From: Spiroplasma turonicum
GTDB lineage: Bacteria > Bacillota_I > Bacilli_A > Mycoplasmatales > Mycoplasmataceae
Assembly: GCF_001262715.1 (NCBI RefSeq)
Contig: NZ_CP012328.1
Span: forward strand, 496,001-560,000
Reading direction: 5' to 3'
Length of the DNA: 64,000 bases
Shown here piece after piece: positions 1-64,000 of the stretch (position 1 is the first letter of the stretch; each line of letters starts with the position of its first letter). Made by a program: the position numbers and the translations under genes. The notes under the pieces are model-generated. The model did no database searches, was not told the DNA's origin, and saw nothing but the letters and a program-made list of their open reading frames with translations.

Positions 1-642
1 ATAACTTTAAAAAACCCAGGAATTAATTTAGATGCATCAGATATTATGTTTAGTACAAAAGAAAACTCAAATAATAAATTCCAATCAATAATTGATTCAA
101 CTGAAAAAAGATTTGAAAAGGGAGAAGTAACTTTAACATACACTGTTGTAAATCCTAAAGTTATGGAATTAAAAGATGATATTGGTAATTTAAATATTGG
201 TTCAATTAATAAACCTTACAAAGAAATTACAGTTGATGATATTTACAAAAATCTAAAAATAGTAAACCCTATGACAGGTGTTGAAAAAACAGACTTTAAA
301 ATAGATTATATTTGAGAAGATGAAGTAATAATAAGTGGTACTGGCAATTACAAAGGTAGATTAAACCTATACTTTAATTCTAAATCTACAAATACTAAGT
401 CATTAAATGATATCATAGATCTAAATGACTCATGATTAACAAATGGTGCTTATTATACTTCAAATTTATTAAATTCTGAAAATGATATTGTAAATTACTT
501 AAAAACTAAATATAACTTAACAAAAAACACTGATTATACAATTTCAGTTGATAAAACTTCAATTGAAGATAAATACGTATTTACAATTACTGGAATTAAT
601 AATTACACTGGAAAAGTTATAATCACAGCTGTCAAAAAATAA
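1..642 (+). CDS. Surface/lipoprotein-like protein, C-terminal part (5' end outside window)
   Basis: An open frame runs from the window edge to a TAA at 640-642, with TGA read as Trp. The visible 213 residues are rich in Asn, Lys, Thr and Ile. They look like repeated beta-sandwich modules: at least two stretches end in a pattern like G-N/T-Y-K/T-G-K/R followed by alternating hydrophobic residues (GTGNYKGRLNLYF and GINNYTGKVIITA). Similar modules occur in the lipoprotein at 5275, so this is probably an exported surface protein. The signal sequence and any lipobox are upstream of the window. No enzymatic motif is visible, and a strong terminator follows directly. Confidence 0.6.
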
Positions 643-650
643 TATTTTAT

Positions 651-677
651 AAAACTCTATATAATAGAGTTTTTTTG
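651..677 (+). terminator. Rho-independent terminator
   Basis: The stem aaactcta/tagagttt is closed by a short AT loop and followed by a run of seven T. It lies 9 bases after the stop codon of the first gene. Confidence 0.8.
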
Positions 678-756
678 TTTAAAATGTTATAAAAAGATTT
701 TTTAATATACTATTTTATTTTTAATTACTAAAAAGTTTAAGAATTAATGATTGTTA

Positions 757-762
757 TATAAT
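757..762 (+). promoter_or_regulatory. -10 box of the 789 gene
   Basis: A TATAAT sits about 26 bases before the start codon, with an AAGAAGGA ribosome binding site between the two. No convincing -35 box is visible. Confidence 0.45.
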
Positions 763-788
763 ACTATATTTAAAGAAGGATATTTATA

Positions 789-2870
789 ATGAAAAAAACA
801 ATATTGATAACATGTGCTTTATTAAGTACTATAGGATTAAATGCAGCTTTATTTCTTAAAATTTCAAATAATAGTGTTACAACAAGCAATAACTCAAATA
901 CAAACAATTCTAGTAATGAAGTAAATAAATATTTAGATCAAATGCCTGATATTAAAACTGATTTAGGTTCATTAAGTTCCTTAGAAAAATCCAAAATTAT
1001 AGAAACATTTAAAAGTTATAATAAAAAGTTTGCAAATGATGAAATAAGTATCAAGCAATTTGGTGAAAACTTTGCAGAGATAACTATAAAAAATTTTATA
1101 GGAAAGTTAAAGGTTACTTTTAAAATAAGTAGTTTTCAAGGTTTATTTAAAATAAGTGACCTTGGCATTATATCTGAATACACTAATGAAAGTGTAGTTT
1201 CAAAAATCGAAGAAAAAAATGAGTCATTTAAAATTTTTGATAAATCAAGCTTACAATATAGTTTTAAAGGAATTAATATCTTTGAAGTTTATTCTAAAAA
1301 TATTAACAAGTCTTATAATTTTAATATAACACCTAAAAATCTTTTTACAATTATTCCTAATTTGACTATTCAATCTAAAATAAATAATCCTTATGATAAA
1401 TCTGAAATTATTAATGCATTAGCTTCAATTAATCCAATATTAAATTTTGAAAAATCTTTGTTATTAGTTGATGAAAATTCTATGACATATAATGGTGCAG
1501 TTGTTTACACTAACAAAAGTTTTGATAATAAATCTAGACTAACAGTTAACTATCAAGTAAATCAATTTACTAATATGATTAACACAACTAACATTGGTGA
1601 GATTAATAGTTATAGAGAAGAAAACATAATAAATGATGTATTAAATAAGAATAGTATATTGAGAGATTATTATAAAAATAAATATTTAAATATTGTTATT
1701 ACAAATAAAGGGGCTTGAAAATCAAGTTTAAAAATAACTAAAGTAGGTACATCAACTAGCTCTACTATAGATTTTAGTTATAAAGCTGCTAACGTTGACA
1801 TATTGTTAGACAACAAAGCAATTTATGGCAATATTTATTGATTTAATAAAATTAAGTCTGGTGATGAACAAATTAAAGACGTTTTAATTGAAAAAAATAG
1901 TTTATTAAAAGATTTTAGTAAAAATGATTTAATAGTAAATTCTTTAAGTTATAAATCATTAGAACCAAGTTTAGAATATATTTATTATACATTTAGTTTG
2001 ACAATAAAAAATATTAATGGTAGATCTTCTACTATAGAAGGTTCAATTCGTAGGTATGTTTTATATTATCATATTAAAAACTTCGACTTAGGTAAGTTAA
2101 ATTGATCAAATGAAGGTGAAGTTATTTCAAAATTAAGATCTGCAAATCCAGATATTTATTATGAAGAATTAAAACAAATTAAAGTTGATAGTTTTAATAA
2201 GGGTATAAATATTGAAGCTAATAATGATTCATTAGTATATAAAGGTAGTTGAGTAATTAAAATGGATACTGACATGTATAAAAAAGATATTTCAACTTCT
2301 GTTTATAGAAATCCAGATAATGATATTATTTATGGAGGTGTATCAAGAGAAAGTGCATATCTTGCACTTGGTTTTCCAGAAAATACAGGTAAAACAAATG
2401 TTGCAGAATTCGGATTTACAACTTCAACAAGATATCAATTTGATTTTAATAATTCTACAATTGATGATTATGCTAATAAAAAATTAAAATACTCATATGA
2501 TTTTATGGTTTATAAGGTTAAAAATAGTGATCGTCCTAATGTAGCGGCTACTAGTTCAGAATTACAAAAATTTGATACTAGCAATAAAGAAGAAACAGTA
2601 CCACTGAATAAAATAGCAACAAGTTCTGGTTATTCAGGTAGATTTACTAAGCATTTAACAAATATGAAAGTAAAATACAGGGATTGATATTGCGATGCAG
2701 ATGATTTTTATTATGTATACATTGATGCAATAATTGATTACAATATAAAAGTTGTTGATAATAAAATTAAATTTAGTATGACATCACAATGAACAATTGA
2801 AAAAGGTATTGAGTGTTATACAACACTTGTTAACTTTAGATTTACATTGCATTATATTGATATAGTTTAG
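789..2870 (+). CDS. Large membrane-anchored surface protein, unknown function
   Basis: This encodes 693 aa with TGA as Trp, starting at ATG 789 behind AAGAAGGA. The N-terminus (MKKTILITCALLSTIG) is a hydrophobic export or anchor segment. It has no cysteine at the usual lipobox position, so unlike its neighbours it is probably an uncleaved anchor or a secreted protein. A Ser/Asn-rich linker (about residues 27-45) follows, then a long extracellular region. That region holds repeated units with an I-I-N/K-D-V-L-x-K/E-K/N-N-S-x-L-x-D-Y/F pattern (around residues 275 and 360). No catalytic motif is visible. A surface or adhesin-like role is inferred only from the architecture. The gene is followed by IS3-family debris. 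Confidence 0.6.
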
Positions 2871-3492
2871 ACCAGATTCAAAATAATATATTTATCATCA
2901 AAAAATTATTTTGTAAATTGAAAAAGTGTCTAAAATAAATTCTACACTATATATAGGTTTAGTTTTTTTTATCTAAAAGACTTAATAATTTATTTGTGGA
3001 TAATAATAATTAAAAGGTTTAAAAGCAAATTATTTATTAAATTTATAAAAACAATACTATAAAGTTAAAGCAATTTGATATAAGATATAATAAAAATGAG
3101 GATATTTCTGCTTGTTTATAAAAATTGGTTTATTATTTCGATAAGCTACAATTAATAAAATATAATATATTTAATCAAAACTCCCAAACATTTATAAAAG
3201 AATTGTTTTACTTAGATTTAACAATACTGTAAAATCAAGTTTATTCTTAAAATAATTTTGATAATAATATAGAAAATATTTTAGAATTCACTTTTTGTTG
3301 AATTAAATAGTTTGTTTATAAATAGATATAATAAATTAATAAATTAGAGTTATATTAAATTATAAATTATAAAATTATTAACTTAAATAGATTCTCAAAT
3401 GAAACATTTAATTATTTTGCCCATTGTTATAAATATAAAAAATATAATACAAATATTTTTAAAAAATTAAAACTATTAAAGTAAAAAGGAAG
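2871..3492. other. Gene-free stretch with decayed insertion-sequence fragments
   Basis: No open frame of useful length is present. Two pieces can be aligned by eye to the IS3-type element that follows: 3111-3216 to its 3' end, and about 3388-3463 to the segment that encodes its third catalytic motif. The rest (2871-3110) shows only AT-rich sequence and a short inverted repeat, gtgtctaaaataaattctacac, near 2927. That repeat could be the end of another element. Confidence 0.5.
3111..3216 (+). repeat. Relic of the 3' end of an IS3-family element (older copy)
   Basis: This segment aligns by eye to bases 4863-4951 of the adjacent element. Both have TTGTTTATAA, then CTACAATT, then AAATATAATATATTT, then ATCAAAA, then a TATAAAA..AG-TTG block, and end in TACTTAG. 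It has many substitutions, including in the terminal repeat, so it is a more decayed, earlier insertion of the same family. Confidence 0.6.
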
Positions 3493-3541
3493 CTAAGTAG
3501 ACCAGTATAAAATTACTGGTTTTTTTGATAGAAAGGAAATA

Positions 3542-4084
3542 ATGCCAAAAATTTATGATAAGAATATAAAAACTGAAGCCGTAAAAAGGTACAAAAACGG
3601 TGAAAATATAGACAAAATAGCTAATGATTTAAATATTAAAGCAGGATCGCAATTAATAAGAATCTGATATAAGTCCTCAAAATCTTGTTATTCTTATAGT
3701 ATATATAAGGATTGCAAAGAGGTTAAATTGATGAGTCAAAAGTTAAAAAAAGATTTTATTTCTAAGGAACTTAAAGAAAAAAATAAGGAAAATAAAATAC
3801 TTAAGGACCGAATAAAAAAATTAGAAAAAAACTTAAAGTTTGAGATAGAAGAAAAAATGTTAGCAATAGCGAGTAAAGAAATATTGGAAAAGTCCATTCC
3901 TTCTTGCACGGCAACAATATTGATGAATTTATTGAAAATGAGCAAGAAGGAAAAGATAATGATAATGGCAACAAAAGCTTATAAATATTATGCATGCACT
4001 CAAATATATTATTTAGTTGCTAATTATGACATGGGGACCAATAGGCTTTTAAATTATTTTAAAGTTCATAAAAATACTTATTAG
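3542..4084 (+). CDS. IS3-family transposase OrfA
   Basis: This reads as 180 aa from ATG 3542 (ribosome binding site GAAAGGAA) with one TGA as Trp. Residues 10-45 (KTEAVKRYKNGENIDKIAND and onward to IRIWYK) match the helix-turn-helix of IS3 OrfA proteins, which binds the element ends. Residues 63-115 form a Lys/Glu-rich coiled coil, the usual OrfA multimerisation region. The C-terminal part (LLNYFKVHKNTY) resembles the start of OrfB proteins, so the frame has probably fused with what was the OrfA/OrfB overlap. The frame is open, but without OrfB it is probably not functional for transposition. Confidence 0.65.
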
Positions 4085-4093
4085 AAATTCAAA

Positions 4094-4938
4094 ATGAAAT
4101 TAAAATTAGAAAACCCTATTTTGTTATACAAATACAAGCTAAAGATTCCCACTATTAATAGCTTTGAAAATGAAAGATTTGAAAATGCAGTAGACTTAGT
4201 AAAAGATTTAAATAAGTAAATAATGATTTACAAACAGGTTCTCTTTTAATAAGGAAATTAATTTTTGTTAATAAAAATAAAAGAGTCTCTCAAAAAATGA
4301 TTAACCTAATCAAAAGAGAAAAACCTGAGGTATTTAAAAACTCATTTAGTAGGGATAATTTTTAAAAAATCAAGTTATTTAAATGAATCTAAAAAACATA
4401 ACTCTTATGTTAGAGATGATTTTATTGAAATGAATTACAATACTCCTAATGTAGTTGGAGTTGATGGTACTAATCTAAAAATAGAATTATATAATTATTC
4501 TTATAAAACAAAATTAAATTGCATGATATCTTATGACTGGGATTAAAAACTATTATTGCATATAACTTTGATAAAAATGAAAATTCAAACGGCTCGTTAA
4601 AGGTTTTTAAAAGAATAAATGAGTATTCAATAAACACTAAATCAAACAAAGTAATACAATCAGACAGAGGTATAGCTTTCTCATGTTAAAAAATATTTGA
4701 ATATGTAAATAAGAATAATAATATAGTGCATTCTATGTCTAGAAGAGGTTTTAAACATAACGCCTCAACCGAAAGTTTAAATAGATGAGTAAAAGAAAAG
4801 TTTTTTAAAACTTATGGCTGTAAATTTAAAAATATACAAAATTTTTATGATACTTTAGAAAATTTGTTTATAACTTTAACAAACTACAATTTTTGAAATA
4901 TAATATATTTGATCAAAAAACCAGCATATATAAAATAG
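4094..4938 (+). pseudogene. IS3-family transposase OrfB, broken
   Basis: Pieces of the DDE integrase core are found in order but in different frames. The first Asp is in VVGVDGTNLKIE (about 4451-4487). The second is in VIQSDRGIAFS (about 4651-4683). The third, Glu, is in NASTESLNRWVKEKFF (about 4760-4808). In-frame stops lie at 4217, 4544 and 4687, and the frame changes between 4544 and 4558 and again earlier. An intact OrfB would be about 270-290 aa. This copy is dead. Confidence 0.85.
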
Positions 4939-4951
4939 TTGGTCTACTTAG

Positions 4952-5274
4952 GTTACGCAATGCTTAAATTAAAAAATGAAGTTTATTTTACAATTATTTA
5001 TTAATTAAATATAGTTTTTATTATTAAATTATTTTGTTTAACTAAGGAAATAAATTTTCTATTAAATAAATATATAATAAAAAAAATTTATTTAATAACT
5101 TTTAAGTTAATTTTAGGTTGATATGTAACACTTATAAGATTTATAAATAATAACTTTAAGTAAAAAAAATAAAAAGTCAATAGATTTTCATTGTTTTAAT
5201 TAATATTAAATTAATTTATAGTTTCTAAAAAAAATTTATAAACTTTGTTTTATATAATTATTTTGGAGGAAATT
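4952..5274. other. AT-rich intergenic region with a perfect inverted repeat
   Basis: No gene is seen. An 11-bp perfect inverted repeat (attaaataaat at 5061-5071, complement at 5086-5096) could form a hairpin but lacks a T-run. A TATAAT at 5253-5258 lies too close to the next ribosome binding site to be a confident promoter. Confidence 0.4.
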
Positions 5275-6711
5275 ATGAAAAAATTATTAAGTATATTAAC
5301 AGCAATAGGGATAATTGCAACTACTGGGGCTACAGCTGTTTCTTGTAGCGATAAAAATGAAAATGGAACTCAAATAGAAAAAAAAGATTTGTCAACTTTA
5401 GAAACAAAAAACTTAGGAAAAATATCTGGTCAAGGAGACTTGCCTGATATTAATAATATCGTTGATGCAATAAACAATACAAATAAAGATTTTGGTTTAA
5501 AAGCAACTGATGTTGACTTTGATGGCAGCGTAACAACTACAAGTTCAAAAATAAAAGCAAAAGACAGTTCTACATCATTTATAGGGAGTGTAGAAGTTAC
5601 CTATGAATATAAAAAAACTAGATCATCATTTGATTTAGCATTAATTGAGTCTGTTGTAAATAATAAAGGATTAGGGGAGATTGTAAGACCTTCAAATCTT
5701 AATACAGGTAAAATAATGGTTCCTGATTTAAAAAATACAAACACAATATTTGATTCAATTAAATTATTTGTAAAAAAAACATTAGACAAGGCAAAAGAAC
5801 TTGCTAACATTGATTTGAATCTAGAAACATTAATTAATCTTATTAACATTGATTTTAAAGATACAAATGATAACTCAGTTAATTTGGGTGAGACAAGCAA
5901 AAATGATATTAGTAAACTAGTTTTAACTGTAAAAGAAGGTCATGAAAATGATGTTGATGGTTATACAATAAATGGTAAAGCTACTATTGTTTTAGGTAAA
6001 CAAGAAAATTTTAAGGATAAATTTAAAAAAACAGATTTAGACTCAATAGAAATGAGTCAAGATGATTTTGATGATTCTTATACTTTATCTCAAAAAATAA
6101 TATATGCATTTACTAAAAAAAATAGTGTTAATGCATCAAGTTCTGAGTTTGTAATTGAAAATATAAATAAAGATGATAAAAACAATTGCACCGCAATTAT
6201 TTCAACTGATATAAATAGTACTTACACTAATGAACCATTAAGTTTAAAATTTAAAGTTACAATTAAAAGTGAAAGTGAACTACCACAAATATGAAATTTA
6301 ACTGAAATGGAAAATGGTGGAGAATCATTAACTGGTCAATTGGAACCAATCTACTTAACAACTGAAGAAAAAGGACCTGATTTATATAGAGAATTATTTG
6401 AAGGAATAACAAATGTTTCTGATTATGATGCAGCATTTCCAACTTACTGAGAATCACTTGCAAATGGTAAAAAATACTTCTTTGACAATCAAGGTAATTC
6501 TGAATCAATTAAAGGTACAGCAAGTTCAAAAAATGTTATAGATAATTTTGAAACTATATTTGATATTGTTATAAATAAATCTAATCCTAATGAAGAAATA
6601 GGTTCAAAAGGAACTATAACTTTAACAGTGAAAAACAATAGCTATAAATTAGATTATATGCACAGTATAAGTGGATCAATTAAGATATATTATTCATTAG
6701 ATGAAGAATAA
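5275..6711 (+). CDS. Lipoprotein with repeated extracellular modules
   Basis: This encodes 478 aa. Start ATG 5275 is chosen because GGAGGA lies 5 bases upstream; an in-frame ATG at 5245 has no ribosome binding site. The signal peptide MKKLLSILTAIG ends in the lipobox AVSC, with Cys24 as the predicted lipidated residue after cleavage by signal peptidase II. The mature part has a polar linker and then modules of the type D-D-x-x-x-S-x-T-L-S-x-K-I-x-x-A-x-x-x-x-N, each followed by a beta-rich stretch. A distinct C-terminal domain begins around residue 340 (WNLTEMENGG). The function is unknown; it probably faces the outside of the membrane. A terminator follows. Confidence 0.75.
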
Positions 6712-6741
6712 TATATCTACAAATTAAATAAATATTTAATT

Positions 6742-6770
6742 ATAACCAACTTTTGTTGGTTATTTTATTT
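6742..6770 (+). terminator. Rho-independent terminator
   Basis: The hairpin ataaccaac/gttggttat has a four-base loop and is followed by tttattt, 30 bases after the lipoprotein stop codon. Confidence 0.75.
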
Positions 6771-6793
6771 ATTTTATTAAATAAACATATAAA

Positions 6794-6802
6794 TGTTATA
6801 AT
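6794..6802 (+). promoter_or_regulatory. Extended -10 promoter (TGTTATAAT) of the permease gene
   Basis: TGnTATAAT lies 27 bases before the start codon, just after the preceding terminator. This supports independent transcription. Confidence 0.5.
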
Positions 6803-6828
6803 TAAAAATATTAAAAGAAAGTGATAAT

Positions 6829-8475
6829 ATGGATAATAATATAAAAAAAATAGACCCAACAGAAACTTTGTATACTCAAATAAGTAACATAAAAACTAGA
6901 AAATCAGCAGCATTTGACTTCTGAAGAGTTTTTTCTATTGTTTTTGGAAACTCAATTGGTGTTGGTATATATTTAAAAAGTAAACAAGCTTTATTAGCTG
7001 CTCATAACCCGTATATTGTTTTAATTGTTCTTGTTTTAATGTCTTTTATTGGTATATCAATGGTTTTTGTGTTTATTGAATTAGGTACAAGTATAAAAAA
7101 TAGATATCATACTCATACTTCTTTTGCAGAAACTTTCATAGGTAGAAGGACTGGCAGTATTTTTTCATTATTTTATTGTTTAATTTATATACCTGTTTAT
7201 GTAGGTTTAATGGCAATAACTGTTTCATATTATGTATTTCGTTCCTTTGACGATTATTTTGGATCTAATCCATGAATAAACCAAGATTTAGAAGCTTTTT
7301 TAATTATATTTATTGCAGTATTCATAATATTTTTTATGTGTATATCAAATGGTCATGCATCAAATGGTTGATTTAAATACTTACATATATTTTTTAATAA
7401 TTTAAAATTTGTACCATTAATTTTTGTAATAGGTTTAGGTTTTTTTGCTAAGTTTCACTCTAATACAACTGCATTTATTAGTGAAAATACAACTCAATGA
7501 AAATTTAGTTATTTTATATTAGTTATTCCTATGTTATTGTTTGAACTTGATGGATTTATGTATGGATCAAGTATTGAAAAAGAAATTAAACATAAAAAAA
7601 TGCTTGCATTTGGTCAAGTTATTGGAATAATTATGGTTCTGTTTGTAAATATATTATTTGCTGTTGCATTATATTTTGGTACAATCAATGCAGATTCATT
7701 TTCTCTTATATCATCATTATTGCCTAAAGAAGGTGCATTAGCTTGTAAATTATTAATTGCACTTGTTGTTTTAGGATCTGTTGCAGGTTTTAGTAGTTTT
7801 GGTGTTATAAATTTAACAAGCACAACTGATAATAAAGGACCTCAATTAGTTTATTATAAAAAAAGTAAATCAATGATTTCATATAAATTAAGTGGTTATT
7901 TAAATGCAATAATAATTTCATCAACTTTGTTAGTATTATCATTAACTTCTTGATTTGTCTATAGAAGTTATATTGATAAGAATAATGTTACAAATGAATT
8001 TTATTATGTTGGTCAAGCAGTAACTTTTTTAATAGATAAAATTTCAGATTCTGTTGTTGTGCTTGCATTTACTACTTATTTAATCCTTATGTTAGCAGCA
8101 CTTGTTAATCATAAAACAAAAAAAGTAAAGGATGTTTTAAATGTTAAAGGAAGTGTATATTTTAATATAATTGCTTCATCAATCATGGCTTCTTTTCTAC
8201 TTTATATTTATTATGATATTTTTAGTAAGTTAGGTTCTAATGAAATAGGACAAATTTTACAACCAACCTTTGTATTTGTATTTACAATTATGTTAGTTAT
8301 TTTCTTTATTATAAATGAATGCAAATTATCAAAAGTTAATATTGATAATAATGATTTTATTTTGAGAATTAATCCAAAAAATTGAAATAAAAATTATAAT
8401 AAGCTAAAAGAAATGGAAAATTATAAAAACAAAAATAAAAAATTTTATGACAGTTTAAAAAGCAGTAATAAATAA
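6829..8475 (+). CDS. APC-superfamily amino acid permease
   Basis: This encodes 548 aa with TGA as Trp, and the start ATG 6829 follows AAAGAAAG. After a charged N-tail, the segment FWRVFSIVFGNSIGVGIYLKS (around residues 27-47) matches the first membrane helix of amino acid-polyamine-organocation transporters, where the G-x-G-I/V-Y motif lines the substrate site. Hydrophobic segments continue to about residue 515, consistent with about 12 helices. LLFELDGFMYGSSIEKE (around 240-255) resembles the helix-6 region of the family. The C-terminal 35 residues are Lys/Asn-rich and cytoplasmic. Substrate specificity cannot be read from the sequence. No strong terminator follows. Confidence 0.8.
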
Positions 8476-8582
8476 TAACTTATTAATTGATTATATAAAA
8501 TATTTTTATTTTTTAAAAAGATGTTAATCTTTAAAGTAATAAAAAAAAATTATGTTAATATTTTTTTAATTAAGGAGATTAT

Positions 8583-9785
8583 ATGAAAAAAATATTATCT
8601 ATAATATCATCTTTATCATTATGTATAAATATATCATCAACTATAATCGCATGCACCAATGATACAAAAGAAATTATTTATAAAATTCCTGAATTAAATA
8701 ATTTTTATGTTTTAGGAGATAGTCTAAGTGATGCTGGTGGTTATAAATATATTGCACAAGCTTTAATTGATAAAAATTCTAATAAAGGATACAAATTTGA
8801 TTTTAGAGGTAATTTTAAGACTGAAGATGCAATAAGAAATCAATTTCCATCATATTCTAATGGAATTACTACTGTTGAATGATTAAATAGTTATTTTGGA
8901 TTTGATGGACCTATGAAAACTGCAGGAGAATTATTGGTTGGTAAAGATAATCAAAATGGTAGAAATTATGCAGTTGGTGGTGCTAGAGCATGAGATGATA
9001 TTACATTAACTTTAAGAGAAGCAAATATTAATAAAACCAAAATGAAAGTTGATATTTTATCACAAGCTAATGCTTTAGTTAGTCAAAAAAAATTGACCGA
9101 AAATGATTTAGTATTAGTTGAAATTGGTGGTAATGATATGATGGATGTTTTATTAAGTCTTGCAGACTCATCTTTGCCAAAAAAAGATGAAATTATAAGG
9201 AAATCATCTGAAAACATATATTTAGCATTAAATACAGTATTGTCAACTGGGGCAAATGTTTTATTTATGAATTCACCTGATTTAAGACAATTGCCAACAG
9301 TTAAAGGTGGTGAATTAGATAGATATGGTAAGGTTACTGCACTTTCTAATGCAGCACCAAGTTTAGTTAATTTGCTTCACACATATGATGATGAATATCA
9401 TCAAAAAACCGATGAAGTAATTTCTAATTTAAAAGAAGTTTATAATTATAAAATATTTCAATATGATTTGTATCATAATTTTAAAAATATAATTACTAAT
9501 TATAGTGAGCTTTATTCAAAAACCTTTAATAAATCTTTAAATATAGTAAATAATTTTGGTGTTGATGGAACATATTTTAAGTCAGATGAAAAATTATTTT
9601 ATATGCAAAATTCTAATGTTAAAGGTCATGAAACTAATGAAATTGATAATTATTTTTTTATAGATCAAGTACACCCTACAAGATATGTACATCAATACGT
9701 AGCTAAAACTATATATAATTTCATTTGTGATTCTTTCTTTAAAATAAGACAAAAAATGGAAATAAAATTGGATTTAATAAACTAA
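8583..9785 (+). CDS. GDSL/SGNH-family lipase or esterase, lipoprotein
   Basis: This encodes 400 aa, starting at ATG 8583 behind AAGGAG. The lipobox IIAC puts the lipidated cysteine at residue 24, so the enzyme is predicted on the outer face of the membrane. Block I, FYVLGDSLSDAGG, carries the catalytic Ser47. Block III is VEIGGNDMMD. Block V, FIDQVHPTRYVHQYV, supplies the Asp and His of the triad. Length and order fit the SGNH hydrolases related to thermolabile hemolysin and phospholipase A. The substrate (host lipids or other esters) is unknown. A paralogue without a signal peptide lies at 14731-15831 on the other strand. A weak hairpin follows the stop. Confidence 0.85.
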
Positions 9786-9979
9786 TAATTAATAAAATTA
9801 GTAATTATTTAAAAATAGATAGTTCAGACTTTAAGTAATAGAAATAACATTATTATTGAATTTGTTTACATACTTTAATTTATAAAAATGTTTTTATAAA
9901 TTAAAAATATTTTTATAAACTTATTTGTTACTAAACTTTTGTAGTACTATTATCAAGTAGTAAAAATAGGAGATAAGGT

Positions 9980-11062
9980 ATGAAAAAAGTATTAACATTA
10001 TTAACTGCATTTGCAATAAGTGCATCAGCAAGTAGCACAGTTATTGCATGTGGTTCAAAAAGTAAAGATGAAGTTATTAACTTAGATTTTACATCAAAAT
10101 CTAAAACAGTAGCAGCTGCAAAAACAGTTTATGATACATTCAAAGGTGATAATGCACCAAGTGAAAACTCAAACCTAGTAATAAATTTCAATTTACCAGG
10201 TGACATAAATGGTTCAGTTAAGTTCTCTAATAAGCAGTACAAAGATATATTTACTTCTGAAAATAACACTGAAATATTAAATAGTCTTAATAAAACTGTA
10301 AGAGGAAATGTTGAAAACAAGGATGATTTAAAAGATGTTGAGCAAAATATGCAAAAAGCATTCAATAATTATTTTGTAACCAAAGCATTTATGGATGATA
10401 TGAAAAAATCTTTTGAAAATGCAGGTTCAAATAATTTGGGTACAGTAAATGTGAAAGATGCATACAGTGAAAAAGTAAATAAAAAAACAGAGTATGATGA
10501 TTTGACAAGTAAAGTAGAATCTTGAATGAGTTCGACATTGTCAGTTGAAATACCAGAAAACACATTTATTTCATGATTAGATCTTGATTATTCATCATTA
10601 GCTGGTTGAAAAATCAGTATAAAATTAATGATCGATTCAAATGGTAATCATATTTATGATGATGCTGATAAAGATCAACCAGAATCAAACCAAATTGGAT
10701 TAGATGTAAAACAACTAAAAAGTAATTCTACACAAGCAGAAGTTGATGCAGAAAATAAAAAAGAAAGCTGAATGGATAAGGCTAAAAATAGTGTTGCTTT
10801 AGGTATTTATAAATTTAAGCTTTTTTTACAACAATTAGTTCTAACAAATGGTAAAGATTGATTAGAAGAAGTTACAATAAACTTATTAGTTGGTTTTGGA
10901 GGTCAAGCAATTAGTTTAATACCGGCATTAAAGGCTTTATTAAAAGTACCAGGTGCTGAGTTTATATTAAATAAACTAATTTTGATACCTTTAAGTTCTA
11001 AATTAGCCAAACCTTTAGTAAATATGATTGTTGATTGAGCTAATAACAATGCAAAGGCATAA
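9980..11062 (+). CDS. Lipoprotein with hydrophobic C-terminal region
   Basis: This encodes 360 aa, with ATG 9980 behind TAGGAGA. The signal peptide has lipobox VIAC (Cys24) followed by GSKSKDE. The first 180 residues are polar and look alpha-helical. Residues 290-350 contain two hydrophobic stretches (LLVGFGGQAISLIPALKALL and EFILNKLILIPLSS), unusual for a lipoprotein. They could insert into a membrane or mediate assembly. No catalytic motif is visible. The Ala/Ser-rich signal and Ile/Lys-rich mature part resemble other Mollicutes lipoprotein families, but I cannot name one with confidence. A clear terminator follows. Confidence 0.7.
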
Positions 11063-11078
11063 AACTTTATATTTATTA

Positions 11079-11106
11079 AAAAAATCTACAATAGTAGATT
11101 TTTTTA
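11079..11106 (+). terminator. Rho-independent terminator
   Basis: The hairpin aaatctac/gtagattt is followed by a run of T, 17 bases after the lipoprotein stop. Confidence 0.8.
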
Positions 11107-11193
11107 ATACTTTAAAAGTATCAATTAATAATATAATAAAATAGTTTTTTTATAATATAAATCAATTTTATTTTTTTAGGGTATATAATTTTC

Positions 11194-11213
11194 TTGACAA
11201 TAATATTAGTCAA
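11194..11213 (+). promoter_or_regulatory. Possible operator between -10 box and ribosome binding site
   Basis: The inverted repeat TTGAC-N10-GTCAA lies just downstream of a TATAAT at 11184-11189 and ends beside the AAAGGAGG ribosome binding site of the aldo/keto reductase gene. The position fits a repressor site, but five-base arms in AT-rich DNA are weak evidence. Confidence 0.25.
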
Positions 11214-11225
11214 AAGGAGGAAAAT

Positions 11226-12050
11226 ATGAATAAATTATTAAATGAAACCTATACAATGAATAATGGTTTAAAAATTCCAAAAATAGGTTTAGGTACTTAT
11301 AAATTAACAAATGAAGAAGAATGCATGGATGTTATTAAGACTGCTATCAAAGCAGGTTATAAACTTATTGATACTGCAAAAATTTATGATAATCATAAAA
11401 CTATTGCAAAAGCATTAAAACAATGTGAATATAAAAGAGAAGAACTATTTATTACATCTAAAATTTGAAACTCTGATCATAAATATGAAGATGCTAAAAA
11501 ATCAATTGATAATATTTTAAAAGAATTAGATTTAGAATACATTGATTTATTATTAATTCACTGACCAACTGAATATAGATTAGAGTGTTATAAAGCAATG
11601 GAAGAAGCAGTTGATGAAGGAAAAGTAAAATCAATTGGAATAAGTAATTTTCAAAAAAACCACATTGAAGAATTACTTAATAATTGTAGAATTAAACCAG
11701 TCGTTAATCAATTTGAATTACATCCAGCTTTAAAAAATCTTGAAGTTGTTGAAACTTGTAAAAACAATGATATTTTAGTTGAATCATGAGGCACAATGAT
11801 TAGAGGAAAATGTTTTGATATTGAACAAATTAAAGAATTAGCAAAAAAATATAATAAATCTGAGGCACAAGTTTGTTTACGATGAGCTTACCAACTTAAT
11901 TATATTGTTATTCCAAAAACTTCGAAGCCTTCTAGAGTTTTAGATAATATAAACATTTCAGATTTTAAGCTTACAAATGATGACATGGAGTTATTAAACA
12001 AAATAGAACAATTTAGAGACGGTCCAGATCCAGATAATTTTAATTTTTAA
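11226..12050 (+). CDS. Aldo/keto reductase family oxidoreductase
   Basis: This encodes 274 aa, a normal length for the family. ATG 11226 follows a near-perfect AAAGGAGG. The protein is a predicted cytoplasmic NAD(P)H-dependent reductase of aldehydes or ketones with the TIM-barrel fold. The start GLKIPKIGLGTYKL is typical. The catalytic tetrad is complete: Asp49 and Tyr54 in DTAKIYDN, Lys79 in ITSKIW, and His112 in LLLIHWP. VIPKTSKPSRVLDNI near residue 238 matches the C-terminal phosphate-binding part of the NADPH site (I-P-K-S/T). It resembles 2,5-diketo-gluconate reductase-like proteins of Firmicutes. The physiological substrate is unknown. It has its own promoter and terminator. Confidence 0.9.
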
Positions 12051-12084
12051 AATTATAATTTATTTAAGATACATTTTATAAAAT

Positions 12085-12112
12085 GAAAACCTATTTACTT
12101 AGGTTTTTTTTG
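12085..12112 (+). terminator. Rho-independent terminator
   Basis: The stem aaaccta/taggttt is followed by eight T, about 35 bases after the aldo/keto reductase stop. Confidence 0.75.
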
Positions 12113-12140
12113 TTAAAAAAAATAGCTATTTATAACATTA

Positions 12141-12149
12141 TGCTATAAT
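12141..12149 (+). promoter_or_regulatory. Extended -10 promoter (TGCTATAAT) of the two small lipoprotein genes
   Basis: TGnTATAAT lies 36 bases before ATG 12185. The leader contains the short palindrome ctacaatgtag near 12159-12169, which could be an operator. Confidence 0.5.
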
Positions 12150-12184
12150 AACATTATCTACAATGTAGGTGAAGGGAATTAATT

Positions 12185-12625
12185 ATGAAAAAAGTTTTAG
12201 GTTTATTAACTGGTATTAGTTTTATAACACCAATAATCTTTAATGTTGTTTCATGTGGTAATAACTTTATACCATTAGCAATAACTGAAAATACTGCTTT
12301 TCTTGATAAAAATGTTTTAACTAGTAAAGAAGATAAAATTAACGCGTTTTTTATTATTACAGATGATTCATTAGTTAATGCAGATGTAAAATTTAGTATT
12401 AAGACATTTTATGATTTAGATAAAAACACTGAAGAAGTTAATATGTTTGTATTAAATAATATAAAGAAAAACGAATTTAATAACATGATTTATTCAACAA
12501 AAATTGAGTTTAACAAAGATGCATTACCAAAAAACAATGATAAATTCAAAATTCAGTTTTTCATAAACAACATGTCAGAATATTTTGAATCAGCTAGTAT
12601 TTCATATATTGAAAGTAAATCTTAA
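12185..12625 (+). CDS. Small lipoprotein, first of a paralogous pair
   Basis: This encodes 146 aa; ATG 12185 follows GAAGGG. The signal peptide ends in lipobox VVSC with Cys24. The mature part (about 120 aa) looks like one beta-sandwich domain. Read side by side with the next gene it shares V/L-D-K-N-x-L, a block of hydrophobic residues, D-x-x-F/L-V/I-N-x-D-x-x-F, and K-K-N-x-F-N-x-x-I-Y-x-x-K-I. The two therefore arose by duplication. The function is unknown; an extracellular binding or structural role is possible. Confidence 0.75.
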   Translation: MKKVLGLLTGISFITPIIFNVVSCGNNFIPLAITENTAFLDKNVLTSKEDKINAFFIITDDSLVNADVKFSIKTFYDLDKNTEEVNMFVLNNIKKNEFNNMIYSTKIEFNKDALPKNNDKFKIQFFINNMSEYFESASISYIESKS

Positions 12626-12644
12626 TTATTATAAAGGAGATAAA

Positions 12645-13097
12645 ATGAAAAAACTTTTGACTGTATTTAGTGCAATAAGTATTAGTTCTATTGCATTAAC
12701 AAATGTAATTTCTTGTGATAGTGGAGATATTCATGGTTTAGTTACTTATAAAAATGAAGTTTATGTAGACAAGAATGAATTAGTAGGAAAAGATGATTAT
12801 GCTTCAGTTTTGATATTAATCGGAAATGATTTTTATATAAATAAAGATCTTGATTTTGAATTGGATACTCGATATTATGACGAAGATGGTACAACAACTG
12901 CAACATCAAGTATTTTTAAAATATATGATGTTAAAAAAAATACAGAATTTAATAGTATCTATACAGCTAAGATAACTTTATCAAATGATGAATCAGTAGA
13001 TATAACAAAAAAATATTTACTTAGTTTGAGCCCACATTATGATGGAACATCAGCATTTGGTTTTGGTTCAATAGATATGGTTTATAAAAACAATTAA
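12645..13097 (+). CDS. Small lipoprotein, second of a paralogous pair
   Basis: This encodes 150 aa. ATG 12645 is chosen over an upstream in-frame ATG at 12585, which lies inside the previous gene, because AAAGGAGA is correctly placed at 12632-12639. The lipobox VISC gives Cys24, followed by DSGD. The gene starts 19 bases after its paralogue and is surely co-transcribed with it. The shared pattern KKNTEFNSIYTAKITL against KKNEFNNMIYSTKIEF shows the relationship, while overall identity is low, so the duplication is old. No enzymatic motif is present. Confidence 0.75.
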   Translation: MKKLLTVFSAISISSIALTNVISCDSGDIHGLVTYKNEVYVDKNELVGKDDYASVLILIGNDFYINKDLDFELDTRYYDEDGTTTATSSIFKIYDVKKNTEFNSIYTAKITLSNDESVDITKKYLLSLSPHYDGTSAFGFGSIDMVYKNN

Positions 13098-13144
13098 TTC
13101 AGTTAATTAAAATTATTTTTTATTTATTTTTATATATTATTAAC

Positions 13145-13169
13145 AAAAGTGGAAAATCCACTTTTTTAT
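13145..13169 (+). terminator. Rho-independent terminator
   Basis: The hairpin aaagtgg/ccacttt is followed by T-rich sequence, about 50 bases after the second small lipoprotein gene. Confidence 0.8.
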
Positions 13170-13257
13170 TTAATATCTCGTAATTAAGCATGCAACATAT
13201 TTTAGACTTTAAATAATAAAACTAAATTTCATAGTATCTTATATTTATATGAATTTA

Positions 13258-13281
13258 TATTATTATTATTATTATTATTAA
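13258..13281. repeat. TTA trinucleotide microsatellite
   Basis: About eight uninterrupted TAT/TTA units lie in the intergenic region, some 95 bases upstream of the promoter at 13375. Trinucleotide tracts can change length by slippage. Confidence 0.7.
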
Positions 13282-13371
13282 TATTTTTTATAACGAATAA
13301 TAAAAAAAAGTAGTTAAGGCATCTAATTTACAGTATTATATAGATTAACCTATACTAATTTAATTATTTTA

Positions 13372-13418
13372 TGATATAATATATACATAATATTGAGATC
13401 GCTCGATATTTTTTATTT
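13372..13418 (+). promoter_or_regulatory. Extended -10 box followed at once by a terminator-like hairpin
   Basis: TGATATAAT (13372-13380) should start transcription near 13387. The 9-bp stem aatattgag/ctcgatatt (one G-U pair, 4-base loop) occupies 13389-13410 and is followed by a T-run. The hairpin would sit at the very 5' end of the mRNA for the 13437 gene. It may protect the 5' end or act as an attenuator. Confidence 0.45.
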
Positions 13419-13436
13419 TATTAAGGAGATTTTATT

Positions 13437-13820
13437 TTGAATGGTGCTAAATTAATAATTTTGATATCTTCTTGTACAATTGCATTTTTAGGATTTTTAA
13501 CATCTTTAATTGTGATGTTTTCAGGAAGTAGTTTAACTATAGTTATACCATCATTGATTTGTGGTTTCTTAATTGTTGCTGCAGCAATGGTAAATGTTTT
13601 ATTTTGTTTCAGACAAGTATTAAAGTTAAAGGTTTCTCTTATTCTTTCATTTGTTTATACTCTATTAGTAATAATATTATTTATTCTGTATCCAATTATA
13701 ATTGGGTATTCAAAAGATACATTGATTGTTTACTCTTCTATATTGGCATTTACCTTGTTATTTTATGTGGCTTTAATATTTACTAACTTTTCAGAAAAAA
13801 TAAAAACAATTGAATATTAA
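13437..13820 (+). CDS. Small four-helix membrane protein, unknown
   Basis: This encodes 127 aa from a TTG start at 13437, chosen because AAGGAG lies 8 bases upstream and no ATG is available in this frame. Four hydrophobic stretches (about residues 6-30, 34-58, 66-88 and 94-116) fill the protein. A short charged tail (SEKIKTIEY) follows. No known family motif is visible. The size and layout resemble the small membrane proteins at 55232 and 55778, though I see no clear sequence match. The gene is transcribed alone, with a hairpin at its 5' end. Confidence 0.65.
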   Translation: MNGAKLIILISSCTIAFLGFLTSLIVMFSGSSLTIVIPSLICGFLIVAAAMVNVLFCFRQVLKLKVSLILSFVYTLLVIILFILYPIIIGYSKDTLIVYSSILAFTLLFYVALIFTNFSEKIKTIEY

Positions 13821-13831
13821 ACCATTTATAA

Positions 13832-13922
13832 AAAAGGAATTTAATCACACCAGTTGTATATATTGGAGATTTAAATCCTTAGGTTATTGTATAAAACGCC
13901 TTCATCAGTTGGCGTTTTTTTT
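13832..13922 (+). ncRNA. Possible small structured RNA with terminator
   Basis: An 11-base arm, aaggaatttaa (13834-13844), pairs with tttaaatcctt (13870-13880) apart from one bulge and encloses a smaller cca...tgg stem. A classic terminator (aacgcc/ggcgtt plus eight T, 13895-13922) follows. This could be just the 3' end of the 13437 transcript, but the two-hairpin arrangement without an intervening ORF also fits a small RNA. Confidence 0.3.
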
Positions 13923-14116
13923 ATAAAGCACATATTAAATAAACATTTAATTTAGCAATGCATTCAAAAACTATTCAACACTTTAATAAAAAAAATTGCT
14001 ATACATAAATTTAAAAATATGTTTCATAATTATATAAAAAATATAATTTAATAAGAATTTTTAAATTGTATTTTATTTTTTTTGTTTTATAATAGACTAA
14101 AAGGCAAAGGTAAATA

Positions 14117-14725
14117 ATGGACATAAAATTATTAGAGCAATTTGTAAATAAAAAGGGTATTTACAAATTGTTTAATAAAGCTATTTTTAAAGGTTATATC
14201 TGTATAAATCCAAACAATCTTTCAAGCAAAGATGATTTTTTAATTGATTTAAAAGATTACATTGAAAATGTAATTAAGGAAGTTAAAAATGTAATTAAAA
14301 TATCTATTAGTGTAAATCAATTAATAGATATGGTAGATTTATCATTTTATAAAAATGATGTATTAAGCAACGATATTGATAATGAAGTTAATAAAATTAA
14401 AATAAAGATTAAGAATGGCATGGAAAATAACATTAATGGTGTTAATTTATCTGGAACAGCTATGTTAAAAATTTATAAAAAGATTTCATTAAATAATGTT
14501 TTCTTAACAAAAAATATTCAAAAATTAAGTTTTGGATTATTACCTAGTATTGAAGTTAAAATATTAAATAATATTCTTAAATATAATGAAAATATAATTG
14601 AACCAAAAAAAACTCTTAAAGTTAAAGAAATCGATAAAGAAAACAAAAATGCTTATATTTCTTTATCAGATGGTTTTAACAACCCATATTTTTTAGAAGA
14701 AGATATTAAAGTTTATTATGAATAA
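14117..14725 (+). CDS. Hypothetical protein
   Basis: This encodes 202 aa from ATG 14117 with a GCAAAGG-like ribosome binding site. The protein appears cytoplasmic: no signal peptide or membrane segment is visible. It is Lys/Asn/Ile-rich with alternating helix and strand. Its tail (KEIDKENKNAYISLSDGFN and on to EEDIKVYYE) looks like a small beta domain. I recognise no family. It ends only 5 bases from the stop codon of the convergent GDSL gene, and no terminator separates them. Confidence 0.6.
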   Translation: MDIKLLEQFVNKKGIYKLFNKAIFKGYICINPNNLSSKDDFLIDLKDYIENVIKEVKNVIKISISVNQLIDMVDLSFYKNDVLSNDIDNEVNKIKIKIKNGMENNINGVNLSGTAMLKIYKKISLNNVFLTKNIQKLSFGLLPSIEVKILNNILKYNENIIEPKKTLKVKEIDKENKNAYISLSDGFNNPYFLEEDIKVYYE

Positions 14726-14730
14726 ATTAA

Positions 14731-15831
14731 TTATATTAAATCGATTTCTAAATCAATCATGTCATTCGTACTTAATCAGTATTCACATATTTTGTTATAT
14801 ATTTTTTTACCTACAAATTGGTGAACATATCTTGTTGGATGTACATTATCAATGTAAAAAAAATCATCAATATTATGATTAATAATATGTTTTTCTAATG
14901 TTAAATTTTTATTATAATATGTTTTTTTATTTTTATCATATTCTATTTTATCTAATCCATAATTGTTTTTAAAATTAACATCTTTATTAAATTTTAATTT
15001 ATATTGATAACAGTACTCATCTAAAATTGTTTTAAAATTTTTAAATAGATCAAAAGTATTAATGCTATCTTTGTATGTTATTTTTAAATCATCAATCACT
15101 TCAATTATTTTTATATAAAAATATTCAGTTATTTTATAAATTAAGTCTTGGATTTTTGGATTACTAATTATTAATTTTGATATAGCATTTAAATTACCGT
15201 TTTCATCAAGTTCTGAACCTTGTAACAATGGAATGTATTGTATGTCTGATGTTGTTGTGTATAGAACTTTTGAACCTTTTATTAAAATCATATCAAGAGA
15301 TTTTTTAATATTAATAACAGCTTTATTCAATATTTCATATGCATCATTAATATTTTTTGTATTTAAAAATATTTTAATTGAATCAAGTAAATCATTTCCA
15401 CCAATTTCAAATAATATTAAATCATTTTTAGTGATATTTTTCTGTTCTAAAAGTGATTGAGTTTGTGTAATTATATCTGCCTTTAGCATTTTATCAATTA
15501 GATTTGCTTCATTTAATGTAACTGAAATGTCTCTATATGCTCTTGCTCCACCAACAGCAAAATTCCTACCATTTAAATTATATTCGTTTATCATTAAATA
15601 ACCACTTGGTTTCATTGGACTACTAAAACCTAAATATATATTTATTCATTCAACTGCAGTCATCCCATTTGAATAAGAATAAAATTGACTTTTTTCATTT
15701 TTAAAATTACCACCAAACTTGTATTTAAATTTATTCTTCCCATTTTCTAGATCTAATAAAACTTGAACGATTGAATTATAAGCACCACCATCACTTAGAC
15801 TATTTCCTAATACATAAAAATTGTTAAACAT
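14731..15831 (-). CDS. GDSL/SGNH-family esterase without signal peptide
   Basis: This encodes 366 aa on the minus strand. Start ATG at 15831 is supported by GGAGG just upstream; an in-frame ATG at 15849 overlaps that site. TGA at 14776 and others are read as Trp. It is a clear paralogue of the lipoprotein at 8583: FYVLGNSLSDGG, FAVGGARAYRD, FEIGGNDLLD and FYIDNVHPTRYVHQFVG match block for block. It begins directly at block I, so the signal and lipobox are missing and the enzyme should stay in the cytoplasm unless exported otherwise. Block I reads G-N-S rather than G-D-S; the nucleophile Ser11 and the C-terminal Asp/His remain. Confidence 0.8.
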
Positions 15832-16006
15832 AAATCCTCCAATAAACAAATTAGTTTATAAACTTTTTTAATAATAACAAATATAAATAATTTATTTCAT
15901 TTATAAAAACATTTTAAGTATTTAAAAATATTTTACTTATTAATAGCAATAATTTTTAATGTATAATATTAAATATTAATAATCTTATAAGATATTTTAA
16001 ATTAAA

Positions 16007-16015
16007 TGTTATAAT
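16007..16015 (+). promoter_or_regulatory. Extended -10 promoter (TGTTATAAT) of the P-type ATPase gene
   Basis: TGnTATAAT lies 33 bases before the start codon. No clear -35 box is visible. Confidence 0.5.
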
Positions 16016-16047
16016 TTTTTAAAGTAAAGGAAAGTGGACTTATAAAT

Positions 16048-18927
16048 ATGGAAGATTATCTTTCGTTAGATAGTAAAAAAATAGAAGAAAAGTATGGTTT
16101 AGATTTTGAAGAAGGTTTAACCGATGCTAAACTGGAAGAAAATAGCAAAAAATATGGTAAAAATGTAATTGAAACAAAGAAAAATGTTCATTGATTCATT
16201 ATTTTTTTAAAGGCATTAGTAGAACCGATTTTGTTAGTATTAATTGCAGCAGCTATTATTTCAATTATTGCACAATTAATAAGTAATGATTGAAAGGTTG
16301 AAGTAGAGGAATTTATTGATGCTATAGTTATTATAGTTATTGTATTGCTTGATGCGATTCTTGAAACTCTACAAAAATTGAAGGCTAGAAAATCAACTGA
16401 TGCCTTAAAAAGTTTATCGAAACCAAAAGCAGTGGTGCTTAGAAATGGTCAACAACAAGAAATTGATGCTAGTGAATTAACTATTGGAGACATTGTTATA
16501 TTAGAAGCCGGTAGGTATGTGCCAGCTGATATTAGAATTATTGAACAAAGTGATTTATCAATAGATGAATCAATTTTAACAGGTGAATCAATACCAGTAT
16601 CTAAAACTCACTTAGGTTTAAAAAAAGAAACTGATATATTAGCAGAAATGAAAAACATGGCTTTTATGTCAACCTTTACAACAAGCGGTAGAGCCATTGG
16701 AATTGTTGTAAAAATTGCAAAAGATACTGAAATAGGTAAAATCTCTGATTCAATTAATAATAATAGTGAAGAACTAACTCCATTAGAAAAAAAACTTAAT
16801 AAATTTACTTACTATGTAGCTGCATTGAGTTTTGTAATAGGGGTATTAATTTTTGTAACATTATTTTTTAGTGGTAATAAAGAAGCTTGGGCAAACTACA
16901 TGATGGTTGGAATAACACTTGCAATTGGTGTTATTCCTGAATGTCTTGCAGCAATTGTTTCAATTACACTTAGTTTAAGTACTAAAAAAATGGCAGCAGA
17001 AAATGTTATTGTAAAAAAATTACAAGCAGTTGAAACACTTGGTAGTGTAAATTATATCTGTACAGATAAAACAGGTACGCTTACTCATAATAGAATGACT
17101 GTAAAAAGACTTATTTTTGATAACGTTATACAAGATGTAAATAAATACACATTCACAAGTGATTTACAAAAAGATTTATTTTTAAAAGCATTAATATTGT
17201 GTAATGATTCTATAGTTGAAGGCGATGAAAGAATCGGTGACCCAACAGAATTAGCATTAGTTGATTATGCAGAATTACATGAATATGATGAAAAAGATGC
17301 TAGAAAAAAATGAAAAAGAACTTTTGAGATTCCATTTGATAGTGAACGTAAAATGATGACAACAATTAACACAATAGATAATAAAAATATCATATTTACT
17401 AAAGGTGCAATTGATGAATTATACAAAAAGTGTTCCAGAATAATGGAAAATGGTCAAATTAGAAAAATAACTGATGATGACATGAAAAAGATGCATGAAT
17501 TGTATCAAGAGTTATCTGAACATGCTTTAAGAGTTCTTGGTTTTGCATATAAAGAATCAAATAATTCAACTGATAAGTCAACAATTGAAGATGATCTTAT
17601 ATTTATTGGAGCTGTAGCAATGATAGACCCTGTAAGGGAAAGTGCTATTAATGCAGTTCAACAAGCACATGATGCTGGAATTCGAGTTGTGATGATTACA
17701 GGTGATCATGCCTCAACAGCCTTGGCTATTGCAAGAGAACTTGATTTAGCACAACACCAAACTGAGGTTTTAAGTTCTGATGATCTTAATAAAATGGATG
17801 ATTATCAACTAGCAAACGTCATTGAACAAATAAGAGTATTTGCGAGAGTAAATCCTGAACATAAAGTTAGAATAGTTGATGCTTTAAAAAAACATAATTA
17901 TATCGTATCTATGACTGGTGATGGAGTTAATGATGCACCAAGTTTAGCCAAAGCCGATATTGGTGTCGCAATGGGTATTACTGGTACTGATGTAGCCAAA
18001 GAAGCAGCTGATGTTATATTGACTGATGATAATTTTGAAACAATTATAAAAGGTGTTAATGAAGGAAGAAATGTTTATCAAAAAATTAAACGTGCTATTT
18101 CTTTTATAATTGGTGTTAATTTAGCAAATGTTTTATCTATTTTTATACTATCAACTGTAAACACAATTTCACCATTAGATGCAACTAATATTCTTTGAAT
18201 GAATCTAATTGTAGAATCAATTATTGCATTATCAATTGGTATGGGTGCTAATGATTCTACATTAATGAAGGTAAAACCAATTAAAGGTAAAAACCCAATT
18301 TTATTAGGATTATGATATACCTTATTTAAAATAATATTTTTTACAACTATTGCAACAATCGCAGCATTTTATGTAGGTATGATTTATACTACTGAAAAAG
18401 AAGTTTTTGATATAACTGGCGGTAAATACACCTCTTGATTTGAAGCTTTGAGATCTGATGAATTAAGTTATAATTCAAAATCATTACTACAAAGTCATGG
18501 TAGATTAACAATGTTTGTGACAATTACTAGTGCACCTTGTTTTTTTGCAAACTTTATTAAACTTTCTAACTGAAAATCAAGTAAAAAAATTAATGTTATT
18601 TTTAATAAAACATTGTGAATAGCAAGTTTTGTATCAATTGTAGTAAATGTAGTTATTATTTTCATACCTATATTTAATAGTGAAGTAATGAAATTACCTA
18701 CATTAGAAGAATATACTACTAAAAATTGATATTTAATATTATTTGCTATATTAATTGCTTTATTACCTGGAATTTGTATGTTAATTCTTGATGGTATTGT
18801 ATTTTTTAGTTATCATTATTTACCAGATCCTTGAAGAAGAAACAGATTAATATCTGAAGAATTTATAAATGAAGATAATAAAATAAAAAAAATAAAAAAG
18901 AAACAAAAATCTAAAAGTCTAGATTAA
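16048..18927 (+). CDS. P-type cation-transporting ATPase (P2 type)
   Basis: This encodes 959 aa, the usual size for P2-type pumps. Domains in order: an N-terminal cation-ATPase segment (1-70); two helices; an actuator domain with LTGES (near 188); the helix-4 motif IPECLAAIV (near 296); the phosphorylation site CTDKTGTLT with Asp340; the nucleotide domain; the hinge TGDGVNDAP; and C-terminal helices to about 930, then a Lys-rich tail. It resembles SERCA/PMR1-like pumps, but helix 4 has PECL where calcium pumps have PEGL. Helix 6 reads LWMNLIVESIIALSIG, with Glu-Ser in place of the Thr-Asp pair of calcium pumps. The transported ion is therefore uncertain (Ca2+, Na+ or another). Its terminator overlaps the gene end. 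Confidence 0.85.
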
Positions 18928-18940
18928 TGTTTCTTTTTTT
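18893..18940 (+). terminator. Rho-independent terminator overlapping the ATPase gene end
   Basis: The arms aagaaac and gtttctt enclose a second stem aatcta/tagatt and are followed by T-rich sequence. The left arm lies inside the last codons of the ATPase. Confidence 0.65.
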
Positions 18941-19027
18941 ATTGATTTTTAAATATAATTCTTATAAAATATTATGGAATATTTCAATTGAAATAAATAA
19001 TTTTTGGGGAATAAATGAGGGGTGTAA

Positions 19028-19765
19028 ATTATTAACGATAATAAATATTTTTTATCTTCAAAAGATAAACATTTTTATATAACAACTTTAATATTATATT
19101 TTACTTATAGCTTGTTAACATTATCTATATTAACAATGAGCATAACATATAATTTATTTATAAATTTAAGTAGTGAAAAATCAAATTTAAATACAGTTCA
19201 ACTTTGATTAAAATTAAGTTTATTTATTATGTGAATTGCATTTATGAGTTTTTTAATGCGACTATTTGCACCAAAAAATTTTAAATACTTATTTTGATTT
19301 CATAATTTATTATTTTTTATATCAATATATTGAGAATATCTGTATTGAAAAAATAAAAATTATAAACTAAAAGTTTTTGATAAAACTAGTTTCAATTTTA
19401 TTGAAAACACATTATTACTAATAAATATTTTTTATTTAATAAACTCAACTATTTTTATATATACTGATTTAAAAAGTTATGGAAATGGATTAATGGGGGA
19501 CTTAATCAATTGAGTTGTTAATAAAAGCGATTTAAATTATTGATTATCATTTTTATTAATAATTTTTAACTTTTATTTGCTAATAACTTCTATTATGTTT
19601 ATGTTTTTTATAATGTTATTTAAAATTGATGTTAATCTTTTAGAAAGAAAATATATTTATAAAATGGGATTAATTATAAGTGGTTTATTTTCATTTACAT
19701 TTATTTTAAATAAGAAATATATTTTTAATGAAAATCAAAAAAATAATAATGAAAGGGTTAGTTAA
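19028..19765 (+). CDS. Multi-pass membrane protein linked to the galactanase gene; unusual start
   Basis: The frame is open from just after a TAA at 19025, giving about 245 aa if it starts at ATT 19028 or 19031. A GAGG ribosome binding site (19017-19020) is well placed for these. The first conventional starts (TTG 19112, ATG 19136) cut into the first hydrophobic helix and have no ribosome binding site. Code 4 allows ATT initiation, so I prefer it, but the start is uncertain. About five or six hydrophobic segments are present with many TGA-Trp codons. No known family was recognised. The stop codon is 4 bases before the GH53 start, so the two are co-translated; a role in anchoring, secretion or regulation of that enzyme is inference. 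Confidence 0.6.
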
Positions 19766-19769
19766 ACTT

Positions 19770-21947
19770 ATGAAGAATAATAAAATACTTATAATATGTT
19801 TTTCAATCTTTGCAACTATCTCTATAGTCATTTCTACATTTATCGCAATGTTTGTGTTAAATAAAAAAGATGACCAAAATTATTGATATAATAATTTCTA
19901 TTCTAATATAAAAATTAATAATAGTTCTTTTATTAAAGGAGCTGATGTTTCATCTTATGCAGAAGTTGTTGAACAAATGAATCATAAATCCTTTGAAGAG
20001 TTAAGTGATGATAATCAAAAAATCTATATTGATGATGATGGAGAATACAAAAACCTTTTTGAAATATTAGCTAAAAATAATTTTAATTCAATTAGATTAA
20101 GATTGTGAAATAATCCATATGATGATAAAGGTAATACATATGGTGGGGGTCACAATGATTTAGAAACAGATATTTGAATTACTAATCAAGCGAAAAAATT
20201 TAATATTAAAAATGTCTTATTAGATTTTCATTTTTCAGATTTTTGAGCAGATCCAAACAGACAATATCTTCCAAAAGAATGAGAGAATTATTCTACAAAT
20301 GAACTTAAGAATGTAATTGAAAAATATACTTATAATACATTAAAAACTTTTTATCAAAAGACAGGAATTGTTCCTAAAACAACACAATTGGGAAATGAAA
20401 TTACTAGAGGTGCATTTTGATCATTAAAAAATAACTCAAAATCAGGATATAAAGATGTTTTACAAACAGCAGATTACTTAAATTATGCAGCATCTGGTGT
20501 AAAAACATTTGAGTCAGAATTTAATGTAAAAACAGATTTAGCAATACATATTGATGGTTCACCATCAATTACTAGATGAATGGATACTTTAGATGAGTAT
20601 TTAATTAAAGGTAAAAATGTAGATTGAGTAGATTCAGTTGGTATAACATATTATCCTGACTGAAATGGTAATAATTTAAAGCTATATAATTTAATGGATT
20701 CAATTAAAACTAAATATAATTTAAAATCTTATGTTTCAGAATATGCTGTTCCTTATACTTATGAACAAACTAATTTGGTTGTAGATATAAGTTCGAGTCA
20801 AAATGGATCAGGAGAATTAGCGAACCCCTCACCAGATTCACAAATAAAATTAACTAGTTCTGTTATGGAAACAATTAGTAAAGCAAATCCTGATGATGAA
20901 ACAGGTTTTTATTGATGAGAACCAGCTTGAATATTTAGTGGTAAATCAGGTTGGTCTACAAGAGAAGGAATTTATTATTCTGAACCAAATAATGAAAGTA
21001 ATCAAAAGTCATTCATGGTAGGAAATAGTTGATGAAACAGAGGAATTTTTGATAAAAATAAAGAAGTATTACCAGTGGTCGAAGTTGTAAAAAACTTTTC
21101 AAGAATTGTAAAAACTGATGACTATGTAGTTGATGCTAATAATTTTTATAATGAAAAATACTTAGATTATTTTAATAATGATCCAATTTTTAATAACACA
21201 AAGTTAATTGGAGATTATTGAAAAACTAGAAAAAACTTAATTAATTACATAAGGGATACTAATATTATTTTAAATAGCAATAATAATATTGTTGAAGAAA
21301 CAGAAAGGGAGTTTTTAAGCAAAAATCCGTTAATACTTAAATCACAAATAAAATTTATTAATTTTGAATTTGATGAAATAACAAATGAAGGTTCTTTACA
21401 ATTAGATTTATCTAAAAATAATGTTTATTATAAAATCGATAATAATATTACAATAAAAATTAAAATAATAACTAAATATTTAGATATCATTGACTTTACT
21501 AATAAGAGTTCAACAAATAAGAAACATACAATAGACATAAAAAATAGTGATACAAATTGATTAAACAAAATTTATAACTCAATTAGTAAAGACAATATAT
21601 TTTTAGATAAGTTAAAAAATACGATACTTGATAAATATAATTATCAAAGAGATTATTATTTTAAAAATGATGCACCCGCATTTTGAGATAAAGAATACAA
21701 TATTGATAGATGATTAAGACCTTGAATCCAAAAAAATGATGAAAAAATAGATATAATGATGTTCAATAATATTGTTGAATATGAAACATTAAATGATATT
21801 TGTGAGTGAAGAGACAATTTAACTATTGGCGAATATGATTTAATTATTTATTTTACTAATGATGTTAATTTTGAATTATATGGTCATGAAAATTGAAAAT
21901 ATTTATCAACAGTAGCAATATCAGTTAGTGTAAATGTCTCTAGTTAA
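19770..21947 (+). CDS. Membrane-anchored GH53 endo-beta-1,4-galactanase
   Basis: This encodes 725 aa. The N-terminal helix (residues 6-30, no lipobox Cys) should tether it outside the cell. Residues 55-460 match family GH53 arabinogalactan endo-1,4-beta-galactosidases: KGADVSS, then NNFNSIRLRLWNNPYDDKG, YGGGHNDL, LLDFHFSDFWADP, TQLGNE with acid/base Glu210, and YVSEYAVPYT with nucleophile Glu324. GH53 enzymes cut beta-1,4-galactan side chains of plant pectin. The last 260 residues are an Asn/Asp/Lys-rich extension not needed by known GH53 catalytic domains, perhaps a cell-surface or binding module. ATG 19770 lies 4 bases after the upstream stop, with GAAAGGG before it. A terminator lies 130 bases downstream. 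Confidence 0.9.
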
Positions 21948-22077
21948 AAATCATTTTTGCTATATTTTTAAAAAGATTTATTATATTTAAATAATAACTT
22001 AAATAATGTTTGAACTAAATATTAAGATGAAACCTCATTTTAATTAATCTAGAACAATCACTTTAAACACTTTTGAT

Positions 22078-22122
22078 AAATATACACTTTTTTTAAATTT
22101 TTTTAAAAAAGTGTATATTTTT
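22078..22122 (+). terminator. Large AT-rich hairpin, terminator of the galactanase transcript
   Basis: The arms aaatatacactttttt and aaaaaagtgtatattt pair almost perfectly (about 16 bp) and are followed by tttaaattta. It lies 130 bases after the GH53 stop codon. Nearly symmetrical A and T runs mean it could act on both strands. Confidence 0.65.
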
Positions 22123-22149
22123 AAATTTATTTTTGTTAATATAAAAGTA

Positions 22150-22372
22150 TTATGAAGGGAAACAAAATTATGAACTGAAGAAATTCATGTATGTATTCTA
22201 AGTTGAATATTAAACGTAATGCCACTAGCATTATGATTTTGTCATACATAAGTTCATATAAATTGTTGAAACAATAAAAGTAAATATAAGCAAAGAGTAG
22301 CTATATAAATAATTTAATTTATTAATTAAAACTCCTGCTTGTGAATAAGTTTCACAAGCAGGAGTTTTTCTT
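22150..22372 (+). ncRNA. Probable structured non-coding RNA
   Basis: Three nested helices are visible: tatgaact (22169-22176) with agttcata (22251-22258); atgtatg (22187-22193) with catacat (22243-22249); and cgtaatgc (22215-22222) with gcattatg (22228-22235) closed by the loop cacta. A small hairpin attgt/acaat (22262-22275) follows. The RNA ends in an exceptionally strong terminator, a 16-bp perfect stem with a 5-base loop and T-run (22330-22370). No gene follows on this strand; the next gene is on the minus strand. A TAATAT-like -10 near 22137 would start it around 22150. It matches no riboswitch, tmRNA, SRP or RNase P signature I know. A 35-codon ORF (22170-22277) overlaps it. Confidence 0.5.
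22330..22370 (+). terminator. Very strong Rho-independent terminator (end of ncRNA)
   Basis: The stem aactcctgcttgtgaa/ttcacaagcaggagtt is 16 bp without mismatch, with loop taagt, followed by ttttt. It is among the most GC-rich hairpins in the window. Confidence 0.9.
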
Positions 22373-22516
22373 TATAGTTACCCTTCATAAGTGGAAAGGA
22401 GAATTATTGCAAAATATTTAATAAAAATGAATTTATTAAATAAAGTAGTATGAAAAAAGTACAAGGACTAAAGCGTGTCTTATAGAATGAGTGATAAATA
22501 AAATATAAAACCTTTA
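22373..22516. other. Short gene-free stretch between ncRNA and convergent gene
   Basis: A GGAAAGGAGA ribosome-binding-like site at 22391-22400 is followed only by a five-codon TTG frame, and a 14-codon ATG frame starts near 22428. Neither looks like a real gene. This may be remnant sequence. Confidence 0.3.
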
Positions 22517-22981
22517 TTATAGGGTAAAAACAAAAATAACACTAATAATTAGCAAGATCAAAGAAATTAATAAAAGAATTTTAATAATTCTTCTCATAAA
22601 ACCTTCTTCGCTTGATAGAGTGGTTTGATATCTCCTTCTTTTATCATTAAAAAATCTTGCAACATAATTATTTTTCAATCAACCAGTTATTATAGCAGAA
22701 AATAAACTTAAAAAAGTAAAAGCAGCTGTAAATCATTCTGTTTTACTAATATCTTTGAAACCATAAATTGAAATTAAAAATGATATTCCAATCGAAATTA
22801 AAACAGATATTAAAATTATGATGTAATCATAAAGTTTAAGTCTCTTTGATTGATTGAAGGAATAATGCTTTTCTACAGGATTTTCAAATATTTCGTCAAT
22901 CTTGTTGTTTACGTAAGCCTTATGATCTTCCTTAATTTTTCTTTTTATGTCTTTAGATTTTTGAGTATTTTTATTGCTCAT
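22517..22981 (-). CDS. Small membrane protein, unknown
   Basis: This encodes 154 aa on the minus strand. ATG at 22981 follows AGGAGG, the best ribosome binding site among the unknown genes here. The first 50 residues are strongly charged (KNTQKSKDIKRKIKEDHKAY) and cytoplasmic. Three hydrophobic segments follow (about 53-72, 82-100 and 132-152), separated by a basic loop (KNNYVARFFNDKRRRY). No family was recognised. It is divergent from oppB and shares the short AT-rich promoter region with it. Confidence 0.65.
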
Positions 22982-23005
22982 GATAGCCTCCTAATAATAG
23001 ATTAT

Positions 23006-23011
23006 TATAAT
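23006..23011 (+). promoter_or_regulatory. -10 box of the opp operon
   Basis: TATAAT lies inside a near-palindromic attataatat in the divergent region between the 22981 gene and oppB, so it could serve either strand. Confidence 0.35.
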
Positions 23012-23065
23012 ATATTATTTTAATAAAATGTTTAATAATAAGTAATAAAAAAAAGAAAGGAAAAT

Positions 23066-24277
23066 ATGGAAAAAGAAGTAGAAAAACTTGCTGACGATAC
23101 TGAGTTAAGTAATATTATTGATAGTTTGGAAAATAAATTAAATGATTCTGGCTCAAAAAAAGCATTTTTTGAAAAACTTAAATATTCTTGAAATAAACTT
23201 AGAGAAGTTAATAAAGAATTTTTGAAAAAAACACCTTTGTTAATGTACTCATTAAAGAGAATTATATATGCTTTTATAACTCTTTATATTGCAATAGCAG
23301 TTGTATATGTTTTGATGGTTGCTTTCATTAGAGATGCAGATATTATGAATGATTTCAATGTCGCAAAACCTCCTGTTAAAATAAATAGCCCAGAATATTT
23401 CGAATGAGTAAAAAATAAAAAGATAGCATTAGGAATATATGGTCCTATGATTGAACAAATATTTAATTATTTGAAAAACATAACACCTTTTATTCCAAAA
23501 GAAATAAGGATGCCTTTAAAAGTTAGTAACATGGGTATTACTTGAGGTGAACCACAAACAAAATGATTTTGATTAGGTTTAATACTTAACAAATCAAATG
23601 GAATAATAAACTATCCGGTAATGGATTCATTCAAAGATGCTATGCCAATATCATTTACAATAGGTTTCTCAGCAGTTATAATTTCATATTTGTTTGGAGT
23701 ACCACTTGGTATAATAGCTGCAAAAAACAAAGAAAAACCAATAGATAGTTTTATAAGCTGATTATTTTTATTAATTATTTCAGCTCCTGCAACTATTATA
23801 ATAGCTTTATTTTGGATGTTTTCATTGAAATATATGGGCTCTGCTGGTATTTGAGATGAAGATGATTATACTAACTTTTTAGCTGTTATTGGCGTCGTCT
23901 TACTTATAATGCCTTCTATTGTAATTTCTACAAGAAGGTATGTAATTGATGAAATGACAGCAGACTATACAAGGTTTGCTCAATCAAAAGGATTAAGTTC
24001 ATCTTATATATTTTATGTTCATATTTTTAGAAATGCTGGTATTCGTATTATTAGATTAATACCTGGGGCATTGATATTATCATTATTTGGTTCAAGTATT
24101 CTAGTTGAAAGGTTCTGATCTGCACCAGGTATGAGTAAATATATACTTACTGGGGTTAGTACAAATGATGTATTTGTTGTTTTAGGTTATATTACACTTT
24201 CAGCAGGGGTTGGAGTATTCTCATCTCTAATTAGTGATTTAATACTAGTCTTAATGGACCCTAGAGTCAAATTATAG
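23066..24277 (+). CDS. oppB: Oligopeptide ABC transporter permease OppB
   Basis: This encodes 403 aa; ATG 23066 follows AAAGAAAGG. It is one of two membrane subunits of the oligopeptide importer. A charged cytoplasmic N-extension of about 60 residues precedes the first helix (LKRIIYAFITLYIAIAVVYV). A long extracellular loop (about 100-190) follows, then the conserved permease core. Residues 290-325 hold the EAA-type coupling loop (DYTRFAQSKGLSSSYIFYVH), which contacts the ATPases, and the family's C-terminal ERFWSAPGMSKYI follows. It is the first gene of oppB-C-D-F-A, with 9-32 bases between genes, so this is a single operon. No internal terminator is seen up to 33.95 kb. Confidence 0.93.
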
Positions 24278-24289
24278 TAAAGGAGTATT

Positions 24290-25267
24290 ATGAAATTTAA
24301 ATATTTAAAACAAAATTTTGATCCAAGTAAAATTAGTAATTCTCTTTTTACTTTTTCAAAAGATGTTGATGAAACAAAGGTTGAATCAATTGACACAAAA
24401 CCTTATAGTTATTGAAAATCTGTTGGTAAAACAGTTATTAAAAGTAAAGCTTTTATAATTTCATTAATTTTAATAATTATTTTTATAACTCTTACAATAA
24501 CAATTGCAAGAGGAGAAAAACCTGTTCCCTTAGATAGACCAGGTACTGGACCAATGGCTCCTAATGCAGAACATTGATTTGGACTTGTTCTTAGAGGCGA
24601 AGATTTATGAAATAAAATGTGAATTGGTTCACGTTCAACTTTATTATTTATGGTTATAATTGCATCAGTTGAAATTGCCATAGGAATATTTATTGGATTA
24701 ATTTGAGGTTTTTATTCTAGACTAGATATGTTATTCATAGAAGTAATAAGATTCTTAACATTAATTCCATCATTAATTCTTTGGTTATTAGTTATTTATA
24801 TATATAGCTTGTTTAATGTAAAAGTTAGTTTACAAGTCTTAGTAGTTGCAATTTCTATAACAAGTTGAATTGGAATGGCTTCTGTAATTAGAGTTCAAAC
24901 AATATTAGTTAGAAATGCTGAATATAATGTTGCTTCTAAAATATTAGGAACAAAAGGACCAAGAATAATGGTAAAAAATATTTTACCAAAAATATTACCG
25001 ATAGTTATTCAAACAGCATCATTTGCAATTCCTAATGCCATTGCATTAGATTCATTACTTGCATATTACAATTTTGGATTTGTAAATGATTTAATGGATG
25101 AAGCTTCATTGGGATCTATCCTTAATGAAATGATTGCTAACACTTCTTGACAAATATACCCATATTTAATGATTATACCAATATCATTTATTGGGGGTAT
25201 TTCATTATTATTCTTCGTTGTAGGGAAAATATTTTCAGATTCCCTAGATCCAAAATTACATAGATAA
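24290..25267 (+). CDS. oppC: Oligopeptide ABC transporter permease OppC
   Basis: This encodes 325 aa from ATG 24290, 12 bases after oppB, with AAAGGAG upstream. The N-terminal 50 residues are cytoplasmic. The helix KSKAFIISLILIIIFITLTI follows, then the OppC signature of an extracellular GTDxxGRD-like segment, here HWFGLVLRGEDLWNKMWIGSR. The EAA-type coupling loop is AEYNVASKILGTKGPRIMVKNI (about 206-227). The C-terminal NTSWQIYPYL is also characteristic of the family. It forms the transport channel with OppB. Confidence 0.93.
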
Positions 25268-25276
25268 GGAAATATT

Positions 25277-27211
25277 ATGAGTAGTAAAATTTTATCTTTA
25301 AACAATTTAGAGGTTAAGTTCCAAGTAAGACAAAAGTTTCTTACTGCTATTAGAAATGTATCATTAGATATTTATGATCAAGAAATATTGGCTATAGTTG
25401 GAGAATCAGGAAGTGGTAAATCAGTTATTACAAAAACATTTACTGGTATGCTTGAAAGTAATGGATTTATTAGTGAAGGTTCAATAATATATTATCCAAA
25501 TTTAAAAACTAACCCACAAAGTTATTTTAAAGAACCAATTGATTTGGTAAGTCTACAAAAAAATATTGTTGATAAATACACAATAAAATCTATTGTAAAA
25601 AGTTTAAACTTTGAATTAAAAGAAAACAAAAAAAAGAAAAGACATCTAAAAAATCTAAATTTAAATAATTTAAACAAAAAGTATGATGTAACATTAAAAA
25701 AATTAGAAGCTATTAAAATCAAAGAAACTGATTTTAATAAAAAAAATAAATTCCAATACAAAAAAAGTTCAATAATTAATAATTTGAATAAGATTGATCA
25801 AGAATTAAAATATATAAACAACTTAAATTTCAAAAGTGAATTAAATGATAGATTAGAGGAAGAGTTTTTTAATTTAAAAGTTAATAAAAGAAAAATTAAA
25901 AATCCATCTTTAATATCAAAATATCGTGTTTGATCAACTATATCTTTTCTTAAAAAAATAATTGAGTTTTATAAATCGGACAAAAAAGATCAAAGTATTA
26001 TAACCGAAATATTATTTTTAAATTATAAAAAATCTATAGTATCAGAATTAATTAAAAAATTTAATAATTTTAAAGATATGGAATTTATTGAATTATATCT
26101 TAAAAATACTTTCGAAGATTTTTATAAAGAAATATATAAAAAAGATTTAAATTTAGAACATTTGAAAAATTTATTAATAAAATATGATAAAGATATAAAA
26201 ACTTTTAGTGATAATAAAAAATATCTATTTCTTTTAAAGAATAATATATACAAGTTTTTAAAATTTTATAGTTTCAATTTCTATAATTTTGAAATTGAAA
26301 TTCAAATTGAAAGTTATATAAAAAACATGTTCATTAATAAAACAGTTTCAGAAAATGAATTTAATTTAATTTTAGAAAGTTGAAGCAACTGAAAAAAGCT
26401 AAAACTTGTAAATAAAATAAAATCCATTAAGTCACTTAGAAATTTAAGGGGTAAAACAATTGCTTCAATATTTCAAGATCCAATGACTTCTTTAAACCCA
26501 TTACTATCAGTAGGTTTTCAAATTTCTGAGGTACTTAGAAAAAAATTAAAGTATTCCAGAAAAAAAGCTAAAGAAGAGGCAATAAAATTATTAGAAAAAG
26601 TTGGAATCCAAAATGCTAAAAAAAGATATAAAGATATACCGGGTCAATATTCTGGTGGTATGAGACAACGTGTTGTTATTGCAATTGCACTTGCTTCAAG
26701 ACCCAATATATTAATTTGTGATGAACCAACAACTGCACTTGACGTTACAATTCAAGCGCAAATATTAGATTTAATAAAAGAACTTCAAGAAGAATATAAA
26801 TTTACAGTTGTGTTTATAACTCATGATTTAGGAGTTGTTGCAAAATTAGCAGATAGGGTAGCTGTTATGTATGCAGGACAAATAATTGAATATGGTTTAA
26901 CAGATGAAATATTCCATAATCCAAAGCATCCTTATACATGATCACTATTATCATCATTGCCACAGTTAGGTGAAAAAGGTAAAGAACTTTATTCAATTAA
27001 AGGTTCACCACCATCATTATTTAAAAAAGTTGTTGGTGATGCATTTGCTTTAAGAAGTGATTATTCATTAGAAGTTGATAAATTTTATGAACCACCAGTA
27101 TTCAAGATTAGCGAAACTCATTTTGCTAAAACTTGATTATTAGATGAAAGAGCTCCTAAAACAGAAAAACCTGAAGTTTTAAATAATTTAAAAAGTAAGA
27201 TAGAAGATTAA
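25277..27211 (+). CDS. oppD: Oligopeptide ABC transporter ATPase OppD with large insertion
   Basis: This encodes 644 aa, against about 330 in most bacteria. Walker A, GESGSGKS, is at 42-49; the Q-loop IFQDPMTSLNP begins near 399; the signature YSGGMRQR and Walker B ILICDEP follow; and the C-terminal peptide-transporter extension ends at HFAKTWLLDE. The extra 300 residues between Walker A and the Q-loop (about 95-390) are Lys/Asn/Leu-rich and largely helical, with coiled-coil character. Mollicutes Opp ATPases are known to be enlarged; the role of the insert is unknown. It powers uptake together with OppF. Confidence 0.92.
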
Positions 27212-27226
27212 TAGAAAGAAAAGATT

Positions 27227-29392
27227 ATGGCTAATTTAAAAAGAAACAATGCCTTTCTAAAAATAAGAGATTTAAGTATTGTTTTTAGAAACAAGGGCAA
27301 AAAATTTAAAGCTGTTAATGATACAACAATTGACATTAATAGAGGAGAAATCTTTGGTCTTGTTGGTGAATCAGGAAGTGGTAAAACTACTATTGCTAGA
27401 TCAATAGTTGGTGTACAAGGTCTAAATGATGGTGCTATATACATGAATGACATCATTATTGCAGGAAGATCAGCTAGTTTATATAAATTAAATACTTCTA
27501 TCACATACAAACTTAAAGATTTTGAAAATAAAGTATATTCTGTAACAAAATATTTAAGATATTTATTAACAGATTTAAAAAAAACCTATACAGATTCTAA
27601 AAGTATAGAAACAATAATAAAAAAAGATTTTTTAAAAAAAATAAATATTGACAAAATAATATTCATTGATGATATGTATAAATATAGTTTAAATATTATT
27701 AATGAAATTATAAAAATTCAACAAAGAATTATAAACTTTGTAAAAAATATACATATACAAGTACCTAAAATTCCAGTTGAACTAGAACAATCATTACTAG
27801 AAAAGCAAAAACAAGTAAATGAAATAATTGAAGAAATTAAATTAAAAGTTGAAGACATTTATATATCAACAAAAAAAATAGTAGATAAATCAAAAAACGA
27901 TTTAGAAAAGACCTATAAGTTTAAAGATTTATTAAGTACTTTATTCAAAAATTTAGATTTTGTTGTAACAAATAATAATGAATTAATTTCAAAAATAAAT
28001 GTTGCAAAAAATATTCAAAATGAAAACACATTATTAACTGCTAATGAGAGAGTTAAAAACAAACAACTTCCAAAATATTATAAAAAAGTATATGTTTCTA
28101 GAAAAAACTTTATTGAAGAGTGTAAAAATCAGTTAATAAAATTAAGTAATTCTAGTCTAGAAAATGTTAAGGAAATTAAACTATTAAATTATTACATTAA
28201 AGATTTTTGATCTAAATCCAATATGAATATTAATTATTGCTTTAAAATCATCAATATTTACAAAAGTAAAAATATCGATTATGTAAAGTTGAATAATTTA
28301 GCTTCAAAGTTGTTTGAAACGGATTTTGAAAACGATTTAAAGAATATTGTTAATAATAAGAAAGAATTAACCGATTCTGAAGTTGAAGATTATATTAAAC
28401 AGGCAACTTATATCAAAAAAATAATTGATAGAGATGTTGTTAAAGATGATGAATTAGTAAATAAATATAATGAATGAAAAAATATAAAAATTGATTTATC
28501 TGAAGAGGAAAAAAATAACATCACTCAATTTATTGAATTTCTAGAGTTGCCATCAATTGATAAATTAGTAAAGAAATCATATATTTTTAAGCCTGTAAGT
28601 CGAAGGGCTAGAAAGGAGAACAGGCGTAATATTCAAATGATATTTCAAGATCCAAGTTCATCATTAAATGATAGAATGTCAGTTGATGAAATTATAGGTG
28701 AAGGTTTAGTTAATTACAAAGATTTATATAAATCAAATGAAGCTAAACGTGAGTATATGGATTATTACAATGAAAATAACAATAATAAAATTACAGATAT
28801 TAAAACTATAAAAAATAAAGATGTGAAAAAATATCTTATTTTAAAAACAATTAAGTCAGTAGGTTTGTTACCTGAACATTTATCTAGATATCCTCATGAA
28901 TTTTCAGGAGGTCAAAGACAAAGGATAGGAATAGCAAGATCATTAATATTAAATCCTAAAATAATTGTAGCTGACGAACCAATTTCAGCACTTGATGTTT
29001 CAATTCGTGCTCAAGTTTTAAACCTTTTTAAAAAATTTCAAAAAGAAAAAGATTTAACATTTATATTTGTTGCACATGATTTAAGTGTAGTTAGGTTTAT
29101 CACAGATAGAATTGCTGTAATATATCATGGACAAATTGTTGAAATGTGTGAGGCAGATGAGTTATTTAAAAATCCAATTCATCCTTACACTAAATCATTA
29201 CTTTCAGCTATACCACAACCAGAACCTTCATTAGCAAGAAACAAAAAAAGTTTTGTATATAATCCAGATGAAGAACATCACGATTATATATTTGATTTAC
29301 CAAACTTTGTGGAAGTTGAAAAAAATCATTTTGCTTATTTAAATGATAGAGAAATAAAAGAGTATAAAAAATATAGACAAATAACTAATTAA
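27227..29392 (+). CDS. oppF: Oligopeptide ABC transporter ATPase OppF with large insertion
   Basis: This encodes 721 aa, against about 310-330 in most bacteria. Walker A, GESGSGKT, is at 47-54. The Q-loop [15 protein letters not shown] is near residue 472, the signature is FSGGQRQR, and Walker B is [12 protein letters not shown]. As in OppD, about 360 residues are inserted between Walker A and the Q-loop (about 90-460). They are rich in Lys, Ile and Asn and predicted to be long helices. A second, shorter insertion ([16 protein letters not shown]) precedes the signature. The C-terminus has the oligopeptide transporter tail ([16 protein letters not shown]). The start ATG 27227 has AGAAAGAAAAG upstream. 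Confidence 0.92.
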
Positions 29393-29410
29393 GAAAGGAA
29401 TTTTAAAAAA

Positions 29411-31666
29411 ATGAAAAAATTATTATCTTCTTTGATGGCGGTCAGCTTTGTTGTATCGTCATCAGCAAGTGCATATGCATGTGGGTCAAAAAATCAGGAT
29501 CCAGAAAAAACTATTGTTGCTCCTATTGGGACTAATGTAAGCAAATGACTTACTTCAAAAACACAAAATGCTGAAGATGGTCAAATATTAGCAAACACAA
29601 ATGCTAACCCACTTGCAGCAGACCAATATGGAAGAATTTATGGTGATTTATTTGAACCAACAAATAAAAATTATACTGCTGAAACTCCATTTGTTGGAGT
29701 TGCAAATAGTGATAAAACTCAATGAACTTATAAAGTAAGAGATAATGCGACATGAAGTGATTATCAAGGAAATAAAGTAGATGATTTGACAGCAGATGAT
29801 TTTATGAATACTGCAAGATATGCTTTAAATCCTGAAAATGCTTCTGAAACTATAAATATATGAAAAGATATGATCAAAGGTGCAAGTGAATTAAATACTG
29901 AGGCTAAAAAAGCTGGGGCAGACTTTAATCAAATTTTTGATAGTTATGTAACAGAAGGAAAATTAGGTTTAAAAGTTGAAGGAAGTAATGTAACATTTAC
30001 ATTAACAAAACCAGCTCCATATTTTGAATCATTACTAACTTATGCAGTATTTTCTCCAATTCATAAAGATGCATTGTCAGATCCAAGTTTAGTTGATGAT
30101 TATAAAAAAGGTAGATATTCAGGTGCCTTTGTACCAACAAGTTTTACTCAAGATACTTCTTTAATATTGGATAAAAACTTAAATTATCATTTTGCAAATA
30201 AAACTAATTTAAATAGATTAAGATATGTTTTTGTAGGTGGAGGTGATTCATCTAAAACTAGACAATTATATGAAGCTGGAACAATTTCAAGTTATTCACC
30301 AAATCCAAATGATACAGCTGGTTGAGATGAATATGTAGGAGACCCAAATGATCCTAAAAAAAGAGATGGGATGACTAAATATACTGACTCACCAGATGAT
30401 GCTTCTTCATGATTAATGTTTTATAATTATTTAAATAGTGATTATGATAGCACAGATTCTGGTAAAAAAGTAAGGGCAAGAAATGCTTCTAGATTGTTAC
30501 AATATAAAGAAGCAAGACAATTTTTAACAACAGGTATTAACAGAACTGATTGAGCAACTTATTATTCAAATGTTTATGATGAAGACAAATCTGTTTCTTC
30601 TCAATTAAGAAATACTTATGTACCATATAATTTTGTAGATAATTTCTTAAGTTATGAAAAAGATGCTTTAAATGAAATAAAATTTGATGCGAATAAATCA
30701 ACTGATAGTGTTGAATCAGTTACTGAAGACGATTTAAAAGATGGAGTTGATTTTTTAAGAAATAGTCAATATGGTAAAAATAAAGAAGGTTCTGATGGGT
30801 TTAATCAACAAGTTGAAAAACAAGTATCAGCTTTAAGAACTATCTTAGAAAAAGACAAATTTTTAGGAGAAATCTTAAAATCTGGTAAAAAAATAGAGAT
30901 TGTAGCAGTTAAAGATCCAACTTCAGCAGAGTCAGTTGGTGTTTATAAAGATGAAATGATAAAAAAATTCAATGCTTTAAAAAATAATCCAATTGTGATA
31001 ACTCAAGAAAAAGCAATAAGTTGAAATGATTATGCTGAAAAATTACAATCTGGAAAATCAGATATAACTTTCTCATCTTGAAGTCCTGATTATAAAGATC
31101 CGATGACATATTCTTCAACTTTAAAATTAGATGGTGATTATGAACTCTATTTACGTCAGGGTAATTTATTTGGTTTTGAGAACTTTTCAGATTTAGATTC
31201 ATCTTCTGCTGATGCTGCATATAAAAAATTAAAAGAAGCTAATAAAGATAAATTTAATGATGTTGTTGTAGAACAAGATGGGAAATCAGAATTATTTAAT
31301 TCTAGATATCAATATACAAAAGATTTAATCGATGTAGATACTAAAAAAACAACTGATTTAGTAGAAAGAAATAAAGAGTTTGCAAAATTAGAAGTACAAA
31401 CACTATATCAAGATTGATTTGTTGCTCCATTTATGAGAAGAAGTGCTGCAATGAGTTTTACAATAAGTCATTCTACACCATTTAGATTATCAAGAGTTGC
31501 ATATGGTAATAGTAGTTATAAATTATTTAATACTGATTATGTAGAAAACTTATTGACATATGATCAAATTGAAGAACTAAGAACTATTTATGAAAAAAAT
31601 AAAGAGGAAGTTATAGCAAATCCTAAAACACATCAAGATGAAGATATATGAAATTGATCAAATTAA
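29411..31666 (+). CDS. oppA: Oligopeptide-binding lipoprotein OppA
   Basis: This encodes 751 aa, with TGA as Trp. The lipobox AYAC gives Cys24, so it is anchored outside the membrane. It belongs to the family-5 solute-binding proteins: YGDLFEP near residue 80, TWSDYQGNKVDDLTADDF around 115-132 and the C-terminal PFMRRSAAMSFT are landmarks. It delivers peptides to OppBC. It is longer than the usual 540 aa because of extra Asn/Asp/Lys-rich segments. It lies 18 bases after oppF and is followed 32 bases later by a second, frameshifted oppA paralogue. Confidence 0.9.
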
Positions 31667-31698
31667 AAAAAATATTATTATAAAGAAAGGAATTGAAA

Positions 31699-33949
31699 GT
31701 GTATAAATTATTAAAATCATTAATGGTTGTGACTATTTTATCTACACCATTAACTGTTGTTATATCTTGTGGAAATAAAAATCAAGATCCTGAAAATACA
31801 TTAAAAACAACTTTTACAAATAATCCACTTCATTGATTAACAGCAAAAACAATGCAACAATCTGATTTTAAAATATTATCTAATACCAATTCAGCGCCAT
31901 TAGGTACAGATGAATTTGGTAGAGAATATGGGGATTTATTTGAAGTACAAACCCAAATTATTCTCAAAATGATCCTTATATTGGATTACATGATGAAAGC
32001 TATAAAACTTGAACATATAAATTAAGAAAAAATGCAACATGAAGTGATTATCAAGGAAATATTATAAGAAATATCGAAGTAAATGATTTTATTAATGCTG
32101 CTAAATATGTTTTAATCCAGAAAATGGTTCAGATGCATATTTTCTTTGAGAAAGTTTTATAGTTGGTGCACATGAATTAAGATTAAAAGCTTTAAATCCA
32201 GGTGATAAATCTTTTGATAATTTATTTGATGAAAATAAAGAATCGTTAGGAATTAAAGTAGACGAGTCTAAAAATACTGTTCAGTTTAATTTAACAAAAT
32301 CTGCAAGTTATTTTGAAACATTGTTAACTTATACAGTATTTGCACCAATTCATGATAATGCAGTAAGTAATCCAGCAGTTGATTCTGATTTTAAAATGGG
32401 ATATTATTCAGGTGCTTTTTTACCAAAAAGTTTTTCAATTGATTCTACAATTGTTTTAGATAAAAATCCAAATTATCACTTTGCAAGTGAAACTAAAATT
32501 AATAGAATAAGAGAAATCCATACAAGTGGCACAGTTTCTCAAACAAGAGATCTTTTTGAAGCGAATACAATTAATAACTATTTAATAAATACAAATGATC
32601 AATCTGGGTGAGATAAGTATGTTGGTAATGCAAGTGAACCAATAAAAACTGATGGACTTGTAAGGTATGATGAAGATGCAGAAGATGCATATACTCAAAT
32701 GTTGTTCTTCAATTTCTTAAACTCATCATATTTTGGAGATACTAATGCTAAAAAAGAAGCAATCATCAAATCAAAGTTGTTTCAATTTTCAGGAACACGT
32801 GAGTTCTTCTTTGCAAATTTAGATAGATCAATCTGAGGTAAATATTATTCTAAAATCTTTGATGGAGATAGAAGTGTATCTTCTAATGTAAGAAATACCT
32901 TCGTTCCAGATTTTATTAAAAGTGAATCTAAGGATTTTCAAACTATTGAAGCTGAGCAAATAAATTCAGAAAAATTATATGGTAATGCTGGGACAAATGT
33001 TAAAAAAGAAGATATTAAAGATGGTGAAAATTTTTATTCAGCAAGAGCTTATGGTTTAGAAATAACTAATAATAGTTCAAAATTAAAAACAGCACAAAGT
33101 GAGTCTGCAAAAAAATTGAGAGAAGATCTTAGTTCTGCAGATAATGATTTAAAAGAAGCTTTAAAAGATGGTAAAAAAATTACATTAAAAACTTATTTGG
33201 ATCCATCTAAAACAACTGATGAGAGAGCAGCATTAATAGAAATGTTTAAGACATTTAGTGCAATTGAAAATAATCCAATTACAATTGATGTCATAACTTC
33301 ACGAACTTCAAATGAATATCAACAGATGTTAGATGACGGAGTTGAAGATTTGGCAATATCTGGTTGAAGTCCAGATTATGCTGATGCAATGAGTTATTCA
33401 AATACATTAAAAATAAATGGTGACCATGGAATGCATTTCAGATTTGGACAATTATATCAATTTGATGATTCAAAAACACCATTAAACCAATTTGATTCAG
33501 AAAGTGCAGATGATACTTTTACAAGATTAAAAAATGCACACAAAGATATGTACAATGAGTTACTAATACAAAATGGAGAAGGTGAAAATTTATTTAAAAG
33601 TAGATATAATTATTCTAAAGAACTAGTAAATGTAGATGAAACAGAAAGTGGATTAAAAAGAAACGAAGACTTTGCAAAATTAGAAGCTCAAACATTATAT
33701 AAAGACTACTTTGCAATGCCTTTGATCAGAAGAAGTCCGTCAATGACTTTTACTATTACTAATTTAGTACCATTTACTTCATCAAGAGTTCCTTATGGAT
33801 TAAGTGCCTTACAATTTGGTAATTATGATTTTAGTAGTAAGCTACTTAGTTATGATAAAATTGAGGATTTGAGAATAGCTTATCTTTCTAAAAAAGATGA
33901 AGTCGACAAAGATAAAACTAAATACAGAGATAGTTTAGCTTGACAATAA
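31699..33949 (+). pseudogene. Second OppA paralogue, interrupted by two frameshifts
   Basis: A GTG start at 31699 behind AGAAAGGAA gives a signal peptide with lipobox VISC (Cys24). Comparison with OppA shows two single-base losses. Near 31946-31950 the frame changes between GDLFEV and TNPNYSQ (frame 1 to frame 3). Near 32114 it changes again between AAKYVL and PENGSDAYF (a missing A in a short A-run). The remaining 610 codons are open to TAA 33947. If real, the product is truncated after about 105 residues. If the changes are sequencing errors in homopolymers, this is an intact gene of about 750 aa. The encoded segments are about half identical to OppA and end in the same FAMPLIRRSPSMTFT block. 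Confidence 0.85.
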
Positions 33950-33977
33950 AAACAAAGATTTATCTTTGTTTTTTTCT
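33948..33977 (+). terminator. Rho-independent terminator of the opp operon
   Basis: The stem aaacaaaga/tctttgttt has a four-base loop and is followed by T-rich sequence. It begins on the stop codon of the second oppA copy. Confidence 0.85.
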
Positions 33978-34084
33978 TTAAAACTTATAATTATAGGTAT
34001 ATTTTATTTACACATAAAACATAATAATATAATTGGACATAAATTGACTAAATAAATATTTTTATTAAATATATAATTAAAATG

Positions 34085-34090
34085 TATAAT
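34085..34090 (+). promoter_or_regulatory. Possible -10 box of the sucrose operon
   Basis: TATAAT lies 23 bases before the GntR gene start. The AT-rich dyad ttaattaac/ttaattaag beside it could be an autoregulatory site, but in such AT-rich DNA this is weak. Confidence 0.3.
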
Positions 34091-34112
34091 TAACTTAATT
34101 AAGGAATTATAT

Positions 34113-34811
34113 ATGAATAAGAAATGAGAAATAGTTTTTGACTATCTTATGTATTTAATAAGAGAAAATAAAGTTCAACCAGGTGAAGTTTTACCGAGTC
34201 AAAATATGTTAAAAACAAAGTTTAAATACTCAGAACAACCAATAAGAATCGCTTTTAATAAATTAATTGAATTAAAAATTGTAAAAGCAGTTAATGGTAA
34301 AGGATTTGTTGTACAAGATAAAATTAAAAATAATCTTTTTTTTAGTTTTAGAGAATTATTTCCCAATTCAATTAATAATTATATTAGCTTTGAAGAAATC
34401 AATTGTGACAATATTCTTTCAAAAGAAAGTGGATATCAAGTTGGAGAACGATTATATAAATTTAAGTGTGTTAGAAAATGAAATACTAAAGATACAATTT
34501 TGTTTCAAGTAAGTTATGTAAAAAAAGCTAAATATAAAGGTCTAACATTGCCTATTTTAAATAAAAATGGTTTAATGTTCTTTATTGAAAATAATACTAA
34601 TTTTGTTATAAGCCATTCAAGTAAAAAAATTAAATTTATTAGAAAACTTGACGATATTATAAATGAGTTCAATGATATTGATAGCTCATTTGATAGCTTA
34701 ATATTAGATGAAGGTAAAGTTTATGACATATTTGGTGAAATATTAGAATATCGTAAAAGTTACTATAAACCTGACTTATTTGAATGAAATTTTATTGAAT
34801 GAAGAAAATAA
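34113..34811 (+). CDS. GntR-family transcriptional regulator (HutC-like) of the sucrose operon
   Basis: This encodes 232 aa; ATG 34113 follows TTAAGGAA. Residues 1-70 are a winged helix-turn-helix of the GntR type: WEIVFDYLMYLIRENKVQPGEVLPSQNMLKTKFKYSEQ..., then AFNKLIELKIV and the wing NGKGFVVQ. The C-terminal 150 residues resemble the UTRA ligand-binding domain of HutC-type regulators (GERLYKFKCVRK near 110, then FIENNTNFVIS). Regulators of this kind sense a sugar phosphate. It is the first gene of the PTS-hydrolase-kinase operon, 17 bases from the next gene, so it probably controls this operon; whether it represses or activates cannot be seen. Confidence 0.85.
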
Positions 34812-34828
34812 TATAGAAAGGTAAAAAT

Positions 34829-36739
34829 ATGAAAAAAACTAATTATGCAGTTGAAGCTCAAAGGTTCTTAGATGCAGTTGGTGGTAAAGATAATGTACAA
34901 TCATATTTACATTGTGTTACAAGATTAAGATTTAATGTTATAGATAAAGAAAAAGTAGATATTAAGGCTATAAAAGAATCTCCAATTGCAAAAGGTACTA
35001 ATTGAACACAAAATCAATTACAAATAATTTTAGGAACTGGAGTTGTTGAATCTGTTTATACTCAATTAGAAAAAATATATAATTATAGTGAAAAAATTGA
35101 ATCAAATAAATCTAATAATAATGAAAGTTTTGAGGATTTTAAATTAAAAGCAAAAGCAAATAAAGAAGCAATTAGAAATAAAGGTGGAAAATTTGCTTGA
35201 ATTCAATTAAGTATGAAAACTTTGGGAGATATATTCTTACCGATTATACCTGCGATTGTTGCTGCAGGGCTTGCAATGGGTGTAGCTGCAACTATACAAA
35301 TGTTAGTTAAATATGATAGTGATTCACTTTTAGGTAAAATTTTAGACATTATCACAAAAACAGCTTTTAGCTCATTAGCAGTATTAGTTTGTTGATCTAC
35401 TGTAAAAAGATTCGGTGGCAGTCCTGTTATTGGTATAATAATTGGATTAATGTTAATTAGTCCATTGTTACCTGATAAAGGTTCAATTGCAACCTGAGAA
35501 GCACAAGAACAATTTAGAGAATCATTTGATGCTACAAAATGAGGTACAAGTGATTGAAAACAAGTGTGAAAAGACGCAACTGGTTTAAGCGTATTAGAAA
35601 ATCCAGTCACACCAATTAAATTATGAATAATACCAATTACTGGTTATCAAGGCTCAGTTTTACCAGCTTTAGTAATAGGAATAGGAGCTGCATATTTAGA
35701 AAAATGAATTAAAAGTTGAATGCCAAATGCTGTAAATATTATTTTTACTCCGTTCTTAACAATTGTAATTTCATTATTGGTTGCATTATTTGCTTTTGGA
35801 CCAATATTATTGATGGTTGAAAAAGGTATATTAATAGCAACTCAGGCAATATTGAAGTTACCAGTTGGTATTGGGACTGCTTTAATTGCTGGTGCTTTAC
35901 AAGCAATAGTAATAACTGGATGTCATCAAATTCTTCAAGGATTAGAAATGCAATTAGTTATCCAAGGAAATGTACCAGATTCAAATGGTGCAATAAGTGG
36001 TTCAATTTTTAACTCATTATGAACTGCATCAATAATTTCTCAAGGTGGAGCGGCTATGGCAGTAGCGTTTAAAGCGAAATCGAAAAAAGAAAAAAACTTA
36101 TCGATTCCATCAGCTGCTTCTACATTTTTTGGAATAACTGAACCAGCAATTTTTGGTGTTAATTTACCAAGAGTGAAACCATTTATCTTTGGATTAGTTG
36201 GAGGATTTGCAGGAGGTTTATTTGCTGGTATATTTAATGTAACTTGTAGGGGTATGGGAGTTACTGTTTTACCTGGTTTACTCCTTTACACTAATAATAT
36301 TAGAAATTTATTACTAATTATTGTAGTTAATTTATTATCATTTGGGGTAGCTTTTGCATTAACATTCTTCTTATATTTCGAGGCTGGGAAAAAAGTTACA
36401 CAAAAAAATTTAGATAAATTTAAAATTAAAATTGATCAATTTAAGGAAAAATTGTCTAATTTTAAATCAAATTTACAAGTTAAAGATTATGAAAATAAGT
36501 TAAAAAGATTAGAAAACGGACTAGTTCGATTAAACAAAAAAGAAGAGAAGCTTAATAAAAACAAAGAAAAATATGATAATTTCTTGGTAGAATTAAAAGA
36601 AACAAGAGAAAGAGAAAAACAAGAACAAATTAAATTGAAAGAAGACAAGAAAAAACATAAAGAAATGATATTAAATTTAAAAAAAGATCCTGAAAAATGA
36701 AAAGCATATAAACAAGATATAAAGAAAAAAAACAGTTAG
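34829..36739 (+). CDS. scrA: PTS sucrose-type EIIBC component with C-terminal coiled-coil tail
   Basis: This encodes 636 aa from ATG 34829 (AGAAAGG). Residues 1-85 form the EIIB domain, whose phosphorylated cysteine is in YLHCVTRLRF (Cys29). About 115-530 form the EIIC membrane channel of the glucose/sucrose superfamily, with the substrate motif FFGITEPAIFGVNLPRVKPF. It should import and phosphorylate sucrose or a related disaccharide, judged mainly by the hydrolase and fructokinase downstream. No EIIA domain is attached; EIIA must come from another protein. Instead, the last 100 residues (NLDKFKIKIDQFKEKL onward) are a highly charged Lys/Glu coiled coil, which is unusual. Confidence 0.88.
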
Positions 36740-36757
36740 TCATAGGAGTAAAAAAAT

Positions 36758-38209
36758 ATGAAATGAGAAAAACACAGTTTAATAAGTGAAGATAATTTAG
36801 AGTTTTTTAAAGAATGACATGAAAAAAAAGAAAGTGATTGATATAATAACCAATTCCATTTATCTGGTTATTGCGGTTCAATTAATGATCCGAATGGTTT
36901 AGTATTTTTCGATAATAAATACTATATATTTATGCAAAATTGTCCATTTAGTATTCAACATTATAATAAATCTTGAGCTTTATTTACAACTCATGACTTC
37001 ATTAACTACAATTATGAAGGAATAACTTTAACTCCATCAAATCAATATGATAAGGATGGTGTGTTTTCAGGAAGTGCAAGAGTAAACAATAAAGGAGAAA
37101 TGGAAATTTATTATACTGGAAATATTAAATATAATGCAATTGATAGAAATAGTTATACTTTAAAAGCGTTTATTGATTTAAAAAATAAATTAGTTAGCAA
37201 AGAATTGCTATTTGAATGTGATAAAACAAAATACACAGGTCATTTTAGAGATCCAATTGTTTTTGAAAAAAATAATAAATTATTTATGCTAAATGGAGCC
37301 CAAACACTAGATAAAAAAGGTACATTAACAGTTCATGAATTTGTTAATGATAAATGAGTTTTCAAAAAAGAAGTAGAATTAGATAAAGACTTTGAACAAA
37401 ATTCATATATGGTTGAATGTCCAAATTATTTAAAAATAGATAATTCAGAATTTGTTTTTGCTTGTTTTGAACAAGATGCACCATTAAGTGAAGGTAGTCA
37501 TTTTGTAAAGTATAGAAAAGTTGTCATTGATGAAAATGCAAACTTTAATTTTAAAACTGACCTTTTAAAAATTGATTTAGGTTTCGATTTCTATGCCCCA
37601 CAGGTATTTTCAAATGTTAAAGATAGAACAATAATGTTGGGTTGATTAGGAAATTCAAAATCTAATCCTTTTCCAAAGGAATTAACAACTTGAAGTAATA
37701 ACTTAACTTCTCCAAGAGTTCTTACAGAGAAAAACAATAGATTGTATCAAAATCCTATAGTTGAACTAGAAAACTTAAGAGTTAAAGAAATTACAAAATC
37801 AGAAAACGATTATTTATATGAAAACGGAATAGTCGAATTAGTTTGTGATGAAATAAATAATCAAGATTTTGAAATTGAAATTAAAAGTGGATCTAAAAAC
37901 ATAAAACTATCTAATATAAATAAAAAATTTATTATTGATAGATCAAATATGGATTATAATAGTGTTGAAGATTTACCACCAGTAATAAATTTTGATAATT
38001 TAAGTATTGATAATATTAGAATACTTATCGATAGAAGTTGTATGGAAATATTTATTAATAACGGTGAACATGCAATCTCTCTTAGAACTTTCATTTTAAA
38101 TCATAATACTATAAAAACTAATTTAAATAATTCTAAGGTTTATCAATTAAAAGGTTATAATATAAATTGAAATAACACAATTTTCAAAAATATTACAAAG
38201 GAAAAATAA
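36758..38209 (+). CDS. scrB: Sucrose-6-phosphate hydrolase (GH32)
   Basis: This encodes 483 aa, normal for the family; ATG 36758 follows TAGGAG. GH32 motifs are in order: FHLSGYCGSINDPNGL with the nucleophile Asp in NDPNG, then FSGSARV, HFRDP with the transition-state Asp, and VECPNYLK with the acid/base Glu. The C-terminal beta-sandwich ends near DNIRILIDRSCMEIFINNGE, also typical. It cleaves sucrose-6-phosphate into glucose-6-phosphate and fructose in the cytoplasm. The first motif reads YCGSINDPNG rather than the usual P-x-x-G-W-x-N-D-P-N-G, so a neighbouring tryptophan is replaced. It overlaps the operon logic of the PTS gene before and the kinase after. Confidence 0.92.
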
Positions 38210-38211
38210 AT

Positions 38212-39132
38212 ATGAAGAAAATAATTTCTATTGGTGAAATCCTTATGGATGTTTATTCAGATGCAGAAGTTGAAAAGGCTGAAGTTGGCGGAGCTAGTTT
38301 TAATGTTTCTTGTTCAATAGGTGCATTAAAAGATAATGAAAGTTATTTTATGGGTAGTTTAGGTAATGATTGTTATAAAGAAGAAATGATAAATTTTTTT
38401 CATAAATATAATATAAAGAAAGACTTTATACAATTTTCAAATAAGCCAACTACAATTGCTAAAGTAACTTTAGATGAAAATAAAGAAAGATTTTTTAAAT
38501 TTATTAGAAATAGTGATGCTGATTTTAAATTATCAGAATTAGATAATAATAAATTAAAAGATATTGATTTTATTCATTTTGGTAGTGCTACAGGTTTTTT
38601 AGAAGGAGATTTAAAAAAATCCTATCATGAACTTTTTAAATTTGCATTAGATAATGAAATAAAATTCTCATTTGATCCTAATTTTAGAGATAAATTATGA
38701 ACTAGTCCAAGCGATGTGGAAACATTTATTAATTATTGTGATGAGTTTTTAAAAAAAGCTAACTTAATTAAATTAAGTGATGAAGAATTAAAACTAATAA
38801 CTAAAATTGACAATCAAGAAAACGCATTAAAAAGTTTAATGACTAAAAACCCAACAAGCTTAATTTGCATAACAAGAGGTTGTGAAGACACTATGTGTTC
38901 ATGAAACGGTGAGATATTATATGTACCAGTAACATTATGTGATAATTTAGTTGATACAACTGGAGCTGGAGACGCATTTATCTCAAATCTTATAAATGAA
39001 TTTGTTAATAGAGATATTAATAAAGAAACTTCAAAAAGTGAAATTATTGATATAGTATCTAATTCTAATAAATTTGCAAATTATGCTGTTAGATATATTG
39101 GTGCGATTAGTTTTTTAGATCACTTGAATTAA
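38212..39132 (+). CDS. scrK: Fructokinase, PfkB/ribokinase family
   Basis: This encodes 306 aa and starts 2 bases after the hydrolase stop, with AAAGGAAAAA as ribosome binding site. The N-terminus IISIGEILMDVY and the GGASFNVS segment (around 31-38) match PfkB signature 1. DTTGAGDAFISNL near residue 249 is signature 2, with the catalytic base Asp. It would phosphorylate the fructose released from sucrose-6-phosphate, giving fructose-6-phosphate for glycolysis. The specificity is inferred from the operon. Confidence 0.9.
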
Positions 39133-39143
39133 TATATATCGTG

Positions 39144-39178
39144 ATACCACTATTTAAACTAGTGGTATTTATTTTATT
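39144..39178 (+). terminator. Rho-independent terminator of the sucrose operon
   Basis: The 8-bp stem ataccact/agtggtat has a 9-base loop and is followed by ttattttattt, 12 bases after scrK. Confidence 0.75.
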
Positions 39179-39230
39179 TATTAAATTTAGATATATAATT
39201 TAAGTGAAAAAAATAAAAGGAGAAATACTT

Positions 39231-39761
39231 TTGAGAATAATTCCACATGAACTTTTTATATATACACCAGATAATTCATTAACAGCACTAAGAAAAGAAT
39301 TTGGAATGTATGATTATTGTCTAAATATAAATCCAAAAAATAAAGCAATGCAGCCATTTTTAGATTTAGGAAGAAATTATTTCAATGAAAATCTTATAAA
39401 GTGGATTGAAGAAATGGAAAAAAGAGGTCATTATGTTAATAGTTTTCATAAAGTATATTTTGAAAACATAACTTACACAAAAACTGAAACAGATATTTTC
39501 TTATTATTGGAATGTATTATTCAATGAGATTTAAAACAGTTCTCTCCTTATAATATAAATTTAACCTGATATGATTTAGCAATACATATTTTAAAAAAAA
39601 CTAACTATAAAAATTTAAATATTAATGATTATAATAATTTAAGCGAGTTTTATAAAACAAACTATATGGCATTAGATAACAAAGGAAAGTTAAAACCAAA
39701 ATTATTAGAATTAATTAAAGTTATTGATTATTTTAAGCATTATTTAGATAGTAAATATTAG
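39231..39761 (+). CDS. Pyrimidine-dimer DNA glycosylase-like protein (T4 endonuclease V-like)
   Basis: This encodes 176 aa from TTG 39231, chosen because AAAAGGAG lies 8 bases upstream; GTG 39204 has no such site. The N-terminus MRIIPHELFIYTPDN...LRKEFGMYD lines up with T4 endonuclease V and its bacterial relatives (MTRINLTLVSEL...YRELPRVFG). That places Glu23 at the position of the catalytic Glu23. The later segment NLIKWIEEMEKRGHYVN corresponds to LRKRQIELIAECLKRGFNI. The catalytic residue 2 is Arg here. A DNA glycosylase/lyase role is inferred from this resemblance and from the nuclease-helicase gene 12 bases downstream. The C-terminal 75 residues are not recognised. Confidence 0.5.
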
Positions 39762-39773
39762 AGGTAATATAAA

Positions 39774-41435
39774 ATGATTTGTTATAAAGCTACAATTAAA
39801 GAATTTATACAAGACATTTATTGAAAATCATTTGATCATATTTTTAAAGAACTTTATAATGTTTCATCAAGTAATGAAATAAAATCATGAGAAGTCTCAT
39901 TAATGGAATTATGAGAAGTAATTGCAATATCAGATTTAAATGAAAGTGTTGATATTTATTTAGAATATAAATTTGATTTTAGTGAATCAAGATGTGATGC
40001 TATATTGATTGGTAATGTAAATGGTGTTGATAAAGTTGTTGTGATCGAACTTAAACAACATAAAAATTTCTCATCAAAAAGTAAAGGAAATGATATGCTT
40101 CTAAATAAAGGATCTAATTCATATGGTTATTTAGGTTCACAGATATTAAGGTATATAAATTTCTTTGAAACATTTTCAAACATTAATGGACTTATTAAAA
40201 AATATGAAATCATAGGTGTGGCTTATTTGCATAATTTAAGTAGAAAGACAGCCAATAATAAAGGATTAAATATAGAAAGTAATGATTGATTTGTAAGAAA
40301 TACTAATCTAAAATTATTTTTTAAAAATGAGAAAGTTTTTTTTGCCCAATATTTATCTACTTTATTCTATAAAAGTGAAAAAAGTTCTTTTATAAAACTA
40401 TATGAAGAAAATATATTCTTAAGAGGTTTAAAAACAACACAGGTTTTAAATAATATTACAAGCGAAAAAAGTTTAGTATTGACAGACTATCAATATAAAA
40501 TGGCAGAACAAATAATTAAAATTATAAAAAGCTCATCAGATGAAAAAAAGTTGTTTATAATTAGAGGTTCTGCAGGTACAGGAAAAACAATTTTTATTTA
40601 TTATCTCTATTTATTTTTTAAGAATATTAAAAAGTATAAAGATAAAACATATATAATGGCAAGAAATCAAACGTATGTTAAAAATATAAATGCTTATTTA
40701 AATGAAAATTATAGATTTAAAAAATCAAGTTATATTGAGAAGAAAAAACCTAAATCTGATCAAATTATATTTTTTGATGAAGGTCAAAGAGTCACTCCAA
40801 ATCAATTAGTAAAAGCGATTGAAGATTCTAAAGCAGTAATTATTTGTTTAGATGAGAAACAGAAAATTAATAATAAAGATAAGTGAACAATAAACTGATT
40901 AATTAATTATTATAAGGAAAAGTATCCCAAAGGAATTTTATATGAAAATACTTTAATAAATAAATTAAGGTTTTTAAATAACACTGAATATATTTCAATG
41001 GTTGAATCATTATTTACTGATAATGATTCATTTATTGATAGTTCAAATTCAAATATTAGTTTGTATAATAACCAAAGTGAAATGCATCAAGATATATTAA
41101 AGCTTGTTGATGAAAACAAAAATTTAACTTTTAAAGCTTTTAGCATCTTTGATAACAATAAGACTTTTGATAATAAATGACTTAACTCAACATACAAAAT
41201 AAATGAAATTGCAAGTATTTATTATATACATGGTTTAGAGGTTGATTATGTAATTATATATATATTAAAGGGAATTAAACTTAATGATAGAGATTACGTT
41301 TCTTTTAAAGATAAAATATTAACTAACAGGTTTGAGACTTTACTCACAAGAGCTTTAGTAGGAGCTTATATTTATTGTGAAGATGAACCACTTTATAATA
41401 TTTTAAAAAACAAATTAAAATATAACAAGTTTTAA
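39774..41435 (+). CDS. PD-(D/E)XK nuclease fused to DUF2075-type helicase
   Basis: This encodes 553 aa; ATG 39774 follows GAGGTAA, 12 bases after the upstream gene. Residues 65-105 carry a nuclease-like core: SRCDAILIG, then VVVIELKQHK (D-Xn-E-x-K). From about 235 (LTDYQYKMAEQII) a superfamily-1 ATPase follows, with Walker A RGSAGTGKT (about 262-270) and Walker B IIFFDEGQRVT in place of the common DEAQR. A late motif, EIASIYYIHGLEVDYVIIYI, resembles the superfamily-1 motif V region (Q-G-x-E-x-D). DUF2075 proteins of this layout are little studied and appear in mobile and defence contexts. The terminator overlaps the gene end. Confidence 0.75.
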
Positions 41436-41446
41436 TTTGTTTTTTA
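41410..41446 (+). terminator. Rho-independent terminator overlapping the nuclease-helicase stop
   Basis: The 11-bp perfect stem acaaattaaaa/ttttaatttgt is followed by six T. The left arm encodes the last codons of the gene. Confidence 0.85.
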
Positions 41447-41555
41447 TTTGGTTTGTTATTTAAAATAAATTCTAATATACTTAATTTATTTTTTTAAAGT
41501 AGTTTTAGTTTTAAATCTATATATAATTTATTAGGATATATTTTAAAGGAGAACC

Positions 41556-41951
41556 ATGAAACTGAATAAATTATGTAAATCTGGTGTCATATTGACATTG
41601 GTAATTTCTTCTTGTTTATTTATTTTGTATACACACAAAACATTTTATGAAATAACAAATCTTATGATAAGTTATATTAATTATAAAAACCAATCAAACA
41701 TCAAACAAATTTTGAAATCTGCTTTTTTAATTTTTTATATACTATCTATGTTGATTTTTATGTTATTTATGATTATTTATTCTGCTTATGCATTAAATGA
41801 AAAACCAATAAATATTGTTGCACTTGCAATACTTTCAATCATTTTTATATGTATTGTAGGAGGTGTTTTAATTTTGTGTGGTAAACCTAATAAAAAAATT
41901 GAAGATTCAAATGTGGAACAAAATAAAGATAATTTAAAAATTAATTATTAA
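41556..41951 (+). CDS. Small membrane protein, unknown
   Basis: This encodes 131 aa from ATG 41556, with AAAGGAGA upstream. Three hydrophobic segments (about 8-27, 53-76 and 86-107) are followed by a charged C-terminal tail (KPNKKIEDSNVEQNKDN). No family was recognised. Its last 11 bases overlap the end of the convergent minus-strand gene, so no terminator separates the two. Confidence 0.65.
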   Translation: MKLNKLCKSGVILTLVISSCLFILYTHKTFYEITNLMISYINYKNQSNIKQILKSAFLIFYILSMLIFMLFMIIYSAYALNEKPINIVALAILSIIFICIVGGVLILCGKPNKKIEDSNVEQNKDNLKINY

Positions 41952-42309
41952 TATTTTCATTTTTATTAATTGATTCATATAATGTTTTTAAAAATTTGTT
42001 TAAGATAAAAATATTTGCAATTAATATAAGACTTGTTAAAAAAATCTTTTTATTTTTTTCTAGTATTTTTTTTGATAAAACAGCGTCTTTTTCTATTTTA
42101 TAATATAAAAAAAAGCGTAAAAATATTGGCAATGTTAAAACAAATATAGCAGTAGAAATATAAGATAATGACGATAATATTGTGAATATTGAATCCATAT
42201 CTTTAAATTTAATTATTAAAAGATATATCATTAATGGAAAAATTAAATATGAAAGTACATCTAAAATACAGATAATTATAAAAAAACTTTTTAAATATTT
42301 CTTTGTCAT
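41941..42309 (-). CDS. Small membrane protein, unknown
   Basis: This encodes 122 aa on the minus strand; ATG at 42309 is preceded by AAGGTAAG. Three hydrophobic segments (about 8-32, 44-68 and 88-106) surround basic loops (FLRFFLYYKIEKD and SKKILEKNKK). No motif was recognised. The 3' end overlaps the plus-strand neighbour by 11 bases, a tail-to-tail arrangement. The similar size and topology of the two could reflect an old inverted duplication, but I see no clear sequence identity. Confidence 0.6.
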   Translation of the reverse strand: MTKKYLKSFFIIICILDVLSYLIFPLMIYLLIIKFKDMDSIFTILSSLSYISTAIFVLTLPIFLRFFLYYKIEKDAVLSKKILEKNKKIFLTSLILIANIFILNKFLKTLYESINKNENINN

Positions 42310-42482
42310 AATTCTTACCTTTAATATATTATACCTTTAGTTCATGTTGTTTTGGTTTTGAGTATCTAATTATTTTAAAAAAAGCTATTATTATTTTTAA
42401 GATATTTTTAAGATTATTTATAAACTTTTATATTTAGTTGTATAATTTATTTGAAATAGGATTTAAGTGAAAAATTAAATGT

Positions 42483-43397
42483 ATGCATTCTAAGAATAAA
42501 GTAAAAAATAAATTAAACAAAATTTATACAGTGGATGATGTCGAGGACATTAATCAAGATGATGATTTAGCAATATTTTCAAATTATGATGATGAAAATG
42601 ATTTTAAAAAAATAAACTTTTATAAAACAATTTTTTACAAAGATAAATTTTCAGAGAAAAATTTTAATAATAAATACTTGCTAGAATTATCTTTTAATTA
42701 TTATAATTTAGCTAATAATTTAAAGGTTAATGAACTATTTTTTGATAGTATAGATTTGAAAAGCTTTAAAATAAAAATATTTGATAGCTATTATAATATT
42801 AAAAAGTTTCCATGTTTGATAAAATATAGTAATTTTGATATATTGATTGAATATTTAGATATTAATAACCCATTAATTCTTGCTATTATAAGAACTTGTT
42901 ATTATAAACTTACATATCATTTTCATAAAATAGTTAATGAAAGTATTAATTTAAACATAATTTATTTTGATAATTACATTAAAAATAAGATTTTTATTAA
43001 AGATATTATTAAATTATTAGAAGATCATATTAAAATAATTCTTATTGATGTAATCAATTATATTCTACAAAACAATAACTCAATTGATTATTATGCAGTT
43101 AATCTAATTCTTAATAATTTAATACTTAACAAGTCATATAATAGATTTATTAAGTGGTATAAAAATTATTTAAATAACTTTGTAAATAACCTAACAAATA
43201 ATCATATTGATAACGAAATAAAAAATGCTTTTGATTTTTTTAATCTTAGTTCAGAAAGCTCATATTTGGATTTTAAGGCTAAATATAGAGAACTTTCAAA
43301 AAAATACCATCCAGATAATTCTCATAATAATGATGAAGGTCTAATTTTGAAAGTTAATTATTATAAATTAATTTTAGAGAATTTCTATAATATGTAA
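42483..43397 (+). CDS. Protein with C-terminal J domain
   Basis: This encodes 304 aa from ATG 42483; the ribosome binding site is poor, so the start is uncertain. A -10 box TATAAT lies at 42441-42446. The first 45 residues are acidic and polar. The middle 200 residues are Asn/Ile/Lys-rich and helical without membrane segments. The last 55 residues are a J-domain: ...AFDFFNLSSESSYLDFKAKYRELSKKYHPDNS, with the essential HPD at 276-278 and a truncated last helix. J-domain proteins stimulate DnaK. A J domain at the C-terminus with no zinc finger makes this a DnaJ-like class III protein, not DnaJ itself. The client is unknown. Confidence 0.7.
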   Translation: MHSKNKVKNKLNKIYTVDDVEDINQDDDLAIFSNYDDENDFKKINFYKTIFYKDKFSEKNFNNKYLLELSFNYYNLANNLKVNELFFDSIDLKSFKIKIFDSYYNIKKFPCLIKYSNFDILIEYLDINNPLILAIIRTCYYKLTYHFHKIVNESINLNIIYFDNYIKNKIFIKDIIKLLEDHIKIILIDVINYILQNNNSIDYYAVNLILNNLILNKSYNRFIKWYKNYLNNFVNNLTNNHIDNEIKNAFDFFNLSSESSYLDFKAKYRELSKKYHPDNSHNNDEGLILKVNYYKLILENFYNM

Positions 43398-43416
43398 AAT
43401 AGTAAATATATTTCAT

Positions 43417-43471
43417 AATACAAAATTAATTCTATAATTATTTAAGTGGAGTATTTAATTTTGTATTTTTT
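43417..43471 (+). terminator. Rho-independent terminator
   Basis: The 13-base arms aatacaaaattaa and ttaattttgtatt enclose a 25-base loop and are followed by T-rich sequence, 20 bases after the J-domain gene. Confidence 0.75.
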
Positions 43472-43515
43472 GTTAATATAAAGATTGCTTTAATAAAAGT
43501 ATGATTGTAAACTTA

Positions 43516-43545
43516 TTGGTAAATAATCATTTATAAGATTATAAT
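43516..43545 (+). promoter_or_regulatory. Promoter of the lplA-pdhABCD operon
   Basis: TTGGTA (43516-43521) and TATAAT (43540-43545) are separated by 18 bases, 30 bases upstream of lplA. This is one of the few places where a -35 box can be proposed. Confidence 0.45.
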
Positions 43546-43574
43546 AATAATAGAATTGTAATAAGGGGGAGTTT

Positions 43575-44570
43575 ATGTATATCTATAGAACTGATTGTGT
43601 AGATCCAAAATATAATTTAGCAACTGAGGAATATTTGACTAAAAGTAATAAGTTTGAAGAACCAATTTTATTTTTATGACAAAATGATAATACTATTGTA
43701 GTTGGAAGAAACCAAAATGCTGCTTCAGAAATTAATCTTCAGTCGGCTGAAAGTGATAATGTTAATATAATTAGAAGAAATACTGGTGGTGGGACAGTAT
43801 TCCACGATTTAGGGAATATGAACTTTAGTATTATATATACAGATAAAGAAAATAAGGGAGTCTCGATGTTCTCGCAAATGTTAGAACCAGTTATAGAAAC
43901 GCTTAACCGTCTTGGTGTAAAAGCAGAATTCTCTGGTAGAAATGACATTGTACTTAATGGTAAAAAAATTTCAGGTAATGCAATGTGGAAATATAAAGAT
44001 AGATTTTTACAACATGGTACAATACTATTTAATGCTAATTTAGATAAACTAACTAAATACCTAACAGTCGACAGAGCAAAAATATTGTCAAAGAATATTG
44101 CTTCAATCGCAGCAAGAGTGACAAATATAAACTCAGAAGTAGATGAAAAAATAGACATTATGGTATTTTGAGATGAGTTAATAAATACATATAAAAAAAA
44201 TGACTCAGTAAAAAATTTGGAGCTAACTTCTAATGATATTGAAGAAATTAAATCTATTTATGAAAATAAATATAAAGATCCAAATTGAACATTTACAAAA
44301 AATGCTAATTTTGATTATGTAAATAAAACTAGACTTGAAGGTAAAGGAAGTTTTGAAATTTATATGAATGTAATTGATAATAAAATAAAAAACATAAAAA
44401 TTTTTGGTGATTTTTTAGGTTATTTTGGTACAGAGACACTTGAAGATAAATTAGTAAATGTAGAATATAAAGCAAGTGAAATAAAAAAAGTAATTGAGTC
44501 ATTGAATATTAAAGATATTTTCGGTGAAAACATTGAAGTTCAAGATATCTTAAATTTACTTATTGAATAA
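43575..44570 (+). CDS. lplA: Lipoate-protein ligase A
   Basis: This encodes 331 aa; ATG 43575 follows AAGGGGGAG. The protein attaches lipoate, through lipoyl-AMP, to lysines of lipoyl domains. Landmarks are the N-terminal LATEEYL, VVGRNQNAASEIN, the RRNTGGGTVFHDLGNMNFS lipoate-binding loop (around 70-88) and NGKKISGNAMW with the catalytic Lys. It ends with the LplA C-terminal accessory domain (from about 245). It is the first gene of the pdh cluster, whose E2 and E3 both carry lipoyl domains, so these are its likely substrates. Confidence 0.93.
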
Positions 44571-44579
44571 GGAGAAATA

Positions 44580-45695
44580 ATGAAAACTAAATTTTTAAAT
44601 GTATTTGATCCATTAAAAAATCAAAGAGTTGAATTAATGGATAAAAATGGAAAAGTTTTAAATGAAAAATTAATGCCAAAATTATCTGATAAACAAGTTA
44701 TTGAAGCATATAAATTAATGAATTTATCAAGAAGACAAGATGAATTTCAAAATAAAGTTCAACGTCAAGGTAGATTATTATCTTTTTTATCTTCTACAGG
44801 ACAAGAAGCTAGTGAGGTTGGTTATGCATACCCTCTAATTAAAGGAAAAGATTGATTTGTACCTGGTTATAGGAATAATGCAGCTTGATTAACTGTTGGT
44901 ATGCCAATGAGAAACATAATGTTATATTGAATGGGAAATGAATATGGTTCTAAATCACCAGAAGGAGTTAATTCTTTGCCTCCAAACATAATAATTGGTT
45001 CTCAATATTCACATGCAACTGGTATAGCATTTGCAGAAAAATTTAAAAAAACAGGGGGTGTTGCTTTAACAACTACTGGAGATGGTGGAATGAGTGAAGG
45101 TGAAACTTATGAAGCAATGAATTTTGCTAAACTACACGAGTTACCTGTGATATTTGTTTGTGAAAACAATAAATGAGCTATTTCTACACCATATGCAAAA
45201 TCTACTAAAGCAATTAATATTGCTGTAAAAGGGATAGGTGTTGGAGTTCCATCAATAAAAGTTGATGGAAATGATTTTTTTGCAGTTTATGCAGTTGTTG
45301 AAGAAGCATTGGATTATGCAAGAAATGGTAACGGACCAGTACTTATTGAGTGTGATACTTATAGACTTGGAGCCCATTCTTCATCTGATAACCCTAAAAT
45401 TTATCGACCTGAAGATGAATTTCAGGATGCATTAACTAAAGACCCTTTGATAAGAATTAAAAATTACTTAATCAATAAAGGTGTTTGAGATGATAAAAAA
45501 CAAGAAAAACTTGATAAAGAACAAGATGAATTTATTTCTAATGAATTTGACTACGCAGAAAAAAATAAAAATTACCCTTTAGAGGATGTTTTCAATTTTA
45601 TTTATGCTGAAAAAACACCTGAGTTAGAAGAACAATATAAAGAAGCAAAAGAATTTTTTGAAAAATATCCTGAAGCAAAAGGAGGACACCACTAA
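44580..45695 (+). CDS. pdhA: Pyruvate dehydrogenase E1 alpha subunit
   Basis: This encodes 371 aa; ATG 44580 follows AAGGAG, 9 bases after lplA. The thiamine diphosphate motif GDGGMSEGETYEAMNFAKL...ENNKW (around 169-200) is complete. YRLGAHSSSDNPKIYR near residue 262 is the regulatory-loop region of E1 alpha proteins, and GHH occurs at the very C-terminus. With PdhB it decarboxylates pyruvate and transfers the acetyl group to the lipoyl arm of E2. The stop codon overlaps the pdhB start (TAATG). Confidence 0.95.
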
Positions 45696-46687
45696 TGCCA
45701 AAAATTTTAAATAATGTAAAAGCAGTTTCTGAAGCCCTTGATGTAGCAATGGATAAGTGGAAAGAAGTTGTAGTATATGGTGAAGATGCAGGTTTTGAAG
45801 GAGGGGTTTTTAGAGCTACAGAAGGATTGCAAGCTAAATATGGAGAAGAAAGATGTTTTGATGCTCCAATTAGTGAAGCATTATTCGCAGGACTTGCAAT
45901 TGGTATGTCTTTAAATGGATTGAAACCTGTTGTAGAACTTCAATTTGAAGGTCTTGGTTGAGCTTCATTACAAAATATACTTGGACACATGGGTAGAATG
46001 AGAAATAGAACTAGAGGAAAATACCCAACCCCAGTAGTTATAAGAATGCCTATGGGTGGGGGAATTAGAGCACTAGAATTGCACTCTGAGGCCATGGAGG
46101 CTATATATGCACATACTCCTGGAATTAAAGTGGTATGTCCATCAACTCCTTATGACACAAAAGGCTTAATACTAGCCGCAATTGATTCACCAGACCCAGT
46201 GATTGTTTTTGAACCAACAAAACTTTATAGAGCATTCAAACAAGAGATACCAGATGGTTTTTATACTGTTCCAATCGGTGAAGCTTTTAAAATACAAGAA
46301 GGAAATGACTTAACTGTAGTAACTTATGGTGCACAAACTGTTGATTGCCAAAAAGCAATAGAAAGTTTTGAAGAAAAAAACCCTGATAAAACAATTGAAT
46401 TAATTGATTTAAGAAGTTTAAAACCTTGAGATAAAAAAATGATTTGTGATTCTGTCAAAAAAACTGGAAGATTATTAGTGGTACATGAAGCTATAAAATC
46501 ATTTTCTATATCATCAGAAATTATTGCATCAGTTAATGAAGAGTGTTTTGAATACTTAAAAGCACCATTATCAAGATGTACTGGTTATGATATTGTAATA
46601 CCATTTGATTCAGGTGAAGGATATCACCAACCAAATCCAATAAGAATACAAGCAAAAATAGAAGATGTATTAAATTATAAATTTTAA
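45695..46687 (+). CDS. pdhB: Pyruvate dehydrogenase E1 beta subunit
   Basis: This encodes 330 aa and overlaps pdhA by one base (TAATG), with AAAGGAGG upstream. It matches transketolase-like E1 beta subunits: VYGEDAGFEGGVFRATEGLQ with the Glu that activates thiamine diphosphate, PISEALFAGLAIGMSLNG, the pyrimidine-binding region VELQFEGLG, and the C-terminal transketolase domain (EAIKSFSISSEI). It forms the E1 heterotetramer with PdhA. Confidence 0.95.
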
Positions 46688-46704
46688 TACAGAGGAGAGA
46701 ATAT

Positions 46705-48060
46705 ATGTTTAAAGTTAAATTTGCAGATATTGGAGAAGGTTTAACAGAAGGTGTTGTAACTGAAGTGCATGTAAAAGTTGGTGACAATATAAAAAATGGA
46801 GAAGCACTATTTAATGTTGAAACAGATAAAGTTAACTCAGATATTTTTGCGCCAGTTGATGGAAAAATATCTAAAGTATTAATAGAACAGGGCCAAGAAA
46901 TAAAAGTTGGAGATGTTGTAATTGAAATTGATGATGGCAAAGAAAATACTGACTCACCACCAAAAGTATTAGAAGATGTAAAGGATGAAGAAAATGCTTC
47001 TGTTGTTGGTGCTACACCAGTATCAAATGATATTATAAACAGAATTAATGTTTCTGATAAACCAAATAATACTAATAATTTTATAAATCAAGAAAGTATT
47101 ATTGATAATAGTAATGCAAATGTCAAGGCTTCTCCTTTAGCTAGAAAAATGGCTGCAGTATTAGGAGTTGATTTATCAAAAGTTACACCAAGTGGTCCAA
47201 ATAATAGAATTTTAGCTTTTGATATCCAAAGTTATTCTTCAGAATCAAATAATCACACAAATAATATTGCAAACAATAATGATGCTATTATCTCAAATAG
47301 TAAAAATAATAAAAACATTGATTACAATAATCCAAGTATTACTGTTCCTGAATTTAATGAACAACTATCATTTAATTCTGTACCAATGAACCCAATTAGA
47401 AAAGCAACTGTAAAAGCTATGGATATTGCTCATAGTAAAGTAGCATCATTTACAGGGTTTAAAAATGTTGATATAACAGAATTAGTTAATTTAAGAAATC
47501 AATTAAAAAGTTTTGCAGATACTCAAAGTGTAAAATTAACTTATTTAGCTTTCATAATAAAAGCTGTTACATTATCATTAAAAGATATGCCCAATTTAAA
47601 CGTTAGAATTGATGAAGAAAATAAAGCAATAAAATTTGCAAATCAAATTAATATAGGTATGGCTTGTGATACACCTGATGGATTAATGGTACCTGTTATA
47701 AAGAGTGCTGATAAATTAAGTGTTTTACAAATTGCTGTTAAAATTAATGAATTGGCAAATAAAGCAAGAACAAAAAAATTATCAATGAACGAAATGACTG
47801 GTGCAACTTTTACAATCAGTAATTTTGGTTCTGTAGGATTAGATTTTGCAACACCAATTGTAAATTACCCTGAATCAGCAATTTTAGGTGTAGGTACAAT
47901 AACTAAATCACCTGGTGTTATAAATGATCAAATAGAAATAAGAGATTTTATGCCGTTTTCATTAACTGCAGATCATAAAGTAATAGATGGTGCAGATGCT
48001 GGGAGATTTTTACAAAGGGTATCTTACTATTTACAAAATCCAGCAATATTGCTAGTTTAG
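46705..48060 (+). CDS. pdhC: Dihydrolipoamide acetyltransferase E2
   Basis: This encodes 451 aa; ATG 46705 follows AGAGGAGAG. A single lipoyl domain occupies residues 1-75, with the lipoylated Lys42 in [10 protein letters not shown] linker with [14 protein letters not shown] leads to a peripheral subunit-binding domain (about 133-170, [19 protein letters not shown]). A second Asn/Ser-rich linker precedes the catalytic domain (about 225-451). That domain holds the catalytic motif [14 protein letters not shown]; His and Asp are both present. It moves acetyl groups to CoA and forms the core of the complex. Confidence 0.95.
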
Positions 48061-48073
48061 AGGAGATATAAAA

Positions 48074-49939
48074 ATGTTTAAAGTAAAGTTTGCAGATATT
48101 GGAGAAGGTTTAACAGAAGGTGTAGTTACAGAGGTTTTTGTTAAAACAGGAGAAGTTGTAAAAAATGGTCAGGCATTATTTAATGTTGAAACAGATAAAG
48201 TTAACTCAGATATTTTTTCCCCAACTGATGGAATAATTTCAAATGTTCTAATAAAATCAGGTCAAGAAATTAAAGTTGGAGATGTCGTTATTGAAATTGA
48301 TGATGGTAAAGTAGAAAGTGTTGAAAAAGAAAAAAAAGTCACACCAGTTGAAGAAAATGCATCTGTTGTTGGTGCTACACCAGTATCAAATGATTTAATT
48401 CAAAGAGGAAGAAAGAGACAGATACCTTTAGTTGAAAAAGTTAATAGTATTTTAGAAAGTCCAAAACCATTTGCTATTCAAAATGGTCCATCAACAGAAT
48501 TAAAACCTGCTCCTAAATATATCTCTAACAATCCTGAAAATCATTATGATGTTATAATGGTTGGAGCTGGTGTTGGTGGTTATGTTGGTGCTATAAAGTG
48601 CTCAAGATTAGGTCTTAAAACTCTTATAATTGAAAAAGAAAAATATGGAGGAGTATGTCTTAATATTGGTTGTATCCCAACAAAAACATTGCTTAAATCT
48701 GCTGACTTATTTGAACAAATTACAAAAGCAGAAAAATATGGTATAAAAGTCGATTTAAAAGGAGTTAAGGCTGATTGAGAATCGATACAAAAAAGAAAAA
48801 CTGATGTTGTTTCTAAATTAACTTCAGGTGTAAAAGGTTTATTGAAAAAAAATAATGTAACAATTGTTGAAGGAAACGCAATTGCATTAGATAAAAATAC
48901 TATTAAAGTTAATGATTCAAAATATACTTGTGACAACTTGATTATAGCAACTGGTAGTGTACCAAATTCAATGAATTTACCAGGTTCTGATGATGCAATA
49001 AAAAGTGGGTTTTTAATTGATTCAACTGGAGCTTTAGAATTACCTAAAATTCCAAAAAATTTAGTAATAATTGGTGGTGGTGTAATAGGTGTTGAGTTTG
49101 CCTGTGTATATAAAAGATTAGGTACAAAAGTAACAATATTACAATTTTTACCAACAATACTTGAAATGCTTGATGGTGATGTTACTAAAGAAATGACTAA
49201 AGAATTAATAAATAGAGGAAATTTAGAAATAATAACTGGAGCATCTACTAAAGAGTTTAAAAATAATGAAGTTATATATGAAAAAGATGGCAAGCTTCAT
49301 TCAATTAAAGCTGATTATTGTTTACAGTCAGTTGGTAGAAAAACTGTTACAACCGGTTTTGAAAGTATAGGATTAAACATTAATGAACGTAATCATATAG
49401 TAATTAACGAATATTGTGAAACAAATATTGACGGAGTTTATGCAATTGGTGATGTTACTGGAAAAATGATGTTAGCTCATGTTGCTTCATATCAAGGTTT
49501 AATAGCAGCTAATAGAATAGCAAGAAGACTTAATAAAGAACATGCAGAAAATTTAATAATGGATTATAATAAAGTTCCAAGTTGTATTTATACACATCCT
49601 GAAGTTGCTATGATTGGTAAAACTGAAGAACAATTGAAAAAAGAAGGTATTGATTATAAGGCTTATAAGTTCCCATTTGCAGCAATTGGTAAAGCATTAG
49701 CAGATGGTAATACCACAGGTTTTGTAAAATTAATTTGTGAACCAACCTATAAACAAATTATTGGCGCTCATATTATTTCTAATACAGCAACAGATATGAT
49801 CTCTGAAATTACAACATTAATGGAAGCTGAAGGAACAATTACTGAACTTGCAAAAGCAATACATCCTCACCCAACTTTAAGTGAAGCAGTATGAGAAGCA
49901 GCTGAGGCTTTAGAATTTGGAAAGCCTATAAATTTTTAA
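48074..49939 (+). CDS. pdhD: Dihydrolipoamide dehydrogenase E3 with N-terminal lipoyl domain
   Basis: This encodes 621 aa, about 150 more than a plain E3. Residues 1-80 are a lipoyl domain almost identical to that of PdhC, with Lys42 in VETDKVNSD, and the same linker [14 protein letters not shown] follows. The flavoprotein starts near 155 with the FAD motif [12 protein letters not shown]. It has the redox disulfide CLNIGC, the NAD-binding [12 protein letters not shown], and AIGDVTG. It ends with the catalytic His in [10 protein letters not shown]. It reoxidises dihydrolipoamide. E3 with a lipoyl domain is known in several Mollicutes and Firmicutes. No clear terminator follows. Confidence 0.95.
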
Positions 49940-50227
49940 GTTTAAATTCAATAGTTTATAACCTTATAATTATTACAAATTTGCAATGTTTGAATTAATA
50001 ATAAATTATGTCGCTTAAATATATTGTTTTATTAATTTTATTTTAACTTTATATAGATTTATTTGTAATATTATATAAATATCATAATATTTAAGTATTA
50101 CTTCTTTTTAAAATAAAGAAATTAAGTAGAGGTGCAATTTTGTTTGCATTTTTTAAACATATGTAAGTTGATAAATAATCTTTTTCAATGTATAATAATA
50201 TGGACTCAAAGGAGTTAAAATAAATAA

Positions 50228-50602
50228 ATGAACAATGAAATTAAAATTGTTAAATCAAGAACAAAAAAAATATTAATTATAACAATAATTTCCTTATTTT
50301 TTTCTATTGCAGGGCTTATTGGTTTTATTTTTCTTTATAAAGATTTTAGAAAAATGTATTTATTAGCACCTCTTTTTCTTTTTTTAATTTTTTTGATTTG
50401 TTGTATTTTGTCTTTAATTGGTGGACTTATATTTTTGTTTAAGAATAGAAAATTAGATTCATTAAAAAAATTAAAAGCTAAAACTGCCTTAGAACTAGGA
50501 ATATTTTATTTTAAAATCTTATCTATTATTGAACAATTCACTAATTTAAGTGCAAAAAATGCTAGTTTAAATAAAGGTGATGAGTATGAAGAAAAAAAAT
50601 AG
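50228..50602 (+). CDS. Small membrane protein, unknown
   Basis: This encodes 124 aa from ATG 50228, with AAAGGAG 14 bases upstream. A short basic N-terminus (KIVKSRTKK) is followed by two hydrophobic segments (about 14-35 and 43-68). A basic and then helical cytoplasmic tail of 50 residues ends in acidic DEYEEKK. No family was recognised. The end overlaps the next start by 17 bases, so the two genes are translationally coupled and their products may form a complex. Confidence 0.65.
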   Translation: MNNEIKIVKSRTKKILIITIISLFFSIAGLIGFIFLYKDFRKMYLLAPLFLFLIFLICCILSLIGGLIFLFKNRKLDSLKKLKAKTALELGIFYFKILSIIEQFTNLSAKNASLNKGDEYEEKK

Positions 50603-51446
50603 TTTATTAAAGGATTATAAAAAAACGATAAAGAATTATATTAAGTTTTTACCACTTAATTTTTTTGTATATATATTAGATTTATTAGTATTTGCATCAT
50701 TGGTCTCTATTTTTATAACAAATAGACTTGTTGAAATAGAGTCATTGTCTTGAGTTATTATTTCTCTATGTTTATATACAATTTTCAGGTTTTCATTTTT
50801 AAATTGATTTCAAAAAAATAAATATTATAAAAAAATATTAGTATATGATTTTCAAGGAAAAGTTGGCGATGGTGATATGGTCTTGAAAAGAGAAGTATCA
50901 TATAATTCAATCAGCTTTTGAGTAGTTCTTATAGTTATAAACCTATCTACAGCTGTTATAGTTAATTATGAGGTTTCTACATTTCTTACAAATCAAAAAT
51001 ACATGTTAGCTATAACAAATACATCTTTAAATATGTTATTATTGCCATCTTTTTTATCTTCTTTCCAACAAATTGGCCAAATTGACAAAAGTGTAGCATC
51101 AAATTACATTAATTTAGTTAAAGACCAATATTTTTCAAATAAGGATTTATTTGAGAATTGTGAGTTTGAAGATAATTATTTAAATTTAAAGTTTACAAAG
51201 AGCGACTTAACATCTAAAAATGGTTTATTTATTTTTGTAGATAAAGATATTTTTAATCAAGCAGATATTGCAGAACTTTATGAAATAAATAAAACTATAT
51301 TAAATACATATAAAAATATTTGAGAAAATTATTACACATTTTTAAAAAAGAAAAATGAAATAAAAGTTTCAAAAGTAAAATTACAAACTCAATATTGAAT
51401 TGAAAGAATATATGATCACATCTTTATAGATTTCTTTAATGTTTAA
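50586..51446 (+). CDS. Membrane protein coupled to the preceding gene, unknown
   Basis: This encodes 286 aa from ATG 50586 inside the end of the previous gene, with AAAGGTGATG as ribosome binding site. Four hydrophobic segments lie at about 18-42, 50-68, 108-130 and 138-155 (the last reading LAITNTSLNMLLLPSFLSS). A 130-residue cytoplasmic domain follows, with mixed charge and aromatic residues (WENYYTFLKKKNEIKV). No motif was recognised. A terminator follows, so 50228 and 50586 form a two-gene operon. Confidence 0.65.
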
Positions 51447-51447
51447 T

Positions 51448-51502
51448 AAAATACCAAAAAAAACACCCAAATTAGTTGGTTTTTAAATGGTATTTTTTTT
51501 AA
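51448..51502 (+). terminator. Rho-independent terminator
   Basis: The arms aatacca/tggtatt, with inner pairing of ccaa with ttgg, are followed by eight T, right after the 50586 gene. Confidence 0.75.
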
Positions 51503-51567
51503 TTAATTTGCATTTTTTTTAAAAAGTATCTATAATAGTAATAGAAAGTTTATTGATAGGGTTATAT

Positions 51568-52371
51568 ATGATAGAAAATGTGATAAAGAAAGTTAATATT
51601 ACACGTAAATCAGTCATTAATTATATAGTTTTAGCAATATTTGGTTTATGTTTTTTTGTGTCTACACTACTTGACCCATGCAATGACGAAACTCTTTATA
51701 AAAGAATAACAATTTTTAAAATTGTTTTTGGAATTTTAATTGTTTTGTGAATTTTATTTAAGTTTTATTTAGAAATGTCTAGATTAATCAAGAGATTTAG
51801 ATTAAGTTATGGTTTAGTTAAAAGTTATGATTGGTTTTTAAGAATTGAAAATCTTTGAACATTTATTAAAACTTTCTTATTAATAATACCTTTTTTTGCA
51901 TTAGACATATATTGGTTTTTAACCACAATAAATAAAATGGAAGATTTTGAGATTTTTTCACTTGAACTTGCAAATAGTTTTTCAGGAGATTTTCTTAATA
52001 AATTTGGATTTTTAACTAATCAAAAGTTATTTTTGGTAGGTGCAACATTTATGTGAGCAGTTTTTGCATCTTTAAGTTTAGCTACAATAGTTTATATAGG
52101 TTATAAAATCTCTATGAAAAGATTCACAAATAGATTAATAAAAAATATTGAAAAAATTTCAAATAATTGTAAACAATCTAAAGAATACAAAGAACTATTA
52201 GGTGATAACACAACTGAATTAAATAAAGATAAAGAAAATATCGAAAAAACATGTTTTTTCATTAGAGAAAAAAGCATTTTTATTGTTGTTAAAATCAAAT
52301 TCTCAGAAATGTGAAAAGATGTAAAAAAAGGAACGTGGCCACCTCGATTAATAAATTTCGGGGAATATTAA
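51568..52371 (+). CDS. Four-helix membrane protein, unknown
   Basis: This encodes 267 aa; ATG 51568 is chosen over the in-frame TTG 51553 because ATAGGG lies 7 bases upstream of it. Hydrophobic segments lie at about 16-36, 46-68, 93-120 and 150-180. A strongly charged C-terminal domain (EKISNNCKQSKEYKELL and onward) is probably cytoplasmic. The last residues, KKGTWPPRLINFGEY, are unusually rich in proline and aromatics. The layout resembles the 50586 product (helices, then a charged tail), so the three genes 50228-52371 may be related in role. No family was recognised. Confidence 0.65.
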
Positions 52372-52449
52372 TTTAATTACAAGTGTTATGATTTTATTTA
52401 TCTGTGCATAACATTTGTTGTGCATATGAAATATATAAGATAATATAAA

Positions 52450-52473
52450 AGAGTTTTAATAACTCTTTTTTTT
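52450..52473 (+). terminator. Rho-independent terminator
   Basis: The hairpin aagagtt/aactctt is followed by eight T, 80 bases after the 51568 gene and just before the valS promoter. Confidence 0.8.
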
Positions 52474-52479
52474 AATTAT

Positions 52480-52488
52480 TGGTATAAT
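52480..52488 (+). promoter_or_regulatory. Extended -10 promoter (TGGTATAAT) of valS
   Basis: TGnTATAAT lies 30 bases before the valS start. The leader is too short for a T-box, so valS is not controlled by one here. Confidence 0.55.
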
Positions 52489-52517
52489 TAACTTAGAAAA
52501 TTTTAAATGAGGTTTTT

Positions 52518-55166
52518 ATGGAATTTAAAGAATTAGAAAAAAAATATAATCATATTAAAGTTGAAAAAGACAAATACAAAATTTGATTGGATTTAGACTT
52601 ATTTAAATCTCAAGAAGATTCTAAAAAAACACCTTATTCAATTGTTATACCTCCTCCTAACGTAACAGGTAAACTTCATTTAGGTCATGCTTGAGATGGT
52701 TCATTACAAGATCTTTTAATAAGATATAAAAAACTATCAGGATATGATACAGTATGAATACCAGGAATGGATCATGCAGGTATAGCAACTCAAGCAAAAG
52801 TTGAAGAAAGACTTAGAAAAGATAATATATCAAGACATGATTTAGGTAGAGAAAAATTTATTAATAAAGTTTGAGAATGAAAAGAAGAATACAGCTTAAA
52901 CATTAGAAATCAGTGATCTAAATTAGGTTTAGCATTAGATTATTCAAAGGAAAAGTTTACATATTCAAAAGAGTTAAATAAAATTGTTAATTATGTTTTT
53001 GTAGAAATGTATAAAAAGGGTTTAATTTATAGAGGTGAAAGAATCATTAATTGAGACCCTAAGCAAAAAACTGCTCTTTCTAATATCGAAGTTATATATA
53101 AAGAAACAAAAGGAAAAATGTATTATTTTAAATATTTCTTTAAAAACGAAGATAAATATTTAACTGTTGCAACTACAAGACCTGAAACAATGTTTGGGGA
53201 TGTTTGTTTAGTTATAAATCCAAATGATGAACGATATAAAGAATATATTAATAAAACTGTAATAAATCCTGCTAATGGAAAAGAAATACCGGTCATAGCT
53301 GATGAATATGTAGAAACAGACTTTGGAACCGGTATTATGAAATGTACACCAGCACATGATCCAAATGATTTTGAACTTTCATTAAAACATAATTTAGAAT
53401 TAATAAATGTGATGAGTTTAGATGGTACTATGAATGAATTAACTGGTGAATTTAATAATATTGATCGTTTTGAAGTACGTAAAATACTTATAGATAAGTT
53501 AATCAAAAATGATTTGGTTGTTAAAATTGAGGATATAATTCATCAAGTTGGCTATTCAGAAAGAAGTGGAGTAATAATTGAACCATTAATTTCAAAACAA
53601 TGATTTGTTAAAATGAAAAGTCTAGCAAAAAATGTTATTGACTTACAAAAAAGTGACAATAAAATTAAATTTTATCCAAATCGTTTTTCAACAACCTTAA
53701 AAACTTGAATGAATAATGCTTATGATTGAACAATATCAAGACAATTATGGTGAGGACATCAAATACCTGCTTGATACAATAAAAATAATGATGATATTTA
53801 TGTTGGTTTAGAAGAACCAAAAGACATTGATAATTGATATAGAGATGAAGATGTTTTAGATACATGATTCTCAAGTGCATTTTGACCTTTTGCAACAATG
53901 GAATGAACACCAAATAAAGAATCAAAATTGATGAAGAGGTATTTTCCTATTTCTGTAATGGTTACTGGATATGATATAATCTTTTTTTGAGTTGCAAGAA
54001 TGATTTTTCAATCATTAGAATTTACTAAGTCGAAACCATTTAATGATGTTTTATTACATGGTTTAATCAGAGACGAAAAAGGTCAAAAAATGAGTAAGTC
54101 TTTAGGCAATGGTGTTGACCCTATGGATGTTATTGAGGAGTATGGTGCTGATTCTTTAAGATATTTTTTAATTACAAATTCAAGTCCCGGTCAAGATTTA
54201 AGATATAGTGATGAAAAACTTAAATCTACCTGAAACTTTATAAATAAGTTATGAAATGCTTCTAGATTTGTATTTATGAATAGTAACATTATATGTACTG
54301 ACAAAGATTATAAAGAGTTATACTTTGATAATTTAACAAATAATAACTTATCTGAAAAATGAATATTAAATAGACTGACTATATGCAAACAAGACATTAA
54401 AAAAGCAATTGATCAATATGAGTTTAGTGTTGTAGGAAAGTTGCTGTATAGTTTTATTTGAGATGAATATTGTTCATGATATTTAGAACTATCTAAGGCA
54501 CAATTACAAAATGACAAACTAAGTTCAACTGAAATAAATAATATCAAAGCAACTTTAATTTATGTTCTAAAACAAATTATTTTAATGTTACATCCACTAT
54601 GTCCTTTTGTAACCGAAGAAATATATAGTTCTTTAGGATTATTAAAATCAATTATGTTAGAAACATATGATAATGAAATATTTAATTTTGATGATAAAGG
54701 TATTGAAAATGTATTTGAAATTATTTCAGCTATTAGAGAGTTCAGATTAGAACATAATATAAAAAATAATTTACAACTTAATTTCAATTTAAATACAAAA
54801 AACTCAAAGTTATTTATAAAAAGTCCTGAATTAATCAATTATTTAAATAATGTTTCAATTAAATTAGTTAATTCTACTATTTCTAATACCTTAAATTTAG
54901 TTGAAGAAATAACTTCGTTATCAATAAAAGATTATTATTTAGAAATTAAAAATGAAAACTTTATTGATAAAGAAGAAGCTTTAAAATCATTGTTAGAAGC
55001 AAAAAATAAACTTGAGGCTGAATTAAGAAGAAGTGAAAGTATCATTAGTAATGATAATTTTATGAAAAAAGCTAGTTCTGAGAAGAGAGAATTGGAATTA
55101 AATAAGTATAAAAATTATAAATTACAATATGATTCTTTATTAAAAAAAATCAATAATATTCATTAA
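52518..55166 (+). CDS. valS: Valyl-tRNA synthetase
   Basis: This encodes 882 aa, the usual length. ATG 52518 follows TGAGG. It is a class I synthetase: the HIGH motif appears as GKLHLGHAW near residue 54 and KMSKS as [11 protein letters not shown] near 525. The CP1 editing domain (about 180-380) includes [10 protein letters not shown] and [17 protein letters not shown]. The anticodon-binding domain and the C-terminal coiled-coil tRNA arm ([15 protein letters not shown]) are present. It charges tRNA-Val. It contains many TGA-Trp codons, including those in the HIGH region. Confidence 0.97.
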
Positions 55167-55231
55167 ATTGTAATTTTTTTTGTTAAAATCAATATTGTAT
55201 TACAATTCTATAATAAAGAGAGGAATAACTC

Positions 55232-55714
55232 ATGAAAAAATCTTGAATAATGATGTTGACAACATCGTTAATATTACTTGTAGTAGCTGTAATTGGTTAT
55301 GCACTGCCAGATTTTAAATATAAAAATTCATCGTCAATGATGTATAACTATTATGGAGGAGGTAATTCATTTCCAGGAACAACAGCAAATGTTTCATTAT
55401 GATTAGAACTTCTAATTTCGATGGCAGTTATATCAGCTGTAATCTCAATATTTGTTCTCATAATGGCTTATGTTTATGAAAATACAACATATAATAAGTA
55501 TGCGATATTTGCTCAAATACCTTTTGTATTTATTGCATTTTTTAGCGGGATTATGCTATTGGCTGCTGGTTGTTTAAATTTAGGGTCTGTTAACCAAAGC
55601 GATAAGCTAGCTCCAATCTTAATATTAACATTTATTAATATTGGTTATTTCGGAGTTGTTGGTGCAGCTATAACTACTGGAATTGTAGAATATAAAACAA
55701 ACTCACTTAAATAA
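55232..55714 (+). CDS. Small four-helix membrane protein, unknown
   Basis: This encodes 160 aa from ATG 55232 with AGAGAGGA upstream; a TATAAT lies at 55209-55214. A first helix (about 5-24) is followed by a polar loop rich in Ser, Tyr and Gly (SSSMMYNYYGGGNSFPG), then three more helices (about 55-80, 92-112 and 126-150). The N-terminus MKKSWIMMLTTSL could also be a signal sequence. It is followed by a second protein of the same layout, which suggests a loose paralogous pair. No known domain. Confidence 0.65.
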
Positions 55715-55777
55715 AATTTCATAAATAATTTTTATAGGTGTATAATTATATATGGAATAATTAGAAAGGGGCTATTT

Positions 55778-56221
55778 ATGAAGATATCATGAATAGTAGT
55801 AGCATCAAGCTTTTTAGTTACATTATTAACTTCTGTATTGATTTTAACTTTAAGCGATGACTTTGGATATAAATTTTATACTTTTTTTGAAGGAGAAAAA
55901 TTTCCTTCAAAAGACAATCAAGTATTCATATGGTTGTTAATTTATATTATATTATTAGCAATTGGATCTATAGCAGCAGCATTTGTCTCTTTATGCAATT
56001 TTATAAATATCGAAAAGTATAATAGAATTATGAATTATGCATTTATTTTTTTAGGGGTTCTTTTACTTATATTTGGAGTTTTTTTAATAGTGGCAGGTTC
56101 TAATGCACAATCTTCGGATAAAGAAGCAGTAATTTCATTAAGTTTATTATCTATATTTTTACCAATTACTTTAACATCTATTGGATTAATGTCATTAATT
56201 AATTTCAAAAGTAAAAATTAA
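55778..56221 (+). CDS. Small four-helix membrane protein, unknown
   Basis: This encodes 147 aa; ATG 55778 follows AAAGGGG. Helices lie at about 5-25, 50-72, 82-104 and 116-140, with an extracellular loop (SDDFGYKFYTFFEGEKFPSKDN) between the first two. The order (K-x-S-W-I start, one helix, polar loop, three helices) parallels the preceding gene, but I see little direct identity. No family was recognised. A terminator follows. Confidence 0.65.
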
Positions 56222-56267
56222 AATACACTAATTAACTTAAAAAAAGTATTTAGTGTATTTTTTTTAT
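56222..56267 (+). terminator. Rho-independent terminator
   Basis: The arms aatacacta and tagtgtatt are followed by eight T, directly after the 55778 gene. Confidence 0.8.
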
Positions 56268-56314
56268 AAATTATAATTTATAATAAAGTTATTATTTTAA
56301 ATAGGAGTAAAAGT

Positions 56315-56917
56315 ATGAAACATAACACAATTGATCCAAATTCAAGTGTTGGAACAAAACCAAAAACAAATTTTTTTGGAGTATTATTTTGAGTAATTAT
56401 CTGTTTTTTATTAATACCATTAATAGTCCATGTGACTAATATAAATAGATTAAAAAGATTAAAAGTTAAAATAGATGAAGCTGAAGCTGGTATAGATATT
56501 CAATTAAAAAGAAGAAGAGACACATTAATTAAGTTAATTGATTCTGTAAAAGAAAGTATAAGCTTTGAAAAGGAAATGCAAACAACACTTACAAGTATGC
56601 GTACAGGTGGTGGAGTTGATCAATTAATGAGAAATGCATCAAAACTAAATGATATAAGCAAACAAATTCAAGTACAAGTTGAAAACTATGCAAATCTTAA
56701 ATCAAATGATTTAATTAGAGACTTAATGTCAGAATCTTCAAATATTGAAGAAAACATTTCAGCTTCAAGAAGAATTTACAATTCAAATGTAAGTGAATTT
56801 AATCAATCAATAAATGTTTATCCTAGTAACTTAGCTGCTAATCAACTAGGATACAAATTTATGCCATTCTTTGAAATTCAAGACACTGATCGTGAAGATG
56901 TAAAAATTAAATTTTAA
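56315..56917 (+). CDS. lemA: LemA family protein
   Basis: This encodes 200 aa, typical for the family; ATG 56315 follows ATAGGAG. A short polar N-terminus and one membrane helix (about 22-42) are followed by a helical-bundle domain. The LemA hallmark is DEAEAGIDIQLKRRRDTLIKLIDSVK (about 54-79), then the Q-V-E-N-Y-A-N-L-K-S region and the characteristic ending SRRIYNSNVSEFN, then FP-like YPSNLAANQLGYKFMPFFE. LemA proteins are widespread membrane proteins of unclear function, with the C-terminal domain usually outside. It has its own terminator. Confidence 0.92.
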
Positions 56918-56943
56918 ATATCAATTATATTGATATTTTTTTT
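56916..56943 (+). terminator. Rho-independent terminator
   Basis: The hairpin aatatcaa/ttgatatt is followed by T-rich sequence, touching the lemA stop codon. Confidence 0.75.
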
Positions 56944-56975
56944 ATTTATAATCGATTTAATAAAAGGGTGTTTGA

Positions 56976-57524
56976 TTGAAAATTAGATATTACTTAATAT
57001 TATTGATAACAACATTTTTGATAAGTCTCGGGACATATTTCATAATTAAAGAAATAAACAATTCTGATACAAGCTCTAACAGTAACATTGTCAATAATAG
57101 TTTTATTAAATTTAAGGTTAAATATAATTTAATTTTAAAAGATGAAACAATTTTACCTAATTTTATTAAAAAAACAACTGAAAATAAAACTAAAGATATA
57201 AATAAGTTTTTAGAAAAAGAAAATTTAACTCACTTAAAAAACTATTTTAATATTGAAGAACAAAATGAGTTTTATGAAAAAGGTTTAATATTAATTATGC
57301 CAATTTCATATGAATTAACAACAAAAGAAAATAGATTTACTATTTCAGATGATTATTTCTCAAAGTTTAGTATTGATTTAAAAGACTCTACACAATTTAA
57401 AAAATACTTATCTAACTCAGAATCAGAACTAGATAAGTGTGTTGAAACTTTAGTAAAGAAATATAAAAAAAATGAATTTGTCCTTGATTTTATAATAAAT
57501 GCAATTTATTTCACGATATATTAG
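56976..57524 (+). CDS. Membrane-anchored exported protein, unknown
   Basis: This encodes 182 aa from TTG 56976, with AAAAGGG at a good distance; there is no in-frame ATG nearby. The N-terminal helix (residues 4-25) is an anchor or signal with no lipobox Cys. The remaining 155 residues are polar, Lys/Glu/Asn-rich and outside the cell. A second weak hydrophobic stretch lies at the end (FVLDFIINAIYFTIY). No family was recognised. It overlaps the start of comEC by 26 bases, so it is translationally coupled to that gene and may work with it. Confidence 0.6.
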   Translation: MKIRYYLILLITTFLISLGTYFIIKEINNSDTSSNSNIVNNSFIKFKVKYNLILKDETILPNFIKKTTENKTKDINKFLEKENLTHLKNYFNIEEQNEFYEKGLILIMPISYELTTKENRFTISDDYFSKFSIDLKDSTQFKKYLSNSESELDKCVETLVKKYKKNEFVLDFIINAIYFTIY

Positions 57525-59550
57525 TAACAGCTTTATAAATATTTTTTTATCTATTGTTTTGACTATAATTATAATAAATTTTATTGATAATATTTTTTTA
57601 ATTATTTTATGTTTTGCTTTTATTTGATTAATAAATGTTAAAAGTATTAAAAACAATTTTATATTGCCGCTTATTTTACTTTTTTTTCAATTAGGATGCT
57701 TATTATTAAAATCTGGAATTTTATTGACAAATAGTGGAAATTTTTTAATAGTAGATAAAGGATCAAACTATATAATACTAAAAAAGTATTTTGTTAAGTA
57801 TTATCTAAGAGTAGGGGAGTTGGAATTTAAAGTAGGGGAGTTCATAAAGTTAGAAGGGGAGATTGAAAAGATAAATAAGCCTGATGTTTATTGAGGTTTT
57901 AACTTTAATGAATATCTATTACGAAATGGCATAAATTATGAAATAAAAAACTATGCATATACTAAAACAAATATTTATACAATAAGATACTTTATATTTA
58001 ATTCATTAAAGACTGACAACAAGTTAATAAATTTATTTTTATTTCAAAACAAAAAAACAGACAATTTATATAATAATCTGTTGGAATTAGGTTTATCTTT
58101 TTTAATTAATTTAAGTGGTTTAAATATATTTATAATTGATGCAATAATTTTTAAGGTATTGTTTAAGAAAACAAAGTTTCTTAAGAAAACTAAACCATTA
58201 TTTTTGGTCTTTTTATTTTTTTATAATTATATTATTGGTTTTAAAATTTTTATATCTAAATCATTAGTGAGTATTTCATTAAGAGAATATAAAAATAAGA
58301 AGAAAATATGTTTAGAAGGTTGAAGTTTTCAATCTATTCAGTGAACTATATTACTAATTATAAAACCAATTTATTTATTTAACATAGGCTTTGTATATAG
58401 TATAGTATTTTCATTTTTTTTCATAAATAAATATGGTTTTAATAATAAAAGCATTAAGTCTTACATAAAAAATGGATTATTAATAACAGCAATTATAATG
58501 CCTTTGCAAGCTTTTTATAATTATAAAATTCATATATTAACTATTGTGTTTCAAACATTATTAACACCAATTTTATCTTTTTCATTTATCTTTTCATTGT
58601 TTTTTCCATGTTTTGTTAATGTTTCTAATTTTTTATATTTATTATTAAACAATATTTCTAAAATATTTTTAGAGTTAAATTTTACTATAATAGTAGGTCA
58701 CATTCCATTGGTTTTGATCTTTTTTTACTTCATTACATTGAAACTTACTCAAATATCAATTATTTATTCTATTAATAAAAGATTTATAATAAGAATATCT
58801 ATGCTTTTAATTTCAACAATATTTTTACAATTTAATCAATTAAACTTTTTTGATAGCAGTATATATATGCTAAATGTTGGTAATGGAAATAGTTTTTTGA
58901 TAAAAGATAAAAATAAGATATTAATAATGGATGCAGGTGCTGGCTATGGTTATTCAGAAACTATATTTAAGGATTTCTTATTATATAAAGGTATAAGAAA
59001 AATAGATGCTGTCATTATTAGTCACAACCATAATGATCATTATAACCAATTAAATAGTCTTAAAAGTCAATATAAAATCAATTATCTATACACAAACGAT
59101 AATGTTCCTAGTACATTAAACTTTAAAAATATTAATATTTTTAATTTCGTTGAATTAAACCATAAAGATGAAAATGATAATTCAATAGTTTCATTAATTA
59201 ATATTAATAATAAAAAAATGCTATTTATGGGTGACGCTACTAAAAAAATAGAAACTAAATTGCTTAATAATGAATTTTTTTTAACACTTATAGGTCCAGG
59301 CATTGATTTTTTACAAGTTGGTCACCATGGAAGTAAAACAAGTAGTTCAGAGGTTTTTATTAATAAAGTCAATCCTTTTACCTGTTATATAAGTGGTAAA
59401 AAAGAAAAACATAAAAATTTTCCTAATAAAGAAACTATAGAAACTTTAACAAATAATAATTGTAATATATTTGTTACTGATGATAAAGATAATTTTAAAT
59501 ACAATATAAAAAATAGTAGTACTAGTAAAATAAAAAAAACCTTCATTTAA
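57499..59550 (+). CDS. comEC: ComEC/Rec2-family DNA-uptake channel protein
   Basis: This encodes 683 aa. ATG 57499 lies inside the previous gene, and the frame stays open with TGA as Trp. An N-terminal membrane pair is followed by an OB-like DUF4131 region (about 55-150, with VGEFIKLEGEIEKI and FNFNEYLLRNGINY). A competence-type membrane domain spans about 190-440. The C-terminal metallo-beta-lactamase domain (about 455-680) has the start MLNVGNGNSFLIKD, the metal-binding SHNHNDHY, FMGDATKKIE and VGHHGSKTSS. In competent bacteria ComEC forms the pore for single-stranded DNA and its lactamase domain may degrade one strand. Whether this organism takes up DNA is unknown. Confidence 0.85.
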
Positions 59551-59562
59551 TGAAGGTTTAAT
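59535..59562 (-). terminator. Terminator shared between rpsT and comEC ends
   Basis: The hairpin aaaccttcatt/aatgaaggttt overlaps the comEC stop codon. Read on the minus strand it is followed by a T-run, so it serves rpsT best; on the plus strand the T-run is short. Confidence 0.7.
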
Positions 59563-59572
59563 ATTAAATAGA

Positions 59573-59815
59573 TTATTTCATTAATCTTGATTTTTCACGT
59601 GCAGCTTTATTAGCTTTAAAAATACCTTTAACAACTGATTTATCAAGTAAACTCACCGCTTCGTTAACTAGGTTATCTTTTGATTCTAAATTATCATGTT
59701 TTGCAACTAAAGCTTTTTTTATTGCTGTTTTAACTTTACTTCTAAAAGATTTATTTGCAATTCTTGATTTTTCATTTGTTAAAATTCTCTTTTCTTGTGA
59801 TTTAATATTTGCCAT
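59573..59815 (-). CDS. rpsT: 30S ribosomal protein S20
   Basis: This encodes 80 aa on the minus strand, the normal length. MANIKSQEKRILTNEKSR at the start and KGIFKANKAAREKSRLMK at the end are typical of bS20, which binds 16S rRNA in the small subunit body. The protein is highly basic. AGAGGTGA precedes the start. The gene lies between comEC and holA, an arrangement also seen in Bacillus-type genomes. An upstream minus-strand promoter is likely in the AT-rich stretch at 59830-59880. Confidence 0.95.
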   Translation of the reverse strand: MANIKSQEKRILTNEKSRIANKSFRSKVKTAIKKALVAKHDNLESKDNLVNEAVSLLDKSVVKGIFKANKAAREKSRLMK

Positions 59816-59929
59816 TTATTTCACCTCTTTTTATGCAAAAATAGTTTACATAATAAAGTATATAGTAAATACAACCATTTTTACAAGTATTTTATACAAT
59901 TTTTGAAATATTTTTATAAGATTTCATTG

Positions 59930-59935
59930 TATAAT
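59930..59935 (+). promoter_or_regulatory. -10 box of holA with very short leader
   Basis: TATAAT sits 15 bases before ATG 59951. Transcription would start about 9 bases before the start codon, leaving room for at most a GGTG-type ribosome binding site. Confidence 0.4.
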
Positions 59936-59950
59936 AAAAATGGTGAAAAA

Positions 59951-60898
59951 ATGTTTTTAATATACTCAAATGATGATTATTTATTAAACAAACAAACAAA
60001 AAAAATAATCAATAAGCTTTTGGAAAATGAATATTATGAGGTATTAAGATATTCTTTAATTGATTCTAACATAAATGAAATATATGAAGAAATCAATACT
60101 ATATCCTTATTTAATGAAAAAAAAATTATAATTATTGAAGATTGTTACTTTTTAACAGAAAAAAAAATAAAGTTACATCAATCATTTGATGTTGATATTA
60201 TTAAAAAAATAATAAGTCAAAAAAACATAAATCAATTAATTTTTACTTTAAATAGTGAAACATATTCAAAAAGACTTAAAATATCAAAGGAATTTGAATT
60301 ATCTTGTAAGATACTAGAAGTTAAAAAACCTTCTTATAATGAAAAGATTGCCTTAGTTAAACGAAAATTAACTGATAATAAAATAAAATTTAATGAAGAT
60401 GCAATAAATTATCTTTTAGAAGTTTTGCCTGATGATATGGGCGTTTTTTCCAATGAAGTTGCAAAATTAATTGAATATAACTCTTTTATCGATATTAATT
60501 TAGTAAATATCATAACTGAAAAATATCAAAATTTTGATATTTTTAGTCTTGTTGAAACTATATTAGACAATAATATAGAAGACTTTATTAAAAAATTTAA
60601 TATTTACGTTAATAATAATAAAGATATTTATGGTTTTTTAGCATTAGTTTTAAATGGATTAACAACATTGCGAAATATTAATATTTGCAAAAAAAATGCA
60701 ATGTCAGATAACCAAATAATTGATTTATTAAAAATAAACCCTTATAGATTAAAGGTTTTTTCAAACAAAAAAATAAAAGATATATCATTAATTAATGATA
60801 AAATTAATTTGTTATATTATTTAGAAAAAAATTTAAAAAGTGGGTTATTTGATAGTAAAATAATTCCAGAACTAACATTCTTAAAAATTTTCAATTAA
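59951..60898 (+). CDS. holA: DNA polymerase III delta subunit
   Basis: This encodes 315 aa from ATG 59951. An in-frame ATG at 59903 lies upstream of the likely promoter and is not used. The start MFLIYSNDDYLLNK and the segment TISLFNEKKIIIIEDCYFL (about 46-64) match the HolA N-terminal domain, which opens the sliding clamp. PDDMGVFSNEVAKLIEY (about 163-179) and the SLVETILDNN region match the AAA+ lid. HolA is part of the clamp loader at the replication fork. It is divergent from rpsT. Confidence 0.88.
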   Translation: MFLIYSNDDYLLNKQTKKIINKLLENEYYEVLRYSLIDSNINEIYEEINTISLFNEKKIIIIEDCYFLTEKKIKLHQSFDVDIIKKIISQKNINQLIFTLNSETYSKRLKISKEFELSCKILEVKKPSYNEKIALVKRKLTDNKIKFNEDAINYLLEVLPDDMGVFSNEVAKLIEYNSFIDINLVNIITEKYQNFDIFSLVETILDNNIEDFIKKFNIYVNNNKDIYGFLALVLNGLTTLRNINICKKNAMSDNQIIDLLKINPYRLKVFSNKKIKDISLINDKINLLYYLEKNLKSGLFDSKIIPELTFLKIFN

Positions 60899-60931
60899 TA
60901 GTATCAAAGTAAACTTGGAAGGTAGAGTAAA

Positions 60932-62347
60932 GTGGAACCAAACAAAATATATAGTGACTTAATAATTAACTTATCTAATGCATTAAAAAATGATGATTTA
61001 AAACAAAATAGTTTTAAAGACCCAGAATTAAAGAAGCAATACACTTTATTTGTTGATAATTTATTAGCATTAGAAATTAATCATAGTTGTTTATATAAAG
61101 ATAAAAAATGAAGTTCAAATTTCGGAAAAACATTAGTTAATTTATATAAAGAAAAAATTAAGTTTATTAAACCAGACAACAAAAAAATTGAAGATATCTT
61201 ATCTGATCTGATTTTTTTCCAAACATTTTGTTTTAATAATTATAAAATTGAAAGAGAAAAACTAAACGATAACCACGATATAGATGAAGAAATTATAAAA
61301 TCTTATTCAATATTACCTGAGGGCTTTATAAAAACTTCAAATAATGAAGAAAATGTATATGTTGAACCCGAAGTAGTAGATAAGGATGTTGAACAACCTA
61401 ATTATGATTCTAATAACAACTCTTCAAATGCTTTTAATGCTTCAAAAGTATTGCTACATCCACTTCAAGATCAAAGATTTTACCCATATAATTCTAAACC
61501 TAAAAACACTAAGTTATATAAGATGATTTTAATGGGACTTTTTTCAGCTTTTGTAATCTTGTATTTCATTATTACAGGTATTTTAAATTTTTCTAAGTAT
61601 AACATTGAATCAGCTGACACCTTTAAAGAATGAGGATTTAATAATGAGTTCATTGAAAAATTTAGCAATTTTGAAGGTTTAAATTGACCACTTTCTTATT
61701 CTTTTTCAATTCCTCTTATATCTAGTGTAATGGGTGTTCTTAGTATACTTATTATATTTTTGTTTTCTGCATATGTGGCGTATCTTTTAATACAACCACC
61801 TAGAAATTATAAAGATAAATATTTAGTCCCTTGATTCATACCAATTGCAATTATTTTTATAGTTGGTATGATTACTTATAACTTTATTGGCCTTTTTCAA
61901 TTTTATTTTGGAAAATCTAATGTAACTTCAACTTCAATAGCAAATATATTGGGTCAGTCAGTTATGGGCTTCAAAACTACTGAAGAAATAGCAAATTGAT
62001 TAAAAGATGCTAGTGTTAGTGATGCAATTAATAACATGACTAATAGTTTAAATAGTTCACTTGCTTATGGTGCTTTAAAAGTAATGTTTTGAATTTTCTT
62101 TACTATTGAAGTATTATGTGGTGGAATGGCAATTTTTGTAATTGTTATTAATCCACGTTTAGATAAAAATAAATTAATCAAAGCTAATAATGAATATAAT
62201 AATTATATCAATGCAGCTATGCAAGGTAAATCATATGATATTGATAAATCATTATATGAATCTGATGAAGAAATTAGTGAATTTATGAATACTATTAAAA
62301 ATCACAAGAATAAAAAAAATAAAAATGAAGATAAAGATAGTGAATAA
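60932..62347 (+). CDS. Membrane protein with N-terminal cytoplasmic domain, unknown
   Basis: This encodes 471 aa from GTG 60932, with GGAAGG upstream; no ATG is available in the first part of the frame. Residues 1-130 are a soluble helical domain. A low-complexity acidic/Asn-rich linker (about 140-175) follows, then four hydrophobic segments (about 198-218, 260-288, 300-322 and 385-410). The Lys-rich tail ends in HKNKKNKNEDKDSE. No family was recognised. It follows holA by 33 bases and is probably co-transcribed with it. Confidence 0.65.
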
Positions 62348-62376
62348 CATTTAAATATAGGTATATAATAATATAA

Positions 62377-62412
62377 ATGCTAAAAAATAATATTTTTTAG
62401 CATTTTTTATAA
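62377..62412 (+). terminator. Rho-independent terminator
   Basis: The stem aatgctaaaaaa/ttttttagcatt has a loop of a few bases and is followed by ttttt. It lies 30 bases after the 60932 gene. A TATAAT just upstream (62364-62369) could start the next transcript, which would then begin with this hairpin. Confidence 0.75.
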
Positions 62413-62429
62413 AGTTTTTAAGGAGATTT

Positions 62430-62711
62430 ATGAGTTATTATTATAAACATAAATATGGATTATCCACACATGCTATGCAAAGAATAAAACAAAGGTTATC
62501 AATTAAAGAAAATGATGAGTTCTTAATTAGAGATATAATTGCTAACATGATTGATAATTCTAATTATTCATTTCAAACTAGTAAAACATTATATATTAAA
62601 TCTCCAAAAAACGATATATATTTTATTATTGATATTTTATCAAATACAATAATAACAGCTACAAAAATATCAGCTCAAAAACAATTAGATTTAATAAATG
62701 CAGATAAGTAA
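62430..62711 (+). CDS. Small DUF4258-like protein
   Basis: This encodes 93 aa; ATG 62430 follows AAGGAG. The segment STHAMQRIKQRLSI (about 12-25) resembles the HAxxRxxQR motif of DUF4258 proteins, a family with a RelE-like fold. The end (DIYFIIDILSNTIITATK) resembles their last two strands. The match is short, so the family assignment is tentative and a toxin role is not shown. It is followed 9 bases later by a 354-aa gene that shares its transcript. Confidence 0.5.
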   Translation: MSYYYKHKYGLSTHAMQRIKQRLSIKENDEFLIRDIIANMIDNSNYSFQTSKTLYIKSPKNDIYFIIDILSNTIITATKISAQKQLDLINADK

Positions 62712-62720
62712 GGATAGAAG

Positions 62721-63785
62721 ATGGAAAAAAAAGTAATTAAGAAAAACTTAATATTGCCAACTGAGTTTTTAGATAGTTGAATCAGTAAAAAACCAGATGG
62801 TTCTTTGTACTTTAAATATATTGATTTTGAAACTGACAATGTTGAAGAAATTGATGTTGTCAATGAGTCATTTATAAAAATTATTTTTGATAATAATGAA
62901 AGTTTTGATTCAAATCAAATACTTAAACAATACAATCAAATTGCAAAAGTTGCTAAAGCTATTGTTGAAAAAAGATTAAAAATTAATGATGACCAAATTA
63001 AGTTAACTAGTAAAGAACTTTTGTTTTTAAAATACTTTTACTTTCTAATTACAATACTTAATGGAGAGTATAAATTTTCTATTGATGGTGATTTAAAAAA
63101 ATATAGAACAATAGATGTATTGGATAAAAATATTGAAAATAACATTAAAAACGTTTTATTAAATATAATTAGTTATGTTATTTTTGAAATGTATGATTAT
63201 ATTTTTAGTAAAAGAACATTTGAAAGTTTATATGATTTCATAGAAAGTAATGGAATACAATTTAATGTTATTGATTATGAAAAAACAATTATTGTTCCTT
63301 TAAAGATGTTAAATGAACAAAACTATAAGTTTATTGATTTTTATTTTCATAATGTTGTTAATAACACATTTTTTAAATTTTTTAAAGTATCAAATTTAGA
63401 TCGAAAGTTATTTTTGTTAACAAACAAAACTATAGCAAACTTTATAGATAACAATACAAAAAAAACTCTAATAAGTTTTTTTGTAGTTGACCCAAAAGTT
63501 TCAATTGGTGTAGTAAATCTTGGGCCTGGAAGAGGTGAATATAGACCGTATTTTAGATATTTTACTAATAATATTATGAACAAAAAAATAATACCTCATT
63601 GTTTAATACCAGAACATGTTATCGAAGAAGAAGGAATCTCTCTCACGGATAATCAAAGATTTTATTATAAAAGTTTTGAATTAACTGAAGAACAAGTTCA
63701 ATTAATTAATGACTGTTTAACTTATAGGGATTTGAAATCAGATTTTGAAAACTTTATTAAATTTCAAACTAATAAAATAGATTAA
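62721..63785 (+). CDS. Hypothetical protein (354 aa)
   Basis: ATG 62721 overlaps the spacing of a TAAGGAT ribosome binding site just after the upstream gene, so the two are an operon. The protein appears cytoplasmic: no signal or membrane segment is visible. It is mixed alpha/beta and rich in Phe, Asn and Lys. Residues 215-250 (KLFLLTNKTIANF, then LISFFVVDPKVSIGVVNLG) show a strand-rich pattern reminiscent of DUF4238 proteins, but this is weak. GPGRGEYRP near 245-255 is the most distinctive motif and could be a nucleotide or phosphate loop. The function is unknown. Confidence 0.6.
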
Positions 63786-64000
63786 GTATTAATTAAAACA
63801 TAAACATTTATTAATGAATGAACATAAACCTTAGTTTTTTAATAAATTAAATAAAAAAAATCTTTACAAAATAAAATAATTTTTAATTAATATATACATG
63901 TGTTATTTTATTCTTTAATTATCTAAAAAAGCTTTATTTTCTTTTAAATTAATTGATTTGTAGGCTTTTAGAATATTTTTAATTTAATAAAGCTCATTTT
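63786..64000. other. AT-rich region at window end
   Basis: I see no gene, RNA or convincing hairpin here. The next gene, if any, starts beyond the window. Confidence 0.4.

Follow-up and report, generated by a model that had tools for sequence, protein, structure and literature searches.

In enzymes of family GH53, the acid/base Glu lies on strand 4 and the nucleophile Glu on strand 7, and most, but not all, solved structures have a calcium site or a disulphide that links loops 7 and 8. In gan-type systems for galactan utilisation, the GH53 enzyme is accompanied by a transporter, a GH42 enzyme and a pathway of galactose catabolism, either through GalK or through LacABCD. For IaGal, the GH53 enzyme of Ignisphaera aggregans, Trp115 and Trp338 are the platforms of the −2 and −3 subsites, and the acid/base and nucleophile Glu residues have also been defined (PMC8447715). 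Here we describe a GH53 gene of the Mollicute Spiroplasma turonicum, which we consider likely to encode an exported, membrane-tethered endo-β-1,4-galactanase in a two-gene unit with a small membrane partner.

We analysed a stretch of 64,000 nucleotides (the window) from the S. turonicum genome, a single contig of 1,261,374 bp; strain Tab4c was isolated from a Haematopota horse fly (PMC4653801). The reading frames of the window are valid under genetic code 4, the Mollicute code, and the coordinates given in an initial annotation of this DNA are correct under that code. The GH53 gene spans 19770–21947 on the plus strand (725 amino acids). As first described, its ATG lies 4 bases past the stop codon of a small membrane protein gene on the same strand (19028–19765; 245 amino acids, about six predicted membrane helices, likely ATT start). 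Codon use in the GH53 ORF, with 21 TGA and one TGG codon for Trp and a GC3 of 0.11, resembles that of neighbouring genes. Upstream of the pair is a P-type ATPase gene, and downstream a 154-amino-acid ORF on the opposite strand is followed by an Opp-type permease operon. A Pfam search of the flanking genes in the window found no sugar transporter next to the GH53 gene, consistent with the initial annotation, which had listed no adjacent galactoside transporter. The intergenic stretch at 22150–22370 ends in a strong terminator-like hairpin (22328–22368, 18 pairs) and may represent a small RNA or leader; an Rfam search of the region including this stretch gave no real match.

The GH53 protein matches PF07745 over residues 55–439 (E = 2.6e-72; 244 bits against a cut-off of 24; profile positions 1–339 of 340), and all matches in a PDB sequence search were galactanases, the best being 7osk (E = 6.5e-41). 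These residues form the catalytic (β/α)8 domain (19932–21086, plus strand), as delimited by Pfam, an AlphaFold2 model and Foldseek. The model drew on 29 GH53 homologues and is of high confidence across most of the catalytic domain; Foldseek matches 1–13 to this domain were all GH53 structures (TMt 0.80–0.86; 0.86 for 7osk and 0.82 for 2gft). Glu210, in an NE motif (codon 20397–20399), aligns with the acid/base Glu165 of both BlGal from Bacillus licheniformis and IaGal, and Glu324 (codon 20739–20741) with the nucleophile, Glu263 in BlGal and Glu266 in IaGal. Trp159 (20244–20246) and Trp395 (20952–20954) map to IaGal Trp115 and Trp338 at the −2 and −3 platform positions. All four residues, together with Asn209, are invariant across 14 of 14 aligned Mollicute GH53s. 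The loop at residues 335–347 has low model confidence, and the protein contains only two Cys in total. The ORF is therefore a full-length GH53 gene with an intact catalytic Glu pair and both Trp platforms; a chance ORF or frame artefact was ruled out by the profile match, the fold and the conservation. The profile search and structure prediction proposed in the initial annotation thus bear out its claims of membership of GH53 and of the integrity of both catalytic Glu residues, and place the catalytic domain among solved galactanases. The TIM-barrel would cut β-1,4-galactan side chains of pectin internally by a retaining double displacement, with Glu210 as acid/base and Glu324 as nucleophile, and would probably release galacto-oligosaccharides of 2–4 units.

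Across the order, a profile search detected GH53 in 15 of 320 genomes, 14 of them above the cut-off, and in 8 of 50 genera, in line with the earlier expectation that such hydrolases are rare in Mollicutes. In G161 the copy is interrupted by TAA/TAG stops, which shows that this genome can do without the gene; G078 has a weak partial match below the cut-off. Usable copies numbered 14 from 12 genomes, G300 alone having three copies. In a tree with 32 other GH53s, from Lachnospiraceae, Paenibacillus, Coprobacillus and others, the 14 Mollicute catalytic domains form one clade with 100/100 support, separated by a long branch (0.74 + 0.41 changes per column). This single clade argues against contamination, and against a stray gene recently acquired from the non-Mollicute lineages sampled; the neighbour-like codon use does not support these explanations either. 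One clade with a shared C-terminal module looks like a Mollicute variant of single origin, and because its spread is patchy, we infer that the gene was lost or transferred several times. The enzyme family is known, and the gene represents a genuine variant of it that is conserved in Mollicutes. Databases likely annotate the Mollicute genes as GH53 proteins, so that it would be wrong to speak of an unknown gene; in the open literature, we found no paper on Spiroplasma with GH53 or galactanase or on Mycoplasma with glycosyl hydrolase 53, and searchable papers contained no description of the Mollicute lineage, its tail domain or its benefit to the bacterium. Two carriers have further features at their loci. 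Next to the broken, decaying copy in G161 lies a second glycosidase, a lipoprotein-like ORF that has a GH123-like domain (L033, 9264–13178, minus strand), and one of the three GH53 genes of G300, a small genome that is 64% complete, lies beside a BspA-type LRR protein (L032, L034 and L035).

Outside the catalytic domain, the protein begins with a hydrophobic segment (19785–19859, plus strand), a predicted membrane anchor with no lipobox Cys, as is the rule for GH53 N-termini in the genus of the window. A lipobox-like Cys is present in five GH53 orthologues (G204, G205, G232, G201 and G233), and the lipoprotein nature of these five supports an exported location. Both features favour the anchoring proposed in the initial annotation, as a prediction: the N-terminal helix would tether the enzyme to the cell surface. 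At the other end, a module of unassigned fold (21087–21944, plus strand) is specific to Mollicute GH53s and conserved in 13 of them. It measures about 286 amino acids in the window protein and about 280–310 across the 13 complete Mollicute GH53s, and it has no match in Pfam or the PDB. The initial annotation was right that this extension has no known fold, but its length of 260 amino acids was too short. A profile of the module, run against 317 genomes, matched strongly nowhere but in GH53 genes and contig fragments of them; a few further matches were weak and partial. In the AlphaFold2 model the module has a pLDDT below 50, because only the window sequence covered it in the alignment. Its role may lie in binding the substrate or in display at the surface.

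The membrane protein belongs to a family of four (window, G180, G181 and G187), present in 4 of 317 genomes; a search of these genomes with the four-member profile found no further full-length members, and the protein had no match in Pfam, NCBIfam or PDB sequences. Although the window protein is only 19–33% identical to the other three, comparison of two independent halves of the family by hhalign (window and G187 against G180 and G181) gave a probability of 92% (P = 5.4e-7). A single-sequence model has six long helices, at low confidence. Because the frame opens only at 19028, we place the start of the gene at one of two ATT codons (19028 or 19031), an unusual start preceded by a GAGGGG Shine–Dalgarno-like stretch; in G181, ATG is the start codon of the homologue. 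As an observation on context, GDSL lipase/acylhydrolase paralogues occur twice in the window (14731–15849, minus strand; 8583–9785, plus strand), and a relative of these adjoins the orphan membrane gene in L037 (7792–9015), which hints at a partly shared context.

Is the membrane gene a partner of GH53 or a mere neighbour? No GH53 carrier outside the genus has it next to the enzyme gene, G187 has it but no GH53, and the window protein has low identity to the other members, all of which would fit a neighbour with no functional role. Within the Apis-clade genus, however, the gene lies directly upstream of GH53 in all three carriers (window, G180 and G181), although the window has other flanking genes than G180 and G181, which share some with each other, and it is missing from the other 16 of the 20 genomes; the chance of this co-occurrence, computed by hand, is 4/1140 = 0.0035. 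The reading frames also overlap or nearly overlap, with an 8-base overlap, 4 bases (window) and 22 bases in the three loci. We therefore consider a mere neighbour rather unlikely. Adjacency within the genus and absence beside GH53 beyond it indicate that the pair is genuine in the genus and does not occur outside it. The survey of relatives suggested by the initial annotation accordingly recovered the linkage in G180 and G181, and its idea of a dedicated membrane partner holds for the genus, in varied contexts, but not beyond it, nor for G187. In the account that we favour, GH53 would be expressed from the two-gene unit, with the multi-pass membrane protein probably helping to anchor, export or present it.

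The initial annotation had also read the enzyme as a sign of feeding on galactan, a claim that fared less well. No galactokinase, LacD or GH2 was found in any GH53 carrier searched, and when 14 genomes were searched for GH42, all matches were weak and fell inside GH1 genes; those in the S. turonicum genome and G180 were rejected on this ground. The S. turonicum genome has no LacB at E 1e-36 and no LacAB, with a single RpiB-like isomerase, and, compared with a gan-type system, has no adjacent transporter or GH42 and no GalK, LacD or LacB. Among the routes searched, it has no recognised one for the galactose product; enzymes that are non-homologous or have diverged far would escape searches of this kind, and a class II aldolase could take the place of LacD. 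Of 317 genomes, 40 have LacB; G180 and G181 are the only GH53 carriers among them, and LacB is not enriched in carriers. G181 encodes LacA, LacB, a ROK kinase, lactose-type IIBC, GH1 and IIA-Lac; in L130 (10305–19501) and L131, the LacAB-ROK genes precede a set of lactose-type PTS IIBC, GH1 and IIA-Lac that is repeated. The best model for its GH1 is 6-phospho-β-galactosidase, at 497 bits and below the cut-off of 610. In G180, a ROK-like ORF and genes of a sugar ABC transporter come after LacAB. Judging from these gene sets, a galactoside-6-phosphate route could use the GH53 product in one or two relatives. The S. turonicum genome itself has six GH1 genes, most of them beside β-glucoside-type PTS genes; these GH1s score far below the lacG cut-off. 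The window also has, at 34829–38209, a PTS EIIBC gene and, after it, a GH32 gene of the sucrose-6-phosphate-hydrolase type, which would suit a cell that uses plant sugars such as nectar. A sugar-gene cluster of the genome includes a mannosylglycerate-hydrolase-like gene (L127, 15169–17808, minus strand; 488 bits, below the cut-off).

How, then, would the bacterium benefit? Growth on galactan from flowers or from the insect's plant food would be in keeping with the lactose-type genes of G181, the LacAB and ABC transporter genes of G180, and the GH1–PTS and EIIBC–GH32 genes of S. turonicum. It accords poorly with the missing galactose enzymes and the low-scoring GH1s of S. turonicum, and with carriers in genus g46 and in G232 in which no GH1 was found at all. 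We regard this explanation as possible but doubtful, and direct nutrition as less well supported than the initial annotation held. Alternatively, the enzyme may open or thin pectic material, for access, for colonisation or to the benefit of the insect or other microbes, in a cell that does not use the galactose products. The enzyme is kept intact even where the genome has no galactose route that could be recognised, and it is predicted to be tethered at the surface; both speak for such a role, although a benefit without carbon gain is indirect; we take it as a serious possibility that falls short of probable. A shift of the whole lineage to another β-galactan, such as a host or self glycan, could explain the long Mollicute branch, the added conserved C-terminal module and the carriers that have no recognised galactose route. 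The invariant catalytic Glu and −2/−3 Trp galactan platforms, and top structural neighbours that are all β-1,4-galactanases, make such a shift improbable. Taken furthest, the data could be read as a Mollicute-specific surface galactanase complex, in which GH53 with a new C-terminal fold is presented by the membrane protein and serves colonisation or the host, not the cell's own carbon supply, in wall-less insect symbionts unable to catabolise galactose; as a whole, we think this unlikely. The tethered galactanase with its membrane partner would probably act in the gut of a fly that takes plant fluids, with plant-derived food as the likely source of substrate, and an association with plants is plausible.

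These findings indicate that a plant-cell-wall enzyme has been retained, as one distinct lineage, by some insect-associated bacteria that lack a wall; the lineage occurs in several of the order's families, in genomes of very small size. What such symbionts do with polysaccharides that they seem unable to ferment can be tested on this case, which also provides an uncharacterised protein module and, in the two-gene unit, a means of testing what a small membrane partner does.

Compared with described GH53 enzymes, the Mollicute protein has the same TIM-barrel and Glu pair as BlGal (1r8l, 2gft and 1ur0; TMt of the model about 0.82) at about 26% identity, but is predicted to be membrane-anchored and has the C-terminal module, and the S. 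turonicum genome, unlike the BlGal system, has no GH42 or galactokinase. IaGal (7osk) is the closest match in the PDB, and its Trp platforms align with Trp159 and Trp395; its C-terminal domains are PF07532 and PF09985 (PMC8447715), whereas the Mollicute module matches no Pfam family. The GH53s of Lachnospiraceae, Paenibacillus and Coprobacillus (L038–L117) share the catalytic domain at 21–34% identity, yet stand across the 100/100 branch from the Mollicute copies.
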